From Candidatus Paenibacillus intestinavium (lineage in GTDB: Bacteria; Bacillota; Bacilli; Paenibacillales; Paenibacillaceae): a stretch of 33,416 nucleotides of DNA. Shown one piece after another: positions 1 to 33,416 of the stretch. Position 1 is the stretch's first letter. Each line of letters begins with the position of its first letter. Position numbers and translations under genes: made by a program. Below the pieces are notes generated by a model. It saw only the letters and a list, made by a program, of their open reading frames with translations. It did not search any database and had not been told where the DNA came from. The stretch is from the NCBI GenBank assembly GCA_019113605.1, contig DXHF01000155.1, forward strand, positions 1 to 33,416, read 5' to 3'.

Positions 1-2714
1 TGCGCAAGACGCTTTCGCTCATTTTCGGACAATTGAAACATAAAGCGCAGAAGCCATGTTGGGGCAACCTGCTCCGAGACTGCCTGCTCTAACTGTTGCG
101 TTAAATTTTCGATTAATAGAAAATTATCGTATAGTACGCTGACATAGCGAGTAAGCGTTTCAAGCCACACTCTTTTAGAAATTATCATTAATGTTATCGG
201 CTTTTCATGTATATAAAGTAAGCAGCTTTTACCTTTACTTTCACCAATTTTAATAGAGTAGCCTTTGTCGGTTTCAATAATTTCGCATAGCTTATCCCCG
301 TAATCATCTACATTTAATAACTCAACACTGGACACACCCAGTACGGCTCTTATTTCCTGCAACAACCGCTGCTCCATCTGACTAATTTTCATAACACCGA
401 ACAGATCATGGGAGAACTGATCTAAACTCATTTGTAGCCGAACATACCGTTCTTCGCTTTCACGAATGATTCTCTCCGCACGTTGCCGATCATCTTCTGC
501 CTTTTTCCAGTCCCTAATATCACGGAACAATGTAATCCCGGCAATTTCCCCTTTATAAGGCAAGCTGCTAGCGATCACTTCTACATCAATTTCAGTACCA
601 TCTCGACGTATAATTTTTTGTTCCACATGAGGGGAAACAGCGGAGCGCTGCTTGTAAATTTCCTCCAATCGTTCGGTTACCGGAACCCTGTATTCGGGCG
701 GGATCGTATCGAATATCGATTGTCCGATCAATTCGTCTGGATTAGATATACCGAATAACTGCAGACCCGCCATATTTATATAAATAAATTTATAGTCTTT
801 ATGTAATACGATAGCCTCAGGCGATAATTCAATAAGCAGCCTGCTCAGCTCTTCACTCTCTAATAAATCCCGCTCAACCTGCTTCTTTTCCGTAATATCC
901 TGAAGCATAAGCTGTATAGAAGAGGATTGAGAATCATATATAGATAGCATAGATGTTGTAATAACCTGCCCATCAGCACGATTAAATTGATATTCAGCAG
1001 GGATGGAATAGCCGTTCAACGCCGTATGCTCCATTGCCGCACTCGCGTACTCACGAAATTCCGGAAGAATCATATCAATAATATTCAGCGTGGATGTCCC
1101 TCTATTAAACTCTAATCCCAGCATACTCTCTCCAGCTGGATTGATATAAGTAATTTCACGATCTTTATACACAGCAATTGCGATCGGAGACAGCTCAACC
1201 AACCGGCGATACCGTTCCTCACTTTCTTGCAAGGCCCTCTCCATCTTCAATCGTTCAGTAATATCTACTAATATAATGAGCGTCATCTCTGTTTCATCAT
1301 CATATATGCCAATAGCTTCCGTCTCAATTACACGATCATCGATGCGAATGATTTTATACTCTTCTACTTCTATATTTCTATTTTCTATTAATTTCTGACT
1401 CTTATTTTTTACAGTTTCAAGATAATCCGAATGAATAAAATCGTATATCGACTTTCCAATTAACTGCTCCATACTTTCAGCACCAAGCAAATTCAAGCCC
1501 TCAGGATTGCTGTAGACGATTTTCCCTTTATAAGCAGAAATCATCGGCTGCGGTGACAGCTCAATCAAGCTGCGGTAGCGTTCCTCGCTTGCACCAAGCT
1601 CCCTTACCATCTTTTTATGTTCTGTTACATTTTTCGCTATAACAAAAGCACCCTCAATATGATCATTCACAATAATCGGGATGTTTTTCATCTCCCAGCG
1701 CAATTGTTGTCCATTCTCGCTACTGGTCGTCATATCATAATGTATGGACTGCCCTTCAATCGCCCTCTCAAAATAGTCTTTAATCCGCCCCGTTTGCTGA
1801 TCGCCAAAGACCGGAATAAATGGCTCGCTATCTTGAGCAGATTCGAATCGCTTGCCTTCCATCGTTGTCACTGCTGAATTACGATCGATCACGTTACCTA
1901 GTAAATCTAATTCCCAAATTGCATCCAAATTATATTCAAACAACGAACGATAACGCTGCTCACTACGATGTATATTTTCTTTCATTTTTTTCCTTGTGGT
2001 GATATCAGTTACGCTACCGTCAATCCGAGTAACCGATCGAGAACCATCCAAATAAGGAATAACTTTTACTTGAAGCCATCTGATTTCACCATTAGCATGA
2101 ATTACACGATGCTCGCTACTATAATTACTGCCACCTAGTTCCACCGTGACTTTTGCCTGATCGAGAAATGACTTATCCTCCTCATGCATGATGTCGAACC
2201 AAAAGTTACGCTCCCTCGCTCTCTCGACCTCATATCCTGTAATAGCAGTAATTGTTTCCGATATAAATAGCGTTTTTTGAGTAGCAATATCGTAAGACCA
2301 AACAGCGACATCATGCGTATCCATTAGCTTCTGATATATAGACAGCTTATCTGCTATTCGCTCTTGCTCGACTTTCCGCTCCGTAATATCCAAAACTACT
2401 CCTTCGATACGTTGCACAGCACCATCTCGCGCGCACAGCGGTATCGCAATAGTTTGTACCCATTTAAGCTCATTAGGAGCAATGACTATGCGATGCTCTA
2501 AGCTACTTGTTTCGCCAGAAATCAGCTTTGCCATATGCTCATTAAACATTGACCGATCCGGCTCATAAACGACATCAGATAAAAAACTCGGTCTAACGGT
2601 AGGCTCCAAGCTTACACAGCCAATCCAATCCTTAAAGCTATCCGACATCAGCAAGATATCTACTTCTCTATCAATCGACCAAGTACCCGCATCCTTATTT
2701 CCAGCGATATTCAT
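1..2714 (-). CDS. Multi-PAS sensor histidine kinase (ComP/DegS-type), 3' part cut by window edge
   Basis: I translated this frame by hand. It is open from an ATG at 2714 to the left edge (about 904 codons, no stop), so the ORF track omits it. It reads as six consecutive PAS domains of about 115-125 residues, most joined by the usual DITER(K/L) and SEERYR linkers. A GAF-like stretch follows at about 750-870. The last residues, with FQLSENERKRLA, match the segment just before the phospho-accepting His (LHD) of HisKA_3 kinases such as DegS and ComP. The His box and ATPase domain lie outside the window. I see no transmembrane segment, so it is probably a cytosolic sensor of redox state, energy or small ligands. 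A response regulator is expected beyond the left edge. The multi-PAS kinase reading is firm; the HisKA_3 subclass is inferred. Confidence 0.85.
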   Translation of the reverse strand, partial: MNIAGNKDAGTWSIDREVDILLMSDSFKDWIGCVSLEPTVRPSFLSDVVYEPDRSMFNEHMAKLISGETSSLEHRIVIAPNELKWVQTIAIPLCARDGAVQRIEGVVLDITERKVEQERIADKLSIYQKLMDTHDVAVWSYDIATQKTLFISETITAITGYEVERARERNFWFDIMHEEDKSFLDQAKVTVELGGSNYSSEHRVIHANGEIRWLQVKVIPYLDGSRSVTRIDGSVTDITTRKKMKENIHRSEQRYRSLFEYNLDAIWELDLLGNVIDRNSAVTTMEGKRFESAQDSEPFIPVFGDQQTGRIKDYFERAIEGQSIHYDMTTSSENGQQLRWEMKNIPIIVNDHIEGAFVIAKNVTEHKKMVRELGASEERYRSLIELSPQPMISAYKGKIVYSNPEGLNLLGAESMEQLIGKSIYDFIHSDYLETVKNKSQKLIENRNIEVEEYKIIRIDDRVIETEAIGIYDDETEMTLIILVDITERLKMERALQESEERYRRLVELSPIAIAVYKDREITYINPAGESMLGLEFNRGTSTLNIIDMILPEFREYASAAMEHTALNGYSIPAEYQFNRADGQVITTSMLSIYDSQSSSIQLMLQDITEKKQVERDLLESEELSRLLIELSPEAIVLHKDYKFIYINMAGLQLFGISNPDELIGQSIFDTIPPEYRVPVTERLEEIYKQRSAVSPHVEQKIIRRDGTEIDVEVIASSLPYKGEIAGITLFRDIRDWKKAEDDRQRAERIIRESEERYVRLQMSLDQFSHDLFGVMKISQMEQRLLQEIRAVLGVSSVELLNVDDYGDKLCEIIETDKGYSIKIGESKGKSCLLYIHEKPITLMIISKRVWLETLTRYVSVLYDNFLLIENLTQQLEQAVSEQVAPTWLLRFMFQLSENERKRLA

Positions 2715-2737
2715 AGCAAAACCGCCTTCCCTTTCAT
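2711..2737 (-). CDS. 8-codon leader peptide overlapping the PAS kinase start
   Basis: An ATG at 2737 opens an 8-residue ORF (MKGKAVLL, then TGA) whose stop overlaps the kinase start as ATGA. It owns the only canonical ribosome binding site here: AAGGAG, seven bases upstream. The kinase ATG itself has only a GGGAAGG run 10-13 bases upstream. The arrangement suggests the kinase is translated by coupling to the leader. A sequencing indel near 2715-2735 that hides a longer N-terminus is the main alternative. Confidence 0.45.
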   Translation of the reverse strand: MKGKAVLL

Positions 2738-2840
2738 AGTCTATCTCCTTAAAATTATCAGATTATTACGAGCAGGTCTACTATTCCTTAGAAGCAAACG
2801 TATTTCAAGCCAATTACGCTTATCCAAAAAGAATAATTGG

Positions 2841-3031
2841 CGGATAATCGAAGCCTATAAAAAATATGAAGAGCATATCTTCCACATGGCCTATCACGAC
2901 AACTTAACCGGATTAGAAATTTCAATCAACATTTACAAGCTGTTTCTCAAAAAATAAACAATTCCCTCTTAGGAAAAGGAGAAATTGACAAACTATTTAA
3001 AATCATTAAAGCGTCCCAAAAGATTAGCTGA
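2841..3031 (+). pseudogene. Relic of a GGDEF (diguanylate cyclase) gene
   Basis: On the plus strand one frame reads IEAYKKYEEHIFHMAYHDNL followed by TGL, the standard linker and first motif of GGDEF domains (AYHDxLTGLPNRR). The expected PNR is missing, and the continuation RNFNQHLQAVSQKINNSL is in another frame, consistent with a short deletion at about 2915. No GGDEF signature or EAL domain follows; the frame ends at a TGA at 3029-3031. A possible PAS-like remnant (EQVYYSLEANVFQ) precedes it in another frame. This is an inactivated fragment, not a gene. Confidence 0.55.
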
Positions 3032-3046
3032 TGGGACGCTTTTTGT
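3008..3046 (+). terminator. Rho-independent terminator after the GGDEF relic
   Basis: Perfect 11-bp arms (AAAGCGTCCCA and its complement) flank a 13-base loop and are followed by a short T run on the plus strand. It overlaps the end of the relic frame and is probably that gene's original terminator. It may also stop leftward transcription from the FAD oxidoreductase, though the T tail is poor in that direction. Confidence 0.7.
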
Positions 3047-3052
3047 GATTAT

Positions 3053-3123
3053 TTCGTGTAAGAGGGGATGCCTAGTCTCAGATCTCTCACACCTACGTAC
3101 AGTTCGGTATACGGCGGTTCATG
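3053..3123 (-). other. Degenerate group II intron 3' end (domains V-VI)
   Basis: Read on the minus strand, the segment contains GAACCGCCGTATACCGAAC, then GTACGTA and GGTGTGAGAG. This closely resembles domain V of bacterial group II introns, whose usual form continues GTACGTACGGTGGTGTGAGAG. Here about four bases are missing from the 3' strand of domain V, which would break the helix. A GTGTGAGAG/CTCTTACAC hairpin follows where domain VI would sit. No reverse transcriptase gene is nearby, so this is an isolated, probably dead relic. Recognition is from memory of the family consensus. Confidence 0.45.
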
Positions 3124-3166
3124 TCTATTTTCTTTTATGGTGAAGCTCTATAAGCTCATACATCGA

Positions 3167-5428
3167 CTATTCATACACTCTCATTTCAATTAATTGTGCA
3201 TACTCTGAACCATTAGTAGCAGTTATAACTAGTCGAATGCCATTTGTCTTGACAATATGATCGAGCCCAATCACATTTCGGCGTTTATGGTTGTTTGTTC
3301 CCTCATATATCGTTTGCCACTCTTTAGTATCTATCATAGCCTCCAATCGATAATCAGCCACTAGCTCTGGAATAATGCGGAATGGAGTTTCATGATGGTG
3401 CAAGTTAATAAGATCTTCGTTGACATCATCATTCCAAGTAAGCTCAATGGTACGGATTTCCACTTGCTGCTCTTGCCAATACAATTCAATATACGGTGTA
3501 CTATCTACGGACATTTTATCTGATACCCATAGCTGTGGGCCCGCATATGGACGTTTATATCCATTCAAAACTCTGCTTGGAGCATAGACATCATCAGCAT
3601 CCGCCTTGAAACAAAACTGCTTTCGATTTACATTTTTCATACTCCATTCCAACACTGGCTGTGTATAATCTGCATCCTCTAGCTCGCGAATGATATCTGG
3701 AGAATTCAACCTCTCAAATGACAATACGCCTGCAATTGGCATCGTAGCATGATGAAGCTGTAGACTTGGATTTTCCTTCACAATAATGAATAAATTCTGT
3801 TCCTGCTCTACTTCTAGATTAATTGAGAAGCCAACCCACTGCTGTTCACCTTGTTTAACAGTTACGGAAAGGGTCATCATTAGCTCAGCTGGAACATAAT
3901 TTTCTCCCTTCCCTGTAGACCATAATTCCAGATAGCAATCTGTATTGTGTTTAACATCTAGTAACAATTCAATTTTGTTAAGTCGCTTAGCTACTGGTAC
4001 GATAAAACCAATATCATTGTGCAGCTCATAGGTTTGTTGACTCGATTCAAAAGCAATCTCTGTTAAATACGATGAGGCGGAAATTTGTGCCTTATGCGAA
4101 AGATCAAGAATATCATATCCAGCTATCCCAATTAGCGATGCATCCTGTCTTAGCAATGTTTGCTGTAACCGAGATAGATGACTCGAGTGCAACTGGCTAG
4201 GTGTTACGGACTCCTGCACACATAGCGCAGCTGCTGTACCCGCTGCTTCCCCCATTACAGCACATGTTGCCATAACTCGTGTTGTTCCAAAGGCAACATG
4301 TGATGCACTAACATTACGACCTGCAAATAATAAATTTGAAACATTGCTAGAATACAAGGAGCGATACGGAATATGATAGATTCCATCCGCACTAATATGT
4401 TTAGAACCACTTTCTTCTGCATACATACCTTGTGGTGGATGCAAATCAATCGACCAGCCTCCAAAGCCGATTCGATCCTCGAACTTCTCCTGAGCTAATA
4501 TATCATTCTGACTTAACACATACTCTCCAACAAATCTACGATATTCGCGTTTTCCTGGAATGCTGCCTACCCATTCAAGTGTCATCGTTTCCGCATCAAA
4601 TTTTCCCGAGTTTTTGATATAATCCCAGATCCCATAGATGACAGACCATAATTCATCACGAATTAATTCGTTATCATATACGGTATCATGTTCCCCACCC
4701 CATTCAATCCACCAATAATGGCAACCTGAATCTCCACTTCGGATTACTCGCCGAATCGGAATAGACGTCTCTTCAATATTTTTAGCAAAAGAAGGCGCAA
4801 TATATTGCACAGGCTTGCCTACATCCTTTGTATAAAACAATATAGTACTGCCCAATGTAACATCATCTGCAACCTCTGGTGCCCAGCTCTCATTGAATTC
4901 ATGCTTCGCTTCACGACCTAGACGATACTTGGCACCCGCAAGAAAGCCTACCAAACCATCACCCGTACAATCAAGATATACTGGACTTTGGAAAGTTAAT
5001 TCTCGCTCTGAATTCATCATCCAGCCAATAACAGATGATATCTCTCGATTTTCCTCATCTCCAGATGCATGGACCTGATGGACATCCGTATTCAAAAACA
5101 ACTGAATATTTGCTTCTGCCCGCACTGCCTCTAATATAACAATATCCCAAATATAAGGATTCCCCTCCGGATTGCGATATTGATTTTCTACGAAAAGCTC
5201 ACCCATAATACCAGTTTCTCTCGCATAACGGTTTACACCATGTTTCGTGGCACCACATACCCATACCCTAACCTCACTACTAGAATTGCCTCCTAGCACT
5301 GGTCTATTATTAACCAATGCAACCTTTTTTCCAAGCCTTGCTGCAGCAATTGCCGCACATACCCCCGCAAGACCACCCCCGATTACAGTAACATCTGTTG
5401 CAATTAATTCCTTCCTCATAACACTCAT
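3167..5428 (-). CDS. FAD-dependent oxidoreductase of a sugar-utilisation locus
   Basis: A 753-aa protein of the FAD_oxidored type (PF12831-like). The N-terminal dinucleotide-binding motif VIGGGLAG sits at about residues 15-22 and is followed by LGGNSSSEVR, the hallmark of this family. Residues of about 600-753 form a beta-rich, probably discoidin-like module containing NGYKRPYAGPQLWVSD. No signal peptide is seen, so it is cytosolic. Related genes lie beside sugar ABC transporters and probably oxidise an imported carbohydrate, but the substrate is unknown. The ORF overlaps the upstream permease stop by ATGA. The ATG three codons in (MRKEL, 5419) is better spaced from the AAAGG ribosome binding site and may be the true start. 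It is the last gene of the transport operon. Confidence 0.85.
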   Translation of the reverse strand: MSVMRKELIATDVTVIGGGLAGVCAAIAAARLGKKVALVNNRPVLGGNSSSEVRVWVCGATKHGVNRYARETGIMGELFVENQYRNPEGNPYIWDIVILEAVRAEANIQLFLNTDVHQVHASGDEENREISSVIGWMMNSERELTFQSPVYLDCTGDGLVGFLAGAKYRLGREAKHEFNESWAPEVADDVTLGSTILFYTKDVGKPVQYIAPSFAKNIEETSIPIRRVIRSGDSGCHYWWIEWGGEHDTVYDNELIRDELWSVIYGIWDYIKNSGKFDAETMTLEWVGSIPGKREYRRFVGEYVLSQNDILAQEKFEDRIGFGGWSIDLHPPQGMYAEESGSKHISADGIYHIPYRSLYSSNVSNLLFAGRNVSASHVAFGTTRVMATCAVMGEAAGTAAALCVQESVTPSQLHSSHLSRLQQTLLRQDASLIGIAGYDILDLSHKAQISASSYLTEIAFESSQQTYELHNDIGFIVPVAKRLNKIELLLDVKHNTDCYLELWSTGKGENYVPAELMMTLSVTVKQGEQQWVGFSINLEVEQEQNLFIIVKENPSLQLHHATMPIAGVLSFERLNSPDIIRELEDADYTQPVLEWSMKNVNRKQFCFKADADDVYAPSRVLNGYKRPYAGPQLWVSDKMSVDSTPYIELYWQEQQVEIRTIELTWNDDVNEDLINLHHHETPFRIIPELVADYRLEAMIDTKEWQTIYEGTNNHKRRNVIGLDHIVKTNGIRLVITATNGSEYAQLIEMRVYE

Positions 5429-6270
5429 CCTTTCACAGCAGAATTTGAAATACCTTGAACAATATAGCGTTGGCCCAAAATAAATATAATAATCATCGGC
5501 AATATCCCCGCAGATGCGGCCGCCATCATTCCGTTGTAATCAACCGTATTTTCCAATATAAAAGTTTGCAAACCTAGTGGTACTGTATACAAGCTGTTGT
5601 CTATAAGAAAAACAAGGGCATTTTCATAGTCATTCCAATGCCACGAAAAATCGATAATTGCTAGTGTTGCCAGTGCTGGTTTGGCTAATGGTAAAATAAG
5701 ATGGAAAAAAATCCTTACATGTCCCGCTCCATCAATAAAAGCCGCTTCCGAAATTTCATAGGGTACAGACATAAAAAACTGACGCATCATAAACACACCG
5801 AAAATAGTAAACATTCCAGGCAATATTAATGCCCAATGCGTATTGTAAATACCAATCCAATCGAACATAAGAAACTTTGGTACAAATAATACTTGTGGCG
5901 GAATCATCATCATCGATAAATAGACCATAAATAATGTATTTCTTCCTTTGAACTCAATACGAGCAAATCCATACGCTGCTAATGCAGATAAAAACACTGC
6001 ACCTATCGTACTCGCTATAGAAACCTTCAATGAGTTCAAATAATACGTAACAAAGCTATGATCACCACTCCAAATACGAATATGATGACTAAAATTAAAA
6101 GCTTCTGGTATCCACTTAATCGGGTATATGAATACTTCAGATGGCGATTTTAAGGAAGTACTAAGCATCCAAAGAAAAGGAACGATCATTAATATTCCAA
6201 AAAAAAGCATAATGACCGTCATAATTACTTTTCTTATTTCGATCAGCTCAATTACTTTACTTGTCTTCAT
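5425..6270 (-). CDS. Carbohydrate ABC transporter permease, MalG type
   Basis: A 281-aa inner-membrane permease of the MalG/CUT1 family with about six transmembrane segments. The first is FGILMIVPFLWMLSTSL. The cytosolic coupling loop is EAAFIDGAGHVRIFFHLILP, which matches the EAA---G---------I-LP signature that docks on the ATPase subunit. It ends near YIVQGISNSAVKG, typical for the family. It lies 15 bp after the MalF-type permease and overlaps the oxidoreductase by 4 bp, so the three are cotranscribed. As in most CUT1 loci no ATPase is encoded here; a shared MsmX-like ATPase encoded elsewhere is expected. Start supported by GGGAG nine bases upstream. Confidence 0.92.
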   Translation of the reverse strand: MKTSKVIELIEIRKVIMTVIMLFFGILMIVPFLWMLSTSLKSPSEVFIYPIKWIPEAFNFSHHIRIWSGDHSFVTYYLNSLKVSIASTIGAVFLSALAAYGFARIEFKGRNTLFMVYLSMMMIPPQVLFVPKFLMFDWIGIYNTHWALILPGMFTIFGVFMMRQFFMSVPYEISEAAFIDGAGHVRIFFHLILPLAKPALATLAIIDFSWHWNDYENALVFLIDNSLYTVPLGLQTFILENTVDYNGMMAAASAGILPMIIIFILGQRYIVQGISNSAVKG

Positions 6271-6285
6271 TCGTAACCACTCCCT

Positions 6286-7173
6286 CTAATAATGTACCCA
6301 CCGTTTTTGTCCCCACCATTGAATCATTGTTATAACGAGGATGAATATAAATAGTGCCCAAGAAATCGTTGCTGCATAGGACATATCGTAGTAACGGAAG
6401 GCGTGCTGGTATACGAATAAAGATAATATTGTTGTACTATTACCTGGTCCCCCTTGGGTAATCGCTTGAATAATACCAAAAGTTTTAACGGTCATGATGA
6501 GACCTGTTATTAATAATAAAAATGTTGTTGGACTCACGAGTGGGAATATAATTTTGCGAATGGTCTGCCAACGATTTGCCCCATCAATTCTAGCCGCTTC
6601 TAGCAACTCGGAAGATATTTCCTGCAACGCAGCCAAATAAATAATCATGTTGTAGCCCAGCATAAACCAAACCCATATAATATCGATTGCGAACATCGAT
6701 GTTTCAATCGTCGACAGCCAACCAGGTGGATTAGCTATTCCGATCGAGCGTAGAAATCCGTTGATCGGACCTTGATTTGGTTGAAACAATAGCATCCATA
6801 CAAATGCAATGGCTACACCACTCGTAATATATGGTAAAAAATATAATCCTCTAAGCAGTTTTTTGAAATAGACTGACTGATTGAGTACTGTTGCAACTAC
6901 AAAAGCCAAACCAATTGAGATCGGGACAGCTAATAAAAATATGACCGTATTGAGCATCGCAGTATAAAATAATTCATCATGTAAAAGTCTTTCAATGTTA
7001 GCTAAGCCTACAAAGTTTTTGTCTGGCTTCATAAATTGGTAATCGGTAAATACCAAATATAAAGAATAGAATGCTGGGATTATAAAAAACAACAGTACGC
7101 CTAGCATATTGGGACCTATAAACAAATAGCCCAGCCGCTGTTGTCTTCTCATCCAGTTTTTGTTCATCATCAT
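6286..7173 (-). CDS. Carbohydrate ABC transporter permease, MalF type
   Basis: Partner permease of the MalG-type protein. After a short basic N-terminus (NKNWMRRQQRLGY) there are about six transmembrane helices starting LFIGPNMLGVLLFFIIPAFY. The coupling loop LEAARIDGANRWQTIRKIIFP carries the EAA motif. The track ORF begins 28 codons earlier, but that extension is not family-like. Three consecutive ATGs at 7173, 7170 and 7167 follow GAGAGATGGGGA, and one of these is the likely start; I used the first. It follows the binding-protein gene after a 205-bp gap containing a strong hairpin, consistent with lower expression of the permeases than of the binding protein. Confidence 0.9.
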   Translation of the reverse strand: MMMNKNWMRRQQRLGYLFIGPNMLGVLLFFIIPAFYSLYLVFTDYQFMKPDKNFVGLANIERLLHDELFYTAMLNTVIFLLAVPISIGLAFVVATVLNQSVYFKKLLRGLYFLPYITSGVAIAFVWMLLFQPNQGPINGFLRSIGIANPPGWLSTIETSMFAIDIIWVWFMLGYNMIIYLAALQEISSELLEAARIDGANRWQTIRKIIFPLVSPTTFLLLITGLIMTVKTFGIIQAITQGGPGNSTTILSLFVYQHAFRYYDMSYAATISWALFIFILVITMIQWWGQKRWVHY

Positions 7174-7310
7174 TCCCCATCTCTCTTGAATTGTTATAAT
7201 CATATCAAGAGTTACCCACCTGCTATAAGTAACAAAACCGCTTGTTTCATAGGTCATATTTACACATTTTTTATTGCTTCCCTATATCGAACATCGTTTT
7301 GTTCTATAAT

Positions 7311-7354
7311 AAAAAGCTGGTATCAATCGATCCATCGATTGATACCAGCTTCAG
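7311..7354 (-). terminator. Intra-operon hairpin terminator between binding protein and permeases
   Basis: Perfect 17-bp arms (AGCTGGTATCAATCGAT and its complement) are separated by only two bases and followed on the minus strand by TTTTTATT. It lies just after the binding-protein stop and before the permeases. It probably acts as a partial terminator or 3' mRNA stabiliser setting binding protein above permease levels. Confidence 0.8.
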
Positions 7355-7378
7355 TAAAATTGTTAATTGCTTTACACA

Positions 7379-8692
7379 TTACTTATTGATAAATTTATTG
7401 TGATGCTTCGCCATATTCGCTGCTGCATCTTGAGCATTTTGACCACCTAAGAAGTATTTTTCGTATTCTTGTGTTCTTAAATCAATAACTTCTTGTGCAA
7501 GATTACGTACGAAAGTAGGTGTCGTATCCTCGAACAGAACATATTTCAAAGAATCCACATCATAAGTATTTGCCTTGTCGCCTAACAAATTATCAAGTGC
7601 TACTGACGCATCCATATCTTTGGATGAAGGTAGGCGACCACCGGCTGCCATTGGAGCCATCCCGCCATCAGCATACCATTGTAAAAACTTCCATGCTGCA
7701 TCTTGATTTTTTGACTTCGCATTAACAGAGATAAAGTCACCTAAACCACCTGATGTGATGAAGTCTTCACTATTTTCCAACAGGCGCGGAATCGGTGCAA
7801 AGGCAATTTTAAAATCTCGTGGATATTCATCTAGATTGTTAGAGCTGCGAATTAACCACTCGCCAATACTTAGCATTGCTGCTTCTCCGCCTAGGAACAT
7901 GTTCTCTACGGGCATTTTGGAAGTCAATTGCTCACCAAGTGTTGGTGTCGATTTATCAACTGTCATCATTTCATTTGAAATTTCCAGCCACTTCACTGTA
8001 TACTCATTATCCATATTGGAGCTGCCATCGGCTTTCGTGTAACCGATGTTCTCTAGAACGGAATCTAATGGATCCATAAAGCTTACTGTGCTTTGCACTA
8101 AGCCATAATCAAAATCTTGATTTAAAATCTTTGCATATTCTTTGTATTCATCCCAAGTCCATTCCTTTGGAATTTTAAGATTAGCTTTTTCAAGTGCATT
8201 TTGATTTAAGGCAACAAAGGATGCATTTTTCTTTGTTGGCATACCATAGTACGTTCCGTCTAGCTGCCATAGCTTAGCATCAGGACCCATTTTTTCATCG
8301 ATATTGTATTCTCCAAGTCGAGAGGTAAGATCTAGAGCAACACCGGCATCAACGCGTTTTTGGATGTTAGACATCGTATACGAAACATATAGATCAATGC
8401 TTTGACCTGTAAGTAATGCTGTATCTAGCTTTAGGTTGCCATCGTCATCATTCACATAACGAACATATTCAACTTGAATATCAGCATTGGCTGCATTCCA
8501 GTTATCTACAACCTCTTGCGGCCCAGATTCAGGTGGAACGCCACCCCACATTACTAACTTAATGGTACTTGTATCTGCTCCCTTATTCGAATCCTTTTCT
8601 GCAGTACCAGAATTATTTCCTCCGCAAGCAGCCAACATACTTGTAATGACTAGAAGCGAAACAACCATTGTAAGCATTTTCATTTTTCTCAA
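7379..8692 (-). CDS. Extracellular solute-binding lipoprotein of sugar ABC transporter
   Basis: A 437-aa family 1 (MalE/UgpB-like) solute-binding protein. The signal peptide MRKMKMLTMVVSLLVITSML ends in the lipobox LAAC with the lipidated Cys at residue 23, followed by a GGNNSGTAEKDSNKG linker typical of Gram-positive lipoproteins. The mature part has the usual family features, including KLVMWGG, GGEAAMLSIGEW and the C-terminal DAAWKFLQW helix. The start codon is TTG at 8692, seven bases after AGGGGGT; the ATG at 8683 would be too far from it. The sugar bound cannot be read from sequence. The gene is followed by the strong hairpin and the permeases, and preceded by the two-component genes that probably control it. 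Confidence 0.92.
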   Translation of the reverse strand: MRKMKMLTMVVSLLVITSMLAACGGNNSGTAEKDSNKGADTSTIKLVMWGGVPPESGPQEVVDNWNAANADIQVEYVRYVNDDDGNLKLDTALLTGQSIDLYVSYTMSNIQKRVDAGVALDLTSRLGEYNIDEKMGPDAKLWQLDGTYYGMPTKKNASFVALNQNALEKANLKIPKEWTWDEYKEYAKILNQDFDYGLVQSTVSFMDPLDSVLENIGYTKADGSSNMDNEYTVKWLEISNEMMTVDKSTPTLGEQLTSKMPVENMFLGGEAAMLSIGEWLIRSSNNLDEYPRDFKIAFAPIPRLLENSEDFITSGGLGDFISVNAKSKNQDAAWKFLQWYADGGMAPMAAGGRLPSSKDMDASVALDNLLGDKANTYDVDSLKYVLFEDTTPTFVRNLAQEVIDLRTQEYEKYFLGGQNAQDAAANMAKHHNKFINK

Positions 8693-8779
8693 CTTAATTA
8701 CCCCCTACATTTGCTTTAATATGACTACCCTTTAAGAATAGCAAGGTAGCTAGAGGATCATAAGTAACATATCTCCGGG

Positions 8780-8785
8780 ATTATA
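8780..8785 (-). promoter_or_regulatory. Possible -10 element for the binding-protein gene
   Basis: TATAAT on the minus strand, about 90 bases before the TTG start, inside the 155-bp gap after the response regulator gene. No good -35 box lies 16-18 bases upstream, which would fit activation by the neighbouring YesN-type regulator. Weak evidence: a single hexamer in AT-rich DNA. Confidence 0.3.
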
Positions 8786-8847
8786 GAACAATTATATTCA
8801 AATAAAATAATGGTTTATCTAGTAAATAGTGATTATGTTCTATGCAG

Positions 8848-9603
8848 CTATCTTCTCTGCTCCGTACGAAACTGACTCGGTGTTGTCCCTGTAAACCGCT
8901 TAAATATTTTAATGAAATAATTGTCATTCATAAAACCAACCCTCACGCCTACTTCACCGACCGCCAAATCACTTTGCAGTAGAAGCTCCTTAGACTTATT
9001 GATACGAAATTCATGCAAATAATGAATCAAGTTTTGACCTAGCTTTTTTTTGAAAAGAGCGCTAATGTAGTTTTCACCCATCATTACATATTGAGCTAAC
9101 GATTTTACAGTAATATCTTTATCGTAGTATTCCTCGATATAAGCAATAATTTTATTAATTTCAGGATGATTGATCTTTATAGTATTAGTCGGGAGTTCTA
9201 CCTCTTCTTTAGTTATATTACTTTCAGCTAACTCCCTGCTAATTGTCGTTAATATTTTCCGAAGATCATTGACGCTCATAGATAGCTTCAATATATAGTT
9301 TGCGGCACCATATTCCATTGCCTGCCGTACATATTCAAATTCCCCCATGCAGGTTAACATAACAAATTTACTCTTATATGCTCGTTTTCTTGATTCCTGC
9401 AACAGTTCAAGTCCATTCAACTTGGGCATTATAATATCTGTAATGACAACATCCGGCTTTTCCTTCTCCATTAACTCTAATGCCTGTAATCCATCTCCAG
9501 CTTCTCCGACAAGTTGGAATCCCAATTCCCCCCAATTAATTAACTCTTTGACTGATTCACGAACAAATATTTCATCTTCAACAATAATTACCTTCCACAT
9601 CAT
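8848..9603 (-). CDS. AraC-type response regulator, YesN family
   Basis: About 251 residues: an N-terminal receiver domain, a short linker and a C-terminal AraC/XylS double helix-turn-helix. The receiver has VEDE near the start and the phospho-acceptor Asp in VITDIIMPKLNG (Asp58 of the track ORF). The DNA-binding domain runs over roughly the last 100 residues (YIEEYYDKDITVKSLAQYV to GVRVGFMNDNYFIKIFKRF). It is short for YesN proteins, which often exceed 500 residues. The track uses a GTG overlapping the kinase stop; the ATGs at 9603 or 9600 are better placed after AAGGAG. It is coupled to the upstream kinase gene and probably activates the adjacent transporter operon. Confidence 0.92.
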   Translation of the reverse strand: MMWKVIIVEDEIFVRESVKELINWGELGFQLVGEAGDGLQALELMEKEKPDVVITDIIMPKLNGLELLQESRKRAYKSKFVMLTCMGEFEYVRQAMEYGAANYILKLSMSVNDLRKILTTISRELAESNITKEEVELPTNTIKINHPEINKIIAYIEEYYDKDITVKSLAQYVMMGENYISALFKKKLGQNLIHYLHEFRINKSKELLLQSDLAVGEVGVRVGFMNDNYFIKIFKRFTGTTPSQFRTEQRR

Positions 9604-9605
9604 TT

Positions 9606-11381
9606 TCACTCCTTATCATGTAACTTATTCGATTCAAATGGAGCAGACATCAGAAATGGTAATATAATTTTTATTATAGTCCCTTGCTGGGGAGTAACGA
9701 TTTCAAGCTGACCTTGCTCCTTAAACAATAATCGCAATCTTTCCTTAATATTATTAAGGCCTATTCCTGGACGCATTCTTGGTTTAATAGATTTTTGCAA
9801 ATCAATACCAGAACCGTTGTCTTCTACCTCAATAATAAGAAGCTGCTCTTTTTGAAATATTCGAATATGAATAAAGCCACCTGTATCCATATCTCCAATA
9901 CCATGTTGAATTGCATTTTCAACAAGTGGCTGCAGGCTTAGCTTAGGTAATAAGGCATACTCTAAACTTTTATCATAAAAATATTCAATTCTAAATTTAT
10001 TATTGTAACGGAAATTCTGGATGTAAAGATATGCATTGACTAGCTCTATCTCTTCCTTTAAATGAATGAGATCAATTTCAGAATTTAAGCCCGACTCCAA
10101 CAATTTTCCAAGGGACATCGAAATCGTCGAAATTTCCTCCTGACCATTTCTTAAAGCAATCCATTTCATCGTGTTAAGCGTATTTAGTAGAAAATGAGGA
10201 TTGAGCTGAGTCAGCAGCATCTGAAAATGCAGCACATCCCTTTGCTTTTCTTCTTCTTTCAGCTTCACTACCATCACATCCAAATCGTCTAGCATTTTAT
10301 TGAAAGTAGTAGCTAAATCCAAAATTTCACCTTTAAATGATTTCTCATATAAACGTTGTTGAAATCTATTACGTACTACATCTCGCATTTTGCGCTGTAG
10401 CTGGTTTAATGGTCTTAAAAAAGTATGCACAACCAAAAACGTTATCCCCGAAAACGCTATAATTAAAATAAAAAACAAAAAATAGTATTGTTTCTTTAAT
10501 TCATTAATTTCACTGAAAAGAATAGTTAGCGATACACGATTAACAATATATCCATCCAATGTATCCATATACATATAATTAATAAAGCTATTTGAATTCT
10601 TATCAGTGAAATATCCTGACTCATCGCTAGCTATAATCATACTAGTTACTTCCTCGGAAATAATATCACCTTTTCTAGAACCCGCTATCGTATCCCCGTT
10701 CGACATTATCATAAAATAATCCTGTTCGTCCATCTGATCTCGTAACGTAGTCTGAAACCAGTGACCATAATCAATACTCACCCTTGATAAACCAAAGGCC
10801 ATCTGTGATTTCTCCATTATTGAATAAAGAGAAAGCAAATAATTACTTGACGATAAATCTCTTGAAATATCGTTCGGATCATCCGTAATCCATAGATATC
10901 GGAGCCTCTCTTCTTGTACCCTTTGAAAATTAGTATCCTGAAGAAGCTCTTTATAGTTAAGAGCCCGCTTAGGGGCATAAGAAGTGTACACATTCCCGGA
11001 GAAATCAAGAATAGTATAATAAACAAACGGATTATATAAAAAGAAACTATTATTCATACTTTTGAATCGTTCTTCCATTGCAGCCTTATTGCTTAAAATC
11101 GTTCCCTTTTCGGGAAACTGTACAATTTGTTGAATCGTTGCGTCCTGTTCAAAATAGAGCTGGACTTTAAAGGCAATACTCATCTGATCTTGAAGTAGAT
11201 TGTATATGTTTTGCAATTGATTTCGGCTCTGTTCATTAATTTTCTGCTGAATTAGTGCCTCAATATTTCGGAAATTAACTATATTCATTATTGAAAATGG
11301 AATTATAATCAATACGAAAAATGTTAGGAAAAGCCGATACTTTAGCTGGTCTGGAACCATGTATTTTTTCAGCTTATTCAT
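9606..11381 (-). CDS. Sensor histidine kinase, YesM/LytS family
   Basis: A 591-aa membrane kinase. The first transmembrane helix is at about residues 16-38 (LFLTFFVLIIIPFSIMNIV). An extracellular Cache-like sensor of about 250 residues follows, then a second helix (YYFLFFILIIAFSGITFLVV) and a HAMP linker (FLRPLNQLQRKM). The His_kinase core has the phospho-accepting His in LLTQLNPHFLLNTLNTMKW. A HATPase_c domain follows, with the N box VENAIQHGIG and the G box DNGSGIDL and GIGLNNIKERL. It pairs with the response regulator, whose start overlaps its stop, and probably senses the transported sugar or its binding-protein complex. The ATG has AAGGAG seven bases upstream. Confidence 0.93.
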   Translation of the reverse strand: MNKLKKYMVPDQLKYRLFLTFFVLIIIPFSIMNIVNFRNIEALIQQKINEQSRNQLQNIYNLLQDQMSIAFKVQLYFEQDATIQQIVQFPEKGTILSNKAAMEERFKSMNNSFFLYNPFVYYTILDFSGNVYTSYAPKRALNYKELLQDTNFQRVQEERLRYLWITDDPNDISRDLSSSNYLLSLYSIMEKSQMAFGLSRVSIDYGHWFQTTLRDQMDEQDYFMIMSNGDTIAGSRKGDIISEEVTSMIIASDESGYFTDKNSNSFINYMYMDTLDGYIVNRVSLTILFSEINELKKQYYFLFFILIIAFSGITFLVVHTFLRPLNQLQRKMRDVVRNRFQQRLYEKSFKGEILDLATTFNKMLDDLDVMVVKLKEEEKQRDVLHFQMLLTQLNPHFLLNTLNTMKWIALRNGQEEISTISMSLGKLLESGLNSEIDLIHLKEEIELVNAYLYIQNFRYNNKFRIEYFYDKSLEYALLPKLSLQPLVENAIQHGIGDMDTGGFIHIRIFQKEQLLIIEVEDNGSGIDLQKSIKPRMRPGIGLNNIKERLRLLFKEQGQLEIVTPQQGTIIKIILPFLMSAPFESNKLHDKE

Positions 11382-11411
11382 GGGTGAGCTCCTTTATTAA
11401 TAAGTAACCGA

Positions 11412-11417
11412 AGTATA
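11412..11417 (-). promoter_or_regulatory. Extended -10 promoter for the yesM/yesN-like pair
   Basis: On the minus strand TGC-TATACT lies about 30 bases upstream of the kinase ATG, an extended -10 (TGn) arrangement. The -35 region (GTTCAG or TTCAGT at 16-17 bases) is poor, which extended -10 promoters tolerate. This would give a very short 5' leader ending in AAAGGAG. Confidence 0.4.
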
Positions 11418-11522
11418 GCACCAGATAAGAGCCACTGAACCTAATCGGCTTGAATTGTGTAGATTTGTATAACTACCATGTGAAAAACGTAGTTTTGTTC
11501 TATCTCGCCTAGCATTGCTTGC

Positions 11523-11588
11523 AAACACAAAACAAAGGCTGTCTAGCATATCATGCCATGTTACAATGACATGATATGCTAGACAGCC
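11523..11588 (-). terminator. Rho-independent terminator after the 62-aa membrane protein gene
   Basis: Perfect 19-bp arms (GGCTGTCTAGCATATCATG and its complement) with a 14-base loop, followed on the minus strand by TTTGTTTTGTGTTTG. It sits 37 bp downstream of the small membrane protein stop and insulates the sugar locus from it. Confidence 0.85.
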
Positions 11589-11624
11589 CCACAACTGATT
11601 ACTTATTTTGAAGTTAATTTGTAA

Positions 11625-11813
11625 CTATTTGCGGCGTTGCTTGGAGAAACGGAAATACACGACAAATGCGGCGATGATCATCGCAAAGAAACCTATATTG
11701 CTTGCAGGTTCTTGCTCCATACCTAGTAACATGCAAATGTTGGTGACAAAGCTTTTCGTCAGTAGCGCAACCGCAATGAGTAATATCGGGCGCATCATAT
11801 TGTATTTCTTCAT
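11625..11813 (-). CDS. Small two-helix membrane protein, hypothetical
   Basis: A 62-aa protein with two predicted transmembrane helices: PILLIAVALLTKSFVTNICMLL, then IGFFAMIIAAFVVYF. The C-terminus is basic (RFSKQRRK), placing it on the cytosolic side. I do not recognise a named family. It is credible as a gene because it is compact and membrane-like, has an AGGAG about a dozen bases before its ATG, and ends at a strong terminator. The opposite-strand track ORF (11608..11886) is a shadow. The 53-aa ORF upstream ends three bases before its start, so the two may be coupled. Confidence 0.65.
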   Translation of the reverse strand: MKKYNMMRPILLIAVALLTKSFVTNICMLLGMEQEPASNIGFFAMIIAAFVVYFRFSKQRRK

Positions 11814-11816
11814 GAA

Positions 11817-11978
11817 TTATAGCACTCCTACCTCAAATGAAATCAGACTGCCCGTTCCTCCTTCCCCTGACGCGCTCCGCGCATAGTCCATGGAGACAAC
11901 CTCAACATACTTTAAGGAAACGGATTCCGCTAGTCTTCCATTTAGTATAACAGAAACTATAAGAAAATGATTTTTCAT
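11817..11978 (-). CDS. Possible 53-aa ORF upstream of the small membrane protein
   Basis: Below the track cutoff. Minus-strand ATG at 11978 to TAA at 11819-11817, beginning MKNHFLIVSVILNGRLAESV and ending SLISFEVGVL. The N-terminus is hydrophobic enough for a weak membrane anchor; the rest is polar with a Gly/Ser-rich SASGEGGTGS stretch. It ends three bases before the start of the 62-aa gene, suggesting translational coupling. Against it: the GGGGAG upstream is about 18 bases from the ATG, too far for a good ribosome binding site. An extended -10 sequence (TGT-TATACT) lies inside it and could instead be the promoter of the downstream gene. Confidence 0.35.
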   Translation of the reverse strand: MKNHFLIVSVILNGRLAESVSLKYVEVVSMDYARSASGEGGTGSLISFEVGVL

Positions 11979-12206
11979 AAAAAAAACTTTACTCTCCCCT
12001 GGGAACAGACCAAAGGTTATTGAAGTAGTTCGTTATTGGACATGGACCCTACAATCGAATCCCCTGAGACACGTCATCGATATAGTCAATAGGAAGATAG
12101 TAAACCGCAATATATTAAACTATAAACATTCTTAGCACGCTTTTCAGATTGAAAATAGTTTATTATTCTCTTTCATCTTTTTGATAGCTGGGTACTATCA
12201 TCAACC

Positions 12207-12899
12207 TCAAAGGCAGCTATTTCCTTGGAAAGTTTGTACAAAAACACCATCTCCCTCCTGCCATTCGGCTATAAACACGTCCTTATAATTTGAAATACGT
12301 TGCGAATCGAGTTGTTTCTTTAACCAAGATTCATTAAAGCCCAGATTTTTTATTTCATCCCATAACACTTCTCCATCACGAATAAGAGTAACAGGAACAT
12401 AAGCAGGCTTTCCTAATAGATTGAAATCCTCTAGCGTAGTCTTTTGATATTGTGGCTTCTTTAAAACGCTAATTGAACCGTTCGCTTCAAGGTAGCAAAA
12501 AGCAACTTCACGAATCGAAAACGTTTCACTCTGCCGAAGTAAACTTTGCAATTGGTTGATATTCATCCGATGCTTTCTCAACTCTTCCCGATTGACCACT
12601 CCGTTTGCAATGAGCGCTGCGGGTTTCCCTTCCACGATGCCCCTAAACCAGAGAGATTTTTGACCGAAATATTCTACTACGAGCAATAACAGCCCCCATA
12701 AGCACATGGAATAAACAATAGTAGCTAATTCAATATTGGGGTCATATAATCCATTTCCAAGTATTTCTCCTAACACAATAGCTGTAATAAATGTGAACGG
12801 TGTAATTTGATTAATGATTTTTCTGCCAATTACTTTAACAACTATGAACAACGTAAAAAATCCTACTGTAAGTTCAATTGTTAATTGCATTAACTTCAT
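12207..12899 (-). CDS. DUF421 family membrane protein (YetF/YcaP-like)
   Basis: A 230-aa protein of the DUF421 family. Three transmembrane helices occupy the first 80 residues (ELTVGFFTLFIVVKVIGRK; FTFITAIVLGEILGNGLYD; IVYSMCLWGLLLLVVEYFG). A cytosolic alpha/beta domain follows, with the family motifs EGKPAALIANGVVNREELRK and REVAFCYLEANGSISVLKK. Length is normal. The molecular function is not established; in Bacillus several paralogues (YetF, YrbG and YdfS/YdfR type) belong to stress or sporulation regulons. ATG supported by TTGGAG eight bases upstream. Nothing else is identified in 11979-12206. Confidence 0.85.
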   Translation of the reverse strand: MKLMQLTIELTVGFFTLFIVVKVIGRKIINQITPFTFITAIVLGEILGNGLYDPNIELATIVYSMCLWGLLLLVVEYFGQKSLWFRGIVEGKPAALIANGVVNREELRKHRMNINQLQSLLRQSETFSIREVAFCYLEANGSISVLKKPQYQKTTLEDFNLLGKPAYVPVTLIRDGEVLWDEIKNLGFNESWLKKQLDSQRISNYKDVFIAEWQEGDGVFVQTFQGNSCL

Positions 12900-12974
12900 T
12901 ATTTATGCTCCAATCAGATTGTGGATAGTTGGACTAATTATCTTATTATTTCCAATAGATGAGCAATTAAGTCT

Positions 12975-13030
12975 CAAAAAACAAAAAAAAGCAAATGAAG
13001 ATGAACGTTATCTCCATTTGCTTTTACTTT
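12975..13030 (-). terminator. Rho-independent terminator after the 173-aa lipoprotein gene
   Basis: AAAGCAAATG and a paired CATTTGCTTT form an imperfect stem of about 15 bp around a short loop. The minus strand continues TTTTTTTTGTTTTTTG, a strong T tract. It lies about 100 bp past the lipoprotein stop. A shorter T run on the other side may make it bidirectional. Confidence 0.8.
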
Positions 13031-13122
13031 TTAGTGACGTGTTAGACAGCACTAAATAGAGGCTATTATTTAATTTATATCATTCTAATAGGGGATCTCA
13101 AATCAAGTCAAGAGGTCAGCGA

Positions 13123-13644
13123 TTAATTTACTGCTTTGAAACTGTTAGTCAGATTGATATATTCGTCTTTATTTGCATCCCAGTTGCTCTTAAGCGTCCA
13201 AGCCATCAATTGACCATAATGTGTAGGTGTTTCGATAATTGTAACTAAATAAACAATATTTAAGTTGTCTACAGTACCTTCAAGCGTATATTGATGCGCC
13301 TTATTACCATTAATCGTAACTTCTTTTACATCTCCCTGGCTAGGATTTTCCAAAGAAGAAAGGAATGGTTCAGTAACTATATCATAATATTGTTGTAGTG
13401 AAAAATCATTAAAATCCTCTTTGGATTCAAGTAGTGTCATGAAATATTTTTCTTTTGAAGGAACATAGATTTGAATATCTCCATCTGGATGAAGCGAGCC
13501 TTTTGCATCTTTCCAACTATTAGAGACACTTACTTGATACTTATCATCCAAACTCTTAAAATCTATTACTTTGTCTCCCCCACCACATGCTGCAAGGATT
13601 GTAACCATAGAAATAGCTAATACAAATAATAATATCTTTTTCAT
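13123..13644 (-). CDS. Putative lipoprotein with PsbP-like fold
   Basis: A 173-aa secreted lipoprotein. Signal peptide MKKILLFVLAISMVTI, lipobox LAAC with Cys20, then GGGDKVIDF. The mature part (LDDKYQVSVSNSWKDA to YINLTNSFKAVN) has the pattern of small Bacillus lipoproteins with a PsbP/DcrB-like alpha-beta fold: start of a strand, a W-containing loop, a PSQGDVKEVTINGNKAHQY centre and a final F-K-V-N helix. I assign no function. It is monocistronic with its own terminator. Confidence 0.75.
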   Translation of the reverse strand: MKKILLFVLAISMVTILAACGGGDKVIDFKSLDDKYQVSVSNSWKDAKGSLHPDGDIQIYVPSKEKYFMTLLESKEDFNDFSLQQYYDIVTEPFLSSLENPSQGDVKEVTINGNKAHQYTLEGTVDNLNIVYLVTIIETPTHYGQLMAWTLKSNWDANKDEYINLTNSFKAVN

Positions 13645-13835
13645 TGTTAGATGTTTCTCTCCCTTTGATTCATTATGAAGCTTCTGTCGCTGCTATTATC
13701 CGAATATTTCCGAATTGAATAACTTTATGAGTAAACATCCCTAATAAACAATAGCCACCTACTATATTAAGCTATTCAACATACAATTTCCACATTTTCG
13801 GAAAATCATTAATCTCATTCCCCTTTAATCGTGAG

Positions 13836-14849
13836 CTAATTCAGCTTATGACCGCAATTAGGACAGAAGTTAGCACCTTCGTTCTTTGTACCGCAGTTCG
13901 GGCAGAAGTTATGTTTCAAGCTGCCTTGAGAAGCATCTGGTGGCACTTGTGCTGGTTCCGAAGCTTTCGGAGCTGAAGGCTGCTGATTGGAACTTTGGTT
14001 CTGATTGGAGTTTATATTTTTCATCATTTCATTAGCCATATTCATTCCCATCATCATGCCTGCCATATCCGATGCCGCACCGCCGCCTTGGACATTGCCC
14101 GATGCAATCCCGTCTGTCATACTAACCTGTTGATACTTTTGCAAATTACCGATCATTTCATGAGAAGCTGTCTTCGTAATCATATCTTGGATTTCTTTCG
14201 GATAATTGAAGCTCATCACTTGAAATCCAGTAATCGTCATCCCATTATCCATCACTTCCATGTCCAGGTCCTCGCGAATACCTCTGGCGATATCAGAAGC
14301 ATTTGCCTGCAGATTGAACATATCCTTCCCTTCTCTGCTGATCCATTTCATAAGTAGTTGATCTAGCACCGAAGTAATTCGAAGTTTAACATCCTCCACA
14401 AGATAGCTGTTTTTAATACCTGCAATTTTATCAATAAGTGTCACATAGTCATTGACCTTAAAATTAAACGTACCATTGGCACGAATCGGCATGCCTCCTG
14501 GAAGCTGCGGTGTCGGGATAAGAACCGGATTTTGAGTCCCCCATTTGACGGTGAATTCCTTTGTGTTAACGAACAACACTTCCACACGCATTCCGCTATT
14601 AAAACCGAACTTGAAACCTTTCAAAGTAGATAAGAAAGGAATAATATCAGAATCAATATTATAATCCCCCTCATCCTCAAACAAGCCCTCTATCTTGCCG
14701 TTATTAATAAATATCGCATCTTGACCTGAGCGAATAATGAGTTTACTTCCCTTCTTAATCTCACGATTGCTCCACTTCCAAAAAATCATATCATCTCTAA
14801 ACTCTTCCCATTCCACCACATTAGAAAATTGATTTTTGAAAAATACCAT
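13836..14849 (-). CDS. ydjI: YdjI-like SPFH-domain protein with C-terminal zinc ribbon
   Basis: Last gene of a pspA-ydjG-ydjH-ydjI operon. The N-terminal SPFH/virion-core-like domain (FFKNQFSNVVEWEEFRDDM to GKDMFNLQANASDIA) is followed by a Met/Gly-rich stretch (DMAGMMMGMNMANEMM), a Gln/Ser/Pro linker and a C-terminal zinc ribbon with two CPNCG motifs. The family associates with PspA in membrane stress responses; in Bacillus subtilis YdjI is recruited to the membrane by its neighbours. The track start (14876) adds nine residues (MKSLRRAIG) absent from relatives as I recall them. The ATG at 14849 has GGAGG nine bases upstream and is preferred. Length about 337 aa. Confidence 0.9.
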   Translation of the reverse strand: MVFFKNQFSNVVEWEEFRDDMIFWKWSNREIKKGSKLIIRSGQDAIFINNGKIEGLFEDEGDYNIDSDIIPFLSTLKGFKFGFNSGMRVEVLFVNTKEFTVKWGTQNPVLIPTPQLPGGMPIRANGTFNFKVNDYVTLIDKIAGIKNSYLVEDVKLRITSVLDQLLMKWISREGKDMFNLQANASDIARGIREDLDMEVMDNGMTITGFQVMSFNYPKEIQDMITKTASHEMIGNLQKYQQVSMTDGIASGNVQGGGAASDMAGMMMGMNMANEMMKNINSNQNQSSNQQPSAPKASEPAQVPPDASQGSLKHNFCPNCGTKNEGANFCPNCGHKLN

Positions 14850-14891
14850 ACCTATAGCCCTCCTCAAACTTTTCATATTCTTTCAATACAA

Positions 14892-15686
14892 TTAAAACTT
14901 TCCTCTGCTTCCACTATGTGAATGGCCACCGCCCGTAAAGCCACCTCCACCGCCTCCACCACCACCACTACTGTTGTTCTTCTCGATTTTAGTTTTAATT
15001 ACAGTGGTTCGAATGTATTGATCCTTGCGATCCAAAATCCCTGATGTACCTGCATCTTCGTAAGTGGTCCGATTTACCGTTACTCGACCTCCAGAGTTGT
15101 AAGCCATAATACTAACGACAATCGCTCCAATTACTGCAGCTGCTCCTAACTGGAACCAGATATTAAATAAAATATTATCAGGGTTCACGCCAGGCTTGAA
15201 GCTCATATATCGATGTACTGTCGCAATATACTTTTCAAATCCGTCCGCATATGCGCCATCCGATAAATAAGGAGTAATCTTATTACGTATTTTATCCAAT
15301 CTTTTATTATCCAAATATTGCTCTGCTTTATAGAAGCCAGCTAAATATATATCCCGATTCCTCATATCCATCGTCAATATTACAGCGTTCCCATGAGGTT
15401 TATCGTACCCTGGTCCGTAATCATCATAGAAATTCTCGGTCATTTTTACGACATCTATGTTATCGGAATTGGCTGTCGTTAAAATAATAATGTCTGTTGC
15501 TCGTTCACCTCCCAATTCATTTGCAAGCTTATTCAGCGTATCATATTCTTCTTGACTAAGCAGCTCGGCTTCATCAAAGATTAAGATTTTACTTTCCGCT
15601 GATTCTGCCATCACTGTATTGACAGGTCCTACAAGCATCATAACTATGAAGAACAGAAGGATAAAAATTGTATGATGCTTCTTCAT
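14892..15686 (-). CDS. ydjH: YdjH-like membrane protein with extracytoplasmic TPM domain
   Basis: Third gene of the psp operon. The preferred start (MKKHHTIF, 15686) overlaps the ydjG stop as ATGA and has GGGGGGAGG upstream; the track ORF begins 25 codons too early. A signal peptide (TIFILLFFIVMMLVGPVNTVMA) leads into a TPM domain (KILIFDEAELLSQEEYDTL to EKYIATVHRYM). A transmembrane helix (WFQLGAAAVIGAIVVSIMAY) and a cytosolic tail follow. The tail ends in a nine-Gly run and GGGHSHSGSRGKF, as is common in TPM proteins. It probably helps anchor the SPFH protein to the membrane together with YdjG. TPM domains have been linked to membrane-protein and photosystem maintenance, but no catalytic role is assured. 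Confidence 0.88.
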   Translation of the reverse strand: MKKHHTIFILLFFIVMMLVGPVNTVMAESAESKILIFDEAELLSQEEYDTLNKLANELGGERATDIIILTTANSDNIDVVKMTENFYDDYGPGYDKPHGNAVILTMDMRNRDIYLAGFYKAEQYLDNKRLDKIRNKITPYLSDGAYADGFEKYIATVHRYMSFKPGVNPDNILFNIWFQLGAAAVIGAIVVSIMAYNSGGRVTVNRTTYEDAGTSGILDRKDQYIRTTVIKTKIEKNNSSGGGGGGGGGFTGGGHSHSGSRGKF

Positions 15687-16714
15687 AGGAATCCTCCCCC
15701 CATCATCCATGAAATGCATTTTAATGACAATAAAGAGATACCGAAAATTCCTGCGAACCATGCAAAAACCTTTGCCTTGCTAATTGGAGGCTTGCCTACT
15801 ACTTTGCCCGTCTGACCATTCATAGCAAAAGTATACTCTAATTTATTGAAGTCGTAGTGAACGACCCACACTGGAAGCAAACAATAGTCTGCATTAGTAA
15901 ATGTGTTATTAATATTTTTATTACTGAAATTAACAGTAGCATAACCTGCCACAGATGATGAAATGGATGCTTCGATATATTGCTTAATTTTATCGTTTGC
16001 TCGAGGAAGCAGCTGACCGTCATCATAACTATATTTCTCTGCAATATAACCAGCTAGATATGGTGTTTTGAAACCCTTCAGCTGTTGGTAAGGAAATGGC
16101 TCCAGCTTATCCATCAATTGATCATTCATTTTCTCCGATGCATCTACGGGCACCATCTTATAATTCAAGCGAAGCTTACGGTAAATATCAAAGTGCTGCG
16201 TTTCCGTATAACGATAATCACCGCTTACATAGGTTCTTACTTTGGTTGCACGGCCTTGTGCCTCGACTAGATTATGTAGCTCATAGAGCCAGAAAGGCAC
16301 ATATAATCCGGTAATTCCTTTAATACGATCCGCTGTAACAAATCCTTTAGGAGTGAGTAAACCCCTTTTGCACCATTTCTGAAAAGCCTTCATTGCTTCC
16401 TCTTTACTAATAGCGAACGGAATGACCATTGCAGGCGCCAGCTTACCTGTTAGCCTATCTCCCAAAACAACAGCGGAGCCGCAAAAGCTACATACGGTAG
16501 CAGCAGTTTCCGATTCAGTCATAATAACTGCACCACAGCTATTACAATGATACTCGTTAGCTTCATTCTCAGAAAATGCATCCTTTTTAAGGGGATCTGG
16601 AATTTGCTCAATATCTTCTTTTCTTCCACAACTGCTACAAGACAACGATCCAGTTGCACTATCAAAGCTCATCCCATTGCCGCAGCTTGGGCATTTATAA
16701 TCAACTACTTGCAT
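15683..16714 (-). CDS. ydjG: YdjG-like double zinc-ribbon membrane protein
   Basis: 343 aa, second gene of the psp operon. Two TFIIB-like zinc ribbons stand at the N-terminus: Cys8/Cys11 with Cys26/Cys29, and Cys57/Cys60 with Cys75/Cys78. A large alpha/beta domain follows (VIPFAISKEEAMKAFQKW to KLEYTFAMNGQTGKVVGKPP). The C-terminal helix VFAWFAGIFGISLLSLKCI is a single membrane anchor; the Bacillus protein is likewise membrane-anchored. It has 28 bp between it and pspA and a 4-bp overlap with ydjH. Likely role: membrane partner that recruits the SPFH protein and PspA under envelope stress. Confidence 0.88.
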   Translation of the reverse strand: MQVVDYKCPSCGNGMSFDSATGSLSCSSCGRKEDIEQIPDPLKKDAFSENEANEYHCNSCGAVIMTESETAATVCSFCGSAVVLGDRLTGKLAPAMVIPFAISKEEAMKAFQKWCKRGLLTPKGFVTADRIKGITGLYVPFWLYELHNLVEAQGRATKVRTYVSGDYRYTETQHFDIYRKLRLNYKMVPVDASEKMNDQLMDKLEPFPYQQLKGFKTPYLAGYIAEKYSYDDGQLLPRANDKIKQYIEASISSSVAGYATVNFSNKNINNTFTNADYCLLPVWVVHYDFNKLEYTFAMNGQTGKVVGKPPISKAKVFAWFAGIFGISLLSLKCISWMMGGGFL

Positions 16715-16742
16715 CTGCTCACCTCAATAGCTAAAGAAATTA

Positions 16743-17405
16743 TTATTGCTTATTCTCATGTTTTTCTTTCAATGCAGCTAACTCATCTTTGACACTTGTA
16801 GAGCTATCCGCTTGCGAGTCCAAATCCTTCTCGAATTGTGCGAATCGTCGGTCCAGATCATCGTTCTGATCATCTGACTGCAGCTCAGCAAGGGCTGCAG
16901 CTTTATCCACAGAAAAATTCACCTTTTCCTCCATTGCTTCGAATGAAGAATTATATTTGGATTGAGCAGCAACGGCCTGCTTCCCTTTCAACTCATTATA
17001 GCTTGCTTCCAGTTGACCTATATCAGATACAAGCTTATCCTGCATTTGCTTCATACATTCTGCGTTTTTCGAAGCTTGCTCGTATGCCAATTGTAGCTCA
17101 TCTAACCGCTCAGCACGCTTTTCTTTTTTCTCCAAAAATTTTAGTGCATCGCCCTCGTTACCCGCTTCAACGGATTTTTCTGCATATCGTTGCAGCTTCC
17201 TAATATCTGCATTACACTCATCAAGTAAAGTTTTAGATCTTCGCTCATTCAAAGCTACCGCTGCCGTTTCTGCCTTCACTGCCCCTAGATCTTGATTAGC
17301 CTTTCGCATATATTCCTCAATGACCTTCATTGGATCCTCTGCTCGATCCATTAATGAATGGATGTTAGCCTTCATAATATCATTAAATCTTGATAAAATG
17401 CCCAT
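16743..17405 (-). CDS. pspA: Phage shock protein A (PspA/IM30 family)
   Basis: A 220-aa PspA. It begins MGILSRFNDIMKANIHSLMD, the family's amphipathic membrane-binding helix, then EDPMKVIEEYMRKANQDLG. Long coiled coils rich in A, E, K and Q fill about residues 25-185, with a short charged tail. It oligomerises into ESCRT-III-like assemblies that stabilise damaged membranes. It heads the ydjGHI genes in the same order as in Bacillus subtilis, where the operon is controlled by the ECF factor SigW. I found no convincing TGAAAC-N16-CGTA promoter upstream; a weak SigA-like TTTCCA-N16-TATGAT pair precedes the gene. ATG supported by AAGGAGGG. Confidence 0.95.
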   Translation of the reverse strand: MGILSRFNDIMKANIHSLMDRAEDPMKVIEEYMRKANQDLGAVKAETAAVALNERRSKTLLDECNADIRKLQRYAEKSVEAGNEGDALKFLEKKEKRAERLDELQLAYEQASKNAECMKQMQDKLVSDIGQLEASYNELKGKQAVAAQSKYNSSFEAMEEKVNFSVDKAAALAELQSDDQNDDLDRRFAQFEKDLDSQADSSTSVKDELAALKEKHENKQ

Positions 17406-17485
17406 ATTAACTGCCCTCCTTATACTTTTAACCTAGTCTAATCATATATTACTTTATATTTGTGGAAAAGGATTCATATTCTTGA

Positions 17486-17523
17486 AACGAAAAGAACACT
17501 CATCACTTTTACTGAGTGTTCTT
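17486..17523 (-). terminator. Hairpin terminator between the sensor-like gene and pspA
   Basis: Perfect 11-bp arms (AAGAACACTCA/TGAGTGTTCTT) with a 10-base loop, followed on the minus strand by TTCGTTTC. It lies 33 bp past the upstream membrane protein stop and before pspA. The T tail is modest, so some readthrough into pspA is possible. Confidence 0.6.
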
Positions 17524-17555
17524 CACTAATTTACATTTCAAAACAAAGAGTAATT

Positions 17556-18341
17556 CTAAAGCTCTCTATAGGCTGGCTGCATCATCCCTTGAGGGACTTG
17601 ATCCTCGGGAAAATCATAATATGGCGACTGAACCGCTACTTCAGATTGCATTGGCGTCTCTGTTTCTTGATATGGCTCATCTACATACATAATTCTACGT
17701 TGAATTTGCATAAGCCCGTTCACGATACGTAGCGCGATCCAGAAGAGTACTAGACCAAAGCCTACATACAGCATATATTGCTGATTTAACGTCCAATCGA
17801 TATGGAAATAACTGAACAAGCTATGTTCCAAAATATCAACCTGGATTTCATTCATCAAAATGATATGCACAGCTGGCAATGTAATAAATCCAAGTGCTAG
17901 TGAAATTACCGTAACCATAATAACAAAAAATACGATGCTTGTTACAAATCTTAGTAGCACGAGTAGCAGATTGCGAATAAATAACTTACCGTCAAAACCT
18001 CTCACCATTTGCATAAACCAATTCTGCCTTGCTTCAGACTGCTCATTATTAGTATATGGAACAGTAGGATTCGGTAAAGCCAAAATTTGTCGTATCATAT
18101 TTTGTTCAAAATTCACTATCCCATTTAACAGCTTTGCTACCCCAAAAAACAGCGGTATTCCGATAAATATTGGAGTAAGACCGATTGATAAAACAATTCC
18201 TGTTATCGCTATTGTAAAGTAGATAATCCCTAAGGGGAGAGACAGCAAAAAATAGAGAATCGTTGCATAAGTTTTTGGATTAAAAAGCACCCAGTTCACT
18301 TTACCTGTAGACGTTTTGTCAGTCGCTTCAATTGCCTTCAT
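17556..18341 (-). CDS. Membrane protein with putative PF13796-type sensor domain
   Basis: A 261-aa integral membrane protein. Its layout matches the 'putative sensor' domain of some Gram-positive kinases: TYATILYFLLSLPLGIIYFT, then IGLTPIFIGIPLFFGVAKLL, a cytosolic loop, and further helices (VTSIVFFVIMVTVISLALGF; YMLYVGFGLVLFWIALRIV). The C-terminal tail is Gln/Pro/Glu-rich and cytosolic. No kinase domain is attached. It lies directly upstream of pspA in the same orientation, separated by a hairpin, so a link to membrane stress is plausible but unproven. AAGGAAG lies nine bases before the ATG. A 12-codon ORF (MKLKEVYEDEGN) overlaps its start in another frame. Confidence 0.7.
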   Translation of the reverse strand: MKAIEATDKTSTGKVNWVLFNPKTYATILYFLLSLPLGIIYFTIAITGIVLSIGLTPIFIGIPLFFGVAKLLNGIVNFEQNMIRQILALPNPTVPYTNNEQSEARQNWFMQMVRGFDGKLFIRNLLLVLLRFVTSIVFFVIMVTVISLALGFITLPAVHIILMNEIQVDILEHSLFSYFHIDWTLNQQYMLYVGFGLVLFWIALRIVNGLMQIQRRIMYVDEPYQETETPMQSEVAVQSPYYDFPEDQVPQGMMQPAYREL

Positions 18342-18442
18342 CTTCGTACACTTCCTTCAGTTTCATAAGCTCACGCTCTAAGTTATAAATCCATTATAGC
18401 TTCATAATTTGCGTGATATAACCGACCTAGGAAGTGTTTGAG

Positions 18443-18460
18443 CCTAGTCTTTAGACTAGG
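18443..18460 (-). terminator. Short hairpin after the ECF41 sigma gene
   Basis: Perfect CCTAGTCT/AGACTAGG arms with a two-base centre, 12 bp past the sigma factor stop. The minus-strand tail (CTCAAAC) lacks a T run, so it may not terminate efficiently; it is the only hairpin in the gap 18342-18471. Confidence 0.4.
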
Positions 18461-18471
18461 GTTTGTCTAGT

Positions 18472-19344
18472 TCATACTAACTTATTCAATAAATGCTTCA
18501 ATTTTTCTGGGTTCCTAACAAAATACAGGTTGCGAATCGAACTCCTCTCGACATGCATAAGCACAACGGTCTCAATACCCACGTTTGTTCGGACGACAAC
18601 TCCTGTTTGGCCATTTATTTCTCTTATAGCGACTTGTATACTTCCCTCTTCAAATAGCGTCTTACGAACGAGGCCGAGAAGAAAGCGAGTGACGAGGTCA
18701 CGCGATTCAATAGGATGGACAGCGGCGACTGCTTTGCCTCCCCCATCGGAAACTAGCACAACATCTTCTGCGAGCATCGATACAACCGTATTTATGTTGT
18801 CTTGTTCGAGAGCTATAATGAATTGACGGACCCATTCCTCGCTTGCTGCTTCAACATGAATCTGCTCTTCGGTAGTAATTCCAATTTTCCCCTTTGCACG
18901 GCTTAGAACCTTACGGCAATTGACTTCGCTTTTGCCAATAATCTCTGCAATATCGCAGTATTCAAAACCGAATGCCTCCCTCAGCACAAAAACCGCCCGT
19001 TCCAAAGGAGATAACCTTTCAAGTAGCACAAGCATCGAATAAAATAATAACTCTTTACGTACAACGAATTCAAAGGATTCATCATTCGAAGTGAATATCG
19101 GTTCAGGAAGCCATTCTCCGAAATATCGTTCCCGCTTTTTACGTGCGGATTTGAGGAAATCCAAACAGCGATTCGTTGTCATTTTGCACAAATATGCTTT
19201 TGGCTCAACCAGAAGCTCAAGATCTACGTCACATATCTTCAGAAAGACGTCATGGACAATATCCTCCGCATCGGTGGACGATCCAGTCAGTTGGTAAGCA
19301 AGCGTATACAGCAAGCCTTTATACTGCTCATATAACTCTTGCAT
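18472..19344 (-). CDS. ECF41-family RNA polymerase sigma factor (SigJ-like)
   Basis: About 290 aa. Sigma region 2 covers residues of about 1-75 (YEQYKGLLYTLAYQLTGSST; DAEDIVHDVFLKI) and region 4 about 110-160 (LSPLERAVFVLREAFGFEYC). A fused C-terminal SnoaL/NTF2-like domain follows. All three ECF41 hallmarks are visible: WLPEP in the linker, DGGGK in the SnoaL domain, and NPEKL (usually NPDKL) near the C-terminus. In this family the C-terminal extension replaces a separate anti-sigma factor. The flavoprotein gene lies 41 bp upstream in the same direction, and its promoter matches the ECF41 consensus, so the operon is probably autoregulated. The track start adds eight residues; ATG 19344 is preferred. 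Confidence 0.93.
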   Translation of the reverse strand: MQELYEQYKGLLYTLAYQLTGSSTDAEDIVHDVFLKICDVDLELLVEPKAYLCKMTTNRCLDFLKSARKKRERYFGEWLPEPIFTSNDESFEFVVRKELLFYSMLVLLERLSPLERAVFVLREAFGFEYCDIAEIIGKSEVNCRKVLSRAKGKIGITTEEQIHVEAASEEWVRQFIIALEQDNINTVVSMLAEDVVLVSDGGGKAVAAVHPIESRDLVTRFLLGLVRKTLFEEGSIQVAIREINGQTGVVVRTNVGIETVVLMHVERSSIRNLYFVRNPEKLKHLLNKLV

Positions 19345-19385
19345 CGCATCACTTCCTTTCTTACACATTAATCATCTTTCTTCTA

Positions 19386-20567
19386 TTATAATAGACTTGC
19401 TGAATTCCAAGTGAATTTTCTTAGAATCCATCCGAGCTTACCTGTAAAAATAAAATCCATCCCCCAAAAGTGTGTCCATGCCATTCCTTTCTTCGGTCCC
19501 ATGCCAAAGCAGAAGAAGTCAATAAATCCCTTATGCTTGGGTGCCGGATGGCCTTCAAGATCGGCCAACACGATCTTAGCAAGCCTTGTAGCTTGAGCAA
19601 TGGCTTCCTTACACGTCTTTCCGTCCGCCTGTCCGCTGGCTGGATCTACGATCCGTGCGCAGTCTCCGATACTGTATACACCATGAGCATCGTGTACCCT
19701 GTAGCTTGGATCGACGATCAGATGTCCATCCGAGGTAATCGGTAGTCCAATATTTCGCAGATTAGGGTTGGGTAACAGCCCCAGCGTCCAGACACATAAA
19801 CCGACGGACATCATCTCACCGCTAGATAAGGTAAGTACTCCCTCTTTCTCCTGTAGTATTTTGACCTCATGGTTAACAGTAACACCACTAGTACGAAGAT
19901 AACGCTCTAGTTTCAATCCTACTTTAGGCGGACCATCTGGGAAGAGACTCTTGTTCGTGTTAATTAAATTTATCCTTACACTACTTGGGTCAAGTCCTAA
20001 TTTTTGTGCATCTTCACGTACGTAATAAGCCAGTTCGGCAGATGTCTCGATGCCACTTATGCCAGCACCAGCAACGGCAATAGTCATTAATCGTTGACGC
20101 TCTCTAGCATTTGTTTCGATAACAGCTTTCTTTAAGTTTGCACGCCACGTTTCCTTAATTTGAAGTGAGGTAGCCAAGCTCGCCAAAGCAATCCCTCCTT
20201 GAGCAAGATCAGGCTGCCGCACGACGCTACCTATCGCCACAACAATAATGTCATAGTACATCGATTTCCAATTTCCATTAACATCCTGGTAGTTCAACTT
20301 CTTGGGCTCTGATTCAATGTTCTTTACGGTAGCTTGAACGAATTCAACACCTTTAGGAAACAATTCCGTCAGAGAGACTCTAATATCTTCATTCGTGACC
20401 GCGGGCTTGAAGAGCAATACTTTACGCAAGTGATGCGGATTTTTATCAATTAGAATAAGTCGAAGAGGACGCTTGTTTGCTTTGTCCTTAAATGTATTTC
20501 GAATCGCTTTGACGGCATTAATACCAGCATATCCTCCACCGATGACTATACATGTCAACTCTTTCAT
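19386..20567 (-). CDS. NDH-2-like FAD/NAD(P) oxidoreductase, probable ECF41 target
   Basis: About 393 aa, a pyridine nucleotide-disulphide oxidoreductase of the NADH dehydrogenase-2 type. FAD motif IVIGGGYAGINAVKAI at about residues 6-21, a TIAVAGAGISGIETSAELAY NAD-binding motif in the middle, and the second FAD motif GVYSIGDCARI near the C-terminus. No active-site CxxxxC of disulphide reductases is evident. The track ORF starts 23 codons earlier, but that stretch contains the promoter itself. The ATG at 20567 (MKELTC) has AGGAG eight bases upstream. ECF41 sigma genes are usually next to a carboxymuconolactone decarboxylase, an oxidoreductase or an epimerase; this is the oxidoreductase case. 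The electron acceptor is unknown. Confidence 0.88.
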   Translation of the reverse strand: MKELTCIVIGGGYAGINAVKAIRNTFKDKANKRPLRLILIDKNPHHLRKVLLFKPAVTNEDIRVSLTELFPKGVEFVQATVKNIESEPKKLNYQDVNGNWKSMYYDIIVVAIGSVVRQPDLAQGGIALASLATSLQIKETWRANLKKAVIETNARERQRLMTIAVAGAGISGIETSAELAYYVREDAQKLGLDPSSVRINLINTNKSLFPDGPPKVGLKLERYLRTSGVTVNHEVKILQEKEGVLTLSSGEMMSVGLCVWTLGLLPNPNLRNIGLPITSDGHLIVDPSYRVHDAHGVYSIGDCARIVDPASGQADGKTCKEAIAQATRLAKIVLADLEGHPAPKHKGFIDFFCFGMGPKKGMAWTHFWGMDFIFTGKLGWILRKFTWNSASLL

Positions 20568-20598
20568 GACAACCACTCCTATTTCGTTTTGCATATAT

Positions 20599-20625
20599 GA
20601 CGAGAATAGGGGAGTTTTTGTGACA
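20599..20625 (-). promoter_or_regulatory. ECF41 promoter TGTCACA-N16-CGTC
   Basis: On the minus strand TGTCACA (20625-20619) is followed by exactly 16 bases and then CGTC (20602-20599), about 30 bases upstream of the flavoprotein ATG. This equals the published ECF41 consensus as I know it, with no mismatch. It would drive the flavoprotein and the sigma gene as one autoregulated transcript. Confidence 0.85.
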
Positions 20626-20696
20626 CAACACAACATTTATTTACGAGTAACATGCTAGATTACGAAGAAGAATGCGTTGCTGCCATTTGATACTCC

Positions 20697-20731
20697 AAGA
20701 AGTCCAAGCGCAAACTTCGCTTGGACTTCTT
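20697..20731 (-). terminator. Hairpin downstream of the TetR gene
   Basis: Perfect 14-bp arms (AAGAAGTCCAAGCG/CGCTTGGACTTCTT) with a 7-base loop, about 70 bp past the tetR stop. There is no real T run on either strand, so it may be a weak terminator or transcript-end stabiliser. Confidence 0.5.
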
Positions 20732-20801
20732 GCATACTTGATATTCGACGAACTTCTGAAGCATTTCTCCTGCTGCTTACTTCAGCGAATGGAGATCCCA
20801 C

Positions 20802-21362
20802 TTAGGTTCTATCAATCCCAGTCCGTATGTAAGGGATTACTAATTGGATAAATTGTTCCGACAGCATCTTCTGACTATCTCTTCTCCATTCTACAGAAGC
20901 GCCATAGATTCCCCAACTTAGTAGGACAGCTGTAATTTTAAGAGCTTCATCCTCTTCAGTTTTATTTTGTTTTAACAACATTTTATGAAAAATAACTTCG
21001 AGCTGTTCTCTAATAATGCGGGCAATTGTATCTTCGTAACCTCTATGGCAACGATTGGATAGTGACTTTTGAAAATCTGTTATAGCTTTGAAAATACTAA
21101 CGAAGACTTCTTCATTTAGCTCATTATTTTGGTAAAACTCATAATTCAAATTAACTAACAATACTTCTGATAATACCTTTTCCAACAAGTCATATATATC
21201 TTCGAAATGATAATAAAAAGTTGCACGATTAATCATCGCTTCTGTAGTTATATCTTTTATAGTAATATCCTTAAATTCCTTTTTCCCAGAAAGTTCAATA
21301 AAAGAATCCATAATTAGTTTGCGGGTGCGCAGAACTCGAGGGTCCGTCTTTGATTCAGTCAT
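20802..21362 (-). CDS. TetR/AcrR family repressor
   Basis: 186 aa. The N-terminal TetR helix-turn-helix is clear: RTRKLIMDSFIELSGKKEFK, DITIKDITTEAMINRATFYYHF. The C-terminal ligand domain (about residues 65-186) is all-helical and resembles the DhaS/TetR_C_33-like group, but the ligand cannot be read. It is transcribed away from the DsbA-like/YdhR-like pair across 141 bp, the usual layout for a local repressor that controls its divergent neighbour and itself. AGGAGG lies just before the ATG. Confidence 0.9.
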   Translation of the reverse strand: MTESKTDPRVLRTRKLIMDSFIELSGKKEFKDITIKDITTEAMINRATFYYHFEDIYDLLEKVLSEVLLVNLNYEFYQNNELNEEVFVSIFKAITDFQKSLSNRCHRGYEDTIARIIREQLEVIFHKMLLKQNKTEEDEALKITAVLLSWGIYGASVEWRRDSQKMLSEQFIQLVIPYIRTGIDRT

Positions 21363-21398
21363 TTTGTTAACCTCCTACTTTTCAAACAAATTCTTAAA

Positions 21399-21424
21399 TG
21401 TGTTGTATAAACGACAAATCCACA
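21399..21424. promoter_or_regulatory. Candidate operator in the tetR-dsbA divergent region
   Basis: An imperfect dyad: TGTGTTGT, seven bases, then ACAA-ATC-CACA. It is the best inverted repeat between the divergent genes and is of TetR operator size. The match is incomplete in AT-rich DNA, so this is tentative. Confidence 0.3.
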
Positions 21425-21503
21425 CAATTATTGGTGTTGTTAATAATTATTATGATCTAAAATTCAATTACAGGCAAATTAAATTAGAAATGAGGACATT
21501 ATA

Positions 21504-22433
21504 ATGACGAACAATAATAATATGGTATGTGATCTAAAAACAGGTGTATGTGGAGTAGCTGGAGAAGAGGATATGGAGGTTATTGATTTTAATCAACCTC
21601 AAAAAATGGTGAATCTTTATTATGTGACTGACCCTATTTGTTCACATTGCTGGGCACTTGAACCTGAGCTTCGTCGTTTTGTAGAGCAATACGGAGGTTA
21701 TGTTAAATTTCATACAGTTATGGGTGGTTTGCTAGAAAAATGGCATGACGGACCAATCGATCCTGCTAATGGAATTAATAAACCAGCCGATGTGGCTGTT
21801 CACTGGAGAGAAGTTGGACAATATTCGAGAATGCCAATTGACGGTACTTTAATGATTGATAATCCAGTACAATCTTCCTACCCTCCCTCTCGTGTATTTA
21901 AGGTGATTCAAAAAAATCATACTGATGTAGCAGCATCCGAATATTTACGCCGTTCAAGAGAAGCACTTTTCGCATTTAATCAAAATATTTCAGATAAAAC
22001 CGTTATGATTGAAATCGTAAATAAACTCGGCCTTGATGGAGAAGCTATTGTTAATGAAGCTGAACAACCCCTCGGTCTACAATTGCTACATGAAGATTTT
22101 GATCTAGTTAGAAGCTTGGGTGTTAGTGGCTTCCCGACTATTGTTATGACCAATGAAGAAAACAAAGGTGTAAAAATTGTTGGCGCCCGTTCGTTGGAAT
22201 ACTATGTCAACGGATTGAAAAAAGTTCTAAATCTCGATGAATTACAACCGAAACCAATCCCTTCCCTTTCTAGCTTGCTTGAAAAAGAAAAACTGCTTTT
22301 CTCCAAAGAAATTGAAGTAATGTACGATGTTGAACAAGCAAATGTTAAATCTTTTATTGAACAGGAACTTTCAACAGATCGTTATGAAGTGAACGAAATT
22401 TTAGGAGAATTGTATTTTACTACTACTAAATAA
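21504..22433 (+). CDS. DsbA/FrnE-like thioredoxin-fold protein (SpxH/YjbH-related)
   Basis: 309 aa. A DsbA-like thioredoxin fold begins with NLYYVTDPICSHCWALEPEL, active-site C46-S-H-C49. The helical insert (FKVIQKNHTDVAASEYLRRS) and the cis-Pro loop GVSGFPTIV are both present. A short N-terminal extension holds a second Cys pair (C9 and C16, in CDLKTGVCG). No signal peptide, so it is cytosolic, as in the ClpXP adaptor SpxH/YjbH and FrnE groups. It forms a pair with the YdhR-like gene 19 bp downstream and is divergent from TetR. A role in thiol or electrophile stress is likely; the specific partner is unknown. GAGG eight bases before the ATG supports the start. Confidence 0.85.
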   Translation: MTNNNNMVCDLKTGVCGVAGEEDMEVIDFNQPQKMVNLYYVTDPICSHCWALEPELRRFVEQYGGYVKFHTVMGGLLEKWHDGPIDPANGINKPADVAVHWREVGQYSRMPIDGTLMIDNPVQSSYPPSRVFKVIQKNHTDVAASEYLRRSREALFAFNQNISDKTVMIEIVNKLGLDGEAIVNEAEQPLGLQLLHEDFDLVRSLGVSGFPTIVMTNEENKGVKIVGARSLEYYVNGLKKVLNLDELQPKPIPSLSSLLEKEKLLFSKEIEVMYDVEQANVKSFIEQELSTDRYEVNEILGELYFTTTK

Positions 22434-22452
22434 ACGAAGGTGAGTGACCATC

Positions 22453-22758
22453 ATGGCGTACGTATTACAAGTAGATTTTAAAATGAATGGACCGTTCGGA
22501 GATGAAATGGCAGAGGAGTTTTCAGATTTAGCGAAAAGTATCAACGACGAGGATGGATTTATGTGGAAAATCTGGACAGAAAGTCCCGAAACAAATGAGG
22601 CCGGTGGAATTTATATGTTCGAAACAAAAGAAACTGCTGAAAAATATAACGTTATGCACACTAGCAGATTAGCTGGTTTTGGCATAACAGATGTCAATGC
22701 AAAAATCTTTTCTATCAATTCCAAGCTTACTGAAATCAATAAAGGACCTGTAATGTAA
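22453..22758 (+). CDS. YdhR-like putative mono-oxygenase (dimeric alpha-beta barrel)
   Basis: 101 aa from the ATG at 22453, the length of the YdhR family. Features: MAYVLQVDFKMNGPFGDEMA, then DEDGFMWKIWTESPETNEAG and GGIYMFETKETAEKYNVMH, as in YdhR and related small ferredoxin-like-fold proteins. These are proposed cofactor-free oxygenases acting on aromatic or quinone-like compounds. The track begins at a GTG three codons earlier; AAGGTGAG is better spaced for 22453. It follows the DsbA-like gene by 19 bp, so the two form an operon, probably under the divergent TetR. Confidence 0.88.
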   Translation: MAYVLQVDFKMNGPFGDEMAEEFSDLAKSINDEDGFMWKIWTESPETNEAGGIYMFETKETAEKYNVMHTSRLAGFGITDVNAKIFSINSKLTEINKGPVM

Positions 22759-22862
22759 ATAAAAACCTACAGAATGCGTAGCTCCAGTTTTAACACCCTT
22801 ATTTGGGGTATCCGCGTATGATGACAGTCTTATGAGAGACAGGGAACATCGTCAATTATAAG

Positions 22863-22934
22863 AAGGTATTGCAGCTCACGAAGGATCTGTCCATTCAATC
22901 GGATCAAGGCTTCCAATATATATCTCAGGCTACC
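22863..22934 (+). pseudogene. Fragment of an IS3-family transposase (rve domain)
   Basis: One plus-strand frame reads DLSIQSDQGFQYISQA, matching the second-Asp region of IS3/IS150-type integrase domains (HSDQGxQYTS). The upstream and downstream parts are unrecognisable and no terminal repeats are seen. A small scar of an old insertion in the 350-bp gap between the YdhR-like gene and the SEDS gene. Confidence 0.5.
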
Positions 22935-22965
22935 AGCGCGCACCGATCAAATATCGATGTGCGCT
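22935..22965 (+). terminator. Hairpin, probable terminator after the YdhR-like gene
   Basis: AGCGCGCACCGAT pairs with ATCGATGTGCGCT through a few G-T pairs around a 5-base loop; a T-rich tail (TTTGTTTCTTTT) starts about 10 bases later on the plus strand. It could end the DsbA/YdhR transcript. The rest of 22966-23108 shows nothing clear. Confidence 0.5.
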
Positions 22966-23108
22966 AGAAGCTTTGTTTCTTTTAGCTGTCTTCTTGATTG
23001 GGATATGACCAAATTTGAATTCTAATGAATTGGAATCAAAGTCGTTATGTTATTATCAGACTCGATCCAGGAAATAGACTGTGCATCATTCACTAATCTT
23101 ATCTAATC

Positions 23109-24446
23109 TTATAAATTACTTGGCAGCCTTTCATGCACAACATCTGTTCGACGATAGACCGAAAGAATCAATCCAAGCAGTACTATATTGACCAAAAACC
23201 CAATCCCACCAAAAGAAACAAATGGAAGAGTTACGGACATTGGTGCCATAACACCTATATTTGCTAGAACATATAACACAATCTGTCCAGTAAGGGCAAG
23301 GCAGGCTGCAAAAGAAACAAGAAATCCATACGCATTTTTTTGTTTCAACACAGATACAAACATTCTAAAAATAAGTATAAGTAGAAGAACAATTACTGCA
23401 ATTCCAGAAATATAGCCAAATCTTGCGATAATGTAAGTTAATAACAAATCCGTTGACCACATTGGCAAAATACGATCAATACCTATGGTCTCTATCTTAT
23501 CTTCAAGTGTAGCCATCCCAATAGGCCTAGCTGCCGAAACTAGCTTCCTTACCATGAATAGTTGATACCAGGAACCAGATGGGTCTTGTACCGGATTAAA
23601 GATCATTGTAATTCTTTCAACTATTCTTTCAACTAAGTAGGGATTTCTGCTCTTTGCAATAAAATTTGCTAGTATAGACAGTAAAAAAGTTGGTACATAT
23701 ACGAGTACATAGCTTAACTTCTTATTGCCGCCGAAAAATCCCTTTGCTATAGCTACTGTTAAAATAATTAGACATGAGATCGTAAGTAATGCTAGAGCAG
23801 AAAAAGATGGAGCCGATATACATAACAATGCTACCCCTGCATAAAACAAACCTGAAAAAACAATACCTAAATACCCCTTGTTTCTAAATCCATAAATAAT
23901 TCCAGCAAATAAAGGAATACAAATTAATGTTGTATAGTAGACATGTTGGTATGTCCCATTAATCTTAGATGAGGTTAGAAACCCCGCTGCCGCAATAACA
24001 AAAACCACAAAATATGCAACCTTGGAATAGCGACCAAGCCATCTATAATCAAAAAAGTACATAATCGCAAATGCTGCTATGCCGATTGGTGCATATTGAA
24101 GAAAGTCTGAAAACATATTTATACTATATTTGTTTACGCCTGAAAAAATGTATTGGAATAGACCACCTAGCACCACTAGTATCGCAGCCATGGATAGGAT
24201 TGACCAATCCGTTTTTGGTCTATGAGTCTTGTCTAACTGTTTACCAACAATAGCCGGATCACCCATTTGTTCCACTGCCTTCAAATTTGCAGTTTCTTCA
24301 TCAATCCCTTGATCTATGTACTTATTTTTCTGATCTTCAATATGATCCAAAAGCTCCCTTGTTATATGTTCATGGATGCTTTTGAAGCGAACCTCTTTAC
24401 AAACCCCTTGTATAAAATGTTGAACATGCTGATTAGTCGAGTGCAT
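23109..24446 (-). CDS. SEDS (FtsW/RodA/SpoVE) protein with N-terminal cytosolic prefix domain
   Basis: 445 aa. Residues 1-75 form a charged helical 'permease prefix' domain (HITRELLDHIEDQKNKYIDQ, QMGDPAIVGKQLD). About ten transmembrane helices of the SEDS family follow. The loop LPMWSTDLLLTYIIARFG matches LPxxxTDFIFAxxxEE(L/F)G of RodA/FtsW, and the Asp needed for peptidoglycan polymerase activity is kept. The C-terminal VTLPFVSFGGIGFLVNIVLLG matches the family signature. In contrast the usual QPDLGTA segment reads APSFSAL. AGGAGG precedes the ATG, which overlaps the upstream padR by 14 bp. Probably a non-housekeeping cell-wall polymerase expressed on stress. No partner class B PBP is nearby. 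Confidence 0.85.
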   Translation of the reverse strand: MHSTNQHVQHFIQGVCKEVRFKSIHEHITRELLDHIEDQKNKYIDQGIDEETANLKAVEQMGDPAIVGKQLDKTHRPKTDWSILSMAAILVVLGGLFQYIFSGVNKYSINMFSDFLQYAPIGIAAFAIMYFFDYRWLGRYSKVAYFVVFVIAAAGFLTSSKINGTYQHVYYTTLICIPLFAGIIYGFRNKGYLGIVFSGLFYAGVALLCISAPSFSALALLTISCLIILTVAIAKGFFGGNKKLSYVLVYVPTFLLSILANFIAKSRNPYLVERIVERITMIFNPVQDPSGSWYQLFMVRKLVSAARPIGMATLEDKIETIGIDRILPMWSTDLLLTYIIARFGYISGIAVIVLLLILIFRMFVSVLKQKNAYGFLVSFAACLALTGQIVLYVLANIGVMAPMSVTLPFVSFGGIGFLVNIVLLGLILSVYRRTDVVHERLPSNL

Positions 24447-24777
24447 AGTTTGATCCTCCTAGCACTTGATTTACAGTAAATGTATAAGTTATCCATTCAG
24501 ATTTCTTCTCTTCAAAAAGTTTCTTACCGCGCTTCGTAATTCGATAGTACTTGCGTGCCCTTTCACTTTCGGATACTTGTTCATAGCATTCTACCATCCC
24601 TTGATTTTCCAAGTTATGTAGTAGGGGGTATAGTGTGCCTGCTTTAAGAGTAAATACATTTTCTGAACGTCGTTCTAATTCATCAATCATTTGGTATCCA
24701 TACATATCACTACTATTAAGCAATTTGAGTATTAGCATTGTTGTACTGCCACTTATAAGACTTTTATCAATCTTCAT
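24433..24777 (-). CDS. PadR family transcriptional repressor
   Basis: 114 aa, a compact PadR with a winged helix: LILKLLNSSDMYGYQMIDEL, then TLKAGTLYPLLHNLENQGMV and KYYRITKRGKKLFEEK. The short length is typical of the PadR_s1 type. The SEDS gene begins inside its 3' end, so the two are cotranscribed and probably translationally coupled. A 48-bp palindrome over the promoter is the likely operator, giving autorepression. No strong ribosome binding site at normal distance is seen (AAGGAT is about 14 bases away). Confidence 0.92.
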   Translation of the reverse strand: MKIDKSLISGSTTMLILKLLNSSDMYGYQMIDELERRSENVFTLKAGTLYPLLHNLENQGMVECYEQVSESERARKYYRITKRGKKLFEEKKSEWITYTFTVNQVLGGSNYALD

Positions 24778-24800
24778 TTAATTAATTCACATCCTTAACT

Positions 24801-24848
24801 CATATATCGATCATCTATACATAATATAGTATAGATGATCGATATATG
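24801..24848. promoter_or_regulatory. 48-bp perfect palindrome, probable PadR operator
   Basis: Perfect 20-bp arms (CATATATCGATCATCTATAC and its complement) around an 8-base centre, directly upstream of padR. The promoter lies in it, so a bound repressor would block RNA polymerase. As a hairpin it lacks a T tract and starts upstream of the coding region, which argues for an operator and not a terminator. Confidence 0.75.
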
Positions 24849-24852
24849 TCAA
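24823..24852 (-). promoter_or_regulatory. SigA-type promoter of padR-SEDS operon
   Basis: Minus-strand TTGACA (24852-24847) and TATATT (24828-24823) with an 18-base spacer. The -35 is a consensus match; the spacer and -10 lie inside the palindrome. Confidence 0.6.
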
Positions 24853-24875
24853 TAACATGCAGTCCTCCAAATGTA

Positions 24876-24903
24876 TAAAAAAAACCGGCATTTCTGCCGT
24901 TAA
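24876..24903 (-). terminator. Rho-independent terminator after the AlkC-like gene
   Basis: Minus strand ACGGCA-GAAA-TGCCGGT followed by eight T residues. It lies 49 bp past the stop and just before the padR promoter, separating the two units. Confidence 0.85.
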
Positions 24904-24951
24904 AGTATTGGTGGAACATATGAAATTCTAACTTTTCCCCTTCTTTGCCAA

Positions 24952-25794
24952 TTACTTTACTAAACTTCTTTGCGCTCGAGTGACAATCCGCTTTGTTTCC
25001 TTTGTATCCGATACATTCAACCACTGCTCACAGATTTGCTTTACCCACTCTGGATTCGTTTTACTAGCATCATTCAACCAATTACTCACTGAATCTTGAA
25101 CATATTTTTCGGGATCAGATATAACTGATTGGATAAGTGGACGAGCAATGGAGGGATTTTCTTTCAATACAGTTATATGTTTGGCCCACACACCTTGTGG
25201 ACGTGTCAATTCAATAGCGAATCTCCGAATATTTGCGTCTTCATCAACGACCCAATCAAGCAAATATTGAATGGATTCTATTACATTGTTGATAGTCTCC
25301 TCCCTTAATGCCATCCAAGCAATCTCTCGGACACCAAAATGCGAATCGGCAGCAAACGGACGAATACTGACTAATTTATCATATAAACTCATTTGTTGAT
25401 GTTGACCGATGATGTAGGCAGCCCAACAGCGAACACTATCCGAATGATGTTGAGATAACGCAACGTAAAGTTTGGAGCTATCTACCTCAGATTGACAATC
25501 CAATAGCACTTGCCATTCACGAGCAATTGCAGGTATTATTTTCATCACTTTCTGTTCGGATAGATCGCGTAGTCTTTGAATAGCTGGTGACGAATCCTTT
25601 GCTAACGCTAACTCATTTAGAACGTTTTGAAATAATATCACATGATCAACAGCAAGCCATTCCGTCAAATTAACTGTCTGTAATTGACCCTTCTGTAGCA
25701 GTTCTATCACTTCATTTGGTATCTCACTTATCTTTCGAGCTCCTTTTCTACACAATATTTCATTGGGGAATACAAGTAGCTGTTCATTATTCAT
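24952..25794 (-). CDS. HEAT-repeat DNA alkylation repair protein, AlkC-like
   Basis: 280 aa, all-helical. The core reads SDSVRCWAAYIIGQ, FGVREIAWMALREETINNVI, ANIRRFAIELTRPQGVWAKH, ENPSIARPLIQSVISDPEKY and VQDSVSNWLNDASKTNPEWV. This parallels the AlkC family pattern in which RRxASExxRPRxPWA is followed by SVxNxLNDxxKxxP. AlkC/AlkD glycosylases excise alkylated bases such as 3-methyladenine using a HEAT scaffold. Note that the PRLPWA part is PQGVWA here, so activity is not certain. AAAGGAAG precedes the ATG. Monocistronic with its own terminator. Nothing was identified in 25795-25913. Confidence 0.75.
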   Translation of the reverse strand: MNNEQLLVFPNEILCRKGARKISEIPNEVIELLQKGQLQTVNLTEWLAVDHVILFQNVLNELALAKDSSPAIQRLRDLSEQKVMKIIPAIAREWQVLLDCQSEVDSSKLYVALSQHHSDSVRCWAAYIIGQHQQMSLYDKLVSIRPFAADSHFGVREIAWMALREETINNVIESIQYLLDWVVDEDANIRRFAIELTRPQGVWAKHITVLKENPSIARPLIQSVISDPEKYVQDSVSNWLNDASKTNPEWVKQICEQWLNVSDTKETKRIVTRAQRSLVK

Positions 25795-25913
25795 CGAAAT
25801 CTTCCTTTCACATACAAGTTTTAGGCTTTACCTAGCCCTTATCCATTAGCATGTTACTCTAATCTCGATAACTAAGATGTAATCTGATTCACAACTGATT
25901 GCAAAAAATCACT

Positions 25914-26606
25914 TTAGCTACTTGAAATCATATTTCTTGCTAAAATCTTTTCTCGATCTATATGTATCGTCTTAAAACCTGTCTTAATAAGTCCTTCTTT
26001 AACAAGTTCCTGTAACGCCATCGTAACAGCTTCTCTACTTACTCCAATCAAATTAGCAATTTCTTGATGGGAAAGCGGAATTGCTATTTTGTAATAATGA
26101 TTGTCACCCTTCTCGCCATGCTCGTCAGATAACTTCATCAGGACGAATAAAATTTTATTATGTAAATTACCAAGAGCTAAATTTTCTGTTAACTGACTCA
26201 TACTTTTAATACGGTCGCTCAATACTTTCAATAGTGACAACATAAACCGAGGTCGGTTACATATGAAATCTTCAAATCTATTCGAATCAATGTGACAGAT
26301 ATGACTTTCTTCTATCGTTTCAATATAATGATCCCTTGTTCCAAAAGAGATCATATCCAGTTCACCAAATACATTTCCTTCATTAATAATATCCGATGTA
26401 AATTGCTTCCCTTCCTCATTCACCTTATATAAGCGAACCTTCCCTTTTTTCACAAAAAATAACCGCTCAGAAAACGTTTCTGGTGTTTGAATAAATCTAT
26501 TTTTCGGGACAACTGTTATTACAGTCAATTGTTCCATCTCAATCAGATCATCTGTATCCAGTGCATAAAGCAAATTAAATTGTGATAAGTAATGAATGTT
26601 CTCCAT
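25914..26606 (-). CDS. Crp/Fnr family transcriptional regulator
   Basis: 230 aa. Cyclic-nucleotide-binding-like jelly roll at about residues 15-120 (RLFFVKKGKVRLYKVNEEGK; GNVFGELDMISF), a dimerisation helix (FMLSLLKVLSDRIKSMSQLT) and a C-terminal winged helix (IPLSHQEIANLIGVSREAVT, KEGLIKTGFKTIHID). No N-terminal Cys cluster for an iron-sulphur centre as in Fnr, and the GELDM loop lacks the canonical cAMP-binding R/S pair. The effector is thus unknown. It is flanked by unrelated units and appears monocistronic. Confidence 0.9.
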   Translation of the reverse strand: MENIHYLSQFNLLYALDTDDLIEMEQLTVITVVPKNRFIQTPETFSERLFFVKKGKVRLYKVNEEGKQFTSDIINEGNVFGELDMISFGTRDHYIETIEESHICHIDSNRFEDFICNRPRFMLSLLKVLSDRIKSMSQLTENLALGNLHNKILFVLMKLSDEHGEKGDNHYYKIAIPLSHQEIANLIGVSREAVTMALQELVKEGLIKTGFKTIHIDREKILARNMISSS

Positions 26607-26648
26607 GTTTCCTCCTGCAGACTTATACTGTCGTAATTAGCATTAAAT

Positions 26649-26674
26649 CGGCAAGAGCATCATCGCTCTTGCCG
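26649..26674 (-). terminator. Hairpin terminator after the anti-sigma factor gene
   Basis: Perfect 10-bp arms (CGGCAAGAGC/GCTCTTGCCG) with a 6-base loop, followed by ATTTAATG on the minus strand. It closes the sigma/anti-sigma operon just past the 26684 stop. Confidence 0.65.
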
Positions 26675-26683
26675 GAAGTAAGC

Positions 26684-27832
26684 TTAATTTAATTCGATAA
26701 CTCTACCAGTGATGACACCATTCTCATCCCTAGAAAATTGAAGAGCTCTGGAAGTTTGATCTTCTACACTAAAATGGACACTATCAGAACCCCCTGTTTG
26801 ACCTTCCTCAAATATCATTTCAGGAGAAACCGCAGTTTTGAAACCATCATACTCATAGAGAATTCTTCCTTCGTCATCATAGGTTACTTCTTTGACGGAT
26901 TCTGGTATGACCTTACCATCAGGTAATTTTCCCTTCAATTCTTCTACTCTGTCTAGCATTTCCACTTCTGCATCATCATCAGTGACATCCGAATTAGCCG
27001 AACTGTCAGTAGATGGTTCCTTCAGTAGCTCTTGAAGATAGGCCTCGGCTTTGACTGGGTCAGCTTTAGCTTTGTCTAGTGGTAAGTCGAACAGAAGTGA
27101 GGCTCCCTTATAGTCCGTTCTTGGACTAACTTCACCTGAACTTTCGTTATAAGCAAATGCGTCATTACTAAAGAATGTACTACCACTACTGATTGCTAGG
27201 TATATGCCTCGATCAGCGAATATCTCCATTCCATCACATTCTATAAGTCTATACATAATTCCTTCCAAAACAATTTCACTATAACCACCATTCATCGATG
27301 CGATGTTCACTTGCCAAGGCTTCTGCCCTTTAATAAGTGGTGACACAAAGAACGAATCTTTTCCATATTCCGGATCACTTTTCTTTGGCATGAGGCTACC
27401 ATCCTGTCTTGCTATGGATACAACAGCATAAGTCCTATCCGGATTGATACTTTGCCCAGGGTTAGTTAACTCAGTAAGTCCCGCACCTGAGACAATTCCG
27501 TGCAATGTAAAGTTATAGTCCCCCGAAGCAATCGTTTCATTGACTTCGATAGAGTCACTGCTTTCAAACACTTCGGCTAGTACCTTGTCTCCCAGTTGTT
27601 CAGCAATTTGCTTGGAGCTAAAAAGCTGTGTAGCCGCATAAGCAGTTACGGACATAATAAGCATCAATACAGCAACCAATACACCTATGGAAATTCGCTT
27701 TCTGTGTATGCTATTCATTTTATTTGTCTCCTTAAACTGATTGATGATTTTTTGGTTCAATTCCTCGTCCGGCTCCACTTCCGAAGCAAGAACTTGCTTA
27801 AGTAGTTGATCCAACTTCTCGGTTTTATTCAT
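26684..27832 (-). CDS. Membrane anti-sigma factor partner of the ECF sigma factor
   Basis: About 382 aa. The N-terminal cytosolic part (MNKTEKLDQLLKQVLASEVE) has the form of an anti-sigma domain without a zinc motif. One transmembrane helix follows (ISIGVLVAVLMLIMSVTAYA), then an extracytoplasmic domain of about 310 residues resembling DUF4179 proteins. The C-terminal part is acidic with a degenerate repeat (EGRILYEYDGFKTAVSP). Its start overlaps the sigma gene by 8 bp; GGAGG lies nine bases before ATG 27832, inside the sigma coding sequence. The track uses a TTG three codons earlier. It probably holds the sigma factor at the membrane until an envelope signal is sensed. Confidence 0.82.
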   Translation of the reverse strand: MNKTEKLDQLLKQVLASEVEPDEELNQKIINQFKETNKMNSIHRKRISIGVLVAVLMLIMSVTAYAATQLFSSKQIAEQLGDKVLAEVFESSDSIEVNETIASGDYNFTLHGIVSGAGLTELTNPGQSINPDRTYAVVSIARQDGSLMPKKSDPEYGKDSFFVSPLIKGQKPWQVNIASMNGGYSEIVLEGIMYRLIECDGMEIFADRGIYLAISSGSTFFSNDAFAYNESSGEVSPRTDYKGASLLFDLPLDKAKADPVKAEAYLQELLKEPSTDSSANSDVTDDDAEVEMLDRVEELKGKLPDGKVIPESVKEVTYDDEGRILYEYDGFKTAVSPEMIFEEGQTGGSDSVHFSVEDQTSRALQFSRDENGVITGRVIELN

Positions 27833-28352
27833 GGAACTCAACCTCCAATATCCCTTTCATTGCCTTTCTAGCCTTGTAAAGCCTGCTTTTGACTGTGCCC
27901 GCTGGTATATGTAGCGCCGAAGCTATCTCATCTATGGACATTTCTACCGTATAATACATATATAGCGGAATCTTAAACTTATCATCCAGCGTAGCCGCCG
28001 CTGCTACTAGTGTCGATCGAAGCTCATGGGACAGTACAATATCTTCCAGCGTTGCCTCTCCTTTTGGCAAGAAGGTCTCATTCACAGCTTCATTGAGCTC
28101 AGTTATGGGTGCAATTCTCTGCCTCCAGGCAAATTTCCTACGTTTGTTTCGGCTCAATTTTAGTGCAATTGAGATGAGAAATGCTTTAGGATTTTGGTTT
28201 GGGTCCATTTTATGACGAATTTCCATTGCTTTAAGGAAAGTATCCTGATAAAGATCATCCGTATCCGCCTTATTTCCAGCTAGCTTATAGCAAAATCCAT
28301 AAATTGTTTTACCATGTAGCTTTATAAGATCTTTTAATTCTTCGATATCCAA
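27825..28352 (-). CDS. ECF RNA polymerase sigma factor
   Basis: About 175 aa with sigma region 2 (GKTIYGFCYKLAGNKADTDD, LYQDTFLKAMEI) and region 4 (YYTVEMSIDEIASALHIPAG, TVKSRLYKARKAM). The track starts at 28382, but the predicted promoter's -10 ends at 28389, which would leave no leader. The TTG at 28352, seven bases after AGAGAGGAG, is preferred. Its 3' end overlaps the anti-sigma gene. The upstream promoter looks ECF-dependent, so positive autoregulation is expected. Confidence 0.9.
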   Translation of the reverse strand: MDIEELKDLIKLHGKTIYGFCYKLAGNKADTDDLYQDTFLKAMEIRHKMDPNQNPKAFLISIALKLSRNKRRKFAWRQRIAPITELNEAVNETFLPKGEATLEDIVLSHELRSTLVAAAATLDDKFKIPLYMYYTVEMSIDEIASALHIPAGTVKSRLYKARKAMKGILEVEFHE

Positions 28353-28388
28353 GGAACTACTCCTCTCTGAATGGCCATTCACCTATAT

Positions 28389-28414
28389 ATCGTCATAACC
28401 TGATTTTCGGTTCA
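28389..28414 (-). promoter_or_regulatory. ECF-type promoter TGAACC-N16-CGAT, likely autoregulatory
   Basis: Minus strand TGAACC (28414-28409), exactly 16 bases, then CGAT (28392-28389), about 37 bases upstream of the preferred sigma start. The layout follows the AAC...CG(T/A) pattern of ECF promoters (SigW/SigX/SigM class). One base in the -35 differs from TGAAAC. Confidence 0.65.
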
Positions 28415-28463
28415 TTAATTAATTGCGTTGTGACCATCCCTAGGAATGCAACTAATCCTAACT

Positions 28464-28494
28464 AAAAAAAATAAACGCTCGGAAACCGGGCGTT
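28464..28494 (-). terminator. Orphan leftward terminator with no gene feeding it
   Basis: Minus strand AACGCCCGG-TTT-CCGAGCGTT followed by TATTTTTTTTAG. There is no minus-strand gene between here and the plus-strand padR gene at 28666. It may be a leftover of a lost gene, or may stop antisense transcripts. Confidence 0.7.
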
Positions 28495-28606
28495 GGTTGT
28501 TGTCGTTACTACCCTTTTTCTATCTCTTACATCAATTTAAATTACAACCTCTGCAATATGATCTACCTCTGAACGATCGTTGCCCCAAAAATCGATTAAT
28601 GGACTA

Positions 28607-28635
28607 TTGAATATACCTAATAGGTATATTATAAT
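28607..28635 (+). promoter_or_regulatory. SigA promoter of the second padR operon
   Basis: TTGAAT (28607-28612), 17-base spacer, TATAAT (28630-28635). Near-consensus, 30 bases before the preferred padR start. Confidence 0.8.
28610..28630. promoter_or_regulatory. PadR operator within the promoter spacer
   Basis: Perfect 10-bp inverted repeat AATATACCTA/TAGGTATATT around a single A. It overlaps the last bases of the -35, fills the spacer and touches the -10, the ideal position for autorepression by the PadR encoded just downstream. Confidence 0.75.
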
Positions 28636-28665
28636 ATATTCAAATCCTTTACAGAGGTGAAGCAT

Positions 28666-29253
28666 ATGGAATTTGTCATTTTAGGTTTTTTATTCATTCG
28701 TCAGCTTACTCAATACGACTTGAAACAAGCTTTGCAGAAAAAAGTATCGCCATTTTATAGCGCTAGTCTCGGCAGCATCCAAGCGGCGCTCAAAAAGCTT
28801 GAATCTAATGGGCATGTCGCACTAGAGAACAAGATAGATAACGGGCGACAAAAAAAATTGTATGCTGTTACGGATTCAGGGCGTCAACACTTTTTGAAAT
28901 GGATGCTTTCTGAGATTGCCCCTAATCGGCTCGAATCGGAATCGACCACACGTTTGTTCTTCTTTGGTCATCTCTCCTCACAACAACGCCTCATTGTCGC
29001 GCAAGAAATTGTCTATCAATTTGAATTGACGGTACAACAATATGCTGAAGTTGAACTTGAGACAGCGCAGATAGAAATCCCCGAGCAACTGCTCGATATA
29101 GCAAAATACCAAATAAAAACATTACATTGGGGAATCTCATATCAGAGGCAAATGCTACAATTTTTCAAGCAACTATATAGTGAAATTGAGCTCGAATGCA
29201 CGTCAGATTCTCATGAAAGTCTATTTCAGGCTGAAAAGGAGAAACAGAACTAA
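28666..29253 (+). CDS. PadR family regulator with C-terminal Vir_act_alpha_C domain
   Basis: About 195 aa. N-terminal winged helix (FVILGFLFIRQLTQYDLKQA; SASLGSIQAALKKLESNGHV; KKLYAVTDSGRQHFLKWM), then a long C-terminal helical domain (PNRLESESTTRLFFFGHLSS to YQRQMLQFFKQLYSEIEL) of the PadR_s2 type. The preferred start is ATG 28666, six bases after AGAGGTG; the track uses a GTG three codons upstream. The stop overlaps the next gene (TAATG), so a membrane protein is cotranslated. An operator palindrome in the promoter implies autorepression. Confidence 0.9.
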   Translation: MEFVILGFLFIRQLTQYDLKQALQKKVSPFYSASLGSIQAALKKLESNGHVALENKIDNGRQKKLYAVTDSGRQHFLKWMLSEIAPNRLESESTTRLFFFGHLSSQQRLIVAQEIVYQFELTVQQYAEVELETAQIEIPEQLLDIAKYQIKTLHWGISYQRQMLQFFKQLYSEIELECTSDSHESLFQAEKEKQN

Positions 29254-29651
29254 TGGATGAAATATACGTTCATGCTGCAGCAATAACTATTGCTGTTCTC
29301 TTTGGCATTATTGCAATTTTCCAATTACTGCTTACGCTCGGCTTGCCCTTAGGGGAATTAACGATGGGAGGTGTTCATAAAGGAAAGCTGCCGATAAAGC
29401 ATCGCTTGATTAGCTTCGTATCTATATTCATTCTCATACTTTTTGGCCTTGTATCGCTGTATCACGCAAATGTCATGACTTTTGGATTCAATTTCGATAT
29501 TTCACCGATTTTTATATGGGGTATTACCGCTTATCTAGGTTTGAATACGATTGCTAATTATTTTTCCAAGAGCCCGAAAGAAAAATGGATAATGACACCA
29601 CTATCTGGCATCACCTTTTTGTTGTTATTAATCGTCGCTATATACAGCTAA
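29253..29651 (+). CDS. Four-helix membrane protein coupled to PadR
   Basis: 132 aa with four transmembrane helices: AAAITIAVLFGIIAIFQLLL, LISFVSIFILILFGLVSLYH, IFIWGITAYLGLNTIANYF and TPLSGITFLLLLIVAIYS. Between the first two a LPLGELTMGGVHKGKLPIKH loop is the most distinctive feature. I recognise the type as a conserved hypothetical membrane protein found near PadR genes but cannot name a function. It starts at the overlapping TAATG of padR, so it is probably the repressor's target: an efflux-like, sensing or immunity function is possible but unsupported. Confidence 0.75.
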   Translation: MDEIYVHAAAITIAVLFGIIAIFQLLLTLGLPLGELTMGGVHKGKLPIKHRLISFVSIFILILFGLVSLYHANVMTFGFNFDISPIFIWGITAYLGLNTIANYFSKSPKEKWIMTPLSGITFLLLLIVAIYS

Positions 29652-29739
29652 CAGCGATTGCTCTCCATCTCTAATATTATTCTACATTTCCCGAATAACC
29701 CCCTTCATCTTGAGCGAACATCCTTTACTTGTAAAGACA

Positions 29740-29786
29740 ATGAGGGTACCTCTAAGCCATTTGCATAGCTTTTGAGATACCCTCAT
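29740..29786 (+). terminator. Imperfect long hairpin after the PadR/membrane protein operon
   Basis: TGAGGGTA and TACCCTCA form the base of a stem extended by CTC/GAG and AAGC/GCTT pairs with small bulges; an AT-rich tail (TATTTATTG) follows on the plus strand. Probable terminator between convergent genes. Confidence 0.55.
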
Positions 29787-29873
29787 ATTTATTGATTCGT
29801 ACATTATTTATTGATACATATATTTATTGATTTACGCATTATTTATTCACATATTATTAATAGCATTTATTCA
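29786..29873. repeat. Five short direct repeats TATTTATT(G/C)A
   Basis: Copies at 29786, 29805, 29821, 29840 and 29864 (the last CATTTATTCA), spaced by 16-24 bases, fill the AT-rich gap between the converging membrane-protein and hydrolase genes. Iteron-like in appearance but more likely low-complexity expansion; no replication gene is near. Confidence 0.45.
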
Positions 29874-29945
29874 TGACTCGCTACTTATCCTGTTATCGAT
29901 CGATCTTTGAATAAATCATAAATGCGAATACGAACAGTATCCTCC

Positions 29946-30965
29946 TCATTTCTCTCCAGACTGATACAAATCGGGGAAAGTGGCCAGAAAGTTAATCATT
30001 TCCTCTGTAATCATCCATCCAAATGATTCTGTTAATACAGGATGCCTGAAAAATGACTCCACAACTATTCGGTTTATACTTGAGTTGTACTCTTCAAAGC
30101 GGTCATTATAAACTCCAGCATCTGATTGATGTAGATCAAGCACTTTTGCGTTGGATTGCAAGGAAAAATTCAACTCTCTTAGTCGAATGACTTTTCTTTC
30201 TTGATATCGATTAGATAAAAAATGCAACTCCAATTTTTCCAAATCATATACTAGACTGTAAGCGGTATCCTCTCGTCGAGCGGCTTGTAGTGCTTCAAAT
30301 AGATAACCAATATGTTCTTCCTCATTGGTTGGGATAGGAAGGGCAATAGAGGTTGCTACTCTCTTAAAGCGTTCCATGGAATTTCGTGAATAATCATCAT
30401 ATCCATTATGCCACTTTTCTTCCGTATCTTCTAAGTCTCTAACTGCCTCAACATAAGGTGTATTCGCCATTATCGAGATTGGCAACGTATGACCACGATA
30501 CACGTTCATTTGTCCGTTTAAAAACTCAATAACCGCACAGTCTTGTAAACGATCGCAAACAATATAGTGAAGACGCGACATTGGCTGTACAATACGGACT
30601 TTTGATGCGGCTTCTATCGCTTCCTGTACGGATGAACAAGTATCAAGTAAAAGCTGCATCCACGGAAGTTCGCCGATTGCCGGAAGGTCTATGTTCTCTG
30701 AGTAAGTAGACTTCCATAATGTTGTCTGTTCCACCACGAGACCAGCTTCGTTCATGCCGCCATTTGGCATTTCCTTACCTACCTGCGTGACGATTAAGCT
30801 ACCGTACCGTGAAATCCATTCCACCGGATGATCTGGTGGCATGACCATCGCTCTTTTCATAACATTTCGTTGATTTGTGAATATATATGCTCCGTCGTAG
30901 GGATTGTCTTGGTTTTTTCCAAGCAGATTAATACCTTCCTTGCCGACATAAATTGCTGTACTCAC
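29946..30965 (-). CDS. Choloylglycine-hydrolase-like (linear amide C-N hydrolase) Ntn protein with Ser at the nucleophile position
   Basis: 339 aa of the CBAH/penicillin V acylase Ntn-hydrolase family. Family motifs are aligned throughout: GINLLGKNQDN at the N-terminus (usually GRNxD), NGGMNEAGLVVEQ (usually DGMNEKGL), ISIMANTPYVEAVRDL (usual NSP motif Asn) and YSRNSMERFKRVA (conserved Arg). Family members begin Met-Cys, the Cys being the autocatalytic nucleophile. Here the sequence is Met-Ser-Thr. The start is GTG with AAGGAG ten bases upstream and two bases after the XRE stop; no in-frame upstream start gives Met-Cys. Natural substrates could be N-acyl amides, acyl-homoserine lactones or beta-lactams; it may act via Ser or be inactive. 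Cotranscribed with the XRE gene. Confidence 0.8.
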   Translation of the reverse strand: MSTAIYVGKEGINLLGKNQDNPYDGAYIFTNQRNVMKRAMVMPPDHPVEWISRYGSLIVTQVGKEMPNGGMNEAGLVVEQTTLWKSTYSENIDLPAIGELPWMQLLLDTCSSVQEAIEAASKVRIVQPMSRLHYIVCDRLQDCAVIEFLNGQMNVYRGHTLPISIMANTPYVEAVRDLEDTEEKWHNGYDDYSRNSMERFKRVATSIALPIPTNEEEHIGYLFEALQAARREDTAYSLVYDLEKLELHFLSNRYQERKVIRLRELNFSLQSNAKVLDLHQSDAGVYNDRFEEYNSSINRIVVESFFRHPVLTESFGWMITEEMINFLATFPDLYQSGEK

Positions 30966-30967
30966 TT

Positions 30968-31477
30968 CTATACATCTCCTTTTTGTATCTTTTTTCTGAG
31001 ATCCTCTATTTGTCCCGCTTCAAGCTCATCTAATACGATATCGATAAAGGAATCAATTCGTTCATCCCTCTGCTGTAACACGATAGCAATTCTTGCAAGA
31101 CGAAGCTCATCTTCCCTCTCTTGCTGAAGTTTAAACTTTTTCTTCCGATAAGGCTCAATATCTTCCTCGTCTGCGCCCTCAACCTCCAACTGTTCTACCT
31201 TTTGTTCCACAAGAAGCATATGAAGCTCAATTTTGGCAAGGGAAGTTATTGGCTTTGCATATTGTTGACTATCAATCAACACTCCTTCTTCAACTCCAAA
31301 ATAATTAGCGAGGGCCTGCAAACGCTCCTGCGGAATCGGTCTACGCTTTTTAATCCAGTCCGAAAACTGCTGTGGTGTAATGTTGAGTTCACGGCCTATG
31401 CCAGAATAAGATAACTCATTAATCATGACCAAATATTCCAAAATAGTTTTTGACCGTCCCATCTCTGATTTATTCAT
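30968..31477 (-). CDS. XRE-family regulator with C-terminal coiled coil
   Basis: About 169 aa from ATG 31477 (AGAGGTGG just upstream; the track start 31495 lies inside an operator copy). Helix-turn-helix at about 14-65 (ILEYLVMINELSYSGIGREL, NITPQQFSDWIKKRRPIPQE, RLQALANYFGVEEGVL). After it comes a highly charged helical tail with VEQKVEQLEVEGADEEDIEP and RLARIAIVLQQRDERIDSFI, likely for dimerisation. The hydrolase gene begins two bases after its stop, so the pair is one operon, under three palindromic operators just upstream. Confidence 0.88.
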   Translation of the reverse strand: MNKSEMGRSKTILEYLVMINELSYSGIGRELNITPQQFSDWIKKRRPIPQERLQALANYFGVEEGVLIDSQQYAKPITSLAKIELHMLLVEQKVEQLEVEGADEEDIEPYRKKKFKLQQEREDELRLARIAIVLQQRDERIDSFIDIVLDELEAGQIEDLRKKIQKGDV

Positions 31478-31490
31478 TCTAACCACCTCT

Positions 31491-31560
31491 GACATATTTT
31501 ATGTCACAACTATATACCACGACATAAAATATGTCAATTAATTTTGACATATTTTATGTC
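31491..31560. promoter_or_regulatory. Three copies of a 15-bp palindrome, XRE operator array
   Basis: GACATATTTTATGTC at 31491-31505 and 31546-31560, and its reverse complement at 31521-31535. Arms GACATA/TATGTC are perfect and all three copies are identical. Centre-to-centre spacings are 30 and 25 bases. One copy lies by the ribosome binding site, one over the -35 box, one upstream. A fourth half-site (GACAT) starts at 31561. Confidence 0.9.
31509..31537 (-). promoter_or_regulatory. SigA promoter of XRE-hydrolase operon
   Basis: Minus strand TTGACA (31537-31532), 17-base spacer, TATAGT (31514-31509). The -35 is embedded in the middle operator copy, so binding there would exclude RNA polymerase. 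Confidence 0.8.
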
Positions 31561-31657
31561 GACATCCATTTCCTCCGGCTTAAACTGCACTGTACTTCCG
31601 CCTCCCTGCGGTGTACTAGAGACTTTCACCCCTTAGTCGATTGCGCTGCAAAGCGCA

Positions 31658-31697
31658 CAAAAAGCGAATAAGCAGTCTAGCAAGACAGCTTATTCGC
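31658..31697 (-). terminator. Rho-independent terminator after the SLH protein gene
   Basis: Arms GCGAATAAGC/GCTTATTCGC, extended by GTCT/AGAC across a T-T mismatch, followed on the minus strand by TTTTTGTG. It lies about 100 bp past the SLH gene stop. Confidence 0.85.
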
Positions 31698-31794
31698 CTA
31701 CCTCTATTTTTCAAATTCAATTTGGAAATCGTTAATACATTTTAGAATCGTTAATACATTTAAGCATAGTAGTCTACGAGTGATCTTTCGTTAA

Positions 31795-33416
31795 TTATAG
31801 CTTATTCAATAGATTGAATATCACTTGCGCTGCTTCCGAACGTGTAGCTACGTCCATTGGAGTATATACATTATTCTCCTTACCCTTAATCAAGCCTAGC
31901 CCATATGCTGCTGTTAAAGATTGTTGTGCCCACTTGCTGACACTATCAAAATCGCTAAATGGCATATGACCTGCTCGCTCAGCTGCCAACTTACCGTTAA
32001 GCTCATACCCTCTCATTAGTAGAACGACTAGCTGCTCTCTCGTAATCGTTTCATGAGGTGCAGCTTTATTATTGCCTGTTCCAAAGAGTAAGCCCGCTTC
32101 CTCAGCAGCGGCCATTGCCTCTGCGAACCAATCATTGTCATTGACGTCGTTAAAGCTTGCATTTTTCGTTGCCTTTAAGCCAAGCGCCCGAACGAGCATC
32201 GAAATAAATTCAGCACGAGTCACATTTTTCGTTGGACTAAATTGTGTAGTTGTTACACCATCGACCACTTGCTTCGCACTTAATATACGAATCGTGTCAT
32301 ATGCCCAGTGGTCAGCAGCGACATCGAAATACGTCTTATCGTAAGCTAATACAACGTATTGACCAGTTTCCTCCAGCCTTACTTCTATAGCATCTTCGTT
32401 CAATTTGCCTCCCATATAGATAATGCTTCCATCCGCTTCAAGCTTGTAAACACCGACAGGTACACCTTTCGTTTCCCCCGTTACTGGGATCGTTAATAAC
32501 GGTGATTGTTCAGCTTTAATAGGCGTATATTCAAATACAGGAGCTAGCTGATTCAACGTTGCACTTAATAGACTAGCAGCTTGTGCTACGACTTGCTTAG
32601 CTGCATCCTGTTCTTGCTGACTCATCTCTTTCATACCTGTTGCTGTCGATGGTTTCTCTCCATCAACTTCAGTTGGGTCCGTTATTTCTGGTTCAGTTGA
32701 CCCTGGATGAATTGGACGCTTCTTTTTAATATCCGCCAAGGATACAGTCAGATCAGCCCACGCTGCAATTTTCCCAGCATCATCCAAAGCTACAATAAAG
32801 AGATGATCTCCAGCAGCTGCTGTAATATTCGTCGCCACAGTCAAATTTTCTGTATAAGCATTTGGCTCATCACCTATATTCGGATGAGTCTGTGAGCTGG
32901 CACTACCTTTTACATATTTGTAAGCTACTTCATCAAGCAGTCCTGTCACCTTTGTCGTAAGCTCGATAGCTCCAGGCTCTAACCTAATTAAGCTCATCAT
33001 AGGTGCTGGTGTCTCTACAGGAAACGTAATGCCTTGATCCCATAAATTCAAATTAATTTTGAGCATCCGATCCATAATATAAGTCGTCGTATATCTATAA
33101 TAGTTAGCGCCTGATTCAAGCGTCACATACAAATATGAACCCCTTACGAAAAGACCTTCTGACATCGGAACGATCGTCAATGAACCGTTTACTTCCTTCT
33201 GGGATTGTTCATCCAAAAACCAAAGTGGAATATTACTTTGGCCAATCGCAACCAACTGATGCGGTGGATCATTCAACGGACTATTATAGCTGTTCAATGT
33301 ACTGTCCGCATTGCGACCATAAGAAGAGCTCAAAATAATGCTATCCCCAAGGAAAGCAGCTCCTTGTACCTTATCACGAACGGCAAGAACATAGTCTGGC
33401 AGTGCTGGATTACTTA
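31795..33416 (-). CDS. S-layer homology (SLH) domain surface protein, N-terminus beyond window
   Basis: The frame is open past the track's TTG at 33333 to the right edge, reading SNPALPDYVLAVRDKVQGAA in frame, so the true start is outside the window and 33333 is an artefact. The N-terminal visible part ends a probable beta-propeller-like domain (GAAFLGDSIILSSSYGRNAD). A beta-rich middle follows, then a low-complexity linker (HPGSTEPEITDPTEVDGEKP) and three SLH motifs over the last ~175 residues (AADHWAYDTIRILSAKQVVD; NDNDWFAEAMAAAEEAGLLF; VSKWAQQSLTAAYGLGLIKG). SLH triplets bind pyruvylated secondary cell wall polymer, so it is surface-anchored. Activity of the N-terminal domain is unknown. 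Confidence 0.92.
   Translation of the reverse strand, partial: SNPALPDYVLAVRDKVQGAAFLGDSIILSSSYGRNADSTLNSYNSPLNDPPHQLVAIGQSNIPLWFLDEQSQKEVNGSLTIVPMSEGLFVRGSYLYVTLESGANYYRYTTTYIMDRMLKINLNLWDQGITFPVETPAPMMSLIRLEPGAIELTTKVTGLLDEVAYKYVKGSASSQTHPNIGDEPNAYTENLTVATNITAAAGDHLFIVALDDAGKIAAWADLTVSLADIKKKRPIHPGSTEPEITDPTEVDGEKPSTATGMKEMSQQEQDAAKQVVAQAASLLSATLNQLAPVFEYTPIKAEQSPLLTIPVTGETKGVPVGVYKLEADGSIIYMGGKLNEDAIEVRLEETGQYVVLAYDKTYFDVAADHWAYDTIRILSAKQVVDGVTTTQFSPTKNVTRAEFISMLVRALGLKATKNASFNDVNDNDWFAEAMAAAEEAGLLFGTGNNKAAPHETITREQLVVLLMRGYELNGKLAAERAGHMPFSDFDSVSKWAQQSLTAAYGLGLIKGKENNVYTPMDVATRSEAAQVIFNLLNKL

Follow-up and report, generated by a model that had tools for sequence, protein, structure and literature searches.

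The ECF41 group of sigma factors was characterised by Wecke et al. (2012; PMC3426412), who defined its promoter, the regulatory domain fused to the C terminus of the sigma factor and a regulon of one operon. The neighbouring genes, termed COE, encode carboxymuconolactone decarboxylases (CMDs), oxidoreductases or epimerases, with Pyr_redox and Pyr_redox_2 named among the oxidoreductase domains; the promoter precedes the COE gene in 97 of 107 COE-ECF41 loci, and the ECF gene in none (PMC3426412). The same study demonstrated control of the sigma factor by its extension in B. licheniformis and R. sphaeroides, and reported that two ECF41 systems showed no phenotype. In other members of the group, partial truncation of the extension activates the sigma factor and full removal inactivates it. 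According to a review (PMC8999054), the SnoaL-like extension inhibits the sigma factor through contact with the linker, and activation probably involves a conformational change. A literature search found no paper pairing ECF41 with an FAD-dependent oxidoreductase by that name, whilst for ECF41 and Paenibacillus it returned only a review, whose Paenibacillus entry concerns another group.

The stretch of 33,416 nt from Candidatus Paenibacillus intestinavium analysed here (hereafter the window) contains a locus for which an initial reading of the DNA, the original prediction, had proposed an ECF41 promoter in front of an operon encoding a flavoprotein resembling type II NADH dehydrogenase (NDH-2) and an ECF41 sigma factor. 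The interval it gave, 18472-20625, covers the promoter and both genes:

20619-20625, minus strand: -35 element TGTCACA, ECF41-type; exact match, found at the same place in 41 flavoprotein-type loci and 29 further flavoprotein hits
20599-20602, minus strand: -10 element CGTC, 16 bases 3' of the -35 element; read from the sequence, with CGTC or CGTT in most relatives
20576-20580, minus strand: likely ribosome-binding site AGGAG of the flavoprotein gene; read directly
19386-20567, minus strand: flavoprotein gene, 393 aa, Pyr_redox_2 with an NDH-2-like fold; Pfam PF07992 (9.4e-30), alignment of 33 relatives and AlphaFold model
18472-19344, minus strand: ECF41 sigma factor gene, 290 aa, sigma2, sigma4 and C-terminal SnoaL-like extension; Pfam, NCBIfam and SigJ alignment
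19099-19113, minus strand: WLPEP, in the sigma2-sigma4 linker; translation of the sigma ORF and relatives
18733-18747, minus strand: DGGGK, in the C-terminal extension; translation of the sigma ORF and relatives
18499-18513, minus strand: NPEKL, near the C terminus; translation of the sigma ORF and relatives

The identification of the downstream gene as an ECF41 sigma factor with a fused regulatory domain was confirmed by family models, by alignment with SigJ and by motifs. Pfam detects sigma2 and sigma4 domains in the ORF, and residues 12 or 13 to 265 align with the structure of M. tuberculosis SigJ (PDB 5xe7; 4.8e-40), through the C-terminal domain; SigJ, compared by protein only, shares the ECF41 domain layout. 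The score against the NCBIfam SigJ-type model NF007214 is 299.8 bits, over the cut-off of 271, and that against the related model TIGR02957 is 313.4 bits, around 10 below its cut-off of 323.25. All three predicted motifs, WLPEP, DGGGK and NPEKL, are present in the sigma ORF; among 22 relatives DGGGK is invariant, and WLPEP and NP(D/E)KL nearly so. The features of the group, namely sigma2 and sigma4 with a SnoaL-like extension, WLPEP in the linker with DGGGK/R and NP(D/E)KL in the extension, a target promoter and a COE neighbour with no anti-sigma gene, are found together. The AlphaFold model of the sigma factor is of low confidence (pLDDT 71.7). The sigma ORF, about 41 bases beyond that of the flavoprotein, is open from 19368; homologues suggest that the ATG at 19344 is the more likely start. 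A perfect inverted repeat, CCTAGTCTTTAGACTAGG (18443-18460), lies just 3' of the stop codon and is a possible weak terminator.

The flavoprotein gene likely starts at the ATG at 20567, which is preceded by AGGAG and at which homologues begin. The longest ORF, from an ATG at 20636, was rejected: its start would lie 5' of the promoter, and the alignment with homologues begins only at 20567. The promoter itself conforms to the prediction: read on the minus strand from 20625 to 20599, the sequence is TGTCACAAAAACTCCCCTATTCTCGTC, or TGTCACA-AAAACTCCCCTATTCT-CGTC, which has no mismatch to TGTCACA-N16-CGTC, the consensus published for ECF41 across all phyla; the -10 element most common in the host's own clade is CGTT, such that one mismatch to this consensus is the norm there. 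The distance from the promoter to the likely start codon is 31 bases. This is the sole exact match with a 16-base spacer both in the window and in the 4.57 Mb draft genome, and an average of 0.0025 exact matches is expected per dinucleotide-shuffled window.

We considered whether the match might be coincidental, with a housekeeping promoter driving the operon. The match comes from a single genome, which holds around 20 matches with one mismatch, and a looser pattern (spacer of 15-17, CGTY) found six in the whole genome, against four for a reversed control pattern. As matches to loosened motifs in the genome-wide regulon search were about as numerous as those of the reversed-pattern control, or fewer, motif presence alone is weak evidence, and no further targets are claimed. 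The argument for the putative promoter is instead carried by position and conservation: the expectation per window is far below one, and placement and spacing are conserved in dozens of loci. Sigma-70-like sites occur at chance frequency, and the best of them (20572-20545) runs into the beginning of the coding sequence. Coincidence was thus rejected as extremely improbable. A long inverted repeat, AAGAAGTCCAAGCG...CGCTTGGACTTCTT, at 20701-20732 (approximate, located by eye), separates the TetR gene from the flavoprotein promoter and probably marks where the TetR transcript ends.

Comparison was made with the 80 closest ECF41 loci in the species collection, mostly from Paenibacillus, Cohnella, Brevibacillus and Bacillaceae. 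A flavoprotein gene lies directly upstream of the sigma factor gene, in the same orientation, in 41 of these; 31 have a nearby CMD, a label based on a CGFC motif in the sequence and the published ECF41 context, eight have neither, and none of the 80 has both. In all 41 flavoprotein loci the motif precedes the flavoprotein gene, with zero to two mismatches and a spacer of 16 (15 in one case), and in most cases at a distance of 28-36 bases to the start codon; the measurement for one locus (L079), taken from a gene remnant, is unreliable. None of the 41 has the motif before the sigma factor gene, the best matches there having three to five mismatches, as does background. Random 150 bp stretches contain a match with two or fewer mismatches in around 3% of trials, some of which land on real promoters. 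In loci without the flavoprotein the motif is mostly found before the sigma factor gene itself, as in 28 of the 31 CMD-type loci (zero to two mismatches). A search with the flavoprotein recovered the window and 29 further loci in relatives, from genomes partly shared with the set of 80, and every one of the 29 has the motif with zero to two mismatches and a spacer of 16.

The arrangement in the window is therefore that of the >COE>ECF> loci of PMC3426412: TGTCACA-n16-CGTC stands in front of the COE gene but not of the ECF gene, the linker contains WLPEP, the C-terminal motifs are conserved, there is no anti-sigma gene, and Pyr_redox and Pyr_redox_2 belong to the COE class. Nothing essential differs, although the two systems tested in that study had a CMD rather than a flavoprotein. 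One of them, Ecf41Bli with ydfG in B. licheniformis, is likewise a Firmicute ECF41 system with a neighbouring redox-type gene and the same type of promoter, but its target is a CMD; in our tree, which was built without Ecf41Bli, CMD-linked and flavoprotein-linked sigma factors are split by a fully supported branch. The original prediction was right that a flavoprotein stands in the place of the common CMD; such a partner is not unusual, given that Pyr_redox_2 is listed in PMC3426412 and that 41 of the 80 nearest loci share the partner. As promoter, layout and class of partner were all described in 2012, the locus is an unambiguous, if ordinary, further example, a clean addition to a widespread group of sigma factors.

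All 42 flavoprotein-linked sigma factors lie on one side of a single branch of the sigma factor tree, with support of 100/100, and the type of partner changes once on this tree, as against 27 times in shuffles. Hence the choice between flavoprotein and CMD tracks the phylogeny of the sigma factor and, judged by this tree, the flavoprotein is an old, clade-wide alternative confined to one branch. In the sigma factor tree, a locus of 42% GC from a record titled Arthrobacter beigongshangensis (L072) is nested among Paenibacillus relatives; this is probably contamination or a mislabelled assembly, and otherwise a recent transfer.

The gene 3' of the sigma factor gene differs among loci, which is consistent with an operon of two genes. 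Seven of the 29 flavoprotein hits have no sigma factor gene within 1.5 kb; in three cases (G010, G040 and G014) the flavoprotein and a sigma factor of the flavoprotein clade are encoded 34-42 kb apart, each with an ECF41 motif of its own. A sigma factor gene without a motif inside the operon, but with one where it stands apart, is the pattern expected under autoregulation, and the split loci thus represent natural support for it. These comparisons support a single autoregulated two-gene operon, and the self-contained circuit originally proposed is backed by motif conservation, the split loci and the sigma factor tree. Gene content, domain layout, the motif and its position, their conservation and the co-inheritance of motif, enzyme and sigma factor can all be read directly from the sequences.

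The description of the flavoprotein as NDH-2-like holds for its fold. The AlphaFold model has a pLDDT of 91.5, its closest structures being YjlD and other NDH-2 enzymes (TM 0.80-0.85), and the nearest solved relatives are NDH-2 enzymes both by profile and by fold. With YjlD and the enzymes of C. thermarum (4nwz) and S. aureus (5na1) it shares the fold of two dinucleotide-binding domains, the GxGxxG motifs, the Glu of GxGxxGxE (S. aureus E172) and the Asp of GDCA; both motifs and these two residues are invariant among 33 flavoprotein sequences (G10-G15, G167-E174 and D302). This is consistent with a genuine type II NADH:quinone oxidoreductase that serves the respiratory chain and is switched on through ECF41 when respiration is under stress. 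However, identity to these enzymes is 20-25%, and the features associated with quinone differ. The NDH-2 quinone-binding motif AQxAxQ and its variants AQxAxR and APxAxQ, defined in PMC5299459, where the motif and two main variants cover 87% of NDH-2s, are absent from the alignment of the flavoprotein. In alignments with two NDH-2 structures CKEAIA (residues 319-324) stands in its place; residues C319 and K320 occur in 32 of the 33 relatives and E321 in every one, so that a CKE-type motif replaces AQxAxQ in 32. Phe53, which aligns with His51 of NDH-2, is Phe in 33/33 relatives. The model also predicts a single terminal helix (376-391) as opposed to the two C-terminal amphipathic membrane helices of NDH-2, and relatives possess other, distant NDH-2-like genes as well. 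A respiratory role thus seems unlikely: given the absent quinone-binding motif, the NDH-2-like label is limited to the fold.

The locus is very probably a typical >COE>ECF> ECF41 system, in which an autoregulated flavoprotein-sigma operon is served by a sigma factor under the control of its own extension, as proposed. A single transcript, beginning just after the CGTC at 20599, would encode the flavoprotein, the oxidoreductase 'O' of COE, and the sigma factor. The latter would be kept at low activity by its C-terminal SnoaL-like extension until a small ligand or redox cue lifted this hold; RNA polymerase with ECF41 would then transcribe the operon, giving more flavoenzyme and, through positive autoregulation, more sigma factor. 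Transcription from the motif and control by the extension have been shown by others in relatives, and we infer both here by analogy. The regulon would be essentially this one operon, and the signal is presumed to be a small ligand. The flavoenzyme, with FAD and probably NAD(P)H, would reduce an acceptor; this is probably some small molecule and not a quinone bound at the standard NDH-2 site.

Alternatively, the flavoprotein may itself take part in sensing, its activity or product setting the state of the SnoaL-like domain, such that it would be a feedback element beside being an output. The tight co-inheritance of the enzyme with the sigma factor clade, the shared motif even when the two genes are separated, and the suggestion in a review (PMC8999054) that small ligands act on the extension are all consistent with this; yet co-expression of the COE protein YdfG left ECF41 activity unchanged in B. 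licheniformis, though YdfG is a CMD. We regard a sensing role as doubtful, and prefer the extension-controlled operon with the flavoprotein as its output. A wider proposal, which is speculative and to a similar degree improbable, is that ECF41-linked flavoproteins form a distinct subfamily of reductases, with an NDH-2 fold and TCKEA in a rebuilt quinone site, which serves a single old ECF41 clade found mainly in Bacillota. What these enzymes consume or produce might then be the ligand that the SnoaL-like domain reads, which would close a feedback loop through metabolism. A conserved enzyme that lacks the NDH-2 quinone motif offers a concrete starting point for biochemical work on the missing ECF41 signal.

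Pfam analysis identified the operon's upstream neighbour as a TetR regulator and its downstream neighbour as a Sensor-domain protein, with no anti-sigma gene adjoining the flavoprotein-sigma pair. Downstream of the sigma factor gene, a cluster of PspA/IM30, TPM-domain, SPFH band-7 and Sensor-domain proteins (13836-18341, minus strand) resembles an envelope-stress cluster. On the other side of the operon (20802-22758), the gene for a TetR regulator runs divergently to those for a DsbA/thioredoxin-5-like protein and a YdhR-type monooxygenase. The window also encodes a second, ordinary ECF sigma factor with sigma2 and sigma4 only (27825-28382, minus strand); a 385 aa ORF without a Pfam match (26684-27841, minus strand) overlaps this gene on its 3' side, and is a candidate anti-sigma partner for it.
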